Shown in pieces: positions 1-64,000 of a stretch of 64,000 nucleotides of DNA. The stretch is taken from assembly GCF_002897035.1 (NCBI RefSeq), contig NZ_BAUX01000012.1, forward strand, positions 1 through 64,000, written 5' to 3'. The notes below the pieces were generated by a model. The model was not told the DNA's origin. It saw only the letters and a list, made by a program, of their open reading frames with translations, and did not search any database. Position 1 is the stretch's first letter. Each line of letters opens with the position of its first letter. Position numbers and translations under genes: made by a program. The DNA is from Methylopila sp. Yamaguchi. Lineage in GTDB: Bacteria; Pseudomonadota; Alphaproteobacteria; Rhizobiales; Methylopilaceae.

Positions 1-882
1 CGCGCCGATCACGACGCCGCAGTCGGCGGTGATCTCATCGCCCAGAAACTCCATGGCCGCGAAAGCGCCCGCGCCGCCCCCGCCTCCGCCCCCGCGCGCG
101 GCGGCCGTGTCTCCGCAGGCCCCGCCGCCCCCGCCTCCGCCCCCGCCGGTGAGCAGCACCAGCACGCGCCCGGCCCAGGCCGGCTTCGTCCAGGCAGCGT
201 TCGCCGTGAACACGTCGACCTGCGTGCGCTGGGGGGACCGGGCGAAGCTCGCGACGCCGGTGGCGCCGGCGATCTCCAGCACGGTCGTCCAGCTCGCCCC
301 GTCCGCCGAGACCTTGAGCGCCAGCGCGTCCGAGCCGATCAGCCCGAACTCGGCGCGTCCGCCGTAGCCGGTCTGCAGCAGCAGGCTGGCGGTGTCGGCG
401 GCCGTCGCCTTGTTGAGCTTGAGCTGCACGCCGGCCCCGGCATGCGTGAACAGCGCCGCGGCGGAGGCGACGACGAGGCGGTTGACGTCGTCCGCCGTCG
501 CGGAGATCCCGAGCCGCGCCAGCCCGTCGAGGCTCGCGAGCGCGCCGACGGCGTTGACCCAGGCGCCGCCCAGCCGCGCAACGAGCTCCGTCGTCGCCGC
601 GTTGTAGGCGAGCCATCCCGGCTTCGGCTCGACGAACACCCAGGCGCCGTCGAGGAAGGCCGCGATCTGGCCGTCCTTCCCAGCCCAGGCGCCGGTCGCG
701 CCCACGCCCACGATGTGGCGGTCGCCCTCCGCCGGGGCGGACGGCGGCGCGACGCGGTCCCGGTCCAGCACGCCGAGCTGCACCAGCGCGTCGAGGCGCC
801 GGAAGGCCTCGTTGACGGTGACGTGCTTCTGCGCCTGCGACGGCGCGAGATAGCCGAGGCCGAGATGGGGGCTCGCGCTCAT
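1..882 (-). CDS. DUF2793 tail-fibre-like protein of the GTA cluster (3' end outside window)
   Basis: This frame is open from an ATG at 882 to the window edge, so the C-terminus is missing. The first 40 residues (MSASPHLGLGYLAPSQAQKH, then VTVNEAFRRLDALVQLGVLDRD) are the hallmark of DUF2793 proteins, which in many alphaproteobacteria directly follow the giant GTA tail gene, as here. Around residues 240-275 the protein becomes glycine-rich, with two runs of seven or more Gly split by an Ala/Cys stretch. This resembles the glycine-rich ends of phage tail fibres. It is probably a tail-tip or fibre-like component that contacts recipient cells. Family and position are seen directly; the binding role is inference. 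Confidence 0.8.
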   Translation of the reverse strand, partial: MSASPHLGLGYLAPSQAQKHVTVNEAFRRLDALVQLGVLDRDRVAPPSAPAEGDRHIVGVGATGAWAGKDGQIAAFLDGAWVFVEPKPGWLAYNAATTELVARLGGAWVNAVGALASLDGLARLGISATADDVNRLVVASAAALFTHAGAGVQLKLNKATAADTASLLLQTGYGGRAEFGLIGSDALALKVSADGASWTTVLEIAGATGVASFARSPQRTQVDVFTANAAWTKPAWAGRVLVLLTGGGGGGGGGACGDTAAARGGGGGGGAGAFAAMEFLGDEITADCGVVIGA

Positions 883-911
883 GGTCGTCTCCAAGAAGAA
901 GTGAGAAGCGG

Positions 912-3900
912 TCAGCTTCCGAAGCGGCCTCTGGCGGGCAGCCCGGGGCCGACCACGGCGGAGAGCTGGCGGACCTCGAAATCGAAGGCCGCCGGCAAGG
1001 CGCCGAAATCCGCCGTCTGGTCGGCGGCGGCGTAGGTCGCGGCCTGCGCGGATGCGGCGAGCGTGCGGAGCGCGGCGCCGGCGCCGTCGAGGATCGCGAC
1101 CTCGTAGGCCTCGGTCTCCTCGGCCAGCCGCACCTCGCGGGCGTCGAAGTCGTCGCCGCCCACGCGGGTGCGGCGGATCCAGCGCAGCGCCACGTCGCCG
1201 CCCGGCTCGCGGCGCGCGGCCAGCCGCACCGGGGCGAGCGGCGTCAGGCCGCGCGCGCCGGCGCCGACGACGTAGCTCCCATAGGTTGCGTCGTCCCGTG
1301 GCTTGGTGGAGGGGCCCACCCGCCACGTCACGTCCAACCCGCGGTCGCCTTCGGGCAGGCTCGAGACCGGCGTCGCCGCCGTGATCAGGACGAAAGCGGC
1401 GTTCGCAGGCGTCGGCGCGCCGATGGCGTCCTCCGTGCCGCATTGGCCGCGCAGGAGCTCCGTCAGCCGCCAGAGGTTCGGCCCCACGAGCTCCGCCGCG
1501 CGGAACTGCAGAACCTCCCAAGCGCCTGACGGCCCCTTCACCGCCGCGACGTTGGCTCCTGCGAACAGCGCGGCCTCCGTCACGCTTTCGAGCGCGCGGT
1601 CCGGCCCGAGCTCGACCACCAGCGCGTTGGTCCGGTCGAACCGGCCGGAGGCGTGGAAGCCGAGCGGCGCGTCGAGCCGGCCGATGGTCGCCGGCGTTCT
1701 CAGCAGCTGATCGAGCGCGAAGCCCGCGCCGTCGCGGGAGCGGTAGACGGCGACTGGCGTCCAGGGCCGGGCGTAGGCGGCGAGACGCAGAGCGTGGGGC
1801 GCCTCGTCGCCCGCGATCAGCGGCAGGTCGAGCGCCTCGAACACCGGGGCGACCGGCAACGCGCTCGCCGGCGGCGGCCGCGTCTCGCCCGCGACGGGCT
1901 CCACGTTGCGGGCGTCGGGGTCGGCGCGCGTGGCCTTTGCGGGCCGCACATACTCGTCGCCGACCTCGTCGAGCCGCATCAGCATCGTGCGGCCTTGCGC
2001 AGTGAAGGTGACGAGGTCGCCCGGCTCCAGCGCGAGACGGCCCGGCGGCAGGGTCCACTCCGCCCGCTCGCGCTGGACGGAGGCCTCGATCAGCAGGCCG
2101 TCCGCGATCGCCTGCGCCTCGACGGGCGAGAAGGCGATCGGCAGCGAGCGCTCCGCCACCGCGCGCCCCTCGCCGCCGAGCCGCCGGGCCTCGACGGCGC
2201 TCGAGCGGTAGTCGAGCGCAGGCTCGACGTAGCGCAGCTTCAGCACGGCAGGCACCTCGGAGGCCTGGGCGCGGGTGAGCCGGAAGGCCGCGCTCCGGTC
2301 GCCCGGATCGACCAAGTCGTCCGGGGTCAGGTCGGCCAGGGGCCCGTCGGCGCGGTTCGCAATCTCGATCGCCTCGCCCCTCGCCCGCGCGCGGGCCCCA
2401 TAGGCCTCGAGCAGGGGCTCGATGGCGTCGCGGGCGCTCATCACCTGGTCGAGCGCATAACCGCGCACCAGCCCGTCGAGGCTCTCGAGCGCGAGCGGCG
2501 CATCCACCGGCCGGCCGAGATCGGCGACGACGTCGCGCAAGGGCACCTGCCCCAGCCGGCCTGACAGCCAGTGCCCGCGCCCCCAGTTGTCGGCGTCGGC
2601 CCAGACGTCGCTGCGCACGGGAAACGCAGGGAATGGCCGCGCGTCCCAGGTCCAGATGAACAGCCGGACCGGGTCAATCATCCGTTCGCCGGTGACCTCC
2701 GACAGAGGATTGTTCCCGCTCCAGCGGCCCCAGTGCGTGAGCTGCGCCGTGAGATAGGCGCGCTGGGCGAGGTCGTCGCGGCGGCCGTTGGAGAACCACG
2801 GCGTGGCGCTCTCCGACGATTTGCCGTCCACGAACACGTTGGGCTGGTTCGCGCCCTTGTCCACGCCCGCGCACCCGATCTCGCAGAACACGATCGGCTT
2901 CGACTGCGGGACCCAGGCCGTCGGCGTCGCCTGCCGGACGCCGCCGGGACGGTCGTGGTGCGGGCTCTCCCACCAGTTTCGGAAGTCCTTGACCCGGAAC
3001 ACCCAGTGCTCGCCGTGGGCCGTGTCGACGATCGGCGTGCGGACCTGCGCCGCGCGGTCGGCGGAGGTCGCGTAGAACCAGTCGTAGCCCTCGCCGCCTT
3101 CGACGTTCCCATCGAGATAGGCGAGATCGTAGGGGCTCTTAGCGCCCGCGAGTGCGTCGAGATGGGCTGCGCCCTCGCGCCAGTCGGCGAGCGGCACGTA
3201 GTTGTCGACGCCGACGAAGTCGATGTTCGGGTCCGCCCAGAGCGGGTCGAGATGGAAGTGCACGTCGCCGGAGCCATCGCCCGGCCGGTGGTTTGAGTAC
3301 TCCGTCCAGTCCGCTCCGTAGCCGATGCGGACGTCGGGCAGCAGCGCGCGGACCTCGGCGGCGAGCGCCCGCAGCGCTTCGACGGCGGGGTAGCTCGACG
3401 GCCCGTCCCGGAGCGTGGTCAGCCCCACCATCTCGGAGCCGATCAGGAAGGCGTCGACCCCGCCGGCCGCCTTCGCGATCCGCGCCATGTGCAGCACGAA
3501 GCGGCGGTAGGACCACTCGTCCGGGCCGTCGTAGTCGACGGTGCGGTCGTCGTCGTCCCAGTGGAAGTCGCCGGCCTCCGCAGCCCCGAAGAACGCCGCC
3601 ACGTCGGCGGCGATCGCCGCCGTCCCGTCCGGGGAGCCCGGCCGGCCCGGGGCCGGGTGGCAGGTGACGCGGCCGCGCCACGGATAGGGCGGCTGCTCCC
3701 CGGCGCCATAAGGATCGGGCAGGCCGTTGCCGGCGGGGACGTCCATCAGCATGAAGGGCGTCAGCATCACCTTCAGTCCGCGGTCGTTCATCTCGCGGAT
3801 CGCTTGCCAGATCGCCCGGTCCGCAGGCGCGCCGCCGAGCGCCGGGGCGCCGTCGAACTGCGACACGATCTCGACCTCGTCGCGCGTGCGACCCGAGACG

Positions 3901-4847
3901 CGCCAGCTCCATGGCCGCGTGGGCTTGGTCCCGGTCTCGACCTTGGGGCGGATCTGACAGTGGCCGACGCGCAGGTCCGCACCATGCCAGGCCACGATCA
4001 GCGAGACGCAGGAGGCCTGCGGCGCCGCGGTCTCCAGTTCGTCGAGCGCGACCAGAAGGTCGGCCTTCTCGGCGCCGGTGTGGACGTTCTCGGAGGCCCA
4101 GGCGCCGAATGCGACCCGCCGCTCCACAGGCTCGGTCGCGTAGGCGAACTCCGCCGCGCCAGGGATCAGCGTCACGCCGGTGACGAGGTCCTCCAGCGCC
4201 GGCTCCCCGGAGGGAGGGCGGCGGAGCACCTCCACCGTGATCTGCGGTACGCGATTGCCGAAATCCTCGAGCGGCAGCTCCTCGAACACCAGATAGGCGA
4301 GCCCGCGGTAGGCCGGCGCGAAGTCCGCGCCCTCCACTGCGACGATCTTCGGGTCCGGCTCCTGATCTTCGGTGCCGCGGTAAAGCCGGATCTCGAACGC
4401 GTCCTTCGCGATCTCCCGCCCATCCGTCCAGATGCGGCCGATCCCGTCGATCGGGCCTTCGCAGAGGCCGAGCGCGAAGCTTGCGTAATAGGCGTAGGTC
4501 GTGACCTCCGCCTTCGGGCCGCCGCCCTTGCCGCCGGAGCTTTCGGTGTTCGCGTCCTCCCGGAAGCGCGCGGCCCAGATGATCTGACCGCCGAGGCGCA
4601 TGCGCCCGAAGAGCCGCGTCACGGCCGCGCCCTCGGTGGAGGCGGTGACGCGCAGGTCGTCGAGCCGCGGGCCTCTGCTCCGCTGCGTCGTCCCGAACAG
4701 GGCCTGGTCGAGCGCGGATCCCGCGAGCCCGCCGATCGCCGAGCCGATGGCCGCCCCGGACAGCGTGGCGCCGAGAAGCGTGATCCCGCTGGGCAGCAGC
4801 GAGCCGCCGATCGCGGCCCCGATCGCGGTGAGCGCAAGCACGGCCAT
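912..4847 (-). CDS. GTA giant tail protein with TIM-barrel-like domain (gp15 / megatron family)
   Basis: The product is 1311 aa, the usual size for RcGTA gp15 homologues. It starts with a Gly/Ala-rich hydrophobic segment (residues 1-50), followed by a tail-hub-like region to about 290, then a glycoside-hydrolase-like TIM barrel at about 290-740 with landmarks GSEMVGLT (around 480) and FCEIGCAGVDKGANQPN (around 654). The C-terminal half is a phage tail protein region. In RcGTA this protein builds the tail tip and contacts or perforates the recipient envelope. I chose ATG 4847 (MAVLALTAIG) over an upstream in-frame ATG at 4919, because homologues begin at this hydrophobic segment. The next upstream gene is the NlpC/P60 peptidase, 84 bp away. 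Confidence 0.9.
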   Translation of the reverse strand: MAVLALTAIGAAIGGSLLPSGITLLGATLSGAAIGSAIGGLAGSALDQALFGTTQRSRGPRLDDLRVTASTEGAAVTRLFGRMRLGGQIIWAARFREDANTESSGGKGGGPKAEVTTYAYYASFALGLCEGPIDGIGRIWTDGREIAKDAFEIRLYRGTEDQEPDPKIVAVEGADFAPAYRGLAYLVFEELPLEDFGNRVPQITVEVLRRPPSGEPALEDLVTGVTLIPGAAEFAYATEPVERRVAFGAWASENVHTGAEKADLLVALDELETAAPQASCVSLIVAWHGADLRVGHCQIRPKVETGTKPTRPWSWRVSGRTRDEVEIVSQFDGAPALGGAPADRAIWQAIREMNDRGLKVMLTPFMLMDVPAGNGLPDPYGAGEQPPYPWRGRVTCHPAPGRPGSPDGTAAIAADVAAFFGAAEAGDFHWDDDDRTVDYDGPDEWSYRRFVLHMARIAKAAGGVDAFLIGSEMVGLTTLRDGPSSYPAVEALRALAAEVRALLPDVRIGYGADWTEYSNHRPGDGSGDVHFHLDPLWADPNIDFVGVDNYVPLADWREGAAHLDALAGAKSPYDLAYLDGNVEGGEGYDWFYATSADRAAQVRTPIVDTAHGEHWVFRVKDFRNWWESPHHDRPGGVRQATPTAWVPQSKPIVFCEIGCAGVDKGANQPNVFVDGKSSESATPWFSNGRRDDLAQRAYLTAQLTHWGRWSGNNPLSEVTGERMIDPVRLFIWTWDARPFPAFPVRSDVWADADNWGRGHWLSGRLGQVPLRDVVADLGRPVDAPLALESLDGLVRGYALDQVMSARDAIEPLLEAYGARARARGEAIEIANRADGPLADLTPDDLVDPGDRSAAFRLTRAQASEVPAVLKLRYVEPALDYRSSAVEARRLGGEGRAVAERSLPIAFSPVEAQAIADGLLIEASVQRERAEWTLPPGRLALEPGDLVTFTAQGRTMLMRLDEVGDEYVRPAKATRADPDARNVEPVAGETRPPPASALPVAPVFEALDLPLIAGDEAPHALRLAAYARPWTPVAVYRSRDGAGFALDQLLRTPATIGRLDAPLGFHASGRFDRTNALVVELGPDRALESVTEAALFAGANVAAVKGPSGAWEVLQFRAAELVGPNLWRLTELLRGQCGTEDAIGAPTPANAAFVLITAATPVSSLPEGDRGLDVTWRVGPSTKPRDDATYGSYVVGAGARGLTPLAPVRLAARREPGGDVALRWIRRTRVGGDDFDAREVRLAEETEAYEVAILDGAGAALRTLAASAQAATYAAADQTADFGALPAAFDFEVRQLSAVVGPGLPARGRFGS

Positions 4848-4931
4848 GGGCGTGGTCCTCAGTTTCGGAAAGCCGAAGAATGCGCTCGAGCGGAGTGCGT
4901 GCTTCGAGACGCTGCGCAAACGCGAGGCTCC

Positions 4932-5489
4932 TCAGCATGAGGAGGTCCGGGAGCTTCGAGCCTCAGGTCCCCTCATGGTTCGAGGAGCGCCGTAGGCGCG
5001 TCTGGAAGCGCGGACTTCGGCTCGAGGCCCCGCCGCCGGAAACCGAAACCGTGCGACCAGCCGCCGCCGCCAGACGTCCGGAATCGCGGTCTCGGCGACC
5101 GCGTGGCCGTCGTAGGCATGGACCATGGCGGCGGCTCCCGTCGCGACGCCTGCGTGCCGCGCCGGGCCGTCGCGGCGAACCCGGAACAGCAGGACGTCGC
5201 CCGGCGCGATCTCGTCCGGCGGCAGCTCGACGAGGCGCCGGCGGGCCGCGGAGAGCAGCATCTCCGCGCCGCCGTCCTCCGCCCACGTCCGGGCGTAGGG
5301 CGCGAGCGCTTCCGGCTCCGGGCCGATCAACTCGCGCCAGACGCCGCGGACCACTCCGAGGCAGTCGGCGCCGGCGCCCATCAGGCTCGCCTGATGGCGA
5401 TAGGGCGTTCCGACCCAGGCCCGCGCCGCCGCCACGACCCTGTCGGCTTCGAGCGTTGGGCGCCGTTGTTCATCCAAGATCTTAGACAA
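4932..5489 (-). CDS. GTA-associated NlpC/P60 cell-wall peptidase (gp14 family), TTG start
   Basis: This is a 185-aa NlpC/P60 peptidase of the phage/GTA subfamily. The catalytic Cys is at 43 in GADCLGVVRGVW and the catalytic His at about 112 in RHAGV. In RcGTA the homologue sits in the tail and cuts recipient peptidoglycan during DNA entry. No in-frame ATG lies upstream of the domain. A TTG at 5489 is preceded by GGAGG with 5-bp spacing and overlaps the end of the gp13 gene (stop 5484-5482), so it is the likely start through translational coupling. After the fold ends near residue 150, a basic, low-complexity tail of about 35 residues runs on to the stop; it may not be conserved. Confidence 0.85.
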   Translation of the reverse strand: MSKILDEQRRPTLEADRVVAAARAWVGTPYRHQASLMGAGADCLGVVRGVWRELIGPEPEALAPYARTWAEDGGAEMLLSAARRRLVELPPDEIAPGDVLLFRVRRDGPARHAGVATGAAAMVHAYDGHAVAETAIPDVWRRRLVARFRFPAAGPRAEVRASRRAYGAPRTMRGPEARSSRTSSC

Positions 5490-6354
5490 GTCGTCCTCCG
5501 TCGTTGTCGCCGTCGGAGCGCGCGGAGCCGGTGAGCCAGTCGTTGCCCGGCATGTGCGGGAAACCGCGGAAGTTCTTATGGTTGATGAAGCGTTTACGGC
5601 AGGTCGTGAAGCTCTTGTCGCAACCCGCCGTGACCGTGAAGGCGTCGCCCACGGCGAGCGCCATGGCCGGCGTCTCGGCGCACTCCGCCTCCGTCCCATC
5701 GTGGCGTCTCAGCTCCGAGACGGAGCCTGCGTTCGCGCCGTCGGTCCAGGTCAGCCGTCCCCGCGTGAAGACGGCTCCGCGCCCCGCCAGCGCCTCGGCG
5801 CGGAAGGCGCGGGCGCCGCGGATCTCGGTGACCACGCCCTCCGCGCGGTGGGCGGGCGCGCTGAGGTCCACGCCGCAACGGATGTCGCCCAGCTCCGCGT
5901 CGCAGGCGCGTTGATAGAGCCGTCCCTGCGGCTGCTGCAGCGCCGAGGCGAGGCCGCGGAGCTCCGCGGTGAACAGGCTGCGCTCCCGCGCCACCTCGCC
6001 GAGGACGCCCGCAAACAGCAGCAGCGGCGCGCCCGCCGCGCGCCAGTCGACCAGAGACAGCGTGACCGAGGCGCCGTCGTAGAGCCCGCGGGCGAGGTCG
6101 ATCTCGCTCAAGCCCGCGTCGTCCAGCGCGCCCACAACGTCGAGCCCGCCGGCGGCGAGGCCGAGCGCCGCTTCGGCGGCCGACGCCGTCATGCCGCTTT
6201 CCGCGCGGTAGGTCTCGCCCGCGACGACGAGATCGCGGTCGTGATCGGTGAAGCCCAGCACGACGCCGTCCCGCCGCGCGAGCCGCCACAGCCGCGCGAA
6301 GGTGGTGGCGCCGGAGGCGAGCGCCGCCGCCATGGGTTCGGGGATGTCACGCAT
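5482..6354 (-). CDS. GTA tail hub protein, DUF2163 family (gp13)
   Basis: The product is 290 aa, starting MRDIPEPMAAALASGATTFARLWRL, typical of DUF2163 / phage BR0599-family proteins. The N-terminal half has the motif LGFTDHDRDL. The C-terminal part (GCDKSFTTCRKRFINHKNFRGFPHMPGND) is the conserved end of the family, with closely spaced Cys residues. In RcGTA the homologue gp13 forms the tail hub below the distal tail protein. The gene lies between gp12 and gp14 as in other GTAs. It is separated from gp12 by a 195-bp gap that contains a palindromic repeat, whereas its 3' end overlaps gp14. Confidence 0.88.
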   Translation of the reverse strand: MRDIPEPMAAALASGATTFARLWRLARRDGVVLGFTDHDRDLVVAGETYRAESGMTASAAEAALGLAAGGLDVVGALDDAGLSEIDLARGLYDGASVTLSLVDWRAAGAPLLLFAGVLGEVARERSLFTAELRGLASALQQPQGRLYQRACDAELGDIRCGVDLSAPAHRAEGVVTEIRGARAFRAEALAGRGAVFTRGRLTWTDGANAGSVSELRRHDGTEAECAETPAMALAVGDAFTVTAGCDKSFTTCRKRFINHKNFRGFPHMPGNDWLTGSARSDGDNDGGRLV

Positions 6355-6423
6355 GAGGACGCCTTTCTGACGAAGGGTCAGGTGATCTTGAGGACGCCGC
6401 GCGACCCTCGGAGCCACCCTCCC

Positions 6424-6511
6424 CGTCGTGGTCCGGCTTGACCGGACCATCCACGTCGGGCGTGGCGCCGACGCCGGCGGTGGGTCCTCCGGTCAAGCCG
6501 GAGGACGACGG
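6424..6511. repeat. Dispersed palindromic repeat, copy A (gp12/gp13 junction)
   Basis: Two short palindromes (GGTCCGGCTTGACCGGACC and TCCTCCGGTCAAGCCGGAGGA) are separated by about 35 bp. The two arms are also related to each other as inverted copies. An almost identical element is at 11555-11641. It fills most of the non-coding gap between gp13 and gp12. It looks like the REP-like intergenic elements common in Rhizobiales genomes. It could form a cruciform or RNA hairpin. Confidence 0.75.
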
Positions 6512-6549
6512 CTGAGGGTGGCCCATGGCGGGGTCGCCCCCGCCCGCGT

Positions 6550-7179
6550 TTACCTCAGCCGGATCTCGACCACCGGGATCGACGGGATCGCGCCGGCCTC
6601 GAAGGCGGCGAGGTCGATCTCCAGCCGGTCCATGTCGAACCGCGCCGGCACGTCGAACCGGAAGCCGGCGGAGACGGCGGCGCCGGCCGAGGGCGGGACG
6701 TCGAGCACGACTGCGCCGTCGGTCAGGTCGAGCGCGAAGGCGGTCGTCGCGACGCCCGCGACGGCGACGACGACCGAACCCGCCACGGGCTTCGCGATCG
6801 GCCGGACATAGGGGTCGAAGGCGCCGCCGTAGGTCTTGGTCAGGGCGAACCGGCGGTTCGTGCCGTCTCCGGAGCCGATCACCTGATCGGTCGCTGAGAC
6901 CGCGACGCCCGGCGCGGACGACGCGTTGTCCAGCGGATCCTTGAAGCGGAAGCCGTAAAGCCGGCCGCGTCGCTCCTCGAAGAAGGCGACGACGGCCGCG
7001 AGTTGGGCGAGGGTCCGCACGCCGAGCCCCGCGTCCCACCGCCGGCGCGAGTGCGCCCAGACGGCGTTGCGCTCCTCAAAGCCGGAGCCGAGCGTCGCGA
7101 TCTCCGTCCTCCGCTCCGGCCCGCCGCGCGCTCCGCGGGCGATATCGGTGGGGAAACGCACCTCGTGAAAGGCGGTCAC
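6550..7179 (-). CDS. GTA distal tail protein, DUF2460 family (gp12)
   Basis: This 209-aa protein begins MTAFHEVRFPTDIARGARGG and contains the family core (WAHSRRRWDAGLGVRTLAQL, then FFEERRGRLYGFRFKDPLD) diagnostic of DUF2460/TIGR02217. RcGTA gp12 is the distal tail protein, joining the tail tube to the hub and baseplate. The ATG overlaps the end of the tape-measure gene by four bases (stop at 7176), indicating translational coupling. Confidence 0.9.
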   Translation of the reverse strand: MTAFHEVRFPTDIARGARGGPERRTEIATLGSGFEERNAVWAHSRRRWDAGLGVRTLAQLAAVVAFFEERRGRLYGFRFKDPLDNASSAPGVAVSATDQVIGSGDGTNRRFALTKTYGGAFDPYVRPIAKPVAGSVVVAVAGVATTAFALDLTDGAVVLDVPPSAGAAVSAGFRFDVPARFDMDRLEIDLAAFEAGAIPSIPVVEIRLR

Positions 7180-7727
7180 AGGCCCCGCCTCCCGCGCGCC
7201 ACGGCCCGCGCGAGCGCGGCGGAGACCTGGCCCTCGGAACGGCGGAAGCCTTCGACGTCGGGCGTCGTGATGTTGACCGTCACCGACCCGCCGCCCCCTC
7301 CCCCGCCCGACGCCACGCCGAGCCGTCCGTCCGCGCCGCGGGCGAGCGGCAGCACGGCTTCCGGTCCGGCTTCCCCGGCGAGCGCCATGGCCGCGCCGCC
7401 GCCGGACAGAACGGTGGGAGCCGAAAGCACGCCGCCTTTGGCCATCGGCGTGAGGCCGCCCAACAGGCTGGACATGAGATTTGAAAACATGCCGCCGACC
7501 GCCCTCTCAGCCGGCCTGAGCGCGGCGGACAGCGCAAGCTCCGAGAGGCGGGACCCAAGCCCCTTCAGCACATCGGACAGCGAGCGCCCCTTCACGACCC
7601 CGCCTTCCAGCGCGTCGCCGATCGCGGAGCCGAAGCCGCGCGCGAGGCGCTGGGCGTCGGTCATCTCGCGGCGGAAGCGGGTCAGGTCGACCCGGACGTC
7701 GAGGGACACGGGTTCAGGTCCGGCCAT
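7176..7727 (-). CDS. GTA tail tape-measure protein (gp11), short form
   Basis: The product is 183 aa. It has a polar N-terminal region (VRVDLTRFRREMTDAQRLARGFGSA), a hydrophobic Ala/Leu/Gly segment around 50-100 and a glycine-rich loop before VTVNITTPD, as in the C-terminal part of phage lambda-type tape measures. The very short length is typical of GTA gp11 and implies a short tail. I chose ATG 7727 (MAGPEPV) because AGGAGG precedes it at about 7 bp. An in-frame ATG at 7742 is also open, but its ribosome site would be poorer. The gene overlaps the upstream tail assembly gene. Confidence 0.82.
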   Translation of the reverse strand: MAGPEPVSLDVRVDLTRFRREMTDAQRLARGFGSAIGDALEGGVVKGRSLSDVLKGLGSRLSELALSAALRPAERAVGGMFSNLMSSLLGGLTPMAKGGVLSAPTVLSGGGAAMALAGEAGPEAVLPLARGADGRLGVASGGGGGGGSVTVNITTPDVEGFRRSEGQVSAALARAVARGRRGL

Positions 7728-7902
7728 GGGAGACCTCCTCATCGGGAAAGCGGGCGATCAGGGCGGCGAGTTCGGCGCGGGCGAGCGGCTTCGGCCCGGC
7801 GTGGCGGCGCGTCAGGCCGTCGGCCGCCGCCGCGATCTCCCGCGGGGTCGCGCGCCAGAAGGCCTCGGGGCTCAGCCGCAGCACGCCGAGGCCGAAGCCC
7901 AT
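7714..7902 (-). CDS. Small phage tail assembly chaperone (gp10.1 type)
   Basis: The 62-aa product MGFGLGVLRLSPEAFWRAT... with RREAAAADG-like helices and a conserved LAR-LIARFPDE end matches the short phage tail assembly chaperone family found between gp10 and the tape measure in GTAs. Its start overlaps the gp10 stop (TGATG arrangement) and its 3' end overlaps gp11 by 14 bp. Such a gene, in siphophages, helps tail tube proteins assemble around the tape measure. Confidence 0.8.
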   Translation of the reverse strand: MGFGLGVLRLSPEAFWRATPREIAAAADGLTRRHAGPKPLARAELAALIARFPDEEVSHGRT

Positions 7903-8264
7903 CAGCTCGTTCCAGGGAAAGGGCCGTTCGCCTCGCCCGGCGCGCCCTCCCCCGCGCCGCCGAAGGTCGCCTGCAGGAGATCGGCCACCGCGCGGACGTA
8001 GCCGGCGGCGCCCTCCGCATGGACGAGACGCGCGACCTCGGCGTCGGCGATCTCCTCGCCTGCGGCGCGCAGGCCGGCGGCCAGGATGAGCGTCGCGTCG
8101 CGCGCCGAGAGCCGGCCGCTCTCGAAGCGCTCGGCCAGCGCGGTGAGGTCGGCGACCCCGAAGGCGGCCTCGAGCTCGGCCAGCGCGCCGAGGGTGAGCA
8201 CCAGGCGGCGCGGGCGGCCGTCGAACACGGCCTCCGTTTCGCCGCGGCGGCGGTTTGCGGCCAT
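7902..8264 (-). CDS. GTA family tail assembly protein (gp10)
   Basis: This 120-aa protein (MAANRRRGETEAVFDGRPRRLVLTLGALAELEAAFG) matches the gene transfer agent family / Phage_TAC_11 proteins located just after the major tail gene. It is mostly helical, with the motif LSARDATLILAAGLR. Together with the downstream 62-aa protein it probably corresponds to the split tail assembly chaperone of siphophages. Spacing to the major tail gene is 4 bp, so they are co-transcribed. Confidence 0.85.
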   Translation of the reverse strand: MAANRRRGETEAVFDGRPRRLVLTLGALAELEAAFGVADLTALAERFESGRLSARDATLILAAGLRAAGEEIADAEVARLVHAEGAAGYVRAVADLLQATFGGAGEGAPGEANGPFPGTS

Positions 8265-8268
8265 GGCC

Positions 8269-8679
8269 TCAGATCGCCGTGAAGGCGAGCGCGCCGGCGC
8301 TCTCGAGCGCGAGGTCGTAGACGACCTCGCCGGCGTGGTCGCCGCGGTAGTCGAGGCCCGTCACCTGGAACGGCCCCTCCACCCGGCCGAAGTCGGGGAT
8401 CACGATCTGGAACACGGCCGCCGCCCCGTCGAAGACGAGGCCGCGCACCAGCGCGTCGGAGGCGTCGTCGCGGAAGACGCCGGCGCCGGCGACGCTCGCC
8501 CGCTTCGCGCCGGCGCCGGCCAGCAGCTCCCGCCACCGCCCGGCGCTCTCGGAATGGGTCACGTCGACCGGCTCCGCGTTGAACGACAGCGAGCGCGAGC
8601 GCAGCCCCGCCACCGTGGTGAAGCCGCCAGCGCCGTCGGCGATCTTGAGCAGCAGGTCCTTGCCCTTCTGGATGGCCAT
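8269..8679 (-). CDS. GTA major tail (tube) protein, TP901-1 family (gp9)
   Basis: This 136-aa protein begins MAIQKGKDLLLKIADGAGGF and contains TVAGLRSRSLSFNAEPVDVT, the signature of the TP901-1 major tail family. It ends with the beta-rich VVYDLALESAGALAFTAI. It forms the hexameric tail tube. It is positioned between the tail terminator (gp8) and gp10 as in RcGTA. Confidence 0.92.
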   Translation of the reverse strand: MAIQKGKDLLLKIADGAGGFTTVAGLRSRSLSFNAEPVDVTHSESAGRWRELLAGAGAKRASVAGAGVFRDDASDALVRGLVFDGAAAVFQIVIPDFGRVEGPFQVTGLDYRGDHAGEVVYDLALESAGALAFTAI

Positions 8680-8700
8680 GGTGTTCCTCGAGGAATGACG

Positions 8701-9114
8701 TCAGAGCGGTTCGGTGACCGCGCGGAACGAGACGGTCGCGCGGCGAAGGCCGTTCTCGGCGGCGCGGCCGGAGTCCGTGAAGCGCCAGGAGAGGCTCGCA
8801 AGGCGGTGGCCTTGGGGCGCGAGCGCGGCGCCGTCGAGCCGGCGCACCAGCCGGTCGGCCACCTTAAGCGCCTCCGCCAGTCCGCCCTCGCGCGACACCA
8901 CCTCCAGCGCGAACAGGTGTTCTTCGACCGGCGCGGCGTCGCCCGAGACGTCGCGAGTCTCGACGCCGCCGAGCGCGACGTAGGGCGCCGCGGCCGCGCG
9001 GGGCGGCTCGTCGTAGACGCGGGCGCCTCCGAGCAGCGCGGCGAGCGCCGCATCGGAAGTAACGTGCTGGTACACGGCTGCGCGAAGCGACAAGGTGGAG
9101 GAGGTTTCGCTCAC
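8701..9114 (-). CDS. GTA tail terminator-like protein, DUF3168 (gp8)
   Basis: The product is 137 aa: LRAAVYQHVTSDAALAALLGGARVYDEPP followed by PYVALGGVETRD, matching DUF3168. RcGTA gp8 caps the tail tube at the neck. The start is a GTG at 9114 whose last bases form a GTGA overlap with the gp7 stop; no ATG lies nearby. The GTGA junction supports translational coupling with gp7. Confidence 0.88.
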   Translation of the reverse strand: MSETSSTLSLRAAVYQHVTSDAALAALLGGARVYDEPPRAAAAPYVALGGVETRDVSGDAAPVEEHLFALEVVSREGGLAEALKVADRLVRRLDGAALAPQGHRLASLSWRFTDSGRAAENGLRRATVSFRAVTEPL

Positions 9115-9449
9115 GGCGTCGTCTCCTCGCAGAGCAACTCCTCGAACCGCTCGTCGGCGTCGGCCAGGCGCACGGAAAGCACATCGAACGTCCGCTCGCG
9201 CCAGAGCACGCGATGGCCGCCGGTGAGGTCGCCGCGGGCGCGCAGCGTCACGCGGTAGAGCCGGGAGAGACCAAGCGCGAAGCCGCGTTGGGTCTCCGCG
9301 GCGTTCAGCGGCTCGACGCTCGCGAACGCCTCGCCGGCGCTGGCGAAGCTGCGCGCGACGCCGCCGGCGCCGTCCGGCGTCTCGACCGGCGCGAGGATCT
9401 CGACCTGCCGCCGCAGGGCGCCGAGGGGAAGCGCGACCACGCCGCTCAC
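9111..9449 (-). CDS. GTA head closure / head-tail adaptor protein (gp7)
   Basis: The product is 112 aa, with VEILAPVETPDGAGGVARSF near the N-terminus and YRVTLRARGDLTGGHRVLWRERTFDVLSV, the typical fold of SPP1 gp16-like head closure proteins. It occupies the stopper position between the gp6 connector and the gp8 terminator. It overlaps gp6 at the start (ATGA at 9449-9446) and gp8 at the end. Confidence 0.88.
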   Translation of the reverse strand: MSGVVALPLGALRRQVEILAPVETPDGAGGVARSFASAGEAFASVEPLNAAETQRGFALGLSRLYRVTLRARGDLTGGHRVLWRERTFDVLSVRLADADERFEELLCEETTP

Positions 9450-9976
9450 AGCCGAAGCTCTCGATAGGGCGCGAGCAGCCCCGCGACGTCGGCGGGCGGC
9501 CCGTCGCTCGCGCTGCGGCGCTCGAAGCCGTCCGCCACCAGCCGGCGCAGCGCGAGCCGCAGCGACTCCGGGATCTCCTCCGGCGCGCCATAGCCGCAGG
9601 CCATGTCGATCTCGACGATCCGGCCCACCGGAGGCGGACGCAGCAACGTCAGCCGCTCCGCCGCCCAGTCGAAGCGCCAGTCGGCGGGATCGACCGCGTC
9701 CAGTCCGCCGTCCGGGCGGCGCACGCGCACCTCCTCGACGTCGCGCACCGGCCGGGGTTTCAGCGCGATGACGCCATCCGCCGGCGCGGCCGCGTCGAGC
9801 CGCCAGCGCTGGGCGACCAGCACCCGGCGCGTCAGCCGTTCGACCGTGTCGCGGGCGCTCGCGATCAGCGCGAGCACGAGGTCATCCTCGGCGTCGTGCT
9901 CCAGGCGCAGATAGGCCTTCGCGTCCGCCAGACCGAGAGGCTCGGCCGCGGGCGCGGTGAGAAGAACGGCGGGCAT
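9446..9976 (-). CDS. GTA head-tail connector / adaptor protein (gp6)
   Basis: This 176-aa protein contains LGLADAKAYLRLEHDAEDDLVLALIASARDTVERLTRRVL, the N-terminal helical signature of gp6-like head-tail connectors, and ends with a helical VADGFERR region. In RcGTA it forms the dodecameric ring below the portal. A 190-bp non-coding gap with a palindromic repeat separates it from the capsid gene, unusual for this otherwise tightly packed block. Confidence 0.88.
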   Translation of the reverse strand: MPAVLLTAPAAEPLGLADAKAYLRLEHDAEDDLVLALIASARDTVERLTRRVLVAQRWRLDAAAPADGVIALKPRPVRDVEEVRVRRPDGGLDAVDPADWRFDWAAERLTLLRPPPVGRIVEIDMACGYGAPEEIPESLRLALRRLVADGFERRSASDGPPADVAGLLAPYRELRL

Positions 9977-10063
9977 GGGCTTGGGACCCTCGTGATACGA
10001 AAACGCCCGCCGGGACGCCGGCGGGCGCAGGGAAGACAGATGAAGGCGATCGGGCTCCCTCCC

Positions 10064-10160
10064 CGTCACGCCGGCGCTTTCCCACGGGCATCCACGACTG
10101 CGGCGTCGAACGCGTCGATTGCGGGCAAGTCGTGGATGCCCGCCAAGGCGGGCATGACGA
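10064..10160. repeat. Dispersed palindromic repeat, copy C (gp5/gp6 junction)
   Basis: The element begins CCGTCACGCCGGCG and ends GGCGGGCATGACG. Inverted arms GGGCATCCACGACT and AAGTCGTGGATGCCC lie inside. It is a different sequence type from copies A and B but is related to the element at 63732-63829. It fills the non-coding gap between gp6 and the capsid gene. Confidence 0.7.
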
Positions 10161-10166
10161 GATGGA

Positions 10167-11435
10167 TCAGCTCGCGCTGAACCGCAGCGTCTTGATGGCG
10201 TCGAAGTCCTGCACGCCGCCGCCGACCCGCTTCGTGGTGTAGAACAGCACGTAGGGCTTGGAGGTGAAGGGATCGCGCAGGGTGCGCACGCCGATCCGGT
10301 CCACCACCAGATAGCCGCGGCGGAAGTCGCCGAAGGCGATGGCGTGAGCGTCCGCCGCGACGTCGGGCATGGCCTCGGCCTCGACAAGCGGGAAGCCCAT
10401 CAGCGTGGCTTCGGCGCCCGGCGCGGCCGGCGGCTCCCACAGGTACCGCCCATCGGCGTCCTTGAGCTTGCGGACGGTCGCCTGCGTGCGCCGGTTCATC
10501 ACGAAATGGGCGTTGCGCCGGTAGCCGGAGCGGAGCGCGTAGACGAGGTCGAGCAGCTTGTCGGAAGGGTTGCTCGCCGGGAAGGCGCCGGCTGCGCCCG
10601 TCGCCACATAGCCGATCGAACCCCAGGTCCAGCTGGCGTTCGCCACCTTGGTCGGCGTCAGGAAGCCTTGCGGGCGGGTCACGCCGTCGCCGGTGACGAA
10701 GGCCACGCTTTCCTGCTCGGCGAAGGCGGTTTCGACCTCCTGGGCGATCCACTGGTCGAGGTCGACCGCGGCGTCGTCCAGCAGCGTCTGCGTCGCCGCC
10801 GGCATGGCGAACAGCTCCATGGCGGGGAAGGCCAGCTCGTCCAGCGCCGGCGTCGCGGACTGGGCGCGGGCCGCGGTCTCCGCCGCCCAGCCGGAGGCGA
10901 AGCCTTCGGTCGCGAACGGCTTGCGGAACACGGAGGCCGTCACCTGCTGCACGCTGGCGATGGCGCGGATCGGCGAGACCTCGGCGAGCTTGCGGCCGAT
11001 CTCGCGCTCGGTCTCCTCCGGAACCAGATAGCCGCCCTGGGCGTCGGTGCCGGCGACAAGCGCCTTGGACTCGAGTCCTTTGAGCGAGGAAACCTCGCCG
11101 CGGCGGACATAGGCGTCGAACGCCGCCTTGTGCTCGCGGATCACGAGCCGCGCGGGCGAGCCCGCGGCCTCCAGCGCCGGCCGGCGGCCTTTGAGCGCGA
11201 GATCGTCCAGCAGCTTCTGCTGCCGGTCGAGCGCGTCGTCCAGCCGGGCGAGCTTCTCGCTGGTCACCGGGTCCGGCGACAGTCGCTGCTCGATCTCGGC
11301 CAGCCGCTCGTCGTTCACCTCCTTGAAGCTCTCGAAGGCGCGCATGAAGTCGTCGAAGGCGTGGACCACCTCGAGGCTGGAGGGCGCGGCGCCCGCCGCC
11401 TTGGTTTCAGGCGAGGCGAAATCGGAGAACGTCAT
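10167..11435 (-). CDS. HK97-family major capsid protein (GTA gp5)
   Basis: This 422-aa protein has an N-terminal delta-domain-like coiled coil (residues 25-90, rich in Glu/Leu/Asp). The HK97 capsid core starts near ALVAGTDAQGGYLVPEETEREI (about 127). Later landmarks are FATEGFASGWAAE, a QTLLDDAAVDLDQWI helix and the C-terminal RRGYLVVDRIGVRTLRDPFT. The cleavage site probably lies before the core, around residues 100-125; this is inference. It builds the GTA head shell. Start ATG 11435. A 230-bp gap with repeat copy B separates it from the protease gene. Confidence 0.93.
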   Translation of the reverse strand: MTFSDFASPETKAAGAAPSSLEVVHAFDDFMRAFESFKEVNDERLAEIEQRLSPDPVTSEKLARLDDALDRQQKLLDDLALKGRRPALEAAGSPARLVIREHKAAFDAYVRRGEVSSLKGLESKALVAGTDAQGGYLVPEETEREIGRKLAEVSPIRAIASVQQVTASVFRKPFATEGFASGWAAETAARAQSATPALDELAFPAMELFAMPAATQTLLDDAAVDLDQWIAQEVETAFAEQESVAFVTGDGVTRPQGFLTPTKVANASWTWGSIGYVATGAAGAFPASNPSDKLLDLVYALRSGYRRNAHFVMNRRTQATVRKLKDADGRYLWEPPAAPGAEATLMGFPLVEAEAMPDVAADAHAIAFGDFRRGYLVVDRIGVRTLRDPFTSKPYVLFYTTKRVGGGVQDFDAIKTLRFSAS

Positions 11436-11554
11436 GGACGAAGACCTTTCGTGCTGAGGAAGCAAGGCGCGCGGCTCTGGCGACCCCGACCGGAAGCCGG
11501 GGACGAGAGCTCGCGCGGATGACGTCGAAAAGCGGCTGGCGTCGTCTCCCCGCG

Positions 11555-11641
11555 CCGTCTTGGTCCGGCTTGACCGGACCATCCATCGCGGACGGGCTCG
11601 ACGCCGGCGATGGGTCCCCCGGTCAAGCCGGAGGACGACGG
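11555..11641. repeat. Dispersed palindromic repeat, copy B (gp4/gp5 junction)
   Basis: It is nearly identical to copy A: GGTCCGGCTTGACCGGACC at the left, CCCCCGGTCAAGCCGGAGGA at the right and a variable middle of about 35 bp. It sits in the otherwise empty gap between the protease and capsid genes. Confidence 0.75.
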
Positions 11642-11665
11642 AGAGCTTGAGGACGCCGGTCCGGG

Positions 11666-12202
11666 TCAAGCCGGCGCGGGTTGGAGGAAGGGAGAAGAGC
11701 CCTTCACCGCGCCGACGCGGGCGTCGGGCAGCATCGGGAAGGTGACGACCGAGATTTCCCAGAGGTCGACCTCGACGAGACGGCGCACGCCGCCGGGCTC
11801 GCGGGCGTGGCGAACGGGGCGAAACCCGATGGACAGGCCATCGAGCCCGCCCTGGCGCAGCAGCGCATGCACCTCGCGGGCGCGGGTCACGGCCAGGTTG
11901 AGCCGCCCGCGGACGCGCAGGCCGCGCCGGTCCTCGGCGAGGCTCTCCCAAGCGCCGATCGGCTCGGCCGGGTCGTGCTGGAACAGAAAGCGCACGCCGC
12001 GCGGGCCCCGCCGGGCGAGGCTCGCCGCGAAGGCCCCGCGCGCCACCCGGTCGCGGCCGAGATCGACCACGTCGAACAGGCTGGCGTAGCCCTCGATCGT
12101 CCCGTCGACAGAGACGGCGGGCGAAACGGGCAGGCGCTTGGTCTCGGCGCGAGCGCGCAGGCGCGACGGGTCGGCGACCCGCCGGATAAGCGTTTCGGGC
12201 AT
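11666..12202 (-). CDS. HK97-family prohead protease (GTA gp4)
   Basis: This 178-aa serine protease of the HK97 prohead family has IEGYASLFDVVDLGRDRVARGAF near residue 36, the catalytic-His region FLFQHDPAEPIG (around 72) and the catalytic-Ser region GLSIGFRP (around 120). The later LWEISVVTFPMLPDARV is also conserved. It cleaves the capsid N-terminal domain during head maturation. Start ATG 12202. In RcGTA it closely follows the portal; here the RES/Xre module and a terminator are in between. Confidence 0.9.
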   Translation of the reverse strand: MPETLIRRVADPSRLRARAETKRLPVSPAVSVDGTIEGYASLFDVVDLGRDRVARGAFAASLARRGPRGVRFLFQHDPAEPIGAWESLAEDRRGLRVRGRLNLAVTRAREVHALLRQGGLDGLSIGFRPVRHAREPGGVRRLVEVDLWEISVVTFPMLPDARVGAVKGSSPFLQPAPA

Positions 12203-12247
12203 GGGCTCACCTCGCTGAGAGGACGGACGAACCGGACCGCAGGCACG

Positions 12248-12268
12248 AAAAAGCCCGCCGAAGCGGGC
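12248..12268 (-). terminator. Intrinsic terminator after the RES toxin gene, upstream of gp4
   Basis: On the minus strand there is GCCCGC, a TTCG tetraloop, GCGGGC and then five T residues. It lies 63 bp after the RES stop codon and 46 bp before the protease start, in the direction of the GTA genes. It would end transcription coming from the portal and toxin genes. Confidence 0.75.
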
Positions 12269-12330
12269 CCGAACGGGATCAGTTAGTCGGCCGTTGTCGC
12301 GCACCAACGGCTGCGCGCGCGGTGGTCGGC

Positions 12331-13011
12331 TCAGGACACCTTGCTCATGCGAACGCCGTCCCATGCGAACACGACCTGATCGCCCTGACGCACGTTTTGA
12401 ATCACCGAGGGACGAAACGCGGCCAGGCACGACCCGCTGGGAAAACGCACGGACGGGTAGAGAAGGCCATTTCCTCCGCCGGCCCTGATGGATCGCGCCA
12501 GAGCCTGCCCGGCGGGATAGCCGGCAGCAGGATCGGGGTTCAGGCTGGGGTGCCCAGGCTCGTCCCGTAGATCATGGAAGCGGCACGCGAAGCCGGCGAG
12601 CAACTGGCGGTACGCCACCAACTCTTGCGCCGCCCCGGCTTCGCGGAGAGCGTTCGCCATGTGGAACGTCACCTCGCGCTCGGCGGTCTCCGCGCCCGCC
12701 GGGCCGAACGCCGCGTACCAGCACCCGCGGTCCTCGTCGTTGAACCGGTTGCCCGGAGGCTTCGCATGGCAGAAGGCCGCGTTGATGAACGACCAGCCGT
12801 AGCCGTAGCTCTCATTAAGCAACTCGCCGGGATCGACCCCGAGCGGCAACGCCGAAGCGCGCAGCCGCGCGGAGGTGAGGCCTTCCAGGGCGTTCAGAAC
12901 CGCCTGTTCCTCGTCGTCGTCCGCAAGCGGCGCGACGGCAGGCTCGTCGATGTAGGCCGAGGCGATCAGCCGAACGGTGCGACCCTCGACGAAGTCGGTC
13001 TCGGGGATCAC
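12331..13011 (-). CDS. RES-domain toxin inserted in the GTA cluster
   Basis: This 226-aa protein has a RES domain. Visible conserved residues are Arg89 in GNRFND, the aromatic pair Trp98-Tyr99, Glu113 in EREVTFH and Ser187 in LLYPSVR, in the order and spacing of the family. RES toxins studied so far destroy NAD+ or ADP-ribosylate PRPP synthetase, and are neutralised by an Xre/MbcA/ParS-type partner. The start is a GTG at 13011 that overlaps the antitoxin stop (GTGA), so toxin translation is coupled to antitoxin synthesis. It reads in the same direction as the GTA genes but has no role in known GTAs. Toxicity is inference from family. Confidence 0.88.
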   Translation of the reverse strand: MIPETDFVEGRTVRLIASAYIDEPAVAPLADDDEEQAVLNALEGLTSARLRASALPLGVDPGELLNESYGYGWSFINAAFCHAKPPGNRFNDEDRGCWYAAFGPAGAETAEREVTFHMANALREAGAAQELVAYRQLLAGFACRFHDLRDEPGHPSLNPDPAAGYPAGQALARSIRAGGGNGLLYPSVRFPSGSCLAAFRPSVIQNVRQGDQVVFAWDGVRMSKVS

Positions 13012-13418
13012 AAGCCGCCGCGAAGGCCGTCGAGATACCGACGGGTCCTCAGCATTTGCGGGATCCCGCCCTCGATCATCAACGCGACCGGGGATTTGCC
13101 TTGAAACAGCGGCCCCGTGTTCGGCGAGGTCGGCCAGGCGCTCACCAAGTCCTGGTTGAACAGCAGCCGCAGCGCCTTGAAGATGCCGACGATCAGGCTG
13201 GCCCGGGTGATCTTGTCCTGATCGAGCCGGCCGTGGAAGCTCCCCGCCTTCATGCGATTCCAGGTTGCGATCGGAACGTCGAAGAGCGCAGCCGCATCCC
13301 TGTTCGTAAGGCTCCAGAACGCGCAGGCCCGCACGACCGCCTTCACGATCGTCGCTGTCCTGTCCGTAGCCTCCGGCTGGATCGGTGGGACGAAAGCCCT
13401 GGGAGCCTCCAACGCCAT
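13008..13418 (-). CDS. Xre/MbcA/ParS-type antitoxin of the RES module
   Basis: This 136-aa protein has a helix-turn-helix-like segment at about 35-60 (WSLTNRDAAALFDVPIATWNRMK). The C-terminal MbcA/ParS toxin-binding region is at about 80-136, with the usual NTGPLFQGKSPVALMIEGG core and an RRYLDGLRGGL end. It directly precedes the RES toxin with a 4-bp overlap, the standard antitoxin-toxin order. I chose ATG 13418 (MALEAPRAF). An in-frame ATG further upstream would begin inside the palindromic operator and is less likely. It probably binds the palindrome at 13436-13455 to repress its own operon. Confidence 0.85.
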   Translation of the reverse strand: MALEAPRAFVPPIQPEATDRTATIVKAVVRACAFWSLTNRDAAALFDVPIATWNRMKAGSFHGRLDQDKITRASLIVGIFKALRLLFNQDLVSAWPTSPNTGPLFQGKSPVALMIEGGIPQMLRTRRYLDGLRGGL

Positions 13419-13435
13419 CTCCTCTGAAATCCTCG

Positions 13436-13455
13436 GGCATATCATATGATATGCC
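13436..13455. promoter_or_regulatory. 20-bp perfect palindrome, candidate operator of the RES/Xre operon
   Basis: GGCATATCATATGATATGCC is a perfect inverted repeat 17 bp upstream of the antitoxin ATG. It is an AT-rich island in a very GC-rich region. Xre-type antitoxins bind such palindromes, often overlapping the -10 element. The portal stop codon is only about 31 bp upstream, so it falls in a very small promoter gap. Confidence 0.75.
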
Positions 13456-13486
13456 GACGGGAGATCAAGGCTTGGACTTCGTATCA

Positions 13487-14662
13487 TCACGAGGCACCGG
13501 ACGCCTCCCCTGCCCCGTACCCCACCGCCGCGCGCTTCTCGTCGGCAGTGAGATAGTCCGCCGCGCCCACGCGGCGCCAGAGCGACTCGCGCTCTTCGGC
13601 GAGCGCTTCGACGGCGTCGAGGTCCGGGGTCAGCGCCAGCGCCGCGCCATAGGCCGGCGACAGCCATCCCGCGAGGTTCTCGGCCACGCGGCCGAGCAGC
13701 GGCAGCACGGTCTGGCGCCACAGCGCGCGGTTGGCCTCGCGATAGTTGGCGTAGGTCGCGTCGCCCGGGATGCCGAGCAGCATCGGCGGCACCCCAAAGG
13801 CGAGCGCGATCTCCCGCGCCGCGCCGTTTTTCGCGGCGAGGAAGTCCATCTCCTGCGGCGAAAGGGACAAGGGCTTCCAGTCCAGCCCGCCGTCGAGCAG
13901 CAGCGGCCTGCCGGCGTTGGCGGCGCCGGAGAACTGCCCTTCCAACTCCTCCTTCAGCCGTTCGACCTGGTCGTCGGTGAGGCTCGCCCCCTCGGCGCCC
14001 CTGTAGACCAACGCGCCGGAGGGCCGCGCGGCGTTGTCGAGCAGGGCCTTGTTCCAGGCGGAGGCGGCGTTGTGCAGGTCGAGGGCGGTGGCCGCAGGCT
14101 CCAGCGGGCTCAGGCCGTAGTGGTCGTCGAGCGGATGGAACAGCGTCAGGTGCAGGATCGGCGGCACCGGCTCGGCGCGCTGGTCGAAGCGCACGAGCTC
14201 GGCCCCGACGCGGTACTCGTAGGCCTCGGGCCAGCCCTCCGCGCCGGGAACCACGCGCATCCGGTCCGGCCTCAGCGCATGAAGCTCGCGCACCTCGTCG
14301 CCCAAGGTCACCGCCTCGACATAGGCGTTGCCGGCGATCAGCAGCTGCGAGACCAGAGTCTCGACGAGGCCCGCCCGCCCCTGCCGCGGGTTCGGGCGCT
14401 CGAGCAACGCCATGAGCGGATGCCCCTCGAGCTCCCGCCCCGCCTCCATCAGCGTCAGCGGGGTGCCGCCGGCGGCCTCGGCGACCAGGCGCACCGCACG
14501 ATGGACGATGGGATTCCGCTGGTAGCCCTCGCGGGCGAGGCTCGTCGGATCGCGCGGGCTCCACACCGCTCGTCCGCCGCCGTGCAGCGCCAGCAGACCC
14601 CCGGCGCGGGAGGCCTTCGCCTCAAGCGCCCGGCCAAGAAGGCGAGCGAAAGGAAACGCCAT
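13487..14662 (-). CDS. HK97-family portal protein (GTA gp3)
   Basis: This 391-aa portal has the family landmarks YQRNPIVHRAVRLVAEAAGGTPL, AGNAYVEAV, HALRPDRMRVVPG, HPLDDHYGLSPLEPAATALDLH, and the C-terminal FGVPPMLLGIPGDATYANYREANRALWRQTVLP. It forms the DNA entry ring of the GTA head. Start ATG 14662 is preceded by GGAG with 6-bp spacing; upstream in-frame codons to 14860 lack portal similarity. In known GTAs it directly follows the large terminase, but here 1.6 kb with two opposite-strand genes separate them, so it needs its own promoter. I saw no convincing one in 14663-14858. Confidence 0.92.
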   Translation of the reverse strand: MAFPFARLLGRALEAKASRAGGLLALHGGGRAVWSPRDPTSLAREGYQRNPIVHRAVRLVAEAAGGTPLTLMEAGRELEGHPLMALLERPNPRQGRAGLVETLVSQLLIAGNAYVEAVTLGDEVRELHALRPDRMRVVPGAEGWPEAYEYRVGAELVRFDQRAEPVPPILHLTLFHPLDDHYGLSPLEPAATALDLHNAASAWNKALLDNAARPSGALVYRGAEGASLTDDQVERLKEELEGQFSGAANAGRPLLLDGGLDWKPLSLSPQEMDFLAAKNGAAREIALAFGVPPMLLGIPGDATYANYREANRALWRQTVLPLLGRVAENLAGWLSPAYGAALALTPDLDAVEALAEERESLWRRVGAADYLTADEKRAAVGYGAGEASGAS

Positions 14663-14858
14663 GGCGCTCTCCATCTTGCTATAAACGTCAGCAACAATGA
14701 CGCGAAATCGCGCCTTGCGCTGCATCGCAAAGTCGAAAATTACGCATTGCAACGTGCGTGGCGCCACATTCAAGTGGAACAAAGTGTTCAAGGGCGCGTT
14801 CTGCGTGCCGAGGGGCCCAATTGACCATCCGGATCGGACGGTCGAAGAAGGCAAAGTC

Positions 14859-15755
14859 ATGAAAAATCTGCTTCTCGGCGGCGTCGCCGCGTTTGCGATC
14901 GTCGCTTCGCCGGTGTCCGGTCTCGCTCAGTCGACCGAACGCGGCGCGCAATCCGAAAGCCCGCGATCCACGGAGTCCGGCGGCGCCGGACGGGCGGAGT
15001 CCGGTTCGAGCGCTGGCCGGGCGGAGTCCGGTTCGAGCGGCAGCCGCATGGAGACCGGCGGCGCCGGGTCGGAGCGCGGCGGCGACCGCGGATCGTCGTC
15101 CGGCGCGGAGATGCGCGGCGAGCGGCCGTCCGCCGCAGAGTCCTCCAAAGACACGCCGTCCGGGCGCCCGTCCGCGGCCGATGCGCCGACGTCGCGCGGC
15201 ACGACCGAACGCTCGGGCGGAGCGACGTCATCCGACACGAAGCCGTCCGCCGACACGAAATCGACGTCCGACACGAAATCCATGGAGCGCGACGAGAAGC
15301 TCCGCGAGCGCTCCGAGCGATCGGGCGGCGCCCGCGAGACGACGGACCGGCCCGACCGGGAACGCATGGGCGGCGACAGCTCCCGCTCAAGCACGGAGCG
15401 ATCGACGACGACTGAGCGTCCAAGCTCCGAGCGGTCGACCACCACCGAGCGGTCGACCGAGCGCGACCGGAGCTCCAGCCGGACGTCGGTGAGCATCTCC
15501 AGCGAGAAGCGCAGCACGATCCGCGAGACCATCGTGTCGTCGCCGAGCGTGCGGAAGGTCTCCCGCTCGACGATCGGCGTCGACCTCCGCGTCGGCGTGT
15601 CGGTGCCCCGCACGGTGACGATCGAGCGGCTGCCGCCGCGCATCGTCGAAATCGTGCCGGAGTACGCCGACTACAGCTACTTCGTGCTCGACGACGGCAC
15701 GATCGTGATCGTCGATCCCGCCACCTACGACGTGGTCTACGTCATCGAGGCCTGA
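14859..15755 (+). CDS. Secreted polyampholyte with C-terminal DUF1236
   Basis: This 298-aa protein has a clear signal peptide (MKNLLLGGVAAFAIVASPVSGLAQ). Residues 25-215 form a long disordered region rich in Ser, Thr, Arg, Glu, Asp and Gly, with repeats such as GRAESGSS and ERSTTTER. The last 50 residues (VSVPRTVTIERLPPRIVEIVPEYADYSYFVLDDGTIVIVDP) are a DUF1236 domain, a Rhizobiales periplasmic module of unknown function. It lies on the opposite strand within the GTA cluster, between portal and large terminase, and is not a known GTA component. Start chosen at the signal peptide. A terminator follows. Confidence 0.82.
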   Translation: MKNLLLGGVAAFAIVASPVSGLAQSTERGAQSESPRSTESGGAGRAESGSSAGRAESGSSGSRMETGGAGSERGGDRGSSSGAEMRGERPSAAESSKDTPSGRPSAADAPTSRGTTERSGGATSSDTKPSADTKSTSDTKSMERDEKLRERSERSGGARETTDRPDRERMGGDSSRSSTERSTTTERPSSERSTTTERSTERDRSSSRTSVSISSEKRSTIRETIVSSPSVRKVSRSTIGVDLRVGVSVPRTVTIERLPPRIVEIVPEYADYSYFVLDDGTIVIVDPATYDVVYVIEA

Positions 15756-15763
15756 GCGCCCCG

Positions 15764-15801
15764 ACGTTCCGCCGGGAACAATCGCTCCCGGCGGGACGTT
15801 T
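15764..15801 (+). terminator. Inverted repeat / terminator after the DUF1236 gene
   Basis: Arms ACGTTCCGCCGGGA and TCCCGGCGGGACGT pair over about 14 bp (one G-T type mismatch) around an 8-base loop, followed by a short T run. It starts 9 bp after the stop codon. The T run is short, so termination efficiency is uncertain. Confidence 0.6.
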
Positions 15802-15862
15802 CGCATCGACGCCGGCCGCTCCGCTTGCGGCCCGGTCGGCTGCGACGGAAGGAGCAGGTTCC

Positions 15863-16270
15863 ATGAAACGGCGCATCGCATTGGCGCTCGCCACCGCGGC
15901 GCTTCTGACCTTTTCATTCGAGGCCGTGGCGCAAAGCGGCGGTTCTTCCGGCGGCGGCTCGTCGGGCGGATCCTCGTCCAGCGGGTCCGCTGGCAGCGGC
16001 TCGTCCGCCACCGGCGGCGGCTCGTCGACGAGCGGCTCCGGCGCCGCGGGCACGGCGGCCCCTCGAACCGGTGGAACGATGGGGACCGGGAACGACGCGG
16101 CTGCGGCGAAGCAGGGCGGCTTGGAACGCGGCTCGAGCGGCGTCGCCGGACGGAACAGGCAGGGCGGCGGCGGAGGCTCGATGGCGGGGTCAACCGAGAA
16201 CAGAGCGGACGATCCCTCGCTGAACCAGGGCATCTACCGCGACCCTGGCAAGGCCCGCAGCGACCGCTGA
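15863..16270 (+). CDS. Secreted Gly/Ser-rich small protein
   Basis: This 135-aa protein has a signal peptide (MKRRIALALATAALLTFSFEAVAQ) and then residues 25-65 almost entirely Gly and Ser. A polar tail ends in DDPSLNQGIYRDPGKARSDR. A strong GGAAGGAG site precedes the ATG. No domain is recognised; function is unknown. It shares low-complexity, exported character and strand with the DUF1236 gene 107 bp upstream, and its 3' end converges on the large terminase with only 13 bp between the stop codons. Confidence 0.7.
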   Translation: MKRRIALALATAALLTFSFEAVAQSGGSSGGGSSGGSSSSGSAGSGSSATGGGSSTSGSGAAGTAAPRTGGTMGTGNDAAAAKQGGLERGSSGVAGRNRQGGGGGSMAGSTENRADDPSLNQGIYRDPGKARSDR

Positions 16271-16283
16271 GGCGCCGCGCGCT

Positions 16284-17636
16284 CTACAGCCGCAACACTC
16301 TGGGACCTCGCCCCCGGGCGCCGAGCATCAAGTGGGTAACCGCCCAGACGAGGGCGTCGACCCGGTCGGGCGAACGGCCGTTGGCGAGCCCGTCGAGACC
16401 GAACGCCGCCATTTCATCCTCCAGCGCGGGATGAGCGCCCACATGGGCCACCCGGCCCTGAGCGTATAGCGCGGCGACGGGCTCGGCCCTCAGCCATTTG
16501 CCGCGCGTCGCCCTGACCGCCACGACGGGGACGCCGGGATCGACCTGCGCGATGACCGCGCGCACCATCTCCCCTCCCTGGTTCACCTCCGCGACCAGCG
16601 CGTCAGCCTCAAGCCGGCGGTGCAAGGCGACCGCCCGCGCCGCCCAGAGCTCCGGGCGGGCGGCCTGCGCCGTCTCGTCCGCCAGCACATAGGCCCGGTC
16701 GTCCGCGCCGAGCCCCACCGCCACCAGCCCGCAGGCGTCGGACCGCTTCCCGCCGCCGGCCGGCGGATCGACGGCCACGACGACGCGCTTCAGCTCCGGA
16801 ACGTCGCGCACCCGGGAGCGCTCGATCGCCTCCCGGCTCCACAGCGCGTCCTCGTCGTCCTCAAGCAATTCGCCGTCGAGCTCCTGTCGGCCGAGCCTTG
16901 TGCCGGCGTAGGTCCCGACGACAGCCTCGAGAAAACGCGGGGCGAGGTTGGCGGCGTTCATCCGGGTGGTCGCCCGCGACACCACGGTGGCGGGGTCCGC
17001 GAGCAGCCGCTTGATCAGCGGCACGGCGCGCGGCGTCGTGGTCGCGAGCTGGCGCGGCCGCTCGCCGAGGCGAAGTCCGAACTGCAGCATGTCCCATGTC
17101 TCCTGCGGATGGCGCCATTTGGCGACCTCGTCGCACCACGCGGCCTCGAACTGCGGCCCGCGCAGCGCCTCCGGATCCTCGGCGGAAAACCCCTGCGCGA
17201 TCGCGCCGTTCGGCCAAAGCAGCCGACGCCGCGTCGGCTCGTAGACCGGGCGCTCGGCGCCCGCGCTCACGGCGAGAACGCCCGACACCCCGTCGACCAT
17301 CACCTCGCGCAGATCGGCGTAGGTCTCGCCCACCAGAGCGATGCGGCCGACCGGCGCCTCCGCGAAGCCTTGCCGGCCGAGCGCGAGCCCGCAGACCCAT
17401 TCGGCGCCGGCGCGGGTCTTGCCCGCGCCCCGGCCGCCGAGCATCAGCCAGGTGGTCCAGTCTCCCTCCGGGGGCGTCTGGTCGTCGCGCGCCCAGATGC
17501 GCCAGAAACCCGCCAGAGCCTCCGCCTCCCTAGGCGTCAGGGACGCCAGAAACCTGTCCCTCGTGCTCGGCGCGCATGCGAGCAAGTCGGCGCGCAAGCT
17601 CGTCCCGAAGGGCGTCGACATCGACGGGCTCGCCAT
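16284..17636 (-). CDS. terL: Large terminase subunit (GTA gp2)
   Basis: This 450-aa packaging motor has Walker A GGRGAGKT at 67-74, Walker B around AAWCDE (165-170), an ATTTPR coupling motif near 198-203, and nuclease-domain acidic residues Asp290 (VAVDPPAG), Glu350 (VAEVNQGG) and Asp427 (PDRVDALVWA). The sequence around Walker A is typical of GTA terminases. The start is uncertain: ATG 17636 and ATG 17621 are both open, and either overlaps the small terminase gene by about 90-107 bp. The nuclease and ATPase residues look intact, so packaging activity is plausible. Confidence 0.92.
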   Translation of the reverse strand: MASPSMSTPFGTSLRADLLACAPSTRDRFLASLTPREAEALAGFWRIWARDDQTPPEGDWTTWLMLGGRGAGKTRAGAEWVCGLALGRQGFAEAPVGRIALVGETYADLREVMVDGVSGVLAVSAGAERPVYEPTRRRLLWPNGAIAQGFSAEDPEALRGPQFEAAWCDEVAKWRHPQETWDMLQFGLRLGERPRQLATTTPRAVPLIKRLLADPATVVSRATTRMNAANLAPRFLEAVVGTYAGTRLGRQELDGELLEDDEDALWSREAIERSRVRDVPELKRVVVAVDPPAGGGKRSDACGLVAVGLGADDRAYVLADETAQAARPELWAARAVALHRRLEADALVAEVNQGGEMVRAVIAQVDPGVPVVAVRATRGKWLRAEPVAALYAQGRVAHVGAHPALEDEMAAFGLDGLANGRSPDRVDALVWAVTHLMLGARGRGPRVLRL

Positions 17637-18030
17637 TCTCGTCCCCCCGTCCGCCGGCCCGCGTCTCGTCGCGATCGAGCGCCGCCAGATCCTTCAAGGT
17701 GCGCACCAGCGCGCCGAGCGTCTTGGCGGCCCGTTCCGCCTCGTCGAGCCCGCTCCCGCCGGAGCGAACGAGCAGCGGCTCGATGGCGGCGAGCCGTTCG
17801 TCGACCCGCAGCCGCAGACGGCGCACGGTCTCCAGCCGATCGACCGCCGGCCGGGTCCACCCCTCGCGCGCCACCATCCGGCAGAGCGCCTGACGGGAGA
17901 CGCCGACCCTCTGCGCGATCTCCGCCTGGGTCAGGCTCGTGGTCTCGATCAGCCGCCGCGCCTCCGCGATGGTCTCGGCGGACGCGCGCGGTTTCGGCCC
18001 GGCTTTGGGCGCTGCGTCGAACTCCGTCAT
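17530..18030 (-). CDS. Small terminase-like protein with helix-turn-helix (GTA gp1 position)
   Basis: This 166-aa protein lies immediately upstream of terL. Residues 30-60 form a clear helix-turn-helix (LTQAEIAQRVGVSRQALCRMVAREGW). The rest is helical and charged (RLRLRVDERLAAIEPLL, then a basic/acidic tail), fitting the coiled-coil and oligomerisation core of small terminases. The ATG follows AGGAGG with 5-bp spacing and a good promoter upstream. It is likely the TerS of this GTA; it could alternatively be a regulator, but position and architecture favour TerS. Confidence 0.75.
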   Translation of the reverse strand: MTEFDAAPKAGPKPRASAETIAEARRLIETTSLTQAEIAQRVGVSRQALCRMVAREGWTRPAVDRLETVRRLRLRVDERLAAIEPLLVRSGGSGLDEAERAAKTLGALVRTLKDLAALDRDETRAGGRGDENGEPVDVDALRDELARRLARMRAEHEGQVSGVPDA

Positions 18031-18101
18031 GGAGACCTCCTCTCAGGGAGCGAGGAAGGCGTCGCCGCCGTCCCTCGCCCGCAGTTCTGGAGCATGGGAG
18101 A

Positions 18102-18130
18102 AACCTACCCGACGAGCGTCACGCTGTCAA
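18102..18130 (-). promoter_or_regulatory. Candidate sigma70 promoter of the GTA terminase genes
   Basis: On the minus strand, TTGACA (18130-18125, a perfect -35) is followed after exactly 17 bp by TAGGTT (18107-18102). The small terminase ATG is 72 bp downstream. The -10 is only a partial match to TATAAT, so activity may depend on an activator, as GTA promoters usually do. Confidence 0.6.
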
Positions 18131-18139
18131 TGCATATTT

Positions 18140-18151
18140 TCCTAAGTAGGA
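18140..18151. promoter_or_regulatory. Inverted repeat just upstream of the GTA promoter
   Basis: TCCTA-AG-TAGGA is centred about 15 bp upstream of the -35 box, flanked by T-rich tracts. It is a plausible activator site. No known GTA regulator motif is recognised. Confidence 0.4.
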
Positions 18152-18459
18152 TTTTTAGCTGATTTTCGTCGAGCCTTGTGTGCGGGCGGTATCCCGCTCG
18201 AGCTGCAACAAGGCTGGTTCACGAGGAGTTCGAAGGTCCCAAGCACGCGGGTGACGGCCGGCTCCGGCGCCGCCGGACACCTGATTTGCTAGCGCGGACA
18301 CGTTAACCGCCCACGAACCATCTGAACCGGAGATGAACCTTCTTATTAGAATAAGTTCAGACTGGACGGGCTAATGTGACACCGCGTCCAGGGAGTCCCC
18401 CGTCCGAAAGACGCTGCGCCGGAATTCCGCCCCTCTCCGGTCCAGGCCCCAAAGACGAT

Positions 18460-18485
18460 GCTCAACTGTTGGGGAACGGTTGAGC
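18460..18485 (-). terminator. Hairpin after the glycosyltransferase gene
   Basis: Arms GCTCAAC and GTTGAGC, with an inner GTT/AAC pair and a GGGG/CCCC loop, form a stable stem-loop 80 bp beyond the gene's stop. No clean T run follows, so it may not terminate; it could be an mRNA-end stabiliser. Confidence 0.3.
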
Positions 18486-18564
18486 GCCTTCGTCCCCTCT
18501 TCGCTTAGAGCGGTCCAGAATTGCCCCCGCCGGGCGGTCCTGCCACGCGCGTCGGCCTCCGGGT

Positions 18565-19746
18565 CTACCCTGTCACCGCAAGCGTCCGCACGCGGATGTC
18601 GACGCGCGGGTCGCGCGCGAGCTGGGGACGAAGCTCGGCGGCCAGCGCCCGGGCGCGGACAGCCGTCGCCGGCCGGGCGTAGGCGTCGCGGACGGCGGAG
18701 CGGAACGCTTCCGCGCTGCGCTCCTCGCGAGATACGACCCTCATCACGCCGGCCTCCGCAGCCCGGCGCGCGTGGTAGCCCTGCTCCAGATGCTGAGGCG
18801 CCGCCACCTGCGGCAGGCCGGCGCCGAGGCCGAGGCACAGGATGCCGTGCTGGCCCGCGCTCAGCAGCAGCCGCGTGCGGCGGGCGATCGCGTCGACCGG
18901 CGCCGGGGCGGTCTCGACGGTCACGCCGCGGGCCGCCAGCCGCTCCGCGGCTGCGGCGTCGAGGCCAGGGATGAAGGCTCGGGTCGGCGCGCCAAGGTCC
19001 TCGAGCGCTTCCATCAACGCCGGGTTGTCGCGCTCGGTGGTGGAGAAGTAGACGAAGATCTCCTCGCCTGAGCCGTCGGAGGCGGCGCTCGGGAGATCGG
19101 CGACCGGCGGCAGCAGCGGGCGCGCCCGCAGCCCGTGGTAGGGGTCGAGCATCGGCAGCGTGCACGCGAGCTGGTCGTCGGAGGCGTAGACCGCCGGAAG
19201 CCGGTCGATCTCGGGAACTCCGAGCGGCGTGGCGGCGCGGTTGACGGCCGCGACGATGTCGCGCTCGTCGTAGAGCCGCTCGGCGTGCTCGGGCATGAAG
19301 ATCGGAAACGACGGCATGTCGGGCGGCGGGCAGGAGTAGCCGACGCCGATCGCGACCGCCGGCACGCCGAGACTGCGCGCGGCCATCAGCGCGCAAGGCG
19401 CGAAGTCCGCGACCACGAAGGCGATCCGCCGGCAGCGGATCACCTCCTGCCACCACGCGATCTGGCGCGCGAGGAAGGCTTCGTCGCGAAAGCCGAGATC
19501 GCCGAGGAACTCGCCCCAGGTCGCGGTGCGCACCGCGTTGGGGCCGCGTCGGTGAGCGTCGCGCGGGCGAAGCGAGGCGCCGGGAAACACCAGTTCGCAG
19601 ACAGGTTCGAGCTCGACCGCGTGCTCCATACGGCAGAGCGCGGCGTCGAAGACAAAACGGTCGCCGAGCGCTTCGGCGACCGTTTTCAGGGTGACGACGT
19701 GGCCGCGCCCGGCCCCGCCCTCCCAGGCGAGCAGCGCGCGGCGCAT
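18565..19746 (-). CDS. UGT/MGT-like GT-B glycosyltransferase
   Basis: This 393-aa protein has an N-terminal GGAGRGHVVTLKTVAEAL nucleotide-sugar enzyme start and a C-terminal donor-binding region with SAGQHGILCLGLGAGLPQVAAPQHLEQGYHARRAAEAGV, matching the UGT-type motif (HGG.GT...P...DQ), although the His-Gly-Gly becomes Gly-Gln-His-Gly. It probably transfers a sugar to a lipid or small molecule; substrate unknown. It follows the outer-membrane-like gene by 3 bp, so the two form an operon. No signal peptide is visible; the protein is cytoplasmic or peripheral. Confidence 0.75.
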   Translation of the reverse strand: MRRALLAWEGGAGRGHVVTLKTVAEALGDRFVFDAALCRMEHAVELEPVCELVFPGASLRPRDAHRRGPNAVRTATWGEFLGDLGFRDEAFLARQIAWWQEVIRCRRIAFVVADFAPCALMAARSLGVPAVAIGVGYSCPPPDMPSFPIFMPEHAERLYDERDIVAAVNRAATPLGVPEIDRLPAVYASDDQLACTLPMLDPYHGLRARPLLPPVADLPSAASDGSGEEIFVYFSTTERDNPALMEALEDLGAPTRAFIPGLDAAAAERLAARGVTVETAPAPVDAIARRTRLLLSAGQHGILCLGLGAGLPQVAAPQHLEQGYHARRAAEAGVMRVVSREERSAEAFRSAVRDAYARPATAVRARALAAELRPQLARDPRVDIRVRTLAVTG

Positions 19747-19749
19747 GCG

Positions 19750-20640
19750 TCAGTCCGGATAGCAGGGACCGCACGAGCCTTCGCCGCCGCAGGGCGGAGG
19801 CGGCGGAGGCGTGACGCCCGGCGACCGGCGCCTGGACGAGGTCGAGAACAGGTCGTCCTTGAGCCAGTTCGGCGGGTCGCTCTCGCGGTGACGGGCGATC
19901 AAGGTCTTGTCGCCGCCTCCGAAGTAGACCTTCAGGCCGCCCCAGACGGCCTTGTAGTCCTTCTCGCCGAGGCGCCCCTCGACGAAGGCCGACGAGTCGA
20001 AGCCGGCGACCGGCAGCGCGATCTCCGTGCCGAGGGCCGCGGCGTGCTTGCGGCCGGTGTAGCGGTGGCCGGTGGAAAGCTTCCAGTCGTCGGTGACGTA
20101 GTAGCTCACGTCGACATAGTCGAAGAACGAGCCGCCCTTGCGGGTCCGCTCGGTCGCGCTGGAACCGCCGCCGATGTGCTCGTACCCCAGCACGCCGGAC
20201 AGGGTCAGGCGCCCGAAATAGGCCTCGCCCTCGGCGCCGATCTTTGCGTTCCACGAATTGAGCCGGTCGTCGAACCCGATCCCGGAGCCGTAGACGCCGA
20301 AGAGATAGCTCGCCGGATCGCGGGTGAAGAGGTGGCCCGCTCCGCCGCCGACGAAATCCCCGCGCTTCGACGCCGCGATGCCGTCGACCTGCGCGCCGAA
20401 GCGCTCGCCGAGCGGCAGCGTGACCGAGGCCAACCCGCCGCCGACGAAGTCGCCGCTGCGGCCGAAGCGGCCGTCCACCCAGCCGCCGAAGCCCTCGACC
20501 TTGCCGTTCAGCACGTCGACCGCAGGAGCGAGTCCGGCGCCCTCCGCGAAGATGTCGGCGGCGCGGACCGGCGCCCCCGCGCCGAACACGAGTCCCATCG
20601 CAGCGCCCGACAGGAGCGCCGTCTTTAACGTCATGTGCAT
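19750..20640 (-). CDS. Outer-membrane beta-barrel-like protein
   Basis: This 296-aa protein has a signal peptide (MTLKTALLSGAAMGLVFGAGAPVRAAD) and alternating aromatic/polar strands (FGGWVDGRFGRSGDFVGGG, SYYVTDDWKLSTGHRYTGRK, KAVWGGLKVYFGGGDKTLI) typical of small beta-barrel proteins. Its C-terminus is odd: a basic stretch, six prolines, then GGEGSCGPCYPD with three cysteines, beyond the likely barrel. ATGs at 20640 and 20634 are both possible. It is the first gene of a two-gene operon with the glycosyltransferase. Function not known. Confidence 0.65.
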   Translation of the reverse strand: MHMTLKTALLSGAAMGLVFGAGAPVRAADIFAEGAGLAPAVDVLNGKVEGFGGWVDGRFGRSGDFVGGGLASVTLPLGERFGAQVDGIAASKRGDFVGGGAGHLFTRDPASYLFGVYGSGIGFDDRLNSWNAKIGAEGEAYFGRLTLSGVLGYEHIGGGSSATERTRKGGSFFDYVDVSYYVTDDWKLSTGHRYTGRKHAAALGTEIALPVAGFDSSAFVEGRLGEKDYKAVWGGLKVYFGGGDKTLIARHRESDPPNWLKDDLFSTSSRRRSPGVTPPPPPPCGGEGSCGPCYPD

Positions 20641-20739
20641 GTGATCTCGCTCCCCCCGGGCGAATCGTCAGGTCCAAAAAAAGACCACACTCCTCGCCCG
20701 CTGACCAGCCGCCTATCGAATCATGGAGAGCTTCGGTCT

Positions 20740-22956
20740 TCAGCCCGCCGTCCGGGCGCTTGCGCTCCGCGGCTCAGGCGTTTGGGCGGCGTCCAGGAGG
20801 TCAAGGAGATCGGGCTCGGCGAGCGGGCGCGCCAGATAGAAGCCCTGCACCTCGTCGCAGGAATCGACGCGCAGCAGCATCAGCTGCTCAGGGGTTTCGA
20901 CCCCCTCGGCGGTCACGGTGAGGCCCAAAGCGCGGCCAAGGCCGAGGATCGCCTGCACAATGGCGCGGGCCTCCCCGCGTGGGGCCAGATCCGCCACGAA
21001 GCGGCGATCGATTTTTATGGCGTCGAACGGGAAGCTGCGGAGATAGCCGAGCGAGGAGTAGCCGGTGCCGAAATCATCCATCGCCAGCCGGACGCCGAGC
21101 GCCTTCAGCTCCAGCATCACGGCGCGGGCGCGGTCGGCGTCCTCGATCAGCACGCTTTCGGTGATCTCGATCTCGAGCCGGCTCGGCTCCAGGCCGGAGC
21201 GCAGAAGGGCGTCCGCCACCACGGCCGAGAGCCCGTCGTCGCGCATCTGGACCGCGGACACATTCACGGAGACCCCGATGTCCGGCCAGCGCACCGCGGC
21301 GGCGCAGGCGGCGCGCATCACCCACTCGCCGAGCGGGACGATCAGGCCCGTCTCTTCGGCGAGCGGAACGAACTCCGAGGGGCCGACCAAGCCGCGCGTC
21401 GGATGGCGCCACCGCAGCAGCGCTTCGGCCCGGCGGACGCGCATCGAGCGCGCGTCGTAACGCGGCTGGAAATCCAGCACGAACTCGCGCTGCTCCAACC
21501 CCCGCCAGAGCTCGGCCTCAAGCTTCCGCCGCCCCAGGATCTTGTCGTTCATCTCGCTCGCGAAGAACCGGTAGGTGCCGCGACCGGCCTCCTTGGCGCG
21601 ATAGAGCGCGAGGTCCGCATGGCGCATCAGTTCGCCGGCGTCGCACTCGGGCTGCGGCATCGCCACCCCGATCGACAGGCCGAGCCGGACCTCGCCGAAG
21701 GCGTGCCGGATGGGCGCGGCCACGGTCGCGATCAGACGGCGGCAAAGCCGCTCGACGCCCTCCTGGTCCAGCCCGCCGGCCACCACCACGAATTCGTCGC
21801 CGCCCACCCGCGCGACGAGGTCGCCTTCCGGCAGGCTGCGGCGGAGGCGCTCGGCGACCTGCTGCAGGACCTCGTCGCCGGCGGCGTGGCCGTGGGCGTC
21901 GTTGACCGGCTTGAAGCGATCGAGGTCGAGGAAGAGCAGCGCGAGACGCGACGTCGGGTCCTGGAGGCGCTCGTCCATGTGCCGGTCGAGCATCAGGCGG
22001 TTCGGCAGGCCGGTGGTGGCGTCATGCATCGCCTTGCGCTCGACGTCGCGGTAGGCGGCCTGCAGCCGCCGTTCGCTCGCGCGGATCAGGCCGGAGGCGC
22101 GGCGCGAGTCGCGCGCGAACAGCGCGAGCAACATGGCCATGGCCGCGCCGGCGCAGAGCACCAGCGGCAGCACCGTTTCCACAAGCCGCCGGCCGGGGCG
22201 CTCCGGGTCCCAGCGCAGCGTGAGAGGAGCTCCGTTTTCGAAGGCGAGATGAACCGCCGGAGCGGCGGCGGCGTCGACCGCGTCCCGCGCGACGCGGAGG
22301 TTGTCCACGAAGTAGCGCGAGCCCAAGGCCTTCAGCCGGGCCGGCGCCATGCGCTCCGCGAACAGCATCACGGAGGCCGGTCCCGGGATCGGCGTCACCG
22401 TCCAGTCGGCGCCGGTGGAGATCGCCGCGGCGGAGACGATCGCCGGATCGCCCCCGATCGTCAGCAGCCCCGGGGTCGTGACGGTCGTGTTGGTCCCGGC
22501 GGCTTGGCGCGCGCGCGCGATGAGGTCGGCGACCGAGGGGCCGAAGGTGTCCTCGACGGTGGAGGAGCTCAGCGCCCCGTCGACGAGCGCGTACCGGGTC
22601 TCTCCCGAGGGCCCCACCACGAAGACATGCGTGAACCCCAGCCGGTTGAACACGGTGTCGCCGAGGTTGGCCTGGGCGTAGGCCCAGTCGATGTCCACCC
22701 GCACATGCAGGTTGGCGTAGGCGGCGCCCCAGGCGGCGTAGTCCTCGAGCGTCGTCGCGAGCAGGTCCCGCCGCCCCTGCCAGGCGTGGTTCTCGAGCGC
22801 GACCGATCGGGCTTCGGCGATGACGTCCTGGTCGTCGGCGATCCAGGTCAGCAGGGCGAACGCCACAACGAAGGCGAACACGATCGCCCCCACAAGCGCC
22901 GCCATGGCGCGGCGTCCCAGCGCTGCCGCCGCAGCGGCGTCCTGATCATGTGACAT
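20740..22956 (-). CDS. CHASE4-GGDEF-EAL cyclic-di-GMP protein
   Basis: This 738-aa protein has an N-terminal membrane segment (residues 20-40), a periplasmic CHASE4-like sensor (LEDYAAWGAAYANLH, then HVFVVGPSGETRYALVDG), and a second membrane segment around 270-290. The GGDEF domain keeps an intact ARVGGDEFVVV motif. The EAL domain keeps RAEALLRWRHPTRGLV, EITESVL, DDFGTGYSSL and EGVET. Both active sites look complete, so it may both make and degrade cyclic-di-GMP. Start ATG 22956 (MSHDQD) chosen, as an in-frame ATG at 23007 lacks a good site. It is divergent from minC. Confidence 0.9.
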   Translation of the reverse strand: MSHDQDAAAAAALGRRAMAALVGAIVFAFVVAFALLTWIADDQDVIAEARSVALENHAWQGRRDLLATTLEDYAAWGAAYANLHVRVDIDWAYAQANLGDTVFNRLGFTHVFVVGPSGETRYALVDGALSSSTVEDTFGPSVADLIARARQAAGTNTTVTTPGLLTIGGDPAIVSAAAISTGADWTVTPIPGPASVMLFAERMAPARLKALGSRYFVDNLRVARDAVDAAAAPAVHLAFENGAPLTLRWDPERPGRRLVETVLPLVLCAGAAMAMLLALFARDSRRASGLIRASERRLQAAYRDVERKAMHDATTGLPNRLMLDRHMDERLQDPTSRLALLFLDLDRFKPVNDAHGHAAGDEVLQQVAERLRRSLPEGDLVARVGGDEFVVVAGGLDQEGVERLCRRLIATVAAPIRHAFGEVRLGLSIGVAMPQPECDAGELMRHADLALYRAKEAGRGTYRFFASEMNDKILGRRKLEAELWRGLEQREFVLDFQPRYDARSMRVRRAEALLRWRHPTRGLVGPSEFVPLAEETGLIVPLGEWVMRAACAAAVRWPDIGVSVNVSAVQMRDDGLSAVVADALLRSGLEPSRLEIEITESVLIEDADRARAVMLELKALGVRLAMDDFGTGYSSLGYLRSFPFDAIKIDRRFVADLAPRGEARAIVQAILGLGRALGLTVTAEGVETPEQLMLLRVDSCDEVQGFYLARPLAEPDLLDLLDAAQTPEPRSASARTAG

Positions 22957-23115
22957 TTTCGCTTCGCCCCCGATGCGAAGGGCACCTTGGCGCCAAAGCC
23001 TAAACACTTCGGCGCCGCGACCACGGCCTCCGACCGGTTTTCGCCGGACTTGGAGGGCTCGCCGCCCCCTCGCCTCGCAGATTGCGCGGGCGCCCGGCAG
23101 AAAGTGCCGGGCCGG

Positions 23116-23130
23116 TTAACCCGTCGTTAA
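23116..23130. promoter_or_regulatory. Perfect CtrA box (TTAA-N7-TTAA) upstream of minC
   Basis: TTAACCCGTCGTTAA is a full CtrA binding site, 62 bp upstream of the minC start. Another GTTAAC half-site lies at about 23164-23169. CtrA is the alphaproteobacterial cell-cycle regulator and is known to control minCDE in Sinorhizobium meliloti. The site could also affect the divergent GGDEF-EAL gene. Confidence 0.75.
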
Positions 23131-23191
23131 CCACGGAAGCGTCAACTCGGGTGGCAACGCTTCGTTAACCCTCCTGATTCCGGGACCGCTC

Positions 23192-23920
23192 GTGTCGCAA
23201 GCCGCTCTCCAGATTGTGCCGAAGCCGGCCGACGCCGCCTCCGAGACCGCCGCCAAGCGGCGTCCCATCCGCTTCCGCGGGCGCTCCTTCATGGCGCTGG
23301 TGCTCGCCCCCGAGCAGCCGCTCGACGAGTGGTACGCCGAGCTCGACGGCCTGACCGCGGGCTCGCCCGGCTTCTTCGGCGAGCGCCCGGTGGTGCTCGA
23401 CGTCTCTGGCATCAAGCTGTCCCCACGCCTGCTCGCCGCCCTTTTGGGCGAGCTCGACATCCGCAAGGTGCGGATCATCGGCGTCGAGGGCTGCGACCCG
23501 AAATTCCTCGACGGCCCCAACGCCCGGCTCGCCATGCCGGTCGGCGGGCGGGCGGCCGGCGAGATTTCCGCCAAGGAAGCGGCCGCCGCCTCCACCACCT
23601 CGCTGGTGATCGACCACCCCGTGCGGTCAGGCCAGAGCGTCTCGTTCCAGGGCGACGTCACCATCTGCGGATCGGTCGCCTCGGGCGCCGAGATCGTCGC
23701 GGGCGGCTCCATCCACGTCTACGGCGCCCTCCGCGGCCGGGCGATCGCGGGCTCGGCCGGCGACGGCAAGGCCCGCATCTTCTGCCGCAAGCTCGACGCC
23801 GAACTGCTGGCGATCGACGGCGTCTACATGACCACCGACGAACTGGACAAGACGCTCCGCGGCAAGCCCGTCCGCGCGCAGCTCGACGGCGAAATCCTGC
23901 GCGTCCACGCGCTCGACTGA
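23192..23920 (+). CDS. minC: Septum site-determining protein MinC
   Basis: This 242-aa protein has an N-terminal domain (IRFRGRSFMALVLAPEQPLDEWYAEL) and the C-terminal beta-helix with VRSGQSVSFQGDVTICGSVASGAEIVAGGSIHVYGALRGRAIAGS, the MinC signature. MinC blocks FtsZ assembly and is positioned by MinD. The start is a GTG at 23192. The C-terminus reads DGKARIFCRKLDAELLAIDG, also conserved. It is the first gene of minCDE, with a CtrA box upstream. Confidence 0.95.
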   Translation: MSQAALQIVPKPADAASETAAKRRPIRFRGRSFMALVLAPEQPLDEWYAELDGLTAGSPGFFGERPVVLDVSGIKLSPRLLAALLGELDIRKVRIIGVEGCDPKFLDGPNARLAMPVGGRAAGEISAKEAAAASTTSLVIDHPVRSGQSVSFQGDVTICGSVASGAEIVAGGSIHVYGALRGRAIAGSAGDGKARIFCRKLDAELLAIDGVYMTTDELDKTLRGKPVRAQLDGEILRVHALD

Positions 23921-23964
23921 TCTTTCGATGAACGAACGACACAACGATTTTGGAGAGAAGTCAC

Positions 23965-24780
23965 ATGGCTGAGGTTCTGGTCGTCACGTCGGGCAAGGGA
24001 GGCGTCGGCAAGACGACGTCGACCGCAGCCCTCGGCGCGGCTCTCGCCCAGACCGGGCAGAGCGTCGTCGTCATCGATTTCGACGTCGGGCTGCGCAACC
24101 TCGACCTCGTCATGGGGGCCGAGCGCCGGGTCGTCTACGACCTCATCAACGTGGTCCAGGGCGACGCCAACCTCAACCAGGCGCTGATCAAGGACAAGCG
24201 GGTGGAGAGCCTCTCGCTCCTCCCCGCCTCCCAGACGCGCGACAAGGACGCGCTGACGGCCGAGGGCGTCGAGCGCGTGATCAACGAGCTCAAGGGCAAG
24301 TTCGACTGGATCATCTGCGACAGCCCCGCCGGCATCGAGCGCGGCGCCTACTTCGCGATGCGCCACGCCGACCTCGCGGTCATCGTGACCAACCCTGAAG
24401 TCTCCTCGGTCCGCGACAGCGACCGCATCATCGGCCTGCTTGACTCCAAGACCGAGAAGGCCGAGCGCGGCGAGACCATGGAGAAGCTGCTTCTCCTCAC
24501 CCGCTACGACCCCGTGCGCGCCGAGCGCGGCGACATGCTCAAGGTCGACGACGTGCTCGAGATCCTCTCGATCCCGCTGCTCGGCATCATCCCTGAGAGC
24601 CCCGAAGTGCTGAAGGCCTCGAACCTCGGCTCGCCGGTCACGCTGGCGAACCCGATCTCGGCCCCCTCGCGCGCCTACCTCGATGCGGCCCGGCGTCTCC
24701 GCGGCGAGACCATCGAGATGACCGTGCCGAGCGAGAAGAAGCGCTTCTTCGGAAACCTGTTCGGTCGGAGGGCGGCATGA
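23965..24780 (+). CDS. minD: Septum site-determining ATPase MinD
   Basis: This 271-aa ParA/MinD-family ATPase has the deviant Walker A GKGGVGKTT, DFDVGLRNLDLVMG and DWIICDSPAGIERGA. The C-terminal stretch VPSEKKRFFGNLFGRRAA is an amphipathic membrane-targeting helix. It dimerises with ATP on the membrane and recruits MinC; MinE releases it. ATG 23965 follows GGAGAGAAG. Its last bases overlap the minE start. Confidence 0.97.
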   Translation: MAEVLVVTSGKGGVGKTTSTAALGAALAQTGQSVVVIDFDVGLRNLDLVMGAERRVVYDLINVVQGDANLNQALIKDKRVESLSLLPASQTRDKDALTAEGVERVINELKGKFDWIICDSPAGIERGAYFAMRHADLAVIVTNPEVSSVRDSDRIIGLLDSKTEKAERGETMEKLLLLTRYDPVRAERGDMLKVDDVLEILSIPLLGIIPESPEVLKASNLGSPVTLANPISAPSRAYLDAARRLRGETIEMTVPSEKKRFFGNLFGRRAA

Positions 24781-25046
24781 GCGTTCTCAAGTTCTTCACC
24801 CGCCGCTCCTCGGCGCCCGCCGCCCGCGAGCGTCTTCAGCTCCTGCTGGCCCACGAGCGCGCCGTGTTCGGCCGCACCGATCTCGTCGCCCAGCTCAAGG
24901 ACGAAATCCTGGCCGTCATCGCGAAGCACATCGCGATCGACCCGGAGAAGGTTCGGATCAAGACCGACACCCGCGACACGCTGGCGACCCTCGAGGTCGA
25001 CATCGAGATCCGCACCCCGAACGGCGGGCTCAAGCTCGCGGGCTGA
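24777..25046 (+). CDS. minE: Cell division topological specificity factor MinE
   Basis: This 89-aa protein (SVLKFFTRRSSAPAARERLQLLLAHERAV) matches MinE: N-terminal amphipathic helix, then the anti-MinCD region, then the topological domain (DEILAVIAKHIAIDPEKVRIKTDTRD). It stimulates MinD ATPase and sets up oscillation. It overlaps the minD stop (ATGA at 24777-24780) and is followed by a strong terminator. Confidence 0.96.
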   Translation: MSVLKFFTRRSSAPAARERLQLLLAHERAVFGRTDLVAQLKDEILAVIAKHIAIDPEKVRIKTDTRDTLATLEVDIEIRTPNGGLKLAG

Positions 25047-25059
25047 CCCCCAAGAAAAA

Positions 25060-25089
25060 GCGGCGCGCTCCTCGGGGCGCGCCGTTTTT
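25060..25089. terminator. Bidirectional intrinsic terminator after minCDE
   Basis: Stem CGGCGCGC / GCGCGCCG with an 8-base loop, five A on the left and five T on the right. It can serve minCDE on the plus strand and the CcdA-like gene on the minus strand. Confidence 0.85.
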
Positions 25090-25145
25090 CCATTCTGCCG
25101 AGTGTCTCGGACGATGGTCCTACGACTTGACGAAACTCGGTCCGC

Positions 25146-25880
25146 TTATCCGAGCGTCGCGAGCCCCGGAAACGTCTCCAGCAGCCAGAACGACGCCGTG
25201 GTGGTGAAGCCGGTGAGGAAGGCGACGCCCGTCAGCACCAGCAATCCGCCCATGACCTTCTCGACCGTTCCAAGATGCGAGCGGAAGCGGCGGAGGAAGC
25301 CGACGAAGGGCTTCATCGCGAGCGCCGCGATCAGGAACGGCACGCCGAGCCCAAGCGCGTAGACCCCGAGCAGCCCCGCGCCGGCGGCCACGGTGGTCTC
25401 GGAGGCCGCGACCGAGAGGATCGCCGCCAGCACGGGCCCGATGCAGGGCGTCCAGCCGAAGGCGAAGGCGAGGCCCATGACGTAGGCCCCCCAGAGCCCG
25501 ACGGGCTTCTGCACCTCCATGCGCGTATCGCGCATCAAGAACGGAATGCGGAACAGTCCCAGGAAGTGCAGCCCCATCACGATGATGGCGAGGCCCGCGA
25601 TGGTGGCGAGCAGCGGCGCGTTCTGAAGCAGCAGCCGGCCGAGCAGCGACGCGGTCGCGCCGAGCGCCACGAAGACGGTGGAGAAGCCCGCGACGAACAG
25701 GGCCGCGGCCGCCAGCGCCCGGCCGGTGGCGGCCTTGGGCGCGTCGTCGGCCGTGAGCTTGTCGAGCGTCGTGCCGGCGAGAAAGCACAGGTAGGGCGGC
25801 ACCAGCGGCAGCACGCAAGGGCTTAAGAAGCTGATGGCCCCGGCCGCGAAGGCGGCGGGAATGGTGACGGCGCCGATCAT
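25146..25880 (-). CDS. ccdA: CcdA-type thiol-reductant membrane transporter
   Basis: This 244-aa membrane protein has six hydrophobic segments and the two conserved Cys motifs of the CcdA/DsbD beta family: SPCVLPLVPP (around 20-29) and GWTPCIGPV (around 148). It transfers reducing equivalents from cytoplasmic thioredoxin to periplasmic thioredoxin-like proteins for cytochrome c maturation. It is a single gene, separated from the P1 peptidase by 126 bp and sharing the terminator with minE. It fits the abundance of c-type cytochromes in this window. Confidence 0.9.
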   Translation of the reverse strand: MIGAVTIPAAFAAGAISFLSPCVLPLVPPYLCFLAGTTLDKLTADDAPKAATGRALAAAALFVAGFSTVFVALGATASLLGRLLLQNAPLLATIAGLAIIVMGLHFLGLFRIPFLMRDTRMEVQKPVGLWGAYVMGLAFAFGWTPCIGPVLAAILSVAASETTVAAGAGLLGVYALGLGVPFLIAALAMKPFVGFLRRFRSHLGTVEKVMGGLLVLTGVAFLTGFTTTASFWLLETFPGLATLG

Positions 25881-26006
25881 CTCACGCTCCGGTCGCGCGA
25901 GGCCTTTCGCGCCTCCCTGCCCTAGCCCGGCTTCAGGCTAAGCGAAAGGCGCCCGTGCGGCGCGGCGCGCGAACGTGAAGGGAGCGCCGTTCGCAGATCC
26001 CTGACG

Positions 26007-27023
26007 CTACGAGGTCCCGAACCGATCCCGCCACGCGCCTTGCGCGCCCGGCAGTGGCAGCGCTGTCGCCTCGTACACGCCGCGGGCCACGGCGCGCGCC
26101 AGCGTGAGCGCCGCAACGTGGCCAAGCGCGGTCAGGGCCGCCACGCGATCCCCCTCGAGCTGGCGCAGACCGGTCGCGGCCGAGAACACCACGTCTCCGT
26201 CGAGCGGCGAGTGACAGGGCACGAGGGCGCGCGCCAGGCCGTCTTGCGCCATGACGGCGAGCGCCTTCGCCTCCGCCTTGGTCAGCCGCGCGTCGGTCAC
26301 GACGACGGCGAGCGTCGTGTGCGCGCCCGGCTGGGGTTTCGCGGGCGGGAACAGCGCCTCGGGCGGAACCACGGGCGTCGGCCCGCGCCCGCCGAACTCA
26401 CTCCCGATCTCGAACGGCGCGGCCCAGAAATGCGCGCCATCCCCGATCGTTGCGGACCCCAGCGCGTTGACGGCGGCCAGCGCGCCCACCGTGACGCCTA
26501 GGTCCTCGACGATCGCCGAGGCCGAGCCGAGCCCGCCCTTCAGCGTCGCGGTGCGGGCGCCGAGCCCCGCGCCGACCGAGCCAAGCCCAAAATCCTCGCC
26601 CGCCGACACCGTCGCGCAATAGCCGAGGTCGCGATAGGGCGGATAGCGGCCCCAGTCCTTGTCGCCGCCGTTGGTCAGGTCGAACAGGATCGCGCCCGGC
26701 ACGATCGGGACCCGGGCCGGTCCGACGGCGAAGCCACGGCCGGCTTCCGCCAGCGCCGCCATGACGCCCGCCGCGGCGTCGAGGCCAAAGGCGGAGCCGC
26801 CGGATAGGACCAGGGCGTCGATCGCCTGCACCGTGCGTTCAGGCGCGAGCAGCTCGGTCTCGCGGACGCCCGGCCCGCCGCCGCGCACATCGACGGAGGC
26901 GACGGCAGGCGTGTCGAACACGATCGCGGTGACGCCGGAGGCGAGCCCGACGTCGTCGGCGTGGCCCACGCGGACGCCCGCGACGTCCGTCAGCAGGTTC
27001 CGCAGCCCCGTGCGGAGCCTCAC
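26007..27023 (-). CDS. P1 (DmpA/S58) family peptidase
   Basis: This 338-aa protein matches the P1 / DmpA aminopeptidase family: [30 protein letters not shown], then [38 protein letters not shown] and [12 protein letters not shown]. Family members are autoprocessed N-terminal nucleophile enzymes. The start is a GTG at 27023 that overlaps the SleB-type gene's stop by four bases (GTGA), so it is the second gene of that operon. Substrate unknown. Confidence 0.85.
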
Positions 27024-28459
27024 GCGTCGCCCGGCTGGGGCGCGTGCCAGCGCACCCGGTAGAAGATGTGGCGGCCGATCTTGTCGAGCTTGACCATGTC
27101 GCGGATCCAGCGCGGGCGGACGTAGGTCGCGTGATAATGCGTCGAAGAGCCGACCTCGGGAAGCCAAGCGCCGCCCTCGGTCACGTCGCGGGCGATGCGG
27201 GTCGCCAGCCGCCACGCGTAGACGTTGTTCACCCGGTCCGGGATGCGGTCGCAGGCGAAGGAGAACTGGCACGCGTTGCGCCAGTTTTTGTTCTGATAGA
27301 CGACGCCGCAGACCGTGTTCGGATAGTAGCCGGAGCGCGCGCGGTTCATGACGACCTGCGCCACCGCATACTGGCCCTCGACCGGCTCGCCGCGGGCCTC
27401 GAAGTAGATCGCCTCCGCAAGGCACTTTTCCGACGAGGCGAGCTGGGCCTCGGGGATGAACAGCCGGCGGGACATCCGCGTCTGGATGACGCCGTCGAGG
27501 CCGCCGCGGAGCGCCGCGGTCTCGGCTTCGGAGGGCGCGCCCTTGCGCAAGGGGGCGTCGTTGGCGCGCGCGTCGACCTTCGCGAGATGACCGGCGTCGC
27601 CCTTCGTCGGCGCGACCGGCATGGCCGCCACCGCCATCGGCGCCTCAGTCGCGGGCGTGGTGGTGCGCGGGATGTGGCCTCCCGACAGAAACGCGACCGA
27701 GGGCGTCGAACCGTCATGATTGGCGCCGGCCTCCCGGCGCGTCATCGGCACGCGCGTCACCGCGCCGAGGTCCTGAACCGCCGAGTAGGCGCCCTCCTCG
27801 TCGAGGCCGTCGTCCTTCGGCGCGGCGTCCGCAACCTTCTCGGACAGCTCCGCGCGGCTCGGCGTCGGCGGCAGCACGATGGTCGGCGCCGCGCGGCGGC
27901 CGTCGCCGACGAGCGGCAGGACGCTCAGCACGCCGCGGCGGTCGGGATGAAGCAGCGCGCCGATCGGGGGCAGGGTCACGAACGCCTCGCCGGAGTCGAC
28001 GGTCGCCGCGACGGTGGGCGCGGTCTGCTCGGGAGGCGGCAGGATGGCGCTCCGATCGCCCTTCGCGGTGCGATCGAGGAACGCCTCGGGCCCCTCCCCC
28101 TTGGCCGCCGCGGCGACGAGGACCTCCGCCTTCGGCTCCTCGGCCTCCTGCAGCACGAGATACTCGCCGGCGCCGAGGAGATCGACCGAGAGCTCCGGCC
28201 CGCGGCCCGACGCGAACAGGTCCGCCGCTTCGAGCGAGACGAGATCGGCCGCGCGCCGACGCCCGGCTGCGAGATAGAGCGAGCGATCGCCCTCCTCCGC
28301 CCGCACGCGCCCCGACGAGAGGCTGAAAGCGTCCTGCCGCGCGATGGAGGTCGTGGCGAAGGGCAGCGTTGCGGCCGCCAGCGCAAGGCGAAGCGCGAAC
28401 GGCCCGAGCCGCCGCTCCCGCCGTCGCCCGACGCGCCGCTTCGTCTCCCGTGACGCCAT
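27020..28459 (-). CDS. SleB-type cell wall hydrolase with long linker
   Basis: This 479-aa protein has an arginine-rich N-terminus and one membrane segment ([23 protein letters not shown]). Residues 45-330 are a long disordered region, and the C-terminal 135 residues are a SleB/Hydrolase_2 domain: [30 protein letters not shown], with Glu in YFEARGE as the catalytic residue, and [13 protein letters not shown] and [12 protein letters not shown]. It is probably a lytic transglycosylase-like enzyme acting on peptidoglycan. ATG 28459 chosen. TTAA half-sites at 28535 and 28553 lie upstream, but do not form a full CtrA box. Confidence 0.88.
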
Positions 28460-28565
28460 GGAACGCGCACTCCACGCGAGGCCGGGCGAGCATCTCACCC
28501 AGCCGAAACCACACACCGGTATGGTTTTCGCGTCTTAACCTTGAGGAGCGGTTAACGAGGGCGCG

Positions 28566-29513
28566 TCAGGGGGCGGTCAGCCGGGCGGCGAGGCGGTTGG
28601 CGACTTCGCGCTCGCGGGCGAAGGCGCCGCCGGAGAGCTCACGGAGAAGCGGGGCCGCGGCGGCGACCCCGGCCGTGCCGAAGCGGGCCTTGAGGGCCGC
28701 GTTCAGCCGGGCTTCGGACTGCCGCCCGCGTTGCGGGCCGAGTTGGCCGGTCGCCTTCAGATGGCCGAGGTGCTCATCCACCAGCGCGGCGAGGCTTTCG
28801 ACGCCCTCGCCGGTCTCCGAGGAGACCAGCGTCACCGGTGGACGCCAGCCGTTCGCGCCCCCGCTCGCAAGCGTCAGCGCGCTTTCGAGGTCGTCGCGCG
28901 CGCGCGTGGCGGGAGCGCCGAGGTCCGCCTTGGTGACCGCCACAACGTCCGGCAGCTCCATCACCCCCGCCTTGATGAACTGCAGCGCGTCGCCGGAGGC
29001 GGGCTGCACGGCGAGCAGGATGGTGTCAGCCACCAACGCCACGTCCGCCTCCGACTGGCCGACGCCGACCGTCTCGACGATCACCCGGTCGAACAGCGCC
29101 CGCATCAGGATGACGACGCCGAAGGCGAGGTCGGACAGGCCGCCCAGCCGGTCGCGCGCGGCGAGCGAGCGGACGAACACGTCCTGGTCGTCGGGGTCGG
29201 TCGGGATACGGGCGCGGTCGCCGAGCAGGGCCCCGCCGGAGCGCATGGACGAGGGATCGACCGCCACCACGCCGACCGACAGGCCGCGGCCGCGCAGGCG
29301 CCGCACCAGCGCCCCAGTGAGGGTGGACTTGCCGACGCCTGGAGGGCCGGTGAGGCCGATCACGTCGCCCTTCGGCTCGGCCTCCGCGGCGTCGAGCAGG
29401 GCCGCGACCTCCAGGCCGCCGGCGCCGCGCTCGAGCCGGGCGAGCGCGCGCGCCAAGCCGGCCTTGCCGGCGCCGCGGAGGGTCTGGAGGTCGGGAAACG
29501 GCTGGGCTGTCAC
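28566..29513 (-). CDS. meaB: MeaB/ArgK-family GTPase
   Basis: This roughly 315-aa G3E-type GTPase has P-loop GPPGVGKSTL, VVAVDPSS, DRVIVETVGVGQSEAD and a VTKADLG specificity motif. MeaB chaperones adenosylcobalamin-dependent methylmalonyl-CoA mutase and related enzymes, protecting the cofactor. No mutase gene is in this window. The start is uncertain: GTG 29513 and GTG 29561 are both open (331 aa), with no clear ribosome site. Confidence 0.88.
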   Translation of the reverse strand: MTAQPFPDLQTLRGAGKAGLARALARLERGAGGLEVAALLDAAEAEPKGDVIGLTGPPGVGKSTLTGALVRRLRGRGLSVGVVAVDPSSMRSGGALLGDRARIPTDPDDQDVFVRSLAARDRLGGLSDLAFGVVILMRALFDRVIVETVGVGQSEADVALVADTILLAVQPASGDALQFIKAGVMELPDVVAVTKADLGAPATRARDDLESALTLASGGANGWRPPVTLVSSETGEGVESLAALVDEHLGHLKATGQLGPQRGRQSEARLNAALKARFGTAGVAAAAPLLRELSGGAFAREREVANRLAARLTAP

Positions 29514-29610
29514 GGGACCTGGCGCACCGGGGGCGAGAGAGGCGTCAGCCTCCTCTCGCACGATTCCACGGCGCCCGCGACGGCGCCTTCGTCGGCGCGC
29601 CGCGTCGGGG

Positions 29611-30021
29611 TCAGGGCTTCGGCGCGGCGCCCGGCTGCGCGGGCGCGGTCTTGTAGCGGTCGCATGCGTCCTTGAGCATGCTGTCGGCCTTCTGCAGCGC
29701 CACGTTGAACACGCGGGACTTCTCCGGCGGGAACATGGCGCGCTGCGCCTTCGCCTTGTCCACGTCGCCCATCATGTAGTCGTAGAACACCTGCCGCTCG
29801 GCGATGTCGTTGATGTGCAGGTTCGCGACCTGAACCACGCAGCCGCAGAGCTCTTTCGACACCCTGGCCGTGCACGCCGCCGTGTAGGCGCTGTCCACCT
29901 TTGCGGATTCGGCCGGATCAGCGGTCTGTTGCTGACCCGACGACGGCGCGCCCTGCGCGAAGGCCGCGCCGCCGGCGGCGAGGAGAAGGGCGGCCGCGAG
30001 GCCGAAGCGGGCGTGACGCAT
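29611..30021 (-). CDS. Small secreted cysteine-containing protein, unknown
   Basis: This 136-aa protein has a signal peptide (MRHARFGLAAALLLAAGGAAFAQ). The mature part is helical, with CTARVSKELCGCVVQ and a later DACDRYK, four Cys in all that could make two disulphides. No known domain is recognised. GGAGG lies 8-12 bp upstream of the ATG. It lies between the MeaB gene (about 100 bp) and the GST gene and shares their strand. Probably periplasmic. Confidence 0.7.
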   Translation of the reverse strand: MRHARFGLAAALLLAAGGAAFAQGAPSSGQQQTADPAESAKVDSAYTAACTARVSKELCGCVVQVANLHINDIAERQVFYDYMMGDVDKAKAQRAMFPPEKSRVFNVALQKADSMLKDACDRYKTAPAQPGAAPKP

Positions 30022-30147
30022 AGGTGAGGTCCTCCGACGCGGGCGGCGCCGTCTGTCGCGGCGCTCGCCTTCTTATGGCGCGCTTACGTTTGGCACGCCG
30101 CGCCCGGATCAGCCACCCCCGCGGGGGGCCGACGATGGGCGAAAGCG

Positions 30148-30747
30148 TCAGTGCGCCGCGGTGGCGTCGTAAGCGGGCGTGGTGGCGCGGAAGGCGTCGA
30201 GCCATTCGACGAGCTTCGGGTGCTCCGCACGCCAGCGGCCTTCGAAACGGAAGTCGAGATAGCCGAGCGCGCAGGCGACCGCGATGGCGCCCACGTCGCC
30301 ATGCTCGACCGGGGGCGAGGCCTCGAGCGCGCCGAGCGCCCGCGCGACCTTTCCGGCCTGCATCTCGAGCCACTTCGGTTCGATCTTCGCCTCGTCGCGG
30401 AAACGCCGCTCATAGATCTGCAGCAGGGCGGCGTCCATCAGCCCGTCCGCCAGCGCCTGCGTCCGCAGCGCGGCGAACCGGGCGGAGGGGTCCGCAGGAA
30501 TGATCTTTCCGCCGCCGGCGAGGTGGTCGAGATATTCGAGGATCACGCGGCTGTCGAACAGGGTCGCGCCGTTGTCGAACTCGAGCGTCGGGATCTTGCC
30601 GAGCGGGTTGACCAAGCGGATCGGATCGTCGGGGTCGGCGGTGTTGGTGGCCACAACCCTGATGCGGTCGGATAGGCCGAGGATCGCGGCCGCGATCTTG
30701 ACCTTCCGGCCGAATGGCGAGGGGGCGGCGGAACGCAGGATGAGCAT
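30148..30747 (-). CDS. Glutathione S-transferase family protein
   Basis: This 199-aa protein has an N-terminal thioredoxin-like half with SPFGRKVKIAAAILGL, NPLGKIPTLEFDNGATLFDSRVILEYLD (the cis-Pro and glutathione-binding Ser region) and a helical C-terminal domain (ALADGLMDAALLQIYERRFR, GYLDFRFEGRWRAEHPKLVEWLDAF). It probably conjugates or transfers glutathione; substrate unknown. Confidence 0.9.
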   Translation of the reverse strand: MLILRSAAPSPFGRKVKIAAAILGLSDRIRVVATNTADPDDPIRLVNPLGKIPTLEFDNGATLFDSRVILEYLDHLAGGGKIIPADPSARFAALRTQALADGLMDAALLQIYERRFRDEAKIEPKWLEMQAGKVARALGALEASPPVEHGDVGAIAVACALGYLDFRFEGRWRAEHPKLVEWLDAFRATTPAYDATAAH

Positions 30748-30910
30748 GGCGTCTCCCAGAGCACGAGGACCCTCCGGCCCCCCGGCGGCCGCCGGGGGCG
30801 TCCCTCAGGATCGCCGTCATCCTGTAGCACGCGGAGACGCGGCGGAAACGCGTGAAGCTCCCGCCGGCTCTTACGGTTCCGGAGATCCCGATGCTCCGGC
30901 CGCCGCCGCC

Positions 30911-31123
30911 TCAGCCGACGGTGAGATTGACCGCCTTGGGACCCTTGCCCTTGCGGTCCGGCTCGACCTCGAACGTCACCAGCTGGCCTTCCTCCAGACC
31001 CGGCAGACCCGACCGCGTCACGGCCGAGACATGCACGAAGATGTCGGCGCCGCCGCCGTCCGGCTTGATGAAGCCATACCCCTTCTCGGCGTTGAAGAAC
31101 TTGACCGTTCCGCTTTGCGCCAT
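30911..31123 (-). CDS. cspA: Cold-shock domain protein
   Basis: This 70-aa protein has RNP1-like [11 protein letters not shown] and RNP2-like DIFVHVSAV motifs of the CspA family, on a KFFNAEKG core. It binds single-stranded nucleic acid and acts as an RNA chaperone. The ATG at 31123 follows GAAGGGGG. About 140 bp of non-coding leader lies between it and a candidate promoter with an operator-like palindrome. Confidence 0.95.
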
Positions 31124-31258
31124 GTGGCGCCCCCTTCGCTCGCAAGTGAACTGCCCGCGCCCCCTCCGGCGCGTATCGAACGCCGGCCGCCCGCCTGGGC
31201 TGCAAAGACGAAGGTCACACCTGCGCCGCCTCGCCCATCCCGCTCGGCCTCCCCATTT

Positions 31259-31287
31259 TGGTAACGTTTCGCACCTGCGAAAGGCAA
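31259..31287 (-). promoter_or_regulatory. Candidate promoter with internal palindrome upstream of the cold-shock gene
   Basis: On the minus strand TTGCCT and TTACCA are spaced 17 bp. The spacer contains TTTCGCA-GG-TGCGAAA, a perfect inverted repeat (31267-31282). A protein bound there would block RNA polymerase. The -10 match is weak, so this is a candidate only. Confidence 0.4.
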
Positions 31288-31366
31288 GGCGAAAAGATGG
31301 CGCGTTCCAGGGGATCGGCGCCTCAGGAGGGTGCAAAACGGCGTTGCGAACGGCCGAAACCGGTGG

Positions 31367-32215
31367 TCAGACGCTCAGTTCTTCAACAATCGCGCGTCCG
31401 CCTGCGTCCTGTTGAAGAGCTTGGGCGATCTCCGGCAGTCCGGAACGGCAATCGTCGGCGAGCGTCCAAGGTGGGTTTGCGAGGATCAGGCCCGTCCCGT
31501 TCAGCAGCCGTGGGTCTTCGCAGCCGCGAACATGGACTTCGACGCGCAGCAGCTTGGGTCGGCCTGAAGCCTTCAAAGGCTGGATCAGCGCCTGAAGATC
31601 ATGGGGATCCTTCACCGGGTACCAGAGCGCGAAGCCGCCGGTCGGCCAAACGGCGTGCGCCGCGAGAAAGCGCTCCGCCATCCGCGCCAGTTCGCCCGTT
31701 TGCTCGTAGGGCGGATCGACCAGCACGAGACCGCGGCGCTCACGCGGCGGCAGCCAGGCGTTCAGCGCGGTCCAGCCGTCGATCTCGACCACCTTCACGC
31801 GCTTGTCCCGGCCCATCGCCCGCCCGAGGGCCGCGGCGTCCTTGGGGTGCAGTTCGCACAAGCGGAGCCTGTCGTCGTCCCGCGCGAGCCGGCGGACAAT
31901 CTCCGGCGAGCCGGGATAGCGCCCCGGCCGCCCACTCCCGTCGTCGAACTCGGCCAACACTCGGCGCCAAGGCGCTAGCAGCCGCTCCGCGGCCTCCCCC
32001 AGCTGCCGTCCCGCAAGACGGCCGACGCCGTTCCGCCATTCGGCGGTCCTGCTCGCCTCTTCGCCTTCAAGATCGTAGACGCCGACGCCCGCATGGGTGT
32101 CGAGATAGCCCCAAGGCGCGCTCTTCAAGTTGAGGTGTTCGATCACGCGAGCGAGCAGGACGTGCTTGAGCACGTCCGCGAAGTTCCCGGCGTGGAACGC
32201 GTGGCGGTAGTTCAC
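31367..32215 (-). CDS. rlmJ: 23S rRNA (adenine(2030)-N6)-methyltransferase RlmJ
   Basis: This 282-aa protein begins MNYRHAFHAGNFADVLKHVLL, the family signature, followed by LDTHAGVGVYDLEG and GSPEIVRRLARDDDRLRLCELH. The DPPYE motif (LVLVDPPYEQTGE) is the catalytic N6-adenine methyltransferase motif. The protein ends with LLNGTGLILANPPWTL. It methylates A2030 in 23S rRNA. It is about the usual length of the family. Confidence 0.95.
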   Translation of the reverse strand: MNYRHAFHAGNFADVLKHVLLARVIEHLNLKSAPWGYLDTHAGVGVYDLEGEEASRTAEWRNGVGRLAGRQLGEAAERLLAPWRRVLAEFDDGSGRPGRYPGSPEIVRRLARDDDRLRLCELHPKDAAALGRAMGRDKRVKVVEIDGWTALNAWLPPRERRGLVLVDPPYEQTGELARMAERFLAAHAVWPTGGFALWYPVKDPHDLQALIQPLKASGRPKLLRVEVHVRGCEDPRLLNGTGLILANPPWTLADDCRSGLPEIAQALQQDAGGRAIVEELSV

Positions 32216-32230
32216 TCCCGGCGGCCGGCG

Positions 32231-32620
32231 TCAGACGTCGTCGGGCGGCGGCGGGAGCATGACCACGAAGTCCTTCTCGCAGGCTTCCACCACCGTCCAG
32301 ACGCCGACGAAGCCGGGCTCGATGACGATCGCGTCGCCGGCCTCGTAGTCGACGGGCTCGCCGCCGTCCGGCGTCAGCACGCAGCGACCGGACCGCAGAC
32401 GGCACCACTCCCACTCGTCGTACGCGACGCGCCACGCGCCCGGCGTCGCGGACCAGACGCCGGTGATCAGCCGGCCGTCCGGCGACTCGTAATGCACCGA
32501 CGTCCGGAAGGTCGGCGCGCCTTCGACGACGAGCTCGGGCGCGGGCGCGCCGTCCTCGAACGCGGCCCCCGGCCCTCCCAAGAGGTGCAAGCGCATGGCG
32601 GCATCGACGTCGTCAGTCAC
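32231..32620 (-). CDS. Cupin-domain protein
   Basis: This 129-aa protein has a cupin core in the second half: GVWSATPGAWRVAYDEWEWCRLRSGRCVLTPDGGEPVDYEAGDAIVIEPGFVGVWTVVE, matching the small Cupin_3 type. The ligand is unknown. I chose GTG 32620, which gives a GTGA overlap with the RNase T2 stop and GGGGAG 7 bp upstream. An ATG at 32626 is also in frame but its spacing is only 2 bp. It is the last gene of a three-gene chain. Confidence 0.8.
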   Translation of the reverse strand: MTDDVDAAMRLHLLGGPGAAFEDGAPAPELVVEGAPTFRTSVHYESPDGRLITGVWSATPGAWRVAYDEWEWCRLRSGRCVLTPDGGEPVDYEAGDAIVIEPGFVGVWTVVEACEKDFVVMLPPPPDDV

Positions 32621-33273
32621 GGCCATTCTCCCCGCATCGGCGGAAACGCCACGCGGTCGGCGCGGCAGGCGCGGCGGTCGACCTCGCCGCAGGCGCGGAA
32701 CTCCAGGTCCTTGGTCATGCAGACTCGCACCTCGCGCAGGTTCCGTCGCGCACAGTCGACCGCGATCATGTCCGCGTTCAAGCCCGGATTGGCCGCGATG
32801 AAGGCGCGCTCGACGTCGTCCGGCGAGGTCGTCAGCCAACGGTCGAGCGCGCGGTAGGCCGAAGGGATCGCCATCTTGTCATAGGCCGCCCGGGCTTTCG
32901 CGAAGTAGCCGGCCGGATCGAGCCCGGAACATGTCCCATGCTTGCGCCACTGATGCCGCACGAGGCCCGGGCTCGGCATGACGTCGAGCATCCCGTCGAC
33001 GGTGCGGCGCGAGGGGCCGCGATCATCGCCGCCACAGGACGACGGGAAGCCGCGCTCGTACTGCGGCCAGAGCCCATGCAGCACGAAGGCGAAGGGCCTG
33101 GGACCCGCACATTGCATCCGGTCGGCCCGCGCGCCGCGGTCGGCGCAATAGGTCGGGGACCACGACAGCGAGAGCACGTAAAAGTCGAAGTCTCCAGGCT
33201 GCCCCCGCTCCTGCGCCGAGGCCGGCGCGACGGCGAGGAGAAGGAGCGCGGCCGCCAGAAGGCGTCGGATCAC
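32617..33273 (-). CDS. Secreted RNase T2 family ribonuclease
   Basis: This 218-aa protein has a signal peptide (VIRRLLAAALLLLAVAPASAQ). Both active-site segments are present: CAS I FVLHGLWPQY (catalytic His) and CAS II HQWRKHGTC (second His with Glu replaced by Arg-Lys context). Cysteines suit disulphides in the periplasm. The GTG start at 33273 overlaps the upstream secreted gene's stop (GTGA). It degrades RNA outside the cytoplasm. Confidence 0.9.
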   Translation of the reverse strand: MIRRLLAAALLLLAVAPASAQERGQPGDFDFYVLSLSWSPTYCADRGARADRMQCAGPRPFAFVLHGLWPQYERGFPSSCGGDDRGPSRRTVDGMLDVMPSPGLVRHQWRKHGTCSGLDPAGYFAKARAAYDKMAIPSAYRALDRWLTTSPDDVERAFIAANPGLNADMIAVDCARRNLREVRVCMTKDLEFRACGEVDRRACRADRVAFPPMRGEWP

Positions 33274-33740
33274 GGACGAACCATCTTGCAGCCCGGAGCG
33301 AAGGCGCGGTGACGGTCGAGGCCGGTGACGCACCAGTTCACGCCCCAGCCCATCCCGGCGAAGCCGTCGCCCTCGATGATCTCGTAGAACACCCGGCGCG
33401 GGCGCCGATCCGTGGTGACTGTCTCGGCGGCGCAGAACCGGCGCGGCACGAAGCTCGGCCCCCAGCTGCGGTAGCCGATCTCGCGGGGATGACCGACCGC
33501 CTCGAGGGCCAGGTCCGAGCCCCAGTAACCGCGCTCGCGCGCGGCGAAGGCCGAGGTGATGCGGCCGATCACGCCGCTGTCGCCGCAGGCCGGCAGGCGG
33601 CCCGAGAACCCGCGGTAGAACGGCGCCGGTTCGACCACCGTCGCCTCGTAGGTCGTCGTCGTCGCATAATCCGCGGCCATGGCTGCGGGCGCCGTGGCGA
33701 CCGCCGCGAGGATCGCGCAGGCACCTGCAAAGCTCTTCAT
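33270..33740 (-). CDS. Secreted protein of unknown function, operon with RNase T2
   Basis: This 156-aa protein has a signal peptide (MKSFAGACAILAAVATAPAAMA). Its mature part has four or five cysteines (RLPACGDSG, RRFCAAE, GVNWCVTG, APGCKMV), suggesting disulphides. There is no recognised domain. GGAGGG with good spacing precedes ATG 33740. It overlaps the RNase T2 start by four bases, so it is probably co-translated with it; a partner or chaperone role would be inference. Confidence 0.72.
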   Translation of the reverse strand: MKSFAGACAILAAVATAPAAMAADYATTTTYEATVVEPAPFYRGFSGRLPACGDSGVIGRITSAFAARERGYWGSDLALEAVGHPREIGYRSWGPSFVPRRFCAAETVTTDRRPRRVFYEIIEGDGFAGMGWGVNWCVTGLDRHRAFAPGCKMVRP

Positions 33741-33926
33741 CCGACCCTCCGCTGCGTCGTCTATGAGCGCGTCCGCGCCCGAAAGCGACATCAAGCGCCT
33801 CATTGGTTAAAATCAAGCGTTTGCGCCCGAGATGGTTACGTCCGCCGGCGGGTCTTTGGACCGTCGCGGAGCGGGTGCTACCGTCCAGCCGCCCGACCGC
33901 CCCCACAACAGGATACGCCGCGCACG

Positions 33927-35156
33927 ATGCAGAGGTTCGAGACCGCCCATGACGCCGCCCTCGCCCTCCGGCCCGATCAGCCCGTCTACGCGTTCCGGCC
34001 GGGCGTCCTGGCGACCGACGCCAAAGCGTTTCTCAGCGCCTTCCGCGGACAGACGGCCTACGCCGTAAAGACCAACGGCGAGCCGTTCGTCCTCGACGAA
34101 CTGGTGAAGGCGGGGGTGACGGCCTTCGACGTCGCGAGCCCCGCCGAGTTCGCCGCGGCTCGCGCCGCCTCAGCCGACGCCGGCATGTTCTACATGCACC
34201 CGGTGAAGGCGCAGTCGGACATCCGGCTCGCGCTCGAGACCTACGGCATCCGCCACGTCGCCCTCGACCACGAGGACGAAATCGCGAAGATCCTTAGGAT
34301 CGTGCGCGCGCAGGACATCGCGCCGAGCGACGTCACGCTGTTCGTCAGGCTCGCGACCAAGGGGCACGCCGCCTACGAGCTCTCGAAGAAGTTCGGCGCG
34401 ACCGCCGCCCACGCCGTCGAACTGCTGCAGCGTCTCGACCGCGTGGGCTTCCGTGCGGGCCTGACGTTCCACGTCGGGAGCCAGGTCGAGGATCTCGACA
34501 CCTATGAGCGAGCGATCGGCACCGCCGCCTGGGTAAAGGGGCGCGCAGGCGTCGACATCACGGCGCTCGACATCGGCGGCGGGTTTCCCGCGCCTTACGG
34601 CCGCGACCTGAAGAAGGACGCGCGGCCGACGCCCGAGATCGGAAGCCTCGTCGCCAAGATCGAGCAGGAGATCGACGCCTGGGGGCTCGGCGACCTACCC
34701 CTGATCGCGGAGCCCGGCCGGGTCGTGGTCGCGCGCTCGCTCTCGGTGGTGGTGCGGGTGCTGCTGAAGAAGGGCCAGCGGCTCTACATCAACGACGGCG
34801 TCTGGAGTTCGCTCTCCGACAGTTGGACCGGCAAGATCACCCTGCCCGCCCGGCTGATCCCGGATCCGGCGCGCCGCCGCGCGCCGCGCTCCTCGGCGCC
34901 GAAGCTCGCCCCCTACCGGGTGATGGGCGCGACCTGCGACTCCGTCGACATCCTGTCCCGGCCGTTTTGGCTGCCCGACACGGTGGACACCGGCGACTGG
35001 ATCGAGATCGGCCACATCGGCGCCTACAGCCTCGCCCTGCGCACCCGGTTCAACGGCTTCTACCCCGACACCTTCGTGGAGGTGGCGACGCCGTATGAAG
35101 ACGAAGAGGGCCCCGAAGGCGTCGCGACGGTCGAAAGCCGGGGGGCCGTACGCTAA
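33927..35156 (+). CDS. Fold III PLP-dependent ornithine/lysine decarboxylase-like enzyme
   Basis: This 409-aa protein has the PLP-binding lysine in TAYAVKTNGEP, the beta-alpha barrel with FHVGSQVEDL and ITALDIGGGFPAPYG (PLP phosphate), EPGRVVVARSLSVVVRV, and CDSVDILSRPFWLPDT with the cysteine of the active site. It probably makes a polyamine such as putrescine or cadaverine. The ATG at 33927 is the only start preserving the barrel. The next gene is convergent, with only 3 bp between the stop codons. Confidence 0.88.
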   Translation: MQRFETAHDAALALRPDQPVYAFRPGVLATDAKAFLSAFRGQTAYAVKTNGEPFVLDELVKAGVTAFDVASPAEFAAARAASADAGMFYMHPVKAQSDIRLALETYGIRHVALDHEDEIAKILRIVRAQDIAPSDVTLFVRLATKGHAAYELSKKFGATAAHAVELLQRLDRVGFRAGLTFHVGSQVEDLDTYERAIGTAAWVKGRAGVDITALDIGGGFPAPYGRDLKKDARPTPEIGSLVAKIEQEIDAWGLGDLPLIAEPGRVVVARSLSVVVRVLLKKGQRLYINDGVWSSLSDSWTGKITLPARLIPDPARRRAPRSSAPKLAPYRVMGATCDSVDILSRPFWLPDTVDTGDWIEIGHIGAYSLALRTRFNGFYPDTFVEVATPYEDEEGPEGVATVESRGAVR

Positions 35157-35159
35157 GCG

Positions 35160-36221
35160 TCAGCGCTCGCCGCGGAACACGATCGGGAACTTGCCGGGCT
35201 CGCCGACGCCGTCGCACTCCTCCTTCGACCGATACTCGACCATGCGGAATGCGGCGCCGCCCCACTCCCAGGATCCAACCTGACCGCAATCGCCTTGGGC
35301 GCGCCCGCGATCGAAGGCGGTGAGCTCTTTCTTCGCCGGGTCGTAGGCGACATTCGACAACACATCGACGCCAGTCCAGCCGACCGATTCCAGGAAGGCT
35401 GCGAACAGCAGCGGCTCGAAGCGCCCCGCCGCGCGCGACGGATCCTCGAGGAAGAGGGCGAAGTCGACATTGGTCGCGCCCGAGGCGCAGACCATCGCCC
35501 AAAGGGTGAGGCCGCCGCCGAGATCGGCCGCGAAGGACTCCTCGGCCAGGAACGAGGCGTCGGTTTCGTTGCGGTCCCAGACCGGGCAGTCGCGATCCAC
35601 CATGATCTGGCGGAGAGCCGGCGGCGCATGTTCGCGGCTCACGTCGCGGACCTGCCCGGAACGCACCGCGGGGGTGTCGCCCCCCACGAGCGCGACCAAC
35701 GCGTCCGGACGGTCGACACGGCCTTGGGCGCGATCGACCTCGGCGAGCGCGGAGGCGAACCCCGGCAAAGCGAAGTCCGCCGAGAGATCGCGGCGGTCCT
35801 CCGCGACGATCTCCGCCGTCAGCACCTTGCCGCGGCGGAGGAAGGGCAGGAGCTTGCGGGTGGCCGCGTCGGAAAAGCGGAGTTCGACGCCGCCGGCAGC
35901 CCCCGGGGCGCTTGCGAGATCAGCGCCGGAGGCGAAGCGGATCGGCGGGCCGCCGTCGACCGCGAGCGCCACGCGCGGCCGATTGAGGGCGCCTTCGACG
36001 TCGACCGCCAGCACGAGCCGAGGCGCGGTTTCTGGGGCGCCGGCCCGCTGGGCGACAAGCCGAGCCGCGTTCGCGGTCGTCTTCACCGCCGCCGTCTCCA
36101 TGCGGCAGTCGACGACTTTCACGCCCGTCCCACAGGAGACCCCCCAACCCTCGAATTGCGCGGCGTTCGCCGCGGCGCATGCGGCGGCGATGAGAGCGAG
36201 GCTTGCGAGCAAACGGCGCAT
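35160..36221 (-). CDS. DUF1176 secreted protein
   Basis: This 353-aa protein has a signal peptide (MRRLLASLALIAAACAAANAAQ). The N-terminal part has GVSCGTGVKVVDCRM; the C-terminal part has DRDCPVWDR, MVCASGATN, AKKELTAFDRGRAQGDCGQVGSWEWGGAAFRMVEYRSKEECDGV, typical of DUF1176. Conserved cysteines suggest disulphides; function unknown. It converges on the decarboxylase gene. Confidence 0.82.
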   Translation of the reverse strand: MRRLLASLALIAAACAAANAAQFEGWGVSCGTGVKVVDCRMETAAVKTTANAARLVAQRAGAPETAPRLVLAVDVEGALNRPRVALAVDGGPPIRFASGADLASAPGAAGGVELRFSDAATRKLLPFLRRGKVLTAEIVAEDRRDLSADFALPGFASALAEVDRAQGRVDRPDALVALVGGDTPAVRSGQVRDVSREHAPPALRQIMVDRDCPVWDRNETDASFLAEESFAADLGGGLTLWAMVCASGATNVDFALFLEDPSRAAGRFEPLLFAAFLESVGWTGVDVLSNVAYDPAKKELTAFDRGRAQGDCGQVGSWEWGGAAFRMVEYRSKEECDGVGEPGKFPIVFRGER

Positions 36222-36447
36222 GGCGGGTCGCGACCTCGAATGCAGCGGACGGCGCGCGACCCTAATCCCGAATCGCGCCGAGACAAATCAGCCGGACGCA
36301 CAGGCCCTCGACCAGAACGTCACGCAGACGTGAGGCGCCACGCCCTCGCCCGCGAAACTTTCCCCGGGACCGTCGAGTTATCTCCGGTGGGAGAGGCGCA
36401 GAACCTGGCGCGCACGCGCGCCCCTTAAAAATCAGGAGCTTCAAAAG

Positions 36448-36972
36448 ATGCGAAAGACGCTCGCAATAGCGATCGCCGCAACGATTGGCCTCACGGGTGT
36501 CGTCAGCGCCGAAGCCGCTCCGCTTCGCGCGCCGGAGCCGCGGGCGACGCTGGATCAGGTGCGCGCCCAAGCGCTGACCGACATGCAGACCGGAAACATC
36601 CAGACCGTGGATCGACGCCGTTGGCGCGGCGGGCGCGGCTGGGGCGGAGGTCGCCATTATGGCGGCCGCCGGCATTTCTCCAGCCGGCGGTATTATGGCG
36701 GACGGAGGTACTACGGCGGACGCCGGTATTATGGCGGGCGCGGGTACTACGGACGGCGCTATTACGGGCGGCGGTACTATCGCGACCGGGACTACGGCGG
36801 CTATGCGGCGGCCGGCATCGCGGGTCTCGCGGCCGGCGCTCTGATCGCAGGAGCGGCGAACGGCCGCAGCTATTCGCGCGGCGACAGCTACTGCGCACAG
36901 CGGTTCCGCTCGTACAATCCGCGGACCGGCACCTATACGGGCTACGACGGACGTCAGCACCCCTGCCCGTAA
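36448..36972 (+). CDS. BA14K-family secreted protein with Gly-Arg-Tyr repeats
   Basis: This 174-aa protein has a signal peptide (MRKTLAIAIAATIGLTGVVSAEA). Residues 55-120 are built from repeats of RRYYGG. A short hydrophobic stretch AAAGIAGLAAGALIAGAANG follows, and then the BA14K core YCAQRFRSYNPRTGTYTGYDGRQHPC. BA14K proteins are Rhizobiales envelope or lectin-like proteins. AGGAG lies 11 bp before the ATG. A strong terminator follows. Confidence 0.85.
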   Translation: MRKTLAIAIAATIGLTGVVSAEAAPLRAPEPRATLDQVRAQALTDMQTGNIQTVDRRRWRGGRGWGGGRHYGGRRHFSSRRYYGGRRYYGGRRYYGGRGYYGRRYYGRRYYRDRDYGGYAAAGIAGLAAGALIAGAANGRSYSRGDSYCAQRFRSYNPRTGTYTGYDGRQHPCP

Positions 36973-37015
36973 GGACCTGCGACGACGGCGCGACCAGCGC
37001 CGAGCGTTCCTCCGA

Positions 37016-37048
37016 AGCCCCGGCGCGCGCCCCGCGCCGGGGCTTTTT
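37016..37048 (+). terminator. Intrinsic terminator after the BA14K gene
   Basis: Stem GCCCCGGCGCG / CGCGCCGGGGC with a short loop, followed by TTTTT, 44 bp past the stop codon. Confidence 0.88.
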
Positions 37049-37124
37049 CATGACCGCCGTCGAGGAACCGTCGTTCAGGTCGGGCGTTTCCCCTCGTGAA
37101 CGAAGACAGAACGAGGACACGCTC

Positions 37125-37433
37125 ATGGCCGAAAGTCGCCCGCAGGCTCGCGTCGACGCCCGCCGCGCCGCAGACCCCGATGCGCCTACGCCCGGCGCCC
37201 CGGCTCACGACATCCATCCCAATCCGAAGACCGCGCCCGATCCTGAAAGCAACACGGAGAAGGACCCGAGCGATTGGGTGTCAGGCGACGAGCCGATGAC
37301 CGGGGCCCAGGCCTCCTATCTCAAAACGCTTTCGGAGGAGACCGGGGCGGAGGCCTACAAGCCGGACCTCACCAAGGCTGAAGCCTCGATGGCGATCGAC
37401 GAGCTCAAGGACGCCCGCAACCGAAAACGCTGA
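37125..37433 (+). CDS. DUF3072 protein
   Basis: This 102-aa protein is charged and disordered in the first half (Pro/Asp/Asn/Glu-rich), with the C-terminal EPMTGAQASYLKTLSEETGAEAYKPDLTKAEASMAIDELKD matching DUF3072. It is a small cytoplasmic protein of unknown role, often seen beside stress genes. The ATG at 37125 has no upstream in-frame ATG with a good site. It is likely a separate unit, 80 bp after the terminator. Confidence 0.82.
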   Translation: MAESRPQARVDARRAADPDAPTPGAPAHDIHPNPKTAPDPESNTEKDPSDWVSGDEPMTGAQASYLKTLSEETGAEAYKPDLTKAEASMAIDELKDARNRKR

Positions 37434-37442
37434 TCGGACCGC

Positions 37443-37805
37443 TCAGTACAGACGGCCGCCGTTCGGAACGGCGGTCGTCGGCGACAGCAGCACGACCTCG
37501 CCGTCGGCGTCCGGCACGCCGAGGGTCAGAACTTCGGACATAAACTTGCCAATCTGCCGCGGCGGGAAGTTCACCACCGCAACGACTTGGCGACCGATCA
37601 GATCCTCAGGCGCATAGTGCCGTGTGATCTGCGCCGACGATCTCTTCAGGCCGATATCCGAGCCGAAATCGATCTTGAGTTTGATCGCGGGCTTTCGCGC
37701 CTCGGGATAGGGCTCGGCTTCGACGACCACGCCGACGCGGACGTCGAGCTTCAGGAAGTCGTCGAAGGTAATGATGGGGGCAGCGGCCTGATCCGTCCCG
37801 CTCAC
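37443..37805 (-). CDS. csaA: CsaA-like tRNA-binding protein
   Basis: This 120-aa protein has an OB-fold tRNA-binding domain: FDDFLKLDVRVGVVVEAEPYPEARKPAIKLKIDFGSDIGLKRSSAQITRHYAPEDLIGRQVVAVVNFPPRQIGKFMSEVLTLG. This matches CsaA and the C-terminal domain of MetRS. It probably acts in translation or as an export chaperone. It overlaps the TetR gene's stop (ATGA) and is co-transcribed with it. Confidence 0.9.
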   Translation of the reverse strand: MSGTDQAAAPIITFDDFLKLDVRVGVVVEAEPYPEARKPAIKLKIDFGSDIGLKRSSAQITRHYAPEDLIGRQVVAVVNFPPRQIGKFMSEVLTLGVPDADGEVVLLSPTTAVPNGGRLY

Positions 37806-38521
37806 GCGGCGCTCGCCACGTCGTCGGCCTCGTCCTTGCGGCTACGGTGGCCGAAGGCGCGGTCGCAGACCTCGCGGAAGGGTGCGGTCAGGCGGAGCGC
37901 GTCGTCGGCGCGGCGGGCCCAGCGTTCAGCCTTCCGGAGCTCCTCGTCGAGGGCCTTCATGGTTCGGGCAAGGCCCTGGTCGGCGTCGTTGAGGAAAGTC
38001 TCGAACACGCGCGCGTGGACGAGCACCAGCGCCTGAGCGCGCGCCGCTCCCAGAGGACCGGACTCCTGCACTCCGGCCGCGGCCAGCATCCACTGCATCG
38101 ATGAGACCGCGACCTTGTTCATCTCCGCGGCGCCCAGCGGATCGCGCATCACGCCGCGGCGTGCGGCGCGCAAACCCTCTCGGTAGGGCGCTAGGGCCTC
38201 GAAACGCCGCATCAGCACGTCGAAGAGACGCTCGCGCGCCGGCTCGTCCGCCATGTCCTTGACGTCGTGATCGAGCACGTCGAGATCGATCCTGCGGACG
38301 AAGCCGGCGAGCACCGCGCCCTTCGAAGGGAACAGGCCACGCAGTTCCGCCAGCCCGACCCCGGCTCGGTCGGCAAGATCGTGCAGACCGATCTCGCTCC
38401 AGGGCTTCTCGGCCAGCAGTGAAAACAGGGCGTCGATCACCTTGTCGCGCGGATCGGGTCCGGGCGCGGCCTTTGACGGCTTCGCCGCCGAAGCGTCGCT
38501 CGACGATGGATTGCGGGCCAT
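37802..38521 (-). CDS. TetR/AcrR-family transcriptional regulator
   Basis: This 239-aa protein has an N-terminal disordered stretch and a TetR helix-turn-helix (KVIDALFSLLAEKPWSEIGLHDLADRAGVGLAELRGLFPSKGAVLAGFVRRID). The C-terminal ligand domain is helical. Target and ligand unknown; the CsaA-like gene follows and might be one target. ATG 38521 chosen as the in-frame start just before the disordered region; longer upstream reading is a shadow. Confidence 0.85.
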   Translation of the reverse strand: MARNPSSSDASAAKPSKAAPGPDPRDKVIDALFSLLAEKPWSEIGLHDLADRAGVGLAELRGLFPSKGAVLAGFVRRIDLDVLDHDVKDMADEPARERLFDVLMRRFEALAPYREGLRAARRGVMRDPLGAAEMNKVAVSSMQWMLAAAGVQESGPLGAARAQALVLVHARVFETFLNDADQGLARTMKALDEELRKAERWARRADDALRLTAPFREVCDRAFGHRSRKDEADDVASAA

Positions 38522-38607
38522 GGCGCGTCTCCTCGCGTGTCTGGGGTGATCGCTCGTCACGCGATTATGGGCACAGAGCGGGTCCGTTCCAAGGCGGCCC
38601 GGGCTGC

Positions 38608-39447
38608 TCAGCCCGCAAGTTCGCGGGAACGCGCTGTCGCCGCCGCCACCGCCCGCTCCAGAAGCGGGTCGAGGCCGTCGGCCGCCATCAGGACGCCGAG
38701 CGCCGCGGCCGTCGTCCCGTTTGGCGAGGTCACGTTCTTGCGCAGCGTTTCCGGGGTATCGGCCGAGCGGTGAAGCAATTCGCCCGCGCCCTCGACGGTG
38801 GCGCGCGCCAGTTTGGCGGCGAGCTCGGGCGGCAATCCCGCCGCGACGCCGGCGCGGGCGAGCGATTCCGCCATCAGGAACACATAGGCCGGTCCCGACC
38901 CGGAGACGCCGGTGACGGCGTCGATCAGCGCCTCGTCGTCGACCCACACGACATCGCCGCACGCCTGCAGCAAGCGGTCCGCAAGAGCCCGTTGCGCCAG
39001 GCTGACGCCCTCGCCTGCGACGCAGACCGTGATGCCGCGGCCGACGGAGGCCGGCGTGTTCGGCATGGTTCGCACCACGGCGGCGTTGGCGGGAAGCCCG
39101 GCCCGCAGCGTCTTGAGCGTCGTTCCCGCGAGGATCGACACGACCACCGTATCCGGGCCTACGAAATCCGCCACGCTCGGAAGCGCAGCCCCCGCCATCT
39201 GCGGCTTGACCGCGAAGAGGATCGCCGCCGGCGGCGGCAGGCTGCCGGGTTCGGGCGCGAGGATGACGCCCTGCGCGGCGAGGCGTTCAGCGGCGGCGGT
39301 CGGAAGTCCCGGGTCGACGACGGCGACCAGCGCCGGATCGAGACCGCCCGCCAGCCAGCCGTCCAGGAGGGCGCCGCCCATCTTGCCGGCGCCGACGAGA
39401 AGAATCGGGCCGCCCGGAGAGAGCGGCCCGATGGAATGCCCGGTCAT
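38608..39447 (-). CDS. proC: Pyrroline-5-carboxylate reductase ProC
   Basis: This 279-aa protein has an N-terminal Rossmann motif (ILLVGAGKMGGALLDGWL), AVKPQMAG, the conserved VRTMPNTPASVGRG, and the C-terminal SGSGPAYVFLMAESLARAGVAAGL and KNVTSPNGTTAAAL. It catalyses the last step of proline synthesis with NAD(P)H. It follows the YbjN gene by 16 bp, a common alphaproteobacterial neighbour. Confidence 0.96.
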   Translation of the reverse strand: MTGHSIGPLSPGGPILLVGAGKMGGALLDGWLAGGLDPALVAVVDPGLPTAAAERLAAQGVILAPEPGSLPPPAAILFAVKPQMAGAALPSVADFVGPDTVVVSILAGTTLKTLRAGLPANAAVVRTMPNTPASVGRGITVCVAGEGVSLAQRALADRLLQACGDVVWVDDEALIDAVTGVSGSGPAYVFLMAESLARAGVAAGLPPELAAKLARATVEGAGELLHRSADTPETLRKNVTSPNGTTAAALGVLMAADGLDPLLERAVAAATARSRELAG

Positions 39448-39463
39448 GAAAGGCTCAACGCCG

Positions 39464-39964
39464 TCACGCCTCCCCCGCCGTCTCGAAGGCCACCACCTGC
39501 ATGGCCTCCTCGGCGCTCTTGCCCGCCCAGACCACGAACTGGAACGCCTGATAGTGACGTTCGCAGGCTTCGAGGGCCCCTTGCAGCAGGGCTTCGCATT
39601 GGGGGGCGCTCGCCTCCGCCCCGCCGGTCAGCAGGAGCGAGTGCCGGTAGACCACCACGCCCTCCTTGCTCCACAGATCGAAGTGGCCCAGCCACATCTG
39701 CTCGTTGACGAGCGTCAGCAGCTGGAGAATTTCCACCTTGCGGCGGTCAGGAACCTTGAGGTCAAAGGCGCAGGCGAGGTGAAGGGACTCCAGATCGTCC
39801 ATCCACGTGAGAGACACGTGGTAATCGGACCAGGATCCATCGACGGAAATCGTAATCTCGTCGTCGTCGGACCGGTCGAAAGACCAGTCGTTCAACGTCG
39901 CGATGCGTTCGATCATGTCGACAGGGTGGCCGTGACGCTCGGCGTCCACGTCGATGAGAGCCAT
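39464..39964 (-). CDS. YbjN-domain protein
   Basis: This 166-aa protein has IERIATLNDWSFDRSDDDEITISVDGSWSDYHVSLTWMDDLESLHLACAFDLKVPDRRKVEILQLLTLVNEQMWLGHFDLW, the YbjN domain. Such proteins are linked to chaperone-like and stress roles. GGGGAGGAG precedes ATG 39964. In Rhizobiales it commonly sits beside proC, as here. Confidence 0.9.
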   Translation of the reverse strand: MALIDVDAERHGHPVDMIERIATLNDWSFDRSDDDEITISVDGSWSDYHVSLTWMDDLESLHLACAFDLKVPDRRKVEILQLLTLVNEQMWLGHFDLWSKEGVVVYRHSLLLTGGAEASAPQCEALLQGALEACERHYQAFQFVVWAGKSAEEAMQVVAFETAGEA

Positions 39965-40163
39965 GAGCTCCTCCCCAGGTGAAGGCCCTGCTCGAGGGCG
40001 TGGGAACGACGTCGCGCGTGACCTGCGGACCAAGGGCGGCCCGCCGACCGAGGCTCCGGATCGCGTGGCGTAACGCCAGCGATTCGAGCCCCCTCAGACA
40101 GTATATGGCGCCCGTTTCGGCGCTGCACACATGCTGTCGTACTTGGATGAACGGATCCGCCCG

Positions 40164-40466
40164 TCAGATCGCGACTGTGTCTTCCGGACCGCTGCCGCCC
40201 TGCGGCGTCGAGGTCGCGCCGGCGAGCTTCGCTTCCAGCGCCTCCAGCCGCGCGGAAAGCGCCTCGTTCTCCTCGCGCGCCTTTACGGCCATCGCGCGCA
40301 CGGCCTCGAACTCGTCGCGGCGGACGAGGTCGAGATCCGCGAGGATCTTGCTGGCCTGAGCCCGCACGACCGTCTCGACCTCCCGCTTCACCCCGGAAGC
40401 GGCGCCGGCGGCGTCGGTCATCAGGCGTCCGATCTCGTCGAACACGCGGCCGCGGGTCTCGGTCAT
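40164..40466 (-). CDS. ubiK: UbiK-family ubiquinone biosynthesis accessory factor
   Basis: This 100-aa protein has a helical N-terminal domain (FDEIGRLMTDAAGAASGVKREVETVVRAQASKILADLDLVRRDEFEAVRAMAVKAREENEALSARLEALEAKL), matching the UbiK/BMFP family. In Escherichia coli UbiK binds UbiJ and lipid in the Ubi complex. It is mostly coiled coil. ATG 40466 selected. Confidence 0.85.
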   Translation of the reverse strand: MTETRGRVFDEIGRLMTDAAGAASGVKREVETVVRAQASKILADLDLVRRDEFEAVRAMAVKAREENEALSARLEALEAKLAGATSTPQGGSGPEDTVAI

Positions 40467-40539
40467 GGAGTGAGGCCTTTCACAGGGAAAACGCTCGTCA
40501 CACATGGCCCGTCGCCGCCCTCCCCGCAAGATCGGCGGT

Positions 40540-41517
40540 TCACGAGGCTTGCGGCTTCCGCGCCACGAGGAAGGCGTCGACGTCCGGAGCGCCCTTCGGA
40601 ACCGGCTTGAAGCGCACGGCCAAGAGCGCCAGCGCGTAGGCGAGGACGAGGCTGACGTGCCAGGACCACCGGTGGCCGACATAGCGGGCGTTTGGCGGGG
40701 GCGTCGTCCGGCGGGCGAGCAGACGCCACAGCCAAAGAATGACGCCCTGATGGGGCGAGACCGGCAGCGTCTCGAGAGCGACGACCTCAAGGCCCAGTTC
40801 CGTAGCAAGCGCGCGGAACGCGCCCGCGTTCCACCACGTCACGTGATGCGGCGGGAGATTGAGCGGAAAATTCGGAATGTCCGTCAGCGGCGACGGGTGC
40901 AGCGGCGCCGCGAGGATCAGCAGGCCGCCGGGCTTCAGCAGCTTCGCCATCAGCCTGGCGTGACCGAGCGGATCGGACACGTGCTCAATCACGTGGAACG
41001 CCGTCGCGACGTCATAGGCGGAGGGGTTTGTCTCCGCATGATGCTCCAGCGTCTCGCGGATCACCGCCTCGTCGGCGCCAGGGCCGGCGTAGGGGTCGAG
41101 CCCGACGAACCGGGCGTGCGGCAGGTGGCGCCGGAACAAGCCGGGGCCGCAGCCGATGTCGATCACCGTGGCGCCTTTGGGCACGGAACGGGCGGCGCGA
41201 CGGAAATCGACGCGGCGGTCGACCTCCTCCGTCAGCCCCTTCTGGATGTCCCACTTGGCGTAGAACCGGGCGTAGAAGGCCGCGTCTCCGACGATCGGCG
41301 GATCGAAGAACATGAGGCCCGACGGACTTTCGTACAGCGTCAGCCGCTTCACGCCCTCGAACAGGCGCGCCACGTCGACGCCCTGCCCGAACCGCCAGAA
41401 GTGCCGCAGGAACGCCGTCGAGACGCTCTGGACCGCGCGGGCGGGCTTGCCGGTGATGGGGCAGGTCGGCCCGACGGCCTCGGACGTGTCGGCGGATGGC
41501 ATCATGATGTGCGCCAC
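40540..41517 (-). CDS. Class I SAM-dependent methyltransferase with C-terminal membrane segment
   Basis: This 325-aa protein has a Rossmann fold with motif I ATVIDIGCGPGLFRRHLP, ARFVGLDPYAG, and YDVATAFHVIEHVSDPLGHARLMAKLLKPGGLLIL. Near the C-terminus a hydrophobic stretch (WSWHVSLVLAYALALLAVRF) could anchor it to the membrane. The N-terminal CPITGKPA resembles the short Cys-containing regions of sugar-modifying methyltransferases. Start ATG 41517 or 41505 (MMPSADTS). Substrate unknown. Confidence 0.8.
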   Translation of the reverse strand: MAHIMMPSADTSEAVGPTCPITGKPARAVQSVSTAFLRHFWRFGQGVDVARLFEGVKRLTLYESPSGLMFFDPPIVGDAAFYARFYAKWDIQKGLTEEVDRRVDFRRAARSVPKGATVIDIGCGPGLFRRHLPHARFVGLDPYAGPGADEAVIRETLEHHAETNPSAYDVATAFHVIEHVSDPLGHARLMAKLLKPGGLLILAAPLHPSPLTDIPNFPLNLPPHHVTWWNAGAFRALATELGLEVVALETLPVSPHQGVILWLWRLLARRTTPPPNARYVGHRWSWHVSLVLAYALALLAVRFKPVPKGAPDVDAFLVARKPQAS

Positions 41518-41609
41518 CGACGGGCGCCCTTACGCAACTGCGGGAGGACCTGTATCGCCCGCGCGGCGGTCGACGTCCACGGAAAGCCTGGGAGAGTGGC
41601 GCTCCGAGT

Positions 41610-42788
41610 TCAGGTTTGGCACGCCGCCACGACCGCAGGCCGAAGGCGATCGAGCCGCAGGCTGAAGGCCGCGACGGCGAGCCCTGCGAAGGTGATCGCG
41701 GCGGCCACGAGAGGCACCGACCAGAGGCCCGGCCCGTAGTCGATGGTCGCGCCGCCGGCCCAGGCGCCGATGGCGTTGCCGAGGTTGAAGGCCGCGATGT
41801 TGAGGCTGGAGGCGAGGTTGCGGCCGTCCGCGCCGGCCTTTTCCATCACCCGCATCTGCAGCGGGGCGACGGTGGCGAAGCTCGCCGCGCCAAGCAGGCC
41901 CAGGATCGCGACCATCGCGATCTTGTCGTAGGCGGCGACGGTCGTCAGCGCGAGCGTAAGGCTGAGCGCGCCCAGGGTGCCCACCAGCGCCAGCCCGACG
42001 TTGCGGTCCGCGAAGCGGCCGCCGGCGAGATTGCCGACCGCGAGGCCCGCGCCGAACACCAGCAGGATCGGGGAGACGGCGGCCTCCGAGAAGCCGGTCA
42101 GCTCGGTCAGCAGCGGCTGCACATAGGTGAAGGCGGCGAACACGCCCGCGAAGCCGAGCACCGTCATGAGGAAGCCAAGCTGCAGCTGCGGGTTCTTCAG
42201 GCTCGAGAGCTCGCGCTTCAGCGGCGGGGCGGGCTCGGAGGCGACGTCGCGGGGCACCGCGAGCGCAATGATCGCGAAGGCGACGACGCCGATCACGGCG
42301 ACCGCCCAGAACGTCGAGCGCCAGCCGAACGCGAGGCCGAGCCAGGCGCCGGCGGGCACGCCCAGCAGGGTCGCGGCCGTGAGGCCGGTGAACATCACAG
42401 CGATCGCCGAGGCCTTGCGCTCCTGCGGCACCAGTCCGGTGGCGACCACCGAGCCGACGCCGAAGAAGGTGCCGTGGGCGAGCGAGGTGATCACGCGCGC
42501 CGCCATGAGCCAGCCGTAGTCCGGGGCGAGCGCGCAGGCGAGATTGCCCAGGACAAACACGCCCATCAGCGCGAGCAGCACGGTCTTCCGCGGCAGCTGA
42601 CGGCTCGCGATCGTGAGGACGGGGGCGCCGACGAACACCCCGAGCGCGTAGCCCGAGATCAGCAGTCCGGCGGCGGGAATCGAGACGCCGAGGTCCCCGG
42701 AGACCTGCATCAGCAGGCCCATGATGACGAACTCGGTGGTGCCGATGCCGAAGGCGCCGGCGGCGAGCGCATAGACCGCGAGGGGCAT
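41610..42788 (-). CDS. MFS drug/sugar exporter, DHA1 type
   Basis: This 392-aa protein has 12 predicted membrane segments. Family motifs include GTTEFVIMG at the start and MAARVITSLAHGTFFGVGSVVA. It resembles AraJ/YdhP-type exporters. ATG 42788 chosen by the conserved MPLAVYALAAGAFGIGTTEF start. It is divergent from the LysR gene at 42898 and probably its target. Confidence 0.88.
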   Translation of the reverse strand: MPLAVYALAAGAFGIGTTEFVIMGLLMQVSGDLGVSIPAAGLLISGYALGVFVGAPVLTIASRQLPRKTVLLALMGVFVLGNLACALAPDYGWLMAARVITSLAHGTFFGVGSVVATGLVPQERKASAIAVMFTGLTAATLLGVPAGAWLGLAFGWRSTFWAVAVIGVVAFAIIALAVPRDVASEPAPPLKRELSSLKNPQLQLGFLMTVLGFAGVFAAFTYVQPLLTELTGFSEAAVSPILLVFGAGLAVGNLAGGRFADRNVGLALVGTLGALSLTLALTTVAAYDKIAMVAILGLLGAASFATVAPLQMRVMEKAGADGRNLASSLNIAAFNLGNAIGAWAGGATIDYGPGLWSVPLVAAAITFAGLAVAAFSLRLDRLRPAVVAACQT

Positions 42789-42861
42789 GGAGTCGCTCCA
42801 GAACGCATGGATTGGAATGATTGGAGCCAAGCTAGCCGCAAGGCAGGCCACAGATTAGTCT

Positions 42862-42884
42862 TCACAAGATCCAACAACTTGTGA
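42862..42884. promoter_or_regulatory. LysR-type inverted repeat between the MFS and LysR genes
   Basis: TCACAAG-N9-CTTGTGA is a 7-bp perfect dyad with internal T-N11-A style geometry, 14 bp upstream of the LysR ATG. It is the likely binding site for the adjacent LysR protein. Confidence 0.6.
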
Positions 42885-42897
42885 CCTAAAGGCACGA

Positions 42898-43830
42898 ATG
42901 AGCCGATCCGAACCTAACCGCGCCGCCGAGATGGAGACGTTCGTCCGCGTCGTGGAGCGGGGCGATTTCTCGGCGGCGGCGCGCGAGCTCCGACAATCGC
43001 CGTCCGCGATCAGCAAGCTGGTCGCCCGGCTTGAGGCGCGGCTCGGCGCCCAGCTCATGACCCGCACCACGCGCAGGCTTCAGCTCACGGCGGAGGGCGA
43101 AGCGTTCTACGAGCGAGCGACGCGCATCCTCGCCGATCTCGACGAGGCCGAACGGGAGGCCGCCGGCGGCGCGGCGCCACGCGGCCGCGTGCGGGTGAAC
43201 TGCAGCGTGTCGTTCGGACAGATGTACGTGCTGCCGCTCGTGCCGGCGTTCCTCGCCCGCTTCCCAGAGGTGACGCTCGACATCGTGCTGACCGACCAGG
43301 TCGTCGATCTCGTGGAGCAGCGCGCGGACGTCGCGATCCGCATCGGGCCGCTCGCCTCCTCCCGGCTCGTCGCGCGCAAGCTCGGCCAGAGCCGTATGGC
43401 GGTCGTCGCCTCGCCGGAGCATCTCGCGCGCCACGGCGTGCCGCGGACGGTCGAAGATCTGGAGCGCCAGCCCCGGATCGGCTTCAACTTCACCCGCACC
43501 GTGCGCGGCTGGCCGTTCCTCGTCGAGGGGCGGACGGTGACCGTTTCCCCCAATGGCCCGGTCCAGGTCGGCGACGGCGAGACGTCGCGGCTGCTGGCGC
43601 TCGCCGGGGTCGGCCTCGCGCGGCATGCGCTGTTCCACATCGGCCCGGACATCGCGGCGGGAACGCTGGTCCCCGTGCTCGAAGAGCTGAACCCAGGCGA
43701 CATCGAGGAGATCCACGCCGTGTTCGTGGGCCGTCCGGGCCGCCTCCCCGCCCGCACTCGAGCCTTTCTCGATTTCCTGGCTGAGGCTGCGGGAGAAATG
43801 AACCGAAGCGGCTGGACCACGCCGCCTTGA
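42898..43830 (+). CDS. LysR-family transcriptional regulator
   Basis: This 310-aa protein has an N-terminal HTH (MEMTFVRVVERGDFSAAARELRQSPSAISKLVARLEARLGAQLMTRTTRRLQLTAEG-type region, with the family signature) and a periplasmic-binding-protein-like C-terminal domain (LARFPEVTLDIVLTDQVVDLVEQRADVAIRIG). The effector is not known. The divergent MFS gene and the dyad at 42862-42884 suggest local control of the exporter. Confidence 0.9.
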   Translation: MSRSEPNRAAEMETFVRVVERGDFSAAARELRQSPSAISKLVARLEARLGAQLMTRTTRRLQLTAEGEAFYERATRILADLDEAEREAAGGAAPRGRVRVNCSVSFGQMYVLPLVPAFLARFPEVTLDIVLTDQVVDLVEQRADVAIRIGPLASSRLVARKLGQSRMAVVASPEHLARHGVPRTVEDLERQPRIGFNFTRTVRGWPFLVEGRTVTVSPNGPVQVGDGETSRLLALAGVGLARHALFHIGPDIAAGTLVPVLEELNPGDIEEIHAVFVGRPGRLPARTRAFLDFLAEAAGEMNRSGWTTPP

Positions 43831-43876
43831 CGCTGCGCGTCGCCACGTCCATCACCGCGCCGACCCTGGAGCGCGC

Positions 43877-44695
43877 ATGCCGCTGTTCGCAATTCCGTTT
43901 CCGATGATCGATCCGATCGCGGTGTCCGTGGGCCCGCTCGCGATCCGCTGGTACGCGCTCGCCTATGTCGCGGGGCTGCTGATCGGCTGGTGGCTCGCCA
44001 AGCGGATCGCCGCCAACGACGCCCTTTGGGGCGCGACGCGGCGCCCGACGCCGCTCGAAGTCGACGACCTCATTCTGTGGGTCGCCTTCGGCGTGATCCT
44101 CGGCGGCCGCATCGGCTATGTGCTGTTCTACAATCCGCTGTATTATCTCGATAATCCCCTGGAGGCGCTGCAGGTCTGGCACGGCGGCATGAGCTTCCAC
44201 GGCGGCCTCGCCGGCGCGGCGCTGGGAATCATCCTGTTCGCCCGGTCGCGCACCTTGCCGGCGCTGCCGATCTTCGACCTCTGCTCGGCGGTCGCGCCCA
44301 TCGGCCTGTTCTTCGGCCGCGTCGCGAACTTCATCAACGGCGAGCTGTTCGGCCGCGTGACGGACGTCCCTTGGGCGATGGTGTTTCCCACCGCGGACGG
44401 CCAGCCGAGGCACCCGAGCCAGCTCTATCAGGCCGCGCTCGAAGGCATTGCGCTGTTCGTGCTGGTTCAGGTCCTCGTGCGCGCCGGCGCGCTGAAGCGC
44501 CCCGGCCTCGTCGGCGGCGCCTTCCTGGCGGGCTACGCCGTCTGCCGCATCATCGGCGAGGAGTTCCGCGAGCCGGACGCACAGATCGGCTTCCTGCCGG
44601 GCGGCCTGACGATGGGGATGGCGCTGTCGCTGCCCATGCTGGCGCTCGGCGCGGTCGTCGTCGTCCTCGCTCTGAAGCGCGCCCGGCGGGCATGA
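43877..44695 (+). CDS. lgt: Prolipoprotein diacylglyceryl transferase Lgt
   Basis: This 272-aa multi-pass membrane protein has IRWYALAYVAG near the N-terminus, the conserved HGGMSFHGGLAGAALG, GRVANFINGELFGRVTD (Lgt signature) and RHPSQLYQAALEG. It attaches diacylglycerol from phosphatidylglycerol to lipobox cysteines of lipoproteins. It overlaps the next gene's start (ATGA at 44692-44695). Confidence 0.95.
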   Translation: MPLFAIPFPMIDPIAVSVGPLAIRWYALAYVAGLLIGWWLAKRIAANDALWGATRRPTPLEVDDLILWVAFGVILGGRIGYVLFYNPLYYLDNPLEALQVWHGGMSFHGGLAGAALGIILFARSRTLPALPIFDLCSAVAPIGLFFGRVANFINGELFGRVTDVPWAMVFPTADGQPRHPSQLYQAALEGIALFVLVQVLVRAGALKRPGLVGGAFLAGYAVCRIIGEEFREPDAQIGFLPGGLTMGMALSLPMLALGAVVVVLALKRARRA

Positions 44696-45783
44696 CCCCG
44701 CTCGGCCGCGAGATCGCCGAGACGATCGCGCAGGACGGGCCGATCACGGTTGAGCGCTACATGGCGCTCTGCCTCGGCCACCCCTCTCACGGCTACTACG
44801 CGACCCGCGATCCCTTCGGGGCGAGCGGCGACTTCGTCACCGCGCCGGAGATCACCCAGATGTTCGGCGAACTCATCGGCCTGTGGTGCGCCGAGGTCTG
44901 GCGGCGCATGGGGGAGCCCGCGCGCGTGGCGCTGATCGAGCTCGGCCCCGGCCGAGGCACGCTTATGGCCGACGCGCTCCGGGCGGCCAGGGCTGTTCCC
45001 GGCTTTCGCGACGCGCTCGACGTGACGCTGGTGGAGACCAGCCCGACGCTTCGGCAGATCCAGCAAGAGAACCTGGCCGCGACGGGCGTGCCGCTCCGCT
45101 GGGCCCTGACGATCGAAGAGGCCCTCGGCGCGCGTCCCATCCTCCTTCTCGCCAACGAGTTCTTCGACGCCCTGCCCATACGCCAGTTCGTACGCACCGA
45201 GGCGGGCTGGCGCGAGCGCATGGTCGGGCTCATCGACGGCGCTCTCGCCTTTGGTCTCGCCGCCGAACCGCCCGCGGACCTGCGCCTCCCGTCCCGTCCG
45301 ATCGGCTTCGTCCTCGAGCTCAATCCGCAGGGGGTGGCGATCGCGGCCCGGATCGGCGCCCATCTCGCGGCCCATGGCGGCGCGGCGCTCGCGCTCGACT
45401 ACGGCGAGGCCTACAGCGCCGGCGACACGCTGCAGGCCATGCGCCGCCACGGCTTCGTCGATCCGCTGGCGGAGCCGGGCGAGGCCGATCTGACGGCCCA
45501 GGTCGATTTCGGCGCGCTCGCTCGCGCGGGTCGCGCGGCCGGGGCGGCCCCCATGGCGCTGCTGCCGCAAGCCGATCTGCTCGAGCGGCTCGGCCTCCAC
45601 GCCCGGGCGGCGCAGCTCGCGCGAAACGCGACGCCCGCCCAGACGGACGCCATCGCGGCCGCCGTGCGGCGGTTGACCGACCGCTCCGCTTCCGGCATGG
45701 GCGCGCTGTTCAAGGCGTTCGCCATCGGCCATCCAGCCCTGGGGCCCCTGCCCGGCTTCGAACCCGACGGAGATTCCCGATGA
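44692..45783 (+). CDS. MidA/NDUFAF7-type SAM-dependent methyltransferase
   Basis: This 363-aa protein matches the MidA/NDUFAF7 (DUF185) family: MALCLGHPSHGYYATRDPFGASGDFVTAPEITQMFGELIGLWCAEVW, then VALIELGPGRGTLMADALRA, ILLLANEFFDALPIRQFV and ALALDYGEAY. In mitochondria the homologue methylates an arginine of complex I and is needed for its assembly. It overlaps lgt and pgeF by four bases at each end, so the three genes form one operon. Confidence 0.9.
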   Translation: MTPLGREIAETIAQDGPITVERYMALCLGHPSHGYYATRDPFGASGDFVTAPEITQMFGELIGLWCAEVWRRMGEPARVALIELGPGRGTLMADALRAARAVPGFRDALDVTLVETSPTLRQIQQENLAATGVPLRWALTIEEALGARPILLLANEFFDALPIRQFVRTEAGWRERMVGLIDGALAFGLAAEPPADLRLPSRPIGFVLELNPQGVAIAARIGAHLAAHGGAALALDYGEAYSAGDTLQAMRRHGFVDPLAEPGEADLTAQVDFGALARAGRAAGAAPMALLPQADLLERLGLHARAAQLARNATPAQTDAIAAAVRRLTDRSASGMGALFKAFAIGHPALGPLPGFEPDGDSR

Positions 45784-46565
45784 CCCTCCCCGTCCCGACC
45801 GTTCAGTCCGAGGCTCTCGCCGCGCTTCCGGGCGTGCGCCACGCCTTCTTCACCCGCCAGGGCGGCGTCTCGACAGGCGTGCTGTCGAGCCTTAACGGCG
45901 GGCTCGGCGCCAAGGACGATCCGGCGAACGTGCACGAGAACCGTCGTCGCATGGCCGCGACGCTGGGCCTTCAGGCCGGACGGATCGCCTTGCCCTGGCA
46001 GGTGCATTCGGCGGAGGTCGCGGTCGCGACCGATCCCTGGACGCGCGAGACCGCGCCGCATGTGGACGCCGTCGTGGTGGCGAGCCCCGGTCTCGCCGCC
46101 GGCGTCACCATCGCCGACTGCGGGCCGATCCTGTTCGCGGACGCGGAGGCTCGCGTGGTCGCCGCCGCTCACGCCGGCTGGCAGGGCGCGTTCAAGGGAG
46201 TGGCGGAGGCGACGCTCGCCAAAATGGAGGAGCTGGGCGCGCGCCGCGAGCGCGTCGTCGCCGTGCTCGGCCCCTGCATCCGGCAGGCGAGCTACGAGGT
46301 CGGCCCAGAGTTCGCCGCCCGCTTCGCCGCGGCCGACGCCTCGAACGCACGCTTCTTCGCGCCCTCGGCGAAGCCCGGCCACGCGCTGTTCGACCTTGGC
46401 GGCTATGTGGTCGCCCGGCTGAAAGCGGCCGGCGTCGGCACGGTCGAGGACGTCGGCCTCGACACCTACGCCGACGAGGAGCGCTTCTTCAGCTACCGCC
46501 GCATGACCCACCGCGGCGAGGACGACTACGGCCGGCTGGTGGCAGCGATCGCGCTCGATCCGTAA
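45780..46565 (+). CDS. pgeF: Peptidoglycan editing factor PgeF (multicopper polyphenol oxidase family)
   Basis: This 261-aa protein has GVRHAFFTRQGGVSTGVLSSLNGG at the start, LPWQVHSAEV, VTIADCGPILFADAEARVVAAAHAGWQGAFKGV and VGLDTYADEERFFSYRR, the conserved features including the Cys and His metal ligands of YfiH/PgeF. PgeF edits peptidoglycan peptide composition by removing UDP-MurNAc-L-Ser. The start overlaps the MidA stop (ATGA). Confidence 0.9.
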   Translation: MTLPVPTVQSEALAALPGVRHAFFTRQGGVSTGVLSSLNGGLGAKDDPANVHENRRRMAATLGLQAGRIALPWQVHSAEVAVATDPWTRETAPHVDAVVVASPGLAAGVTIADCGPILFADAEARVVAAAHAGWQGAFKGVAEATLAKMEELGARRERVVAVLGPCIRQASYEVGPEFAARFAAADASNARFFAPSAKPGHALFDLGGYVVARLKAAGVGTVEDVGLDTYADEERFFSYRRMTHRGEDDYGRLVAAIALDP

Positions 46566-46720
46566 AGGCTTCTGTGACCCTTCTGCGACGAAGGTGCGCA
46601 ACCGCCTCACGGTCGGTTGAGGGCGGTTGGAATAGTTGTTAAGAGCCGCACGCCTTTCCTCGGCGCCACGGTCGTGGACAGCACAACGGCGCCGCGGGGC
46701 GCGCACGAAGGTCGTTCAGC

Positions 46721-47653
<933 letters not shown>

Positions 47654-48209
47654 GCCGATCAGCGCCGCGCGGGTACCGCCGGACGGTCGTCGTCCGGCGC
47701 GTCTCGACGACAGCTGGCTCGTAGCCGGGAACGTCCGCCTCGACCCACATGCCTCGCACCTGCTGGGGGAGTCGCCGGGACGTCAGGACCGGTTCGAACA
47801 GCCCGAAGAAATCGTCCTCCAGCAGCACGCGCGGCCCCCGCTCAACGACCACCTGCCGCGCAGCGTCCCGCAGAGGCAATTGCGGGCCGTAATAGCGCTC
47901 GGCGGCGCTCGTCCGGTACGTGCGCTCTACGGACCGGGTGACGACGACGCGCTCCGCCGGATCGGCCGCCGCGGCGGAGCCTGAGCCAAGGGCTAGTAGA
48001 ACGAGGACCAAGCCTCCGACGCGCGTCATGTCGATCTCCCCGGGGAACCGCCGTAGGAGATGGAGCGCGCCGATCGGCCGTCGAGGCCGGACACGTTGCG
48101 CCGGAACAGCGTTTCTGCTAGCTCACGCGCGCGGCGTCCCACACCCCTGGAGGGGTTCGCCGCCTGAGGCCGTCCGCATCGGGCGGCCAATTCATTTCGG
48201 AGAACTGAT

Positions 48210-48914
48210 ATGTCCGCGACCAAGCCGCTCAAGGCCGAAGCGCGCGAGAAGGCCGGTAAGGGGGCCGCCCGCGCACTTCGCCGTCAAGGTAAGATTCCCG
48301 CCGTCATCTACGGCGGCAAGAAGCCCGCCGTCAGCATCGCGCTCGACGGCCACGAGGCGTTCAAGCTGCTGCACGCCGGTGGCTTCAAGACCACGATTTT
48401 CGAGATCGACACCGGCAAGGGCAAGGAGCGCGTCATCCCGCGCGACTACCAGCGCGACGTCGTGACCGACACCCTGCTGCACGTCGACTTCTTCCGCGTC
48501 ACCGCGTCGTCGGTCGTGGACGTCGAGGTGCCCGTGCACTTCCTCAACGACGAGGCCTCCCCCGGCCTTAAGCGCGGCGGCGTGCTCAACGTCGTGCTGC
48601 ACACCGTGCACGTGAAGGCGGGCGTCGACGACATCCCGACCGCGATCGAAGTCGACCTCAAGGGTCTCGAGATCGGCGACATCATTCACGCCAACGCGGT
48701 GAAGCTGCCGAAGGGCGTCGAGTTCGCGGCCGAGAACCTCGACGAGCTGACCATCGCCACCATCGCCGCGCCGACCGTGGTCGCGGAAGAGGTGGCCGAG
48801 GAGCAGGCCGAGGCGGCCGCCGAGAACCGCGGCGAGACCGTGGAGCCGGAAGAGGGCGCAGAAGGCGAGACCGCCGAGGGCGAGACCTCCGACGAGAAGA
48901 AGTCCGAAGACTGA
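48210..48914 (+). CDS. rplY: 50S ribosomal protein L25 (Ctc form)
   Basis: This 234-aa protein has an N-terminal L25 domain ([51 protein letters not shown]), the DFFRVTA region, and the C-terminal TL5/Ctc domain with [66 protein letters not shown]. The last 40 residues are acidic (Glu-rich), as is usual for alphaproteobacterial L25/Ctc. It binds 5S rRNA. Confidence 0.95.
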
Positions 48915-48939
48915 TCTCGGCCAAGCGGGAGCGACCGAC

Positions 48940-49548
48940 ATGCTGCTCCTGGTCGGCCTCGGCAATCCGGGGCCGAAGTACGAGAAGAACCGGCACAACA
49001 TCGGCTTCATGGCCGTTGACCGGATCGCGTCCCGCCACGGCTTCGGCCCGTGGCGGGCGCGCTTCCAGGGCGAGACGGCGGAGGGCGCGATCGGCGGCGT
49101 GAAGACGCTGCTGCTCAAGCCGCGCACCTACATGAACGAGAGCGGCCGCGCGGTCGCCGAAGCCGCCCGGTTCTTCAAGATCGCCCTGCCCGACATCGTA
49201 GCGCTGCACGACGAGCTCGACCTCGCGCCGGGCAAGCTGCGCGTGAAGATCGGCGGCGGCAACGCCGGCCACAACGGCCTGCGCTCGATCACCGCCCACA
49301 TGGGCAATGATTACAAGCGCGTGCGTCTGGGGATCGGCCACCCCGGCAAGGACGCGGTGCTGTCCTACGTGCTGAACGACTTCGGCAAGGGCGAGATGGG
49401 CTGGGTCGACGTGCTGACCGAAGCCGTCGCCGACGCCGCGGACCTGCTGGCGAGCGCGCAGGACGCGAGCTTCCAGAACAAGGTGCACCTCAGGATGGAG
49501 GCCGCAGGCTTTGGCGAGGTCGAGAAGCTCGGCGCCGCGAGGCCCTGA
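48940..49548 (+). CDS. pth: Peptidyl-tRNA hydrolase
   Basis: This 202-aa protein has [29 protein letters not shown], with the catalytic His in [43 protein letters not shown] (signature) and [15 protein letters not shown]. It recycles peptidyl-tRNA. It follows rplY by 25 bp. Confidence 0.96.
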
Positions 49549-49569
49549 CGCGGAACGGCTTGATCCGGG

Positions 49570-49594
49570 GACACGAAAACACGAAGTTCGTGTC
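49570..49594. promoter_or_regulatory. Inverted repeat upstream of the VapB-like antitoxin gene
   Basis: GACACGAA-N9-TTCGTGTC, with a nested ACGAA-G-TTCGT, ends 16 bp before the antitoxin ATG. Such dyads are bound by VapBC-type complexes for autoregulation. Confidence 0.6.
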
Positions 49595-49610
49595 GAGGAG
49601 CTTTGGTCAA

Positions 49611-49910
49611 ATGAAGAACGTTACGATTTCGATGGACGACGAGGTCTTGAGCTGGGTGCGGGTGGAGGCCGCGAAGCGCGGCGAAAGCGTTTCGCGCTAC
49701 TTTGCGGCCCTCGCTCTGGAGCGGAAGCAGCAGGATGCGCGTGTGAGCCAGCGGGAGAGCCTGGAGCGTTTCCTGTCCTACCCGACGCGGGATCTGACGC
49801 GCGCCGACGGGACGCTGCCGAGCCGCGAAGAGATCTACGACGATGCGGTGCTTCATCGATACGAACATCCTGGTCTATCTCAGGGACCGGCGAAGCCCGG
49901 CGAAGACTGA
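49611..49910 (+). CDS. VapB-like antitoxin with N-terminal ribbon-helix-helix
   Basis: This 99-aa protein begins MKNVTISMDDEVLSWVRVEAAKRGESVSRYFAALALERKQQ, a ribbon-helix-helix DNA-binding motif. The rest is charged and probably wraps around the toxin. It precedes a PIN-domain toxin and overlaps it by 68 bp. A dyad upstream is its likely operator. Antitoxin identity is inferred from the pair, not from a specific family hit. Confidence 0.78.
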   Translation: MKNVTISMDDEVLSWVRVEAAKRGESVSRYFAALALERKQQDARVSQRESLERFLSYPTRDLTRADGTLPSREEIYDDAVLHRYEHPGLSQGPAKPGED

Positions 49911-50283
49911 GCAGGCGACCGTATGGGTGGGTGAGCTGTCGGACCACGAAGGCCTCGTCGTCAGCCCGCAGGTGATCAACGAGTTCACGGCCGTGCTGAC
50001 CCGGAAGCTCAAGATGTTCAGCCTCGCCGAAGTGGAGCCGATGGTCGCCGAGATCGGCCGCTGGTGCGACGCGCCGCTGACGTTCGAGACGTCGACCTTG
50101 GCCTTCGGGGTTCACGAACGGTTCGGTTTCGCCTGGTGGGACAGCCTGATCGTCGCCTCCGCGCTCCAGTCGAACTGCGACCTCCTGCTGTCCGAAGACA
50201 TGAGCCACGGCCAGCGCATGGGCCCGCTCATGACCATCAATCCCTTCCTCGTCCGACCGGACGAGATCCTCTCTCAAGACTGA
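49843..50283 (+). CDS. vapC: PIN-domain toxin (VapC-type)
   Basis: This 146-aa protein has the PIN acidic residues Asp6 (CFIDTNILVYL), Glu47 region (SPQVINEFTAVL), Asp99 (FAWWDSLIVASAL) and Asp117 (LLLSEDMSHGQ), in the standard order. VapC toxins are metal-dependent RNases, usually cutting tRNA or rRNA. It overlaps the antitoxin gene by 68 bp in another frame. The pair interrupts the otherwise conserved pth-ychF neighbourhood. Confidence 0.87.
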   Translation: MRCFIDTNILVYLRDRRSPAKTEQATVWVGELSDHEGLVVSPQVINEFTAVLTRKLKMFSLAEVEPMVAEIGRWCDAPLTFETSTLAFGVHERFGFAWWDSLIVASALQSNCDLLLSEDMSHGQRMGPLMTINPFLVRPDEILSQD

Positions 50284-50296
50284 TCGGTTCCTCCCC

Positions 50297-51394
50297 ATGG
50301 GCTTCAAATGCGGCATCGTCGGCCTGCCGAACGTCGGCAAGTCGACCCTCTTCAACGCGCTGACGCAGACCGCCGCCGCCCAGGCCGCGAACTATCCGTT
50401 CTGCACGATCGAACCGAATGTCGGCGAAGTCGCGGTGCCCGATCCGCGGCTGCAAAAGCTCGCCGCTATCGCCGGCTCCAAGGAAATCATCCCGACGCGC
50501 CTGACCTTCGTGGACATCGCGGGCCTCGTGCGCGGCGCGTCGAAGGGCGAAGGCCTCGGCAACCAGTTCCTCGCCCACATCCGCGAGGTCGACGCGATCG
50601 CCTATGTCCTCCGCTGCTTCGAGGACGACGACATCACCCATGTCGAAGGCAAGATCGATCCGCTGTCCGACGCCGATACGGTCGAGACCGAGCTGATGAT
50701 CGCCGACCTTGAGAGCCTCGAGAAGCGGGTGGTCGCGCTCGAGAAGCGCGCGCGCTCGAACGACAAGGAGGCGAAGGAGCAGCTTGAGCTCGTCAACCGT
50801 GTGCTCCCGCTGCTGCGGGACGGCAAGCCCGCCCGCCTCGCCAAGATCGCGGACGACGAGCGTGCCGCCTTCGACGCATTGAACCTGCTGACCTCGAAGC
50901 CGGTGCTCTACGTCGCCAACGTGGACGAAGACTCGGCCGTCGGCGGCAACGCCTACTCGGCGCGAGTCGAGGAGCTGGCGAAGGCCGAAGGCGCCGTCGC
51001 GGTCGCGATCTCCGCCCGGATCGAGAGCGAGATCGCGGTGCTGCCCGAGGACGAGCGGACCGAGTATCTGGAGGCGCTCGGCCTGCACGAGCCCGGCCTC
51101 GACCGTCTCATCAACGCCGGCTACCAGCTTCTCGGGCTTGTCACCTACTTCACGGTCGGCCCCAAGGAGACCCGCGCCTGGACGATCGAGCGGGGCACCA
51201 AGGCGCCTGCGGCGGCGGGCGTGATTCACTCCGACTTCGAGAAGGGCTTCATCCGCTCCGAGACCATCGCCTACGACGATTACGTCACGCTGAAGGGCGA
51301 GACGGGGGCGAAGGACGCTGGCAAGATGCGGCTCGAAGGCAAGGAGTACGTCGTCGCCGACGGCGACGTGCTGCACTTCCGCTTCGCGAACTGA
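50297..51394 (+). CDS. ychF: Redox-regulated ATPase YchF
   Basis: This 365-aa Obg-family NTPase has P-loop [14 protein letters not shown], the [11 protein letters not shown] region, [31 protein letters not shown], and the C-terminal TGS-like [51 protein letters not shown]. YchF/OLA1 hydrolyses ATP, binds ribosomes and is linked to stress regulation. A short gap of 13 bp separates it from the toxin gene. Confidence 0.96.
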
Positions 51395-51455
51395 GCGGGC
51401 GGAAGCGGAGCGCGCGCGGCCTGCCCGCACCGTCGTTGCTCAAAGGATGACGTCC

Positions 51456-51920
51456 ATGCCGGACCCCCGCTACGCCTTCGAGGATTTCGCGCCGGGCGAC
51501 AGGGCGGAGTACGGCGGCGTCGTCGTCGACCGCGACGACATGGTGGCCTTCGCCGAGGAGTACGATCCGCAACCGATGCATCTGTCGGAGCATGCGGCGC
51601 GTTCAAGCATGCTCGGCGAGTTGATCGCGTCCGGTTGGTACACCGCGGCGCTGCTGATGCGGATGAACTGCGACCGCTGGCTTGTCGACAGCACCTCGAT
51701 GGGCTCGCCGGGCGTCGATAGCGTCGAGTGGCGCGCCCCGGTGCGCGCGGGCGACCGGCTGACGGTGCGCAGCGAGGTCCTAGCCGCCCGCGCCTCCCGC
51801 AGTCGGCCGGAGATGGGCGTGGTCTCCTTCGCTTTCGACGTGCTGAATCAGGACGGCGTCGTCGTGATGCGGCAGGTCAACGCCGTGATGTTCGGCCGTC
51901 GCAGTCCGGGAGCGGTCTGA
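51456..51920 (+). CDS. MaoC-like (R)-hydratase family protein, first of tandem pair
   Basis: This 154-aa single hot-dog protein matches MaoC: FEDFAPGDRAEYGGVVVDRDDMVAFAEEYDPQPMHLSEHAARSSMLGELIASGWYTAALLMRM, with DPQPMH carrying the catalytic Asp/His pair. It probably hydrates an enoyl-CoA. Start ATG 51456 or 51447. The next gene starts on its stop codon (TGATG) and is a paralogue. Confidence 0.85.
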   Translation: MPDPRYAFEDFAPGDRAEYGGVVVDRDDMVAFAEEYDPQPMHLSEHAARSSMLGELIASGWYTAALLMRMNCDRWLVDSTSMGSPGVDSVEWRAPVRAGDRLTVRSEVLAARASRSRPEMGVVSFAFDVLNQDGVVVMRQVNAVMFGRRSPGAV

Positions 51921-52396
51921 TGCACCTTGAGGACTACGCCCCGGGCGATCGCGCGGAGATCGGCTCGCACCTCTTCACGGCCGACGAAATCCTTCGGTTC
52001 GCGCGGAAGTACGACACCCAGGCCTTTCATCTGTCCGAGGAGGCCGGGCTCGCCGGCCCATTCAAGGGCTTGGCCGCCTCCGGCTGGCACACCTGCGCGG
52101 TGTGGATGAAGCTGATGATCGCGTTCCAGACCCGTATGGCGAAGGAGCGGATGGCGGCGGGCCTGCCGGTCGGCCGCGTCGGCCCCTCGCCCGGCTTCCG
52201 CGATCTGCGCTGGACGGCGCCGGTCATGGCGGGCGACACGCTGACCTACTTCTCAGAGGTGCTGGAGACCCGGCCGAGCGCGTCCCGCCCCGGCTGGGGC
52301 GTGCTCACCGCCCGCAACACGGCGACGAACCAGCGCGGCGTCGAGGTTTTCGCCTTCACGAGCGCGGTGTTCGTCGGCGTGCGGCCGGCGGACTGA
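51920..52396 (+). CDS. MaoC-like (R)-hydratase family protein, second of tandem pair
   Basis: This 158-aa protein parallels the upstream gene: LEDYAPGDRAEIGSHLFTADEILRFARKYDTQAFHLSEEAGLAGPFKGLAASGWHTCAVWMK. Here DPQPMH becomes DTQAFH, keeping the catalytic Asp and His positions. The two genes probably arose by duplication and may form a heterodimer; that is inference. They overlap by one base at the stop codon. Confidence 0.85.
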   Translation: MHLEDYAPGDRAEIGSHLFTADEILRFARKYDTQAFHLSEEAGLAGPFKGLAASGWHTCAVWMKLMIAFQTRMAKERMAAGLPVGRVGPSPGFRDLRWTAPVMAGDTLTYFSEVLETRPSASRPGWGVLTARNTATNQRGVEVFAFTSAVFVGVRPAD

Positions 52397-52405
52397 ACCG
52401 CAGCC

Positions 52406-53281
52406 TCAGCCGCGGAGCACCCGGCCGGCTACCGCGTCGAGCTTCGCCAGCAGCTGCGGATCGCGGCGCTCCGGCGCGGTGACGATGGCGTACTCCAGCG
52501 CCCGGTCCGATCCGAGCGGGCACGGCTCGTGCTCCTCCGGAAAATCGGCGGCGAGCCGCGCCACCAAGCGACGCGCCTTGTCGCCGTTGGCGTGCATCAC
52601 GGCGAGAACGTCGGCGACGTCGACGCCGGCCTCGTGTGGGCGCCAGGCGTCGTAGTCCGTCACCATGCCGACGGTGGCGTAGGAGAGCTCCGCCTCACGC
52701 GCGAGCTTCGCCTCCGGCATGTTCGTCATGCCGACGATCGACGCGCCCATGGCCTTGTAGGCGATGGATTCGGCGCGCGTCGAAAACTGCGGGCCTTCCA
52801 TGCAGACATAGGCGCCGCCGACCACGTGCGGCACGCCTTCGGCCGCCGCGGCCCGGGCGATCCGCGCCACGAGGTTCGGCGCGACGGGGTCCGAAAAGGC
52901 GACGTGCGCCACGCAGCCGGGGCCGAAGAAGGTCGTCTGGCGGCGGAAGGTGCGGTCGATGAACTGGTCCGCCAGCACGAAGGTCCCGGGCGGAAGCTCC
53001 TCGCGGTAGGACCCGCACGCCGACAGTGAGACAAGGTCCGTGACGCCGGCGCGCTTCAGGACGTCGATGTTGGCGCGATAGTCGATATCCGACGGCGACA
53101 GCCGGTGGCCGGCGCCGTGGCGGGGCAGGAAGACGATCGTGGTCGCGCCGATCCGGCCCCGCTTCGGCTTGGCGGACGGCAGCCCCCAAGGGCTTACGAG
53201 ATCGAGCTCCTCGACGCCTTCGAGGCCGGGCAGATCGTAGATCCCCGACCCGCCGATCACGCCCAGAACGGCCTTCGCCAT
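52406..53281 (-). CDS. mtnP: S-methyl-5'-thioadenosine phosphorylase
   Basis: This 291-aa protein has LGVIGGSGIYDLPGLEGVEELDLVSPWGLPSAKPKRGRIGATTIVFLPRHGAGHRLSPSDIDYRANIDVLKRAGVTDLVSLSACGSYREEL, then GGAYVCMEGPQFSTRAES, matching MTA phosphorylase (the CMEGPQFSTRAE signature). It recycles methylthioadenosine from polyamine or homoserine-lactone synthesis to adenine. Confidence 0.94.
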   Translation of the reverse strand: MAKAVLGVIGGSGIYDLPGLEGVEELDLVSPWGLPSAKPKRGRIGATTIVFLPRHGAGHRLSPSDIDYRANIDVLKRAGVTDLVSLSACGSYREELPPGTFVLADQFIDRTFRRQTTFFGPGCVAHVAFSDPVAPNLVARIARAAAAEGVPHVVGGAYVCMEGPQFSTRAESIAYKAMGASIVGMTNMPEAKLAREAELSYATVGMVTDYDAWRPHEAGVDVADVLAVMHANGDKARRLVARLAADFPEEHEPCPLGSDRALEYAIVTAPERRDPQLLAKLDAVAGRVLRG

Positions 53282-53300
53282 CGTTCGCTCCCTGACAATG

Positions 53301-53327
53301 AAAAACGGCGGGCCCGAAGGCCCGCCG
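53301..53327 (-). terminator. Intrinsic terminator of the petABC operon
   Basis: On the minus strand, stem CGGCGGGCC with a TTCG loop and GGCCCGCCG, followed by TTTTT. It sits just after petC and just before the mtnP start. Confidence 0.88.
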
Positions 53328-53355
53328 CTCTATAGCACGGGGTCGTCCGCGAGGA

Positions 53356-54246
53356 TCAGGCGATCGGCTTCGGCTTCGCGCCGGCCCAGATGCGCTTCTT
53401 GACCAGATAGACCAGCGACCCGAACACCAGCAGCCAGATCAGCACCACGAAGCCCGTCGCCTTGCGGGCCGCGAGGTGCGGCTCGGCCGCCCACATCATG
53501 AAGGCCGCGACGTCCTTGCCGTACTGGTCGACGGTGGTCGGCGTGCCGTCGGTGTACTCCACCTGTCCGTCCTGGATGGGCTTCGCCATGGCGATCCAGT
53601 GATTGGGGAAGTACTTGTTGTAGTGCAGGTTCGCGGCGGCCGGCGTCGCGCCCGCCGGCGGCTCCTCGTAGCCCACCAGCAGGGCGTGGATGTAGTCCGG
53701 GCCCTGCTCCTGGTACTGGGCGAAGATGTCCCACAGGAACCACGGGAAACCGCGCTCGTAGGTGCGGGCCTTGGCGAGCAGCGAGAAATCCGGCGGATAG
53801 GCGCCGCCGTTCGCCGCGCGGGCCGCCTGCTCGTTGGGGAACGCCTTCGGGAAAGCGTCCGACAGCCGGGCCTTGCGGGTGAACATCTCGCCCTGGTCGT
53901 TCGGGCCGTCCTGGACCTCGTACTCGTTGGCGATCGCCCGCGCCTGGCCCTCATTGAAGCCAAGGCCGCCCGGCTCCATCAGGTTGCGGAACGAGACCAG
54001 CGAGAGCGAGTGGCAGCTCGAGCAGACCTCCTTGTAGATCTTGAAGCCGCGCTGCAGCTGCGCCGGATCGAACTTCCCGAACGGACCCCAGAAGGTCCAC
54101 TTCTGCATCGGCGGCTGCGGCGTGTGGTGGGCGCCGCCTTCCTGCGCGCCCTCCCCGCCGGCCGCGAGCGCCCCGCCGGCGCCGGCCAGCGCGCCGAGGC
54201 CGATGACGGCCGCCGCGGCGACGGCGCGAAGAGAACGCAGGCTCAT
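53356..54246 (-). CDS. petC: Cytochrome c1 of the bc1 complex
   Basis: This 296-aa protein has a signal peptide-like N-terminus, the haem c motif CSSCH (VCSSCHSLSLVSFRNL), and a C-terminal transmembrane anchor (ATGFVVLIWLLVFGSLVYLVKKR). It transfers electrons from the Rieske protein to cytochrome c. ATG 54246 has GAAGG 7 bp upstream; an ATG at 54273 is in frame. It follows petB closely on the minus strand. Confidence 0.95.
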   Translation of the reverse strand: MSLRSLRAVAAAAVIGLGALAGAGGALAAGGEGAQEGGAHHTPQPPMQKWTFWGPFGKFDPAQLQRGFKIYKEVCSSCHSLSLVSFRNLMEPGGLGFNEGQARAIANEYEVQDGPNDQGEMFTRKARLSDAFPKAFPNEQAARAANGGAYPPDFSLLAKARTYERGFPWFLWDIFAQYQEQGPDYIHALLVGYEEPPAGATPAAANLHYNKYFPNHWIAMAKPIQDGQVEYTDGTPTTVDQYGKDVAAFMMWAAEPHLAARKATGFVVLIWLLVFGSLVYLVKKRIWAGAKPKPIA

Positions 54247-54281
54247 GGTCTTGCCTTCGAAACGCAGGGTCATGGGCCCGA

Positions 54282-55559
54282 TCATCCCTTCGTCTCGGGC
54301 GACGCCGCGGCGCCGGCCGGGAAGCTGTGGCCGCCGGAGGGACCGAGGACCGATTCTGCGATCGAAGCCGGCAGCGGCTTGGTCTTCTCGATCCTGCCCA
54401 GGACGGGAATGACGATCAGGAAGTGGATGAAGTACCAAGCCGTCGCGATGCGGGCGTAGGTGATGTAGGGCTCCTCCGCCGGCTTCGAGCCAAGCCAGCC
54501 GAGGATCACGGCGTCCGCGACGAAGATCCAGAAGAAGATCTTGAACATCGGCCGGTACTTGGCGGAGCGCACCTTTGAGGTGTCGAGCCAGGGCAGCACG
54601 AACAGCACCGCGATGGCGCCGAACATGAACAGCACGCCGCCGAGCTTGGAGGGGATCGCGCGCAGGATCGCGTAGAACGGCAGGAAGTACCACTCCGGCA
54701 CGATGTGCGCCGGCGTCACCAGCGGGTTCGCCTCGATGTAGTTGTCCGCATGGCCGAGGTAGTTCGGGATGTAGAACACGAACCATGCGAAGAACGCGAT
54801 GAAGCAAACGAGCGCAAAGCCGTCCTTGATGGTCGCGTAGGGCGTGAACGGCAGCGTGTCCTTGCGGAAATCCTTCACCTCGACGCCGGTGGGGTTGTTC
54901 TGGCCGACGTGGTGCAGCGCCCAGATGTGCAGCACGACCACGCCCGCGATCATGAACGGCAGCAGGTAATGCAGCGCGAAGAAGCGGTTCAGCGTCGGGT
55001 TGTCGACGGAGAAGCCGCCCCACAGCCAGGTCACCACCGCCTGACCCACGCCCGGGATCGCCGAGAACAGGTTGGTGATCACGGTGGCGCCCCAGAACGA
55101 CATCTGGCCCCAAGGCAGCACGTAGCCCATGAAGGCCGTCGCCATCATCAGCAGGAAGATCAGCACGCCGAGGATCCACAGGATCTCACGCGGCGCCTTG
55201 TACGAGCCGTAGTACATGCCGCGGAAGATGTGGATGTACACGGCGATGAAGAACATCGAGGCGCCGTTGGCGTGCAGGTAGCGCAGCAGCCAGCCGTAGT
55301 TCACGTCCCGCATGATCTTCTCGACCGAAGCGAAGGCTTTGGTCGCTTCGGGCGTGTAGTGCATCGCAAGCACCACGCCGGTCAGGATCTGGGCGACCAG
55401 CATGAACACCAGGATGCCGCCGAAGGTCCAGAAGTAGTTCAGGTTGCGCGGAACCGGGTAGGCCACCGCGCTGGAGTGCACCAGGCCGACGATCGGCAGG
55501 CGGCTCTCGAACCATTTGGCGAGGCCGCTTTTGGGCTGGTAGGTCGAATGTCCTTGCAT
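54282..55559 (-). CDS. petB: Cytochrome b of the bc1 complex
   Basis: This 425-aa protein has 8 or 9 membrane segments, the haem-ligand helices [29 protein letters not shown] and [35 protein letters not shown], and the quinol-site motif PEWY ([15 protein letters not shown]). It oxidises ubiquinol and moves electrons to c1. ATG 55559 follows GAGGTG; a GTG at 55568 is in frame. Confidence 0.96.
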
Positions 55560-55606
55560 CGAATTCACCTCGTCGCGCCGCGCGGGCGTGAACCTGCGGG
55601 GCGGCC

Positions 55607-56170
55607 TCAGCCGATGGTGATCTTGGTGTCGCTGTCGAAAGCGTAGGGCGGGATGTGGAGATTCTCCGGCGCCGGCCCTTTTCGGATGCGTCCCGCGCTG
55701 TCGTAGTGCGACCCGTGGCAGGGGCAGAGCCAGCCGTCGAACTCGCCCGACTTCGACGTCGGAACGCAGCCGAGATGGGTGCAGATGCCCGTGACGATCA
55801 GCCAGTTCTCCTTGCCCTTCGCCGCGCGGTTCTCGTCGGTCGCCTCAGCGTCGGGAGCCAGGTTTTCGTTGCGCGCGTTGCGGTCGGGCAGTTGGCTGAG
55901 TTCGACGGCCTTCGCCTCTTCGACGTCCTTCGCCGTGCGGTTCCACACGAACACCGGCTTGCCGCGCCATTTGACGGTGATGATCTGGCCTTCGGCGATC
56001 TGACTGATGTCGACTTCGCTGGTGGCCAGCGCGAGCGCCGACGCGTCAGGGTTCATCTGAGCCACGAACGGCCACACGGTGAACCCGGCCCCGACGGCGG
56101 CCGCGGCCCCCGTCGCCAGATACAGAAAGTCGCGACGGGTCGGCTCGGCGGCGTCGTGCGTGGCTGCCAC
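55607..56170 (-). CDS. petA: Rieske iron-sulphur protein of the bc1 complex
   Basis: This 187-aa protein starts with a twin-arginine-type signal ([19 protein letters not shown]), and has the [2Fe-2S] motifs CTHLGCVP and CPCHGSHY. It shuttles electrons between the quinol site and cytochrome c1. It is the first gene of petABC (minus strand), with a 218-bp upstream region that contains GACAC-A-GTGTC and CCTAA-GACT-TTAGG dyads. Confidence 0.97.
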
Positions 56171-56388
56171 GATCAGTCTCTCCCAAAAGCTTCCTCAGTG
56201 CGGCGGAACGGCAGGCGAAGCTCGTCGGTCCAACGCGCGGCCGTCCTTTGGAACGGCTCTTATCTCTTGCGCGCTTTGTCGCACCCGATGTCGCGGCCTG
56301 TCCAGCCCGCCTAAGACTTTAGGACACAGTGTCGCATCTTAACCACCGGGATTCCGCCACGATTCCGTTATCGGAGGGAAATTTCCGT

Positions 56389-56862
56389 TTGCGTCTCGCG
56401 CTTTACCAACCCGAGATCCCCCAAAACGCCGGGACGCTGCTGCGACTCGCGGCGTGCCTTGGGGTCGCGGTCGACATCATCGAACCGGCGGGATTCCCCG
56501 TGTCCGATCGGGCTTTTCGTCGCGCCGGCCTCGACTACCTCGACCATGTGGAGGTGGTCCGTCACGTCTCGTTCGAGGCGTTCGAGCAGGCTCGCCGAGC
56601 GGCGGGCCGGCGGCTCGTGCTTCTGACCACCCGAGGCGCGGTCGCTCATGTCGACGCCGCCTTCCGGGCCGACGACGCGCTAATGCTCGGCCGCGAATCG
56701 GCCGGCGTCCCGGACGCCGTGCACGCCGCCGCGGATCTGCGGGTGGTGGTGCCCATCCGTCCCGAACTCCGTTCGCTCAACGTCGCGGTCGCCGGGGCGA
56801 TCGCCCTCGGCGAAGCGCTGCGCCAGACCGCGGGGTTTCCCTCCCGGGCCTCGCCACCCTAA
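56389..56862 (+). CDS. trmL: tRNA (cytidine(34)-2'-O)-methyltransferase TrmL
   Basis: This 157-aa SPOUT-family protein has LALYQPEIPQNAGTLLRLAACLGVAVDIIEPAGFP, the FDRAFRRAGLDYLDHVEVVRH region, and the knot sequence LMLGRESAGVP. It methylates the wobble base of certain tRNA(Leu). I chose TTG 56389 with GGAGGG about 10 bp upstream; a GTG at 56329 would add 20 poorly conserved residues. Confidence 0.88.
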   Translation: MRLALYQPEIPQNAGTLLRLAACLGVAVDIIEPAGFPVSDRAFRRAGLDYLDHVEVVRHVSFEAFEQARRAAGRRLVLLTTRGAVAHVDAAFRADDALMLGRESAGVPDAVHAAADLRVVVPIRPELRSLNVAVAGAIALGEALRQTAGFPSRASPP

Positions 56863-56901
56863 ATGCCCGCCTCCCGCCCTCGCACCTGCGGATCGGTCGC
56901 C

Positions 56902-57783
56902 ATGCCCTCGCCTCTCGTCGATGTCGACGCCCGCAAAACCCGGGTCCGCTCTTGGTTCGAGTCGCTCCGCGACCAGATCCACGCCTCGTTCGAGGCGCTC
57001 GAGGACGAAGCGCCGGGCGACGGGCCCGCCGGCCGGTTCGAGCGCACGCCCTGGTCGCGCAAGGACCACACCGGGGCCGACGGCGGGGGCGGCGTGATGG
57101 GCATCATGAAGGGCCGGCTGTTCGAGAAGGTCGGCGTCCACTGCTCGACCGTGTTCGGGGAGTTCGCGCCCGAGTTCCGCAAGGACATCCCTGGAGCGAT
57201 GGAGGCGCCCGGCTTCTGGGCCTCGGGCATCTCCCTGATCGCGCACCCCCTGAACCCAAACGTGCCGACCGTGCACATGAACACCCGCTTCGTGGTGACG
57301 AGCCGCGCCTGGTTCGGCGGCGGCGCCGACCTCACGCCCGTGCTCGACCGGCGGCGCACGCAGGACGATCCCGACACCATCGCCTTCCACGCGGCCTTCG
57401 AGCGCGCCTGCGAAGGCCATGCGGTGGCCGACTACGACCGTTACAAGGCGTGGTGCGACGAGTACTTCTTCCTCAAGCATCGCAACGAGCCGCGCGGGAT
57501 CGGCGGCGTCTTCTACGACTGGCTGGACAGCGGCGACTTCGAGGCCGATTTCGCCTTCACCCGCTCGATCGGAGAGCGCTTCGCCGAGGTCTATCCGGAG
57601 ATCGTCCGGCGCAACGTCGCCAAGGAGTGGACTGAAGCCGACCGCGCGGAGCAGCTGGTGCGCCGCGGCCGCTACGTCGAGTTCAACCTGCTGCACGACC
57701 GCGGCACGATCTTCGGCCTGAAGACCGGCGGCAACGTCGCCTCCATCCTGTCCTCGCTGCCGCCCGTCGCCGCCTGGCCCTGA
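56902..57783 (+). CDS. hemF: Oxygen-dependent coproporphyrinogen III oxidase HemF
   Basis: This 293-aa protein has [92 protein letters not shown] and [22 protein letters not shown], the whole HemF signature. It converts coproporphyrinogen III to protoporphyrinogen IX with O2, making haem for the nearby cytochromes. Start ATG 56902. Confidence 0.96.
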
Positions 57784-57891
57784 GGCCTGAACTTCACAGC
57801 CCCGTTATCAGGCTGGAAAAATGACAGGTCGTGTCGCGGCGGCACTGGCGCGGCGGACGTCGTCGCTTAGTTCGCTCGGGCAACACGCACC

Positions 57892-58893
57892 CTGGGGGCC
57901 GCCGTCATCGCCGCACGTCAACTGACCCGCCTTGCGGCGCTCGGGCTCGTCGCCCTTTGGCTCGGCGCCTGCTCCGGCGTACAGTCCACGCTGGACCCCG
58001 CAGGCCGCGAGGCCCGCGATGTCGCGGACCTGTTCTGGGTCATGCTGATCGGCGCGGGCGTCGTATGGACGATCGTGCTTGGCGTCGCCGTCTACGCTAC
58101 GCGCGTGAAGACCGACGCCCATGAGGAGCACGTCGGCAAACGGCTGATTTTCTGGGGCGGGGTCGTGTTTCCCGTCGTCGTGCTGGCCGCGCTGCTGGTC
58201 TACGGGCTGCGGCTGATGCCGGAACTGCGCCAGCCCGGCGAAGGCCTGCGGATCGACGTCGCCGGCGAGCAGTTCTGGTGGCGCGTGCGCTACAGGCCGC
58301 AGAACGGCCCGGAGGTCGTGACCGCCAACGAGATTCGCATGCCCGTCGGCGAGCGCGTCGAGTTCGCGCTGACGAGCCCGCATGTGATTCACGCCTTCTG
58401 GATACCAACGCTTGGCGGCAAGGTGGACATGATCCCCGGCCGCGAGAACCGACTGGTGCTGGAGGCGGAAAAGCCGGGAACCTACCGCGGCGTCTGCGCC
58501 GAGTTCTGCGGCGCGAGCCACGCGCTGATGGCCTTCGACGTCGTCGTGATGGAGAAGCCAGCCTTCGACGCCTGGCTGGCGGCCCAGGCCGCGCCGCTTC
58601 CCACTGCTACCGGCGATCTCGCGCGTGGCCGCGACTTGTTCCTGCAGAACGGCTGCGGCGCCTGCCATGCGGTGGCCGGAATCGAGGCCAGGGGCGAGGT
58701 CGGGCCAAACCTCAGCCGCTTCGGCGCCCGCAAGACGCTGGGCGCGGGCGCGCTGCCCAACACCGCCGAGAACGTCGTCCGCTTCATCGCCGAGACTGAC
58801 AAGGTCAAGCCGCGCGTGACCATGCCCTCCTACCCCGCCTTGCCGCGCGACGACCTGACGGCGATCGCGGCCTATCTGGGGAGCCTGAAGTGA
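57892..58893 (+). CDS. coxB: Cytochrome c oxidase subunit II with C-terminal cytochrome c (caa3 type); start unclear
   Basis: The frame encodes a lipoprotein-like signal (RLAALGLVALWLGACSG), two membrane helices (about residues 45-110), the CuA site (HVIHAFWIP, then GVCAEFCGASHALM) and a C-terminal cytochrome c with CGACH. This is caa3-type subunit II. However, between a TAG at 57868 and ATG 58042, which would remove the signal, no ATG, GTG or TTG exists; the candidates are CTG 57892 or a frameshift from ATG 57821. The reported start is a guess. It heads the ctaD operon. Confidence 0.88.
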   Translation: MGAAVIAARQLTRLAALGLVALWLGACSGVQSTLDPAGREARDVADLFWVMLIGAGVVWTIVLGVAVYATRVKTDAHEEHVGKRLIFWGGVVFPVVVLAALLVYGLRLMPELRQPGEGLRIDVAGEQFWWRVRYRPQNGPEVVTANEIRMPVGERVEFALTSPHVIHAFWIPTLGGKVDMIPGRENRLVLEAEKPGTYRGVCAEFCGASHALMAFDVVVMEKPAFDAWLAAQAAPLPTATGDLARGRDLFLQNGCGACHAVAGIEARGEVGPNLSRFGARKTLGAGALPNTAENVVRFIAETDKVKPRVTMPSYPALPRDDLTAIAAYLGSLK

Positions 58894-58951
58894 AGGGGGT
58901 TCTGGGTGTTTCTCTCGTCCACCCTGCCCTCTCCGAGGGAGGGAGAAGAGC

Positions 58952-61489
58952 ATGACCGACGCCGCGCTCGCCTCGCCTCAGGACGATCCGGAGGTCCGCA
59001 AGGGCCAGGAGGAACGGCTCGAGAAGGTCTGGGAGACGCCGAAAGGCGTGCGCTACTGGTCGGCCGTGAACAATTCCGAGGTCGGGATCTGGTACACGGG
59101 GACTGCGCTGTTCTTCTTCCTGTTCGCGGGTGTGCTGGGGCTGCTTATCCGCGCGCAGCTCGCCGTCCCCGACAACGATTTCCTCTCCGCCACCTTCTAC
59201 AACCAGGTCTTCACGCTGCACGGCACGGCGATGATGTTCCTGTTCGCGATCCCGATCTTCGAGGCGGTCGCGATCCTGATCCTCCCCGAGATGCTGGGCG
59301 CGCGCGACCTGCCGTTCCCCCGGCTGTCCGCCTTCGGCTACTGGAGCTTCCTGCTCGGCGGCGTGTTCGTCTGCGGGTCGATCTTCTTTAACGCGGCGCC
59401 CGACGGCGGCTGGTTCATGTACCCGCCGCTGACCACCGACGAGAAGCAGACGGGCATCGGCGCCGACGTCTGGCTGCTGGGGCTGTCGTTCATCGAAGTC
59501 GCGTCCATCGCAGCCGCGGTGGAGCTCATCGTCGGCACGTTGAAATGCCGGCCGCCGGGCATGCGCATCAACCTGATGCCGCTCTACGCCTGGTACGTGC
59601 TGGTCGTCGCCGGCATGATCCTGTTCGCCTTCCCGCCGCTGATCGCTGGCGACATCCTGTTCGAACTCGAGCGGATGTTCGGCTGGCCGTTCTTCGATCC
59701 CGCCAAGGGCGGCGACCCGCTGCTGTGGCAGCACCTGTTCTGGATCTTCGGCCACCCCGAGGTCTACATCATCTTCCTGCCCGCGATCGCGCTGCTCGCG
59801 ATGATCGTGCCGACCTTCGCGCAGCGCCCGATCCTCGGCTATTCGTGGATCGTGCTGGCCGCCGTGGGCACCGGCTTCCTGTCGTTCGGCCTGTGGGTCC
59901 ACCACATGTTCACGACCGGGTTGCCCGCGATCTCGCTGGCCTTTTTCTCGGCGGCGTCCGAGGCGGTCGCCATTCCGACCGGCGTGCAGATCTTCGTGTT
60001 CCTGGCGACGCTGCTCGCGGGACGGGTGATCTACTCCGTGCCGATGCTCTACGCCGTCGGCGCGCTCGCGATCTTTGTGTTCGGCGGCCTCACCGGGGTC
60101 ATGGTCGCGCTCGCGCCGTTCGATTGGCAGGCGCACGACAGCCACTTCGTGGTGGCCCACCTGCACTACACGCTGATCGGCGGCATGTTCTTCCCGCTGA
60201 TCGCGGGCATCTACTACTACTACCCCTTCGTGATGGACCGCCGGCTGTCGGACCGGCTCGGCAAGATTGGCTTCTGGCTGCTGTTCGTCGGCTTCAACGT
60301 CACCTTCCTGCCGATGCACATCACGGGCCTGCGCGGCATGCCCCGCCGCGTGTTCACCTACGCCGAGGGCCTCGGCTTCGAAACGCTGAACATGGTGTCG
60401 ACCGTCGGCTCCTTCGTCTTCGCAGCCGGCGTGCTGGTGGTGGGCTGGGACATCCTGCGGCCGAAGTCGAAGGAGCCCTACGCGCCGCGCAACATGTGGA
60501 ACGCCGGCACGCTGGAGTGGCTGTCGGAAAACCCTGGCAAGGAATGGGGCGTGCGGACGGTGCCGGTCGTCACCACGCGCTACCCGCTCTGGGACCAGCC
60601 GAACTTCATGCGCGACTATGACGAGGGTCGGTTCTACCTGCCCGACGCCGAGGAGGGGAAACGCGAGACGCTCATCACCTCGGTGCTCGACGCCCGGCCG
60701 ATCCAGTGCCTCCGCGTGCCGGGCAACACCTTCATCACCATGGGCGCGGCCTTCCTCACCGGCGGCGCCTTCATCGCCGCAACCTTCTACGCCTGGACGT
60801 TGACGATCGGCTTCTCGATCGCGGCGCTGATCGCGATCCTGATCTGGCTCTGGACCGGCACCGCGATCATCCCGGAGAAGAAGGAGAAGGACGTCGGACT
60901 CGGGTTGAAGCTCCCGCTCTATGTCTCCGGCCCGGACTCGGTCGGCTGGTGGGCGATGTTCATCACGATGATCGGCGACATGTCGGCCTTCGCGAGCCTG
61001 ATCTTCGGCTATTTCTTCTACTGGACAATCCACGCCAGCGGCTTCCCGCCGTCCGACGCCGCCGGGCCGGGCCTGCTGTGGCCGTTCACGGCGCTGGGGC
61101 TGACGGTCGCGGCTTGGGGCGCGATGCTGCTCGGGCGCCGGGCGAACGCCGCCGACCGGCCGCTGTCGCTCCGTCTGTGGCTGAGCGTCTCTGGGATCCT
61201 CGCGGTCGGCGGCGGCGCGGCGCTGCTGTGGGGCCCGCACACGACCGGCCTCGACCCAACCTCCCATGTGTACCCGGCGACCGTGTGGGTCATCGCGATC
61301 TGGACCGCGGTCCATGTTGGCGTCGGCGTAATCATGACGCTCTACTGTCTGGCGCGCTCGGTCGGCTCCAAGCTGACGACGGAGCACGACATCGACATCC
61401 ACAACGTCGTGCTGTTCTGGCACTTCGTCCTGATCACCATGGCGGTCAGCGTCGCGACCATCGCCCTGTTCCCGCTGGTGGCGCGATGA
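58952..61489 (+). CDS. ctaD: Fused cytochrome c oxidase subunits I and III (CtaD-CtaE)
   Basis: This 845-aa protein has a complete subunit I (about 1-600): LFWIFGHPEVYIIFLP with the active-site His-Tyr pair and Glu of the proton channel, GLWVHHMFTTG (CuB histidines), and AHDSHFVVAHLHYTLIGG (haem ligands). A subunit III-like part (about 610-845) has a multi-helix SVGWWAMFITMIGDMSAFASLIFGYFFYW region and ends at DIHNVVLFWHFVLITMAVSVATIAL. The product is the terminal oxidase core. It overlaps the next gene's start (ATGA). Confidence 0.95.
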   Translation: MTDAALASPQDDPEVRKGQEERLEKVWETPKGVRYWSAVNNSEVGIWYTGTALFFFLFAGVLGLLIRAQLAVPDNDFLSATFYNQVFTLHGTAMMFLFAIPIFEAVAILILPEMLGARDLPFPRLSAFGYWSFLLGGVFVCGSIFFNAAPDGGWFMYPPLTTDEKQTGIGADVWLLGLSFIEVASIAAAVELIVGTLKCRPPGMRINLMPLYAWYVLVVAGMILFAFPPLIAGDILFELERMFGWPFFDPAKGGDPLLWQHLFWIFGHPEVYIIFLPAIALLAMIVPTFAQRPILGYSWIVLAAVGTGFLSFGLWVHHMFTTGLPAISLAFFSAASEAVAIPTGVQIFVFLATLLAGRVIYSVPMLYAVGALAIFVFGGLTGVMVALAPFDWQAHDSHFVVAHLHYTLIGGMFFPLIAGIYYYYPFVMDRRLSDRLGKIGFWLLFVGFNVTFLPMHITGLRGMPRRVFTYAEGLGFETLNMVSTVGSFVFAAGVLVVGWDILRPKSKEPYAPRNMWNAGTLEWLSENPGKEWGVRTVPVVTTRYPLWDQPNFMRDYDEGRFYLPDAEEGKRETLITSVLDARPIQCLRVPGNTFITMGAAFLTGGAFIAATFYAWTLTIGFSIAALIAILIWLWTGTAIIPEKKEKDVGLGLKLPLYVSGPDSVGWWAMFITMIGDMSAFASLIFGYFFYWTIHASGFPPSDAAGPGLLWPFTALGLTVAAWGAMLLGRRANAADRPLSLRLWLSVSGILAVGGGAALLWGPHTTGLDPTSHVYPATVWVIAIWTAVHVGVGVIMTLYCLARSVGSKLTTEHDIDIHNVVLFWHFVLITMAVSVATIALFPLVAR

Positions 61490-61881
61490 TCGCCTCGACC
61501 CGCGCGAACCTGATCACCCTCGTCACCGCGCCCACCGTGTGGGCGCTGCACTTCCTCGTCTCCTACACCGCGGCCGCCGGCTACTGCGCCAAGACCATGG
61601 CGGACGCGCGGGTGATGACCGGCGCGGCATGGCCGGACATCACCATCGCTCGCCTTGTGATCCTCGTCGCGACCGTGGTCGCCGTCGCGATCATCGCGCT
61701 CTGCACGCGGCAGGCCTGGGGCCACTGGCGGAGCGGCGACGTGGACCCGCCGTTCGACGAGCCGAGCTTCGAGGGCCGGCAGGGCTTCCTCGGCTTCGCC
61801 ACGCTGCTGCTGTGCGGGCTTTCGGTCGTGGGCGTGATCTTCGTCGCGCTGCCGGCGGTGTTCATCGGAGACTGCCGATGA
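61486..61881 (+). CDS. Small membrane protein of the caa3 operon
   Basis: This 131-aa protein has three hydrophobic segments (residues 5-30, 55-75 and 100-125), with an internal polar loop. It overlaps ctaD and the next gene by four bases at each end. It is probably an oxidase assembly or subunit-IV-like protein, but I recognise no domain; function is inferred only from the operon. Confidence 0.75.
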   Translation: MIASTRANLITLVTAPTVWALHFLVSYTAAAGYCAKTMADARVMTGAAWPDITIARLVILVATVVAVAIIALCTRQAWGHWRSGDVDPPFDEPSFEGRQGFLGFATLLLCGLSVVGVIFVALPAVFIGDCR

Positions 61882-62537
61882 ACCGCAAGCTTCTCCTCGG
61901 GACTGGTATCGCCGTGCTCGCGCTCGCCTGGGCGCCGCAGACCAGCGCGCTGATCGGCCACGGCTTCACCGGCCACATGATCCGGCACATGGGCGTGGTC
62001 GCGCTCGCCTCGCCGCTGATCGCGCTCAGCGTCGCGGGCTCCCGCTACGATCTCTCGGCCCGCCACTCGCTGCTGTTCGCGGCCGTTCCGGCCTCGCTGG
62101 TCGAGTTGGTCGTGGTGTGGGGCTGGCATACGCCGGCCGCCCACGATCTCGCCCGGGAAAGCGCCCTCGCCTATGTCGGCGAGCAAGCCTCGTTCCTGCT
62201 TTCCGGCCTCTGGGTCTGGCTCGCCTGCTTCGGCTACGGCGCGGCGACGAAAACGGGCCGCACCGCCGCGGGGGTCGTGGCGATGTTGCTCACTTCGATC
62301 CACATGACGCTGCTCGGCGCGCTCCTCGCCATGAGCGTCCGGCCGCTCTACGCCGCGCATCACCAGGTGAGCGAGGCGCTTACCCTGCTCACCCCCCTCG
62401 ACGACCAGCAGCTCGGCGGCGTGATGATGCTGCTGATCGGCGGCGCGGCCTATCTCGCCGGCGGCGTCGCTTTGGTCGGCCGGCTGCTCTCCGACGATCG
62501 CGCCCCATCGGCGCTCACCCGCGGAGGCCGGCCATGA
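61878..62537 (+). CDS. CtaG-like cytochrome c oxidase assembly membrane protein
   Basis: This 219-aa protein has a signal-like first helix and six membrane helices with FTGHMIRHMGVVALASPLIAL, VVVWGWHTPAAHDLA and TSIHMTLLGALLAMSVRPLY, matching the Caa3_CtaG family (the histidine-rich helices probably bind copper). It probably helps insert copper into the oxidase. It overlaps its neighbours by four bases. Confidence 0.85.
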   Translation: MNRKLLLGTGIAVLALAWAPQTSALIGHGFTGHMIRHMGVVALASPLIALSVAGSRYDLSARHSLLFAAVPASLVELVVVWGWHTPAAHDLARESALAYVGEQASFLLSGLWVWLACFGYGAATKTGRTAAGVVAMLLTSIHMTLLGALLAMSVRPLYAAHHQVSEALTLLTPLDDQQLGGVMMLLIGGAAYLAGGVALVGRLLSDDRAPSALTRGGRP

Positions 62538-63691
62538 GCGGGTTTCTCAATCGCGGCGTAGACATCCGCGTGACCCCGAAGCGCGCCGGTCTCGCGGGGA
62601 TCGCGGTGGTGGCGGCGGGCCTCGCCTTCGGCTGGTCCGGGCTGTTCAACATCTCGGCGAGCACCAAGCACTGGCCGGTGACCGACTGGTTCCTGCACTG
62701 GGTGATGATCAACTCAGTGGAGACCTGGTCGATCGGCGTCGAGGTCCCGGACAACCTCGACGATCGCGCGCTGATCGCCCGCGGCGCCGGGCATTACGCA
62801 ACGGGCTGCGCCTCCTGCCACGGCGCGCCCGGCCGGCCGCGATCCCCGCTCACCGACGTCATGAGCCCGCCGCCGCCTGACCTCGACGCCAAGGTCCCGA
62901 CCTGGGAGACCGCTCAGCTCTTCACCATCGTGAAACACGGCGTGAAGTTCTCGGGCATGCCGGCCTGGGTCTCGTTCGACGAGCGGGAGGACGAGGTCTG
63001 GTCGGTCGTCGCCTTTCTAAAGAAGCTGCCGGGCATGACGCCGGACGAGTACAAGGCGCTCGCCATGGGCGCCGAGACCGATGGCGCGGTGGGCGGGCTG
63101 GTGGCGATCGCGCATGGCCCGCAAGGCCGCGGCCCGCGCGAGGACGTGCTGGCCGACTGCGCCCGCTGCCACGGCCGCGACGGCCTCGGCCGGGACGGCG
63201 ACGCCTTTCCCGTGATCGCCGGCCAGTCGGAGGACTACCTGTTCGACGCGCTGTCGGCCTACGCCGTCGGCAAACGCCACAGCGGCATCATGCAGCCCGC
63301 CGCCGCGCGGCTGCCTTATTCCGAGCTCGCGGCGCTCGCCGAGCATTACGCCAACCAGCCCGCCGCCCGCCCGAAGGACGCGCCGACGCCCGATCCGGCC
63401 CTGGTGGCCGCGGGCGAGAAGATCGCGCGCGATGGCGTGCGAGCCACCGGCACGCCCGCTTGCCAGTCCTGCCACGGGCCGTCCGCCTCGGCGCGCAACC
63501 CCGCTTACCCGTCGCTTAACGGGCAGCACGCGTCTTATCTGGAGACCCAGCTCCACCTCTGGGAGAAGGAGCACGACTCCCGCGGCGGCGGGCCGTTCCG
63601 CGAGATCATGCGCAAGGTCGCCTTCCGCATGACGCCGGAGGAGATCCGCGCCGTCGCCGCCTACTACGCTTCTCTCCCGCCGGGGAAGTGA
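62534..63691 (+). CDS. Three-haem membrane-anchored cytochrome c
   Basis: This 385-aa protein has an N-terminal membrane helix (residues 18-40), then three CXXCH motifs: CASCH (92-96), CARCH (209-213) and CQSCH (310-314). The region between the first two also has the methionine-containing GMPAWVSFDE. It probably carries electrons from the bc1 complex to the oxidase. It overlaps the CtaG-like gene start (ATGA) and ends the operon. Confidence 0.9.
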   Translation: MSGFLNRGVDIRVTPKRAGLAGIAVVAAGLAFGWSGLFNISASTKHWPVTDWFLHWVMINSVETWSIGVEVPDNLDDRALIARGAGHYATGCASCHGAPGRPRSPLTDVMSPPPPDLDAKVPTWETAQLFTIVKHGVKFSGMPAWVSFDEREDEVWSVVAFLKKLPGMTPDEYKALAMGAETDGAVGGLVAIAHGPQGRGPREDVLADCARCHGRDGLGRDGDAFPVIAGQSEDYLFDALSAYAVGKRHSGIMQPAAARLPYSELAALAEHYANQPAARPKDAPTPDPALVAAGEKIARDGVRATGTPACQSCHGPSASARNPAYPSLNGQHASYLETQLHLWEKEHDSRGGGPFREIMRKVAFRMTPEEIRAVAAYYASLPPGK

Positions 63692-63731
63692 GGGGGTGCG
63701 TCGGCGTCCAGCTGACCACGTCGACCCACCG

Positions 63732-63829
63732 CCGTCATGCTCGGCAAGGCCGGGCATCCACGACTTTCTAAAGATCGTCGAGCTCGACCCCAAAGCCGTA
63801 GATACCCGCAAAGACGCGTGCATGACGGT
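63732..63829. repeat. Dispersed palindromic repeat, copy D
   Basis: The element begins GCCGTCATGCTCGGCAAGGC and ends with CATGACGGTG; GGGCATCCACGACT is shared with copy C at 10064-10160. It lies in the 181-bp gap after the cytochrome c gene. Partly decayed arms (GATACCCGCA instead of GGATGCCCGC). Confidence 0.6.
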
Positions 63830-63872
63830 GCGGTTGTGAGCGACGCCGCGTTTATGTCGTAGCGCTTCCGCC

Positions 63873-64000
63873 TCAAGGCTTCCGATACGACGTCGCCCGG
63901 ATCGTTAGCTCCGCTCCCGCCGGATCGCGCACGAACACCACGCCGGCCTGCTTCGACGACTTGCGCGCCACGTAGTCGAGGGTGACCTCGGCGCTTTCAA
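63873..64000 (-). CDS. C-terminal fragment of an unidentified protein (5' end outside window)
   Basis: An open frame from the window edge ends with TGA at 63875-63873, encoding ESAEVTLDYVARKSSKQAG and then VVFVRDPAGAELTIRATSYRKP. Only 42 residues are visible, so no family can be assigned. It is oriented convergently to the cytochrome c gene. Confidence 0.45.
   Translation of the reverse strand, partial: ESAEVTLDYVARKSSKQAGVVFVRDPAGAELTIRATSYRKP

Follow-up and report, generated by a model that had tools for sequence, protein, structure and literature searches.

Why does a gene transfer agent (GTA) cluster carry, between its large terminase and portal genes, two genes that are transcribed against it? 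The question is raised by a 64,000-nucleotide stretch of DNA from Methylopila sp. Yamaguchi (NCBI RefSeq assembly GCF_002897035.1, contig NZ_BAUX01000012.1, positions 1 to 64,000; hereafter the window), for which a preliminary description had proposed either hitch-hikers or envelope proteins that assist particle release or DNA uptake.

Two opposite-strand genes in a GTA cluster

The window contains an RcGTA-like cluster on the minus strand, with the large terminase (TerL), portal, prohead protease, capsid and a GTA_TIM tail protein in that order, and with adaptor, head completion, tail tube, DUF2460, BR0599/Gp84-like and NlpC/P60 proteins among its further genes. TerL (16284-17636, minus strand) matches PF03237 and PF17289 (Terminase_6N/6C), and overlaps by about 104 bp a probable small terminase with a helix-turn-helix (TerS; 17530-18030, minus strand; weak PHROG small-terminase matches), an overlap found in all 13 genus loci. 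The portal gene (13487-14662, minus strand) matches PF04860 (Phage_portal) with 293 bits, its start being placed by homology; the listed portal ORF reaching 14860 was rejected as a 5' over-extension, as homology begins near residue 60-67 in most relatives. The last codon of TerL and the portal start set by homology are separated by 1,624 bp, in agreement with the 1.6 kb originally described. Two plus-strand ORFs occupy this interval, flanked by minus-strand genes as had been reported: a DUF1236 gene (14859-15755, 298 aa) and one for a putatively secreted Gly/Ser-rich protein (15863-16270, 135 aa), which ends 13 bp from the TerL stop, tail-to-tail. The cluster resembles other RcGTA-like head-tail clusters in gene content and in its GTA_TIM protein, but these two opposite-strand genes interrupt it, as does, further along, an Xre-RES pair.

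The latter comprises an Xre-like antitoxin gene (34.7 bits) and a RES-domain gene (82.4 bits) at 12331-13433 on the minus strand, which is the cluster strand. Lying between portal and protease, and hence within the GTA cluster, the two genes probably form a toxin-antitoxin pair. Matches to it also occur at the portal-protease junction of the relative G011, with RES in two pieces.

The DUF1236 protein consists of a signal-peptide-like N-terminus, a Ser/Thr/Arg/Glu/Asp low-complexity middle and a C-terminal DUF1236 domain. The identity given to it earlier was confirmed by a PF06823 score of 42.9 bits for residues 234-297 (gathering cut-off 32.4), and of 46.1 bits in the genome search. The Gly/Ser-rich protein has a conserved C-terminal tail; signal peptides of both proteins were assigned by visual inspection and a crude script. 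Comparison with G008 gave dN/dS values of 0.30 for DUF1236 (signal region 0.37, low-complexity region 0.32, C-terminal region 0.12) and 0.18 for the Gly/Ser-rich gene, which reached 0.27 against G002; the cluster genes TerL and portal gave 0.12 and 0.08. These ratios indicate that purifying selection acts on both genes.

The C-terminal domain was modelled with AF2 (pLDDT 86.4, pTM 0.78) from a 2-row alignment. Its best PDB match was 4ew5_B, the CigR C-terminal domain (Foldseek probability 1.00, TM 0.58/0.56, 20% identity), at an E-value of only 8.1e-3, and neither PDB nor BFVD gave a match to the model at E<=0.001. By sequence, no significant homologue of solved structure was found, and DUF1236 was the only Pfam match in the protein. 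The domain may resemble CigR in predicted fold. CigR is RcnB-like.

DUF1236 looks like a host family and not a phage gene family, judging from the databases searched. Searched at E<=1e-3 against 50,697 phage records, the C-terminal 93 aa found no match, no PHROG match was obtained, and no IMG/VR contig with DUF1236 was confirmed in a search that reaches close relatives only; no phage- or virus-borne DUF1236 was thus found in these phage records or in IMG/VR. The domain does match 173 plasmid records. It is present in 20 of 61 order genomes, and the window's own genome has three DUF1236 genes. The Gly/Ser-rich protein gave one weak PHROG match (E 0.0072). Aluminium stress strongly induces a DUF1236 gene in Rhizobium phaseoli (PMC8909678).

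The junction in relatives and across the order

The genus sample comprised 13 genomes of the Methylopila group, including that of the window, and the family sample 18. TerL was found in 13/13 and 16/18 of these, respectively. An opposite-strand DUF1236 gene is present at the TerL-portal junction in 9 of the 13 genus genomes. Eight of them (G000, G001, G004, G007, G008, G009, G011 and G012) have TerL and portal on one contig with DUF1236 between them, with three copies in G007 and again in G009; the ninth, G010, was assessed from the portal side only, its contig ending at TerL and three opposite-strand DUF1236 copies adjoining the portal gene on another contig. The Gly/Ser-rich protein was matched in four of the 18 family genomes (G000, G002, G008 and G011), every time beside TerL, and G001 has a tail-similar ORF at the TerL-portal junction, which brings the junction Gly/Ser-rich genes to five. 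All 15 junction DUF1236 genes and all five Gly/Ser-rich genes run opposite to the cluster.

G001, G008 and G011 each carry both genes at this junction, contrary to the refutation that the preliminary description had offered, namely that the pair would be found elsewhere in all relatives and be a local rearrangement or assembly join here. An assembly join or a recent local rearrangement was rejected because other genomes have the arrangement too. In G004 (L033) terL is split into two and the capsid match is also interrupted; these breaks may be sequencing errors, the assembly being listed as 88% complete.

The other four genus genomes differ among themselves. G002 keeps the Gly/Ser-rich gene at the junction and is without DUF1236, G003 has a TerL-portal gap of 218 bp, and in G005 the opposite strand carries a different ORF, whose start is signal-like. 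At the junction in G006 (L029, 7075-7658), a HicA toxin gene and an adjacent DUF1902 gene share the strand of the cluster; this insert, too, is toxin-antitoxin-like, the second such case in the GTA clusters of the genus. A conserved portal promoter in the gap was also considered, and is unsupported: G002, which is without DUF1236, shares with G000 and G008 only about 20 bp ahead of the portal start, which is still about 139 bp away from the Gly/Ser-rich start.

Junction lengths were compared at 176 TerL loci (167 distinct), with distances taken from tblastn ends extended to the full query length and counts covering loci with a detectable neighbour gene. A TerL-portal distance of at least 800 bp was found at 8/12 genus loci and at 32/145 loci outside the genus, and the premise that the portal directly follows the large terminase in GTA clusters is consequently not universal. 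Distances of at least 800 bp were also found for portal-protease (genus 5/12, rest 23/127) and capsid-adaptor (3/11 and 22/94), spaces that in other genera are known by length alone. The corresponding figures were 0/11 and 4/119 for protease-capsid, 0/13 and 0/63 for TerS-TerL, and 0/11 and 0/31 for adaptor-HCP. By these counts, extra sequence is frequent at three junctions, TerL/portal among them.

A Pfam scan of 20 TerL-portal gap ORFs chosen by eye matched 16, with types that included glyoxalase-like, PAS/MCP, WYL regulator, Cys/Met metabolism enzyme, outer-membrane beta-barrel, aldo/keto reductase, cytochrome b561, NmrA-like, HxlR, DUF1902, HicA, GIY-YIG, methyltransferase and LigB. The DUF1236 profile, run over 157 gaps of which 12 belong to the genus, matched 12 ORFs, every one in the genus.

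A tree of 54 DUF1236 domains placed the 15 junction copies and seven non-junction copies apart from the 32 others (support 100/96), on an alignment of 57 columns that was flagged for its few columns and for long branches meeting. The seven companions comprise one in G004 and six in sister genera. Four sister-genus copies (L157, L166, L170 and L178) lie in one common chromosomal neighbourhood, a conserved non-GTA site, which, to judge from its sequence, is flanked by ybaB-recR and, at its other end, by an MFS/AmpG-like permease. One origin for all junction copies was recovered in 28% of bootstrap trees. The TerL tree requires four changes to account for the presence and absence of DUF1236, a number as low in 77 of 500 shuffles. 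The arrival of DUF1236 at the junction was probably early in the Methylopila group, a date that the domain and TerL trees cannot decide. In a simple history, one move into the GTA junction would have preceded the radiation of the genus, with later losses in G002, G003, G005 and G006, and extra copies arising in G007, G009 and G010.

EcfG-type promoter matches

The pattern GGAAC-N15-18-CGTT has exactly three matches in the window, two of which precede the DUF1236 and Gly/Ser-rich genes on the appropriate strand. The first (GGAAC-N16-CGTT, 14776-14800, plus strand) lies upstream of DUF1236 and is conserved in relatives. The second (GGAAC-N17-CGTT, 15775-15800, plus strand) lies upstream of the Gly/Ser-rich gene, within a strong inverted repeat (predicted hairpin) past the DUF1236 stop. 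With 1.91 chance matches expected per window, the count of three is unremarkable, and it is the positions of the sites that are unusual. The third is at 37064-37088 on the plus strand. No EcfG-type site was found in the window upstream of the GTA genes themselves. The window motif agrees with the EcfG motif GGAAC-N17-20-GTT given in PMC6599016.

Other signals were sought around the junction. Between 13300 and 18300, one sigma-70 promoter-like site was found (13441-13468, minus strand; shuffles mean 0.1), away from the TerL-portal junction, and one T-tract terminator-like site (14699-14714, minus strand), no excess over shuffles (mean 2.1). The latter is a weak terminator-like hairpin just ahead of the portal start in the GTA direction. 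The same interval holds no plus-strand T-tract terminator, and hence none after either the DUF1236 or the Gly/Ser-rich gene, which weakens the case for full transcriptional independence. No RNA families were found at 13000-18600.

The strict form of the site, GGAAC-N16/17-CGTT, was counted in the 88 loci having both TerL and portal. There were 20 strict sites in 57,710 bp of TerL-portal gap, versus 8 in 854,603 bp elsewhere. Nineteen of the gap sites are in the genus and one is in another family (G101), and three represent the second strand of palindromic sites (G007, G011 and G012). Palindromic sites matching both strands are located at about 403 in the L024 gap, 1224 in the L027 gap and 1745 in the L031 gap; the second strand of the G012 site is directed at the portal gene.

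For individual DUF1236 genes, the scan began 400 nt ahead of the open frame and ended at the domain, with one duplicated locus dropped. A strict site was found upstream of 13/15 junction DUF1236 genes, 22/25 other genus DUF1236 genes and 8/14 sister-genus DUF1236 genes, often about 33 or 57 nt ahead of the start codon, and upstream of 5/5 junction Gly/Ser-rich genes. The two junction DUF1236 genes without a site of their own are one copy each in G009 and G010, the former directly downstream of a site-bearing copy; six of the 14 sister-genus genes had no strict site, and the opposite-strand ORF in the G005 gap showed no EcfG-like site. Among 27 newly fetched DUF1236 loci from across the order (L265-L291), 13 had a strict site upstream, versus 1/27 on the reverse strand. 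Fourteen had none, and in the short locus L286 the oriented strand was without a strict site anywhere. A few of the order-wide loci carry GGAAT variants. These matches suggest that DUF1236 may be broadly a general-stress family.

The window's own genome contains 80 strict sites, versus 30 for a reversed control pattern. Each of its three DUF1236 genes has one of the 80 upstream, and another is found immediately before nepR in a PhyR-NepR-EcfG-HWE kinase locus. In this locus (L259), PhyR_sigma2/PhyR_sigma-like and receiver domains, NepR (53.9 bits) and an adjoining ECF-type sigma factor with regions 2 and 4 were identified. The two genes share with known members of the sigmaEcfG general stress regulon a promoter motif, its position at promoter distance upstream, and a genome with the cognate PhyR, NepR and EcfG, and so far as sequence can indicate they would be regulated in the same way.

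Proposed moron-like stress genes and alternative readings

The reading that we consider probable is that the two genes resemble morons: induced by stress and coding for envelope proteins, they would occupy a GTA junction that tolerates insertions, have their own transcription and not be components of the particle. Both would be members of the host PhyR-NepR-sigmaEcfG general stress regulon. Under stress, PhyR would free EcfG, and each gene would then be transcribed from an EcfG promoter of its own, in the direction opposite to the cluster. The exported, probably periplasmic proteins would act in the envelope under stress with a protective function, the DUF1236 product presumably as a flexible polyampholyte linker bearing a CigR-like C-terminal domain. 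Since their arrival the genes would have been kept, duplicated or lost at the junction as cargo of benefit to the host, like the morons of prophages. Against this reading, the genes persist at the junction and every copy seen is reversed, which could give importance to the location.

As with prophage morons, these are non-phage genes lying between phage-type structural genes, here TerL and portal, with their own promoter sequences. Here, however, the carrier is a domesticated GTA cluster, the promoter matches are to the host general stress sigma factor, and independent expression and host benefit are predicted from sequence. The junction copies are like other DUF1236 (PF06823) proteins of Hyphomicrobiales in Pfam match, signal-like N-terminus and EcfG-type promoter match, but are found in a GTA cluster, and most of the longer ones have a long low-complexity linker. 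By their promoters, then, the genes appear to be ordinary in kind, as host stress genes, and unusual in their place and their recurrence there. In the literature searched, mostly outside subscription papers, no published notice of these GTA inserts was found.

An unlikely alternative is that the insert sets the stress response against the GTA: EcfG-driven genes running head-on into the GTA operon would hinder read-through from TerL to portal and act as a cis-acting brake on lytic GTA production, and GTA read-through would make antisense RNA against the two genes. The opposite orientation of every junction copy seen and the presence of DUF1236 there in 9/13 genus genomes speak for it. Caulobacter GTA transcription through the cluster uses anti-termination (PMC11150451), and GTA transcripts could by this means pass through such an insert. 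Against this, DUF1236 is missing from the junction in 4/13 genus genomes, and the coding sequences are under selection, from which it appears that the proteins matter and not the promoters alone. Moreover, Rhodobacter capsulatus phyR and ecfG-like mutants have wild-type RcGTA activity (PMC3999984), which leaves a GTA role unsupported. A combined form, in which the insert is a built-in antisense cassette whose EcfG transcription over TerL-portal represses the GTA while its products strengthen the envelope of non-lysing cells, we regard as quite unlikely; if true, a stress-sigma-controlled cassette would link the general stress response to GTA repression.

It is very unlikely that the two proteins are GTA accessory factors aiding particle release, adsorption or DNA uptake. 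Their location within the cluster, probable export and recurrence at the junction are what such factors would show, but the promoters are of the EcfG, general-stress type, DUF1236 paralogues elsewhere have the same promoter, 4/13 genus clusters are without DUF1236 at the junction, and the DUF1236 gap matches are confined to the genus. The assistance to particle release or DNA uptake proposed in the preliminary description is for these reasons unsupported, whereas its terms hitch-hikers and envelope proteins fit host-type, probably exported products with promoter matches of their own and no phage homologue found; as a whole, that interpretation is partly supported. Least credible is that the insertion is neutral, of little benefit and functionally unconnected with the GTA, having persisted by chance where the site is permissive. 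Extra sequence is indeed common order-wide at TerL/portal, portal/protease and capsid/adaptor, and many unrelated genes are among the TerL/portal inserts, but the dN/dS values (0.12-0.30) and the conservation of the promoter matches point to maintenance of the genes as such.

If the two genes are moron-like stress genes, independent of particle assembly as we infer, then host genes of a stress regulon can apparently travel in a domesticated phage cluster in the way that morons do in a prophage. Gene transfer agents and the general stress response of Alphaproteobacteria may have a point of contact here. For DUF1236, a domain of unknown function, the strict EcfG-type matches ahead of 43/54 genes in the family and 13/27 loci in the order would provide a regulatory context.
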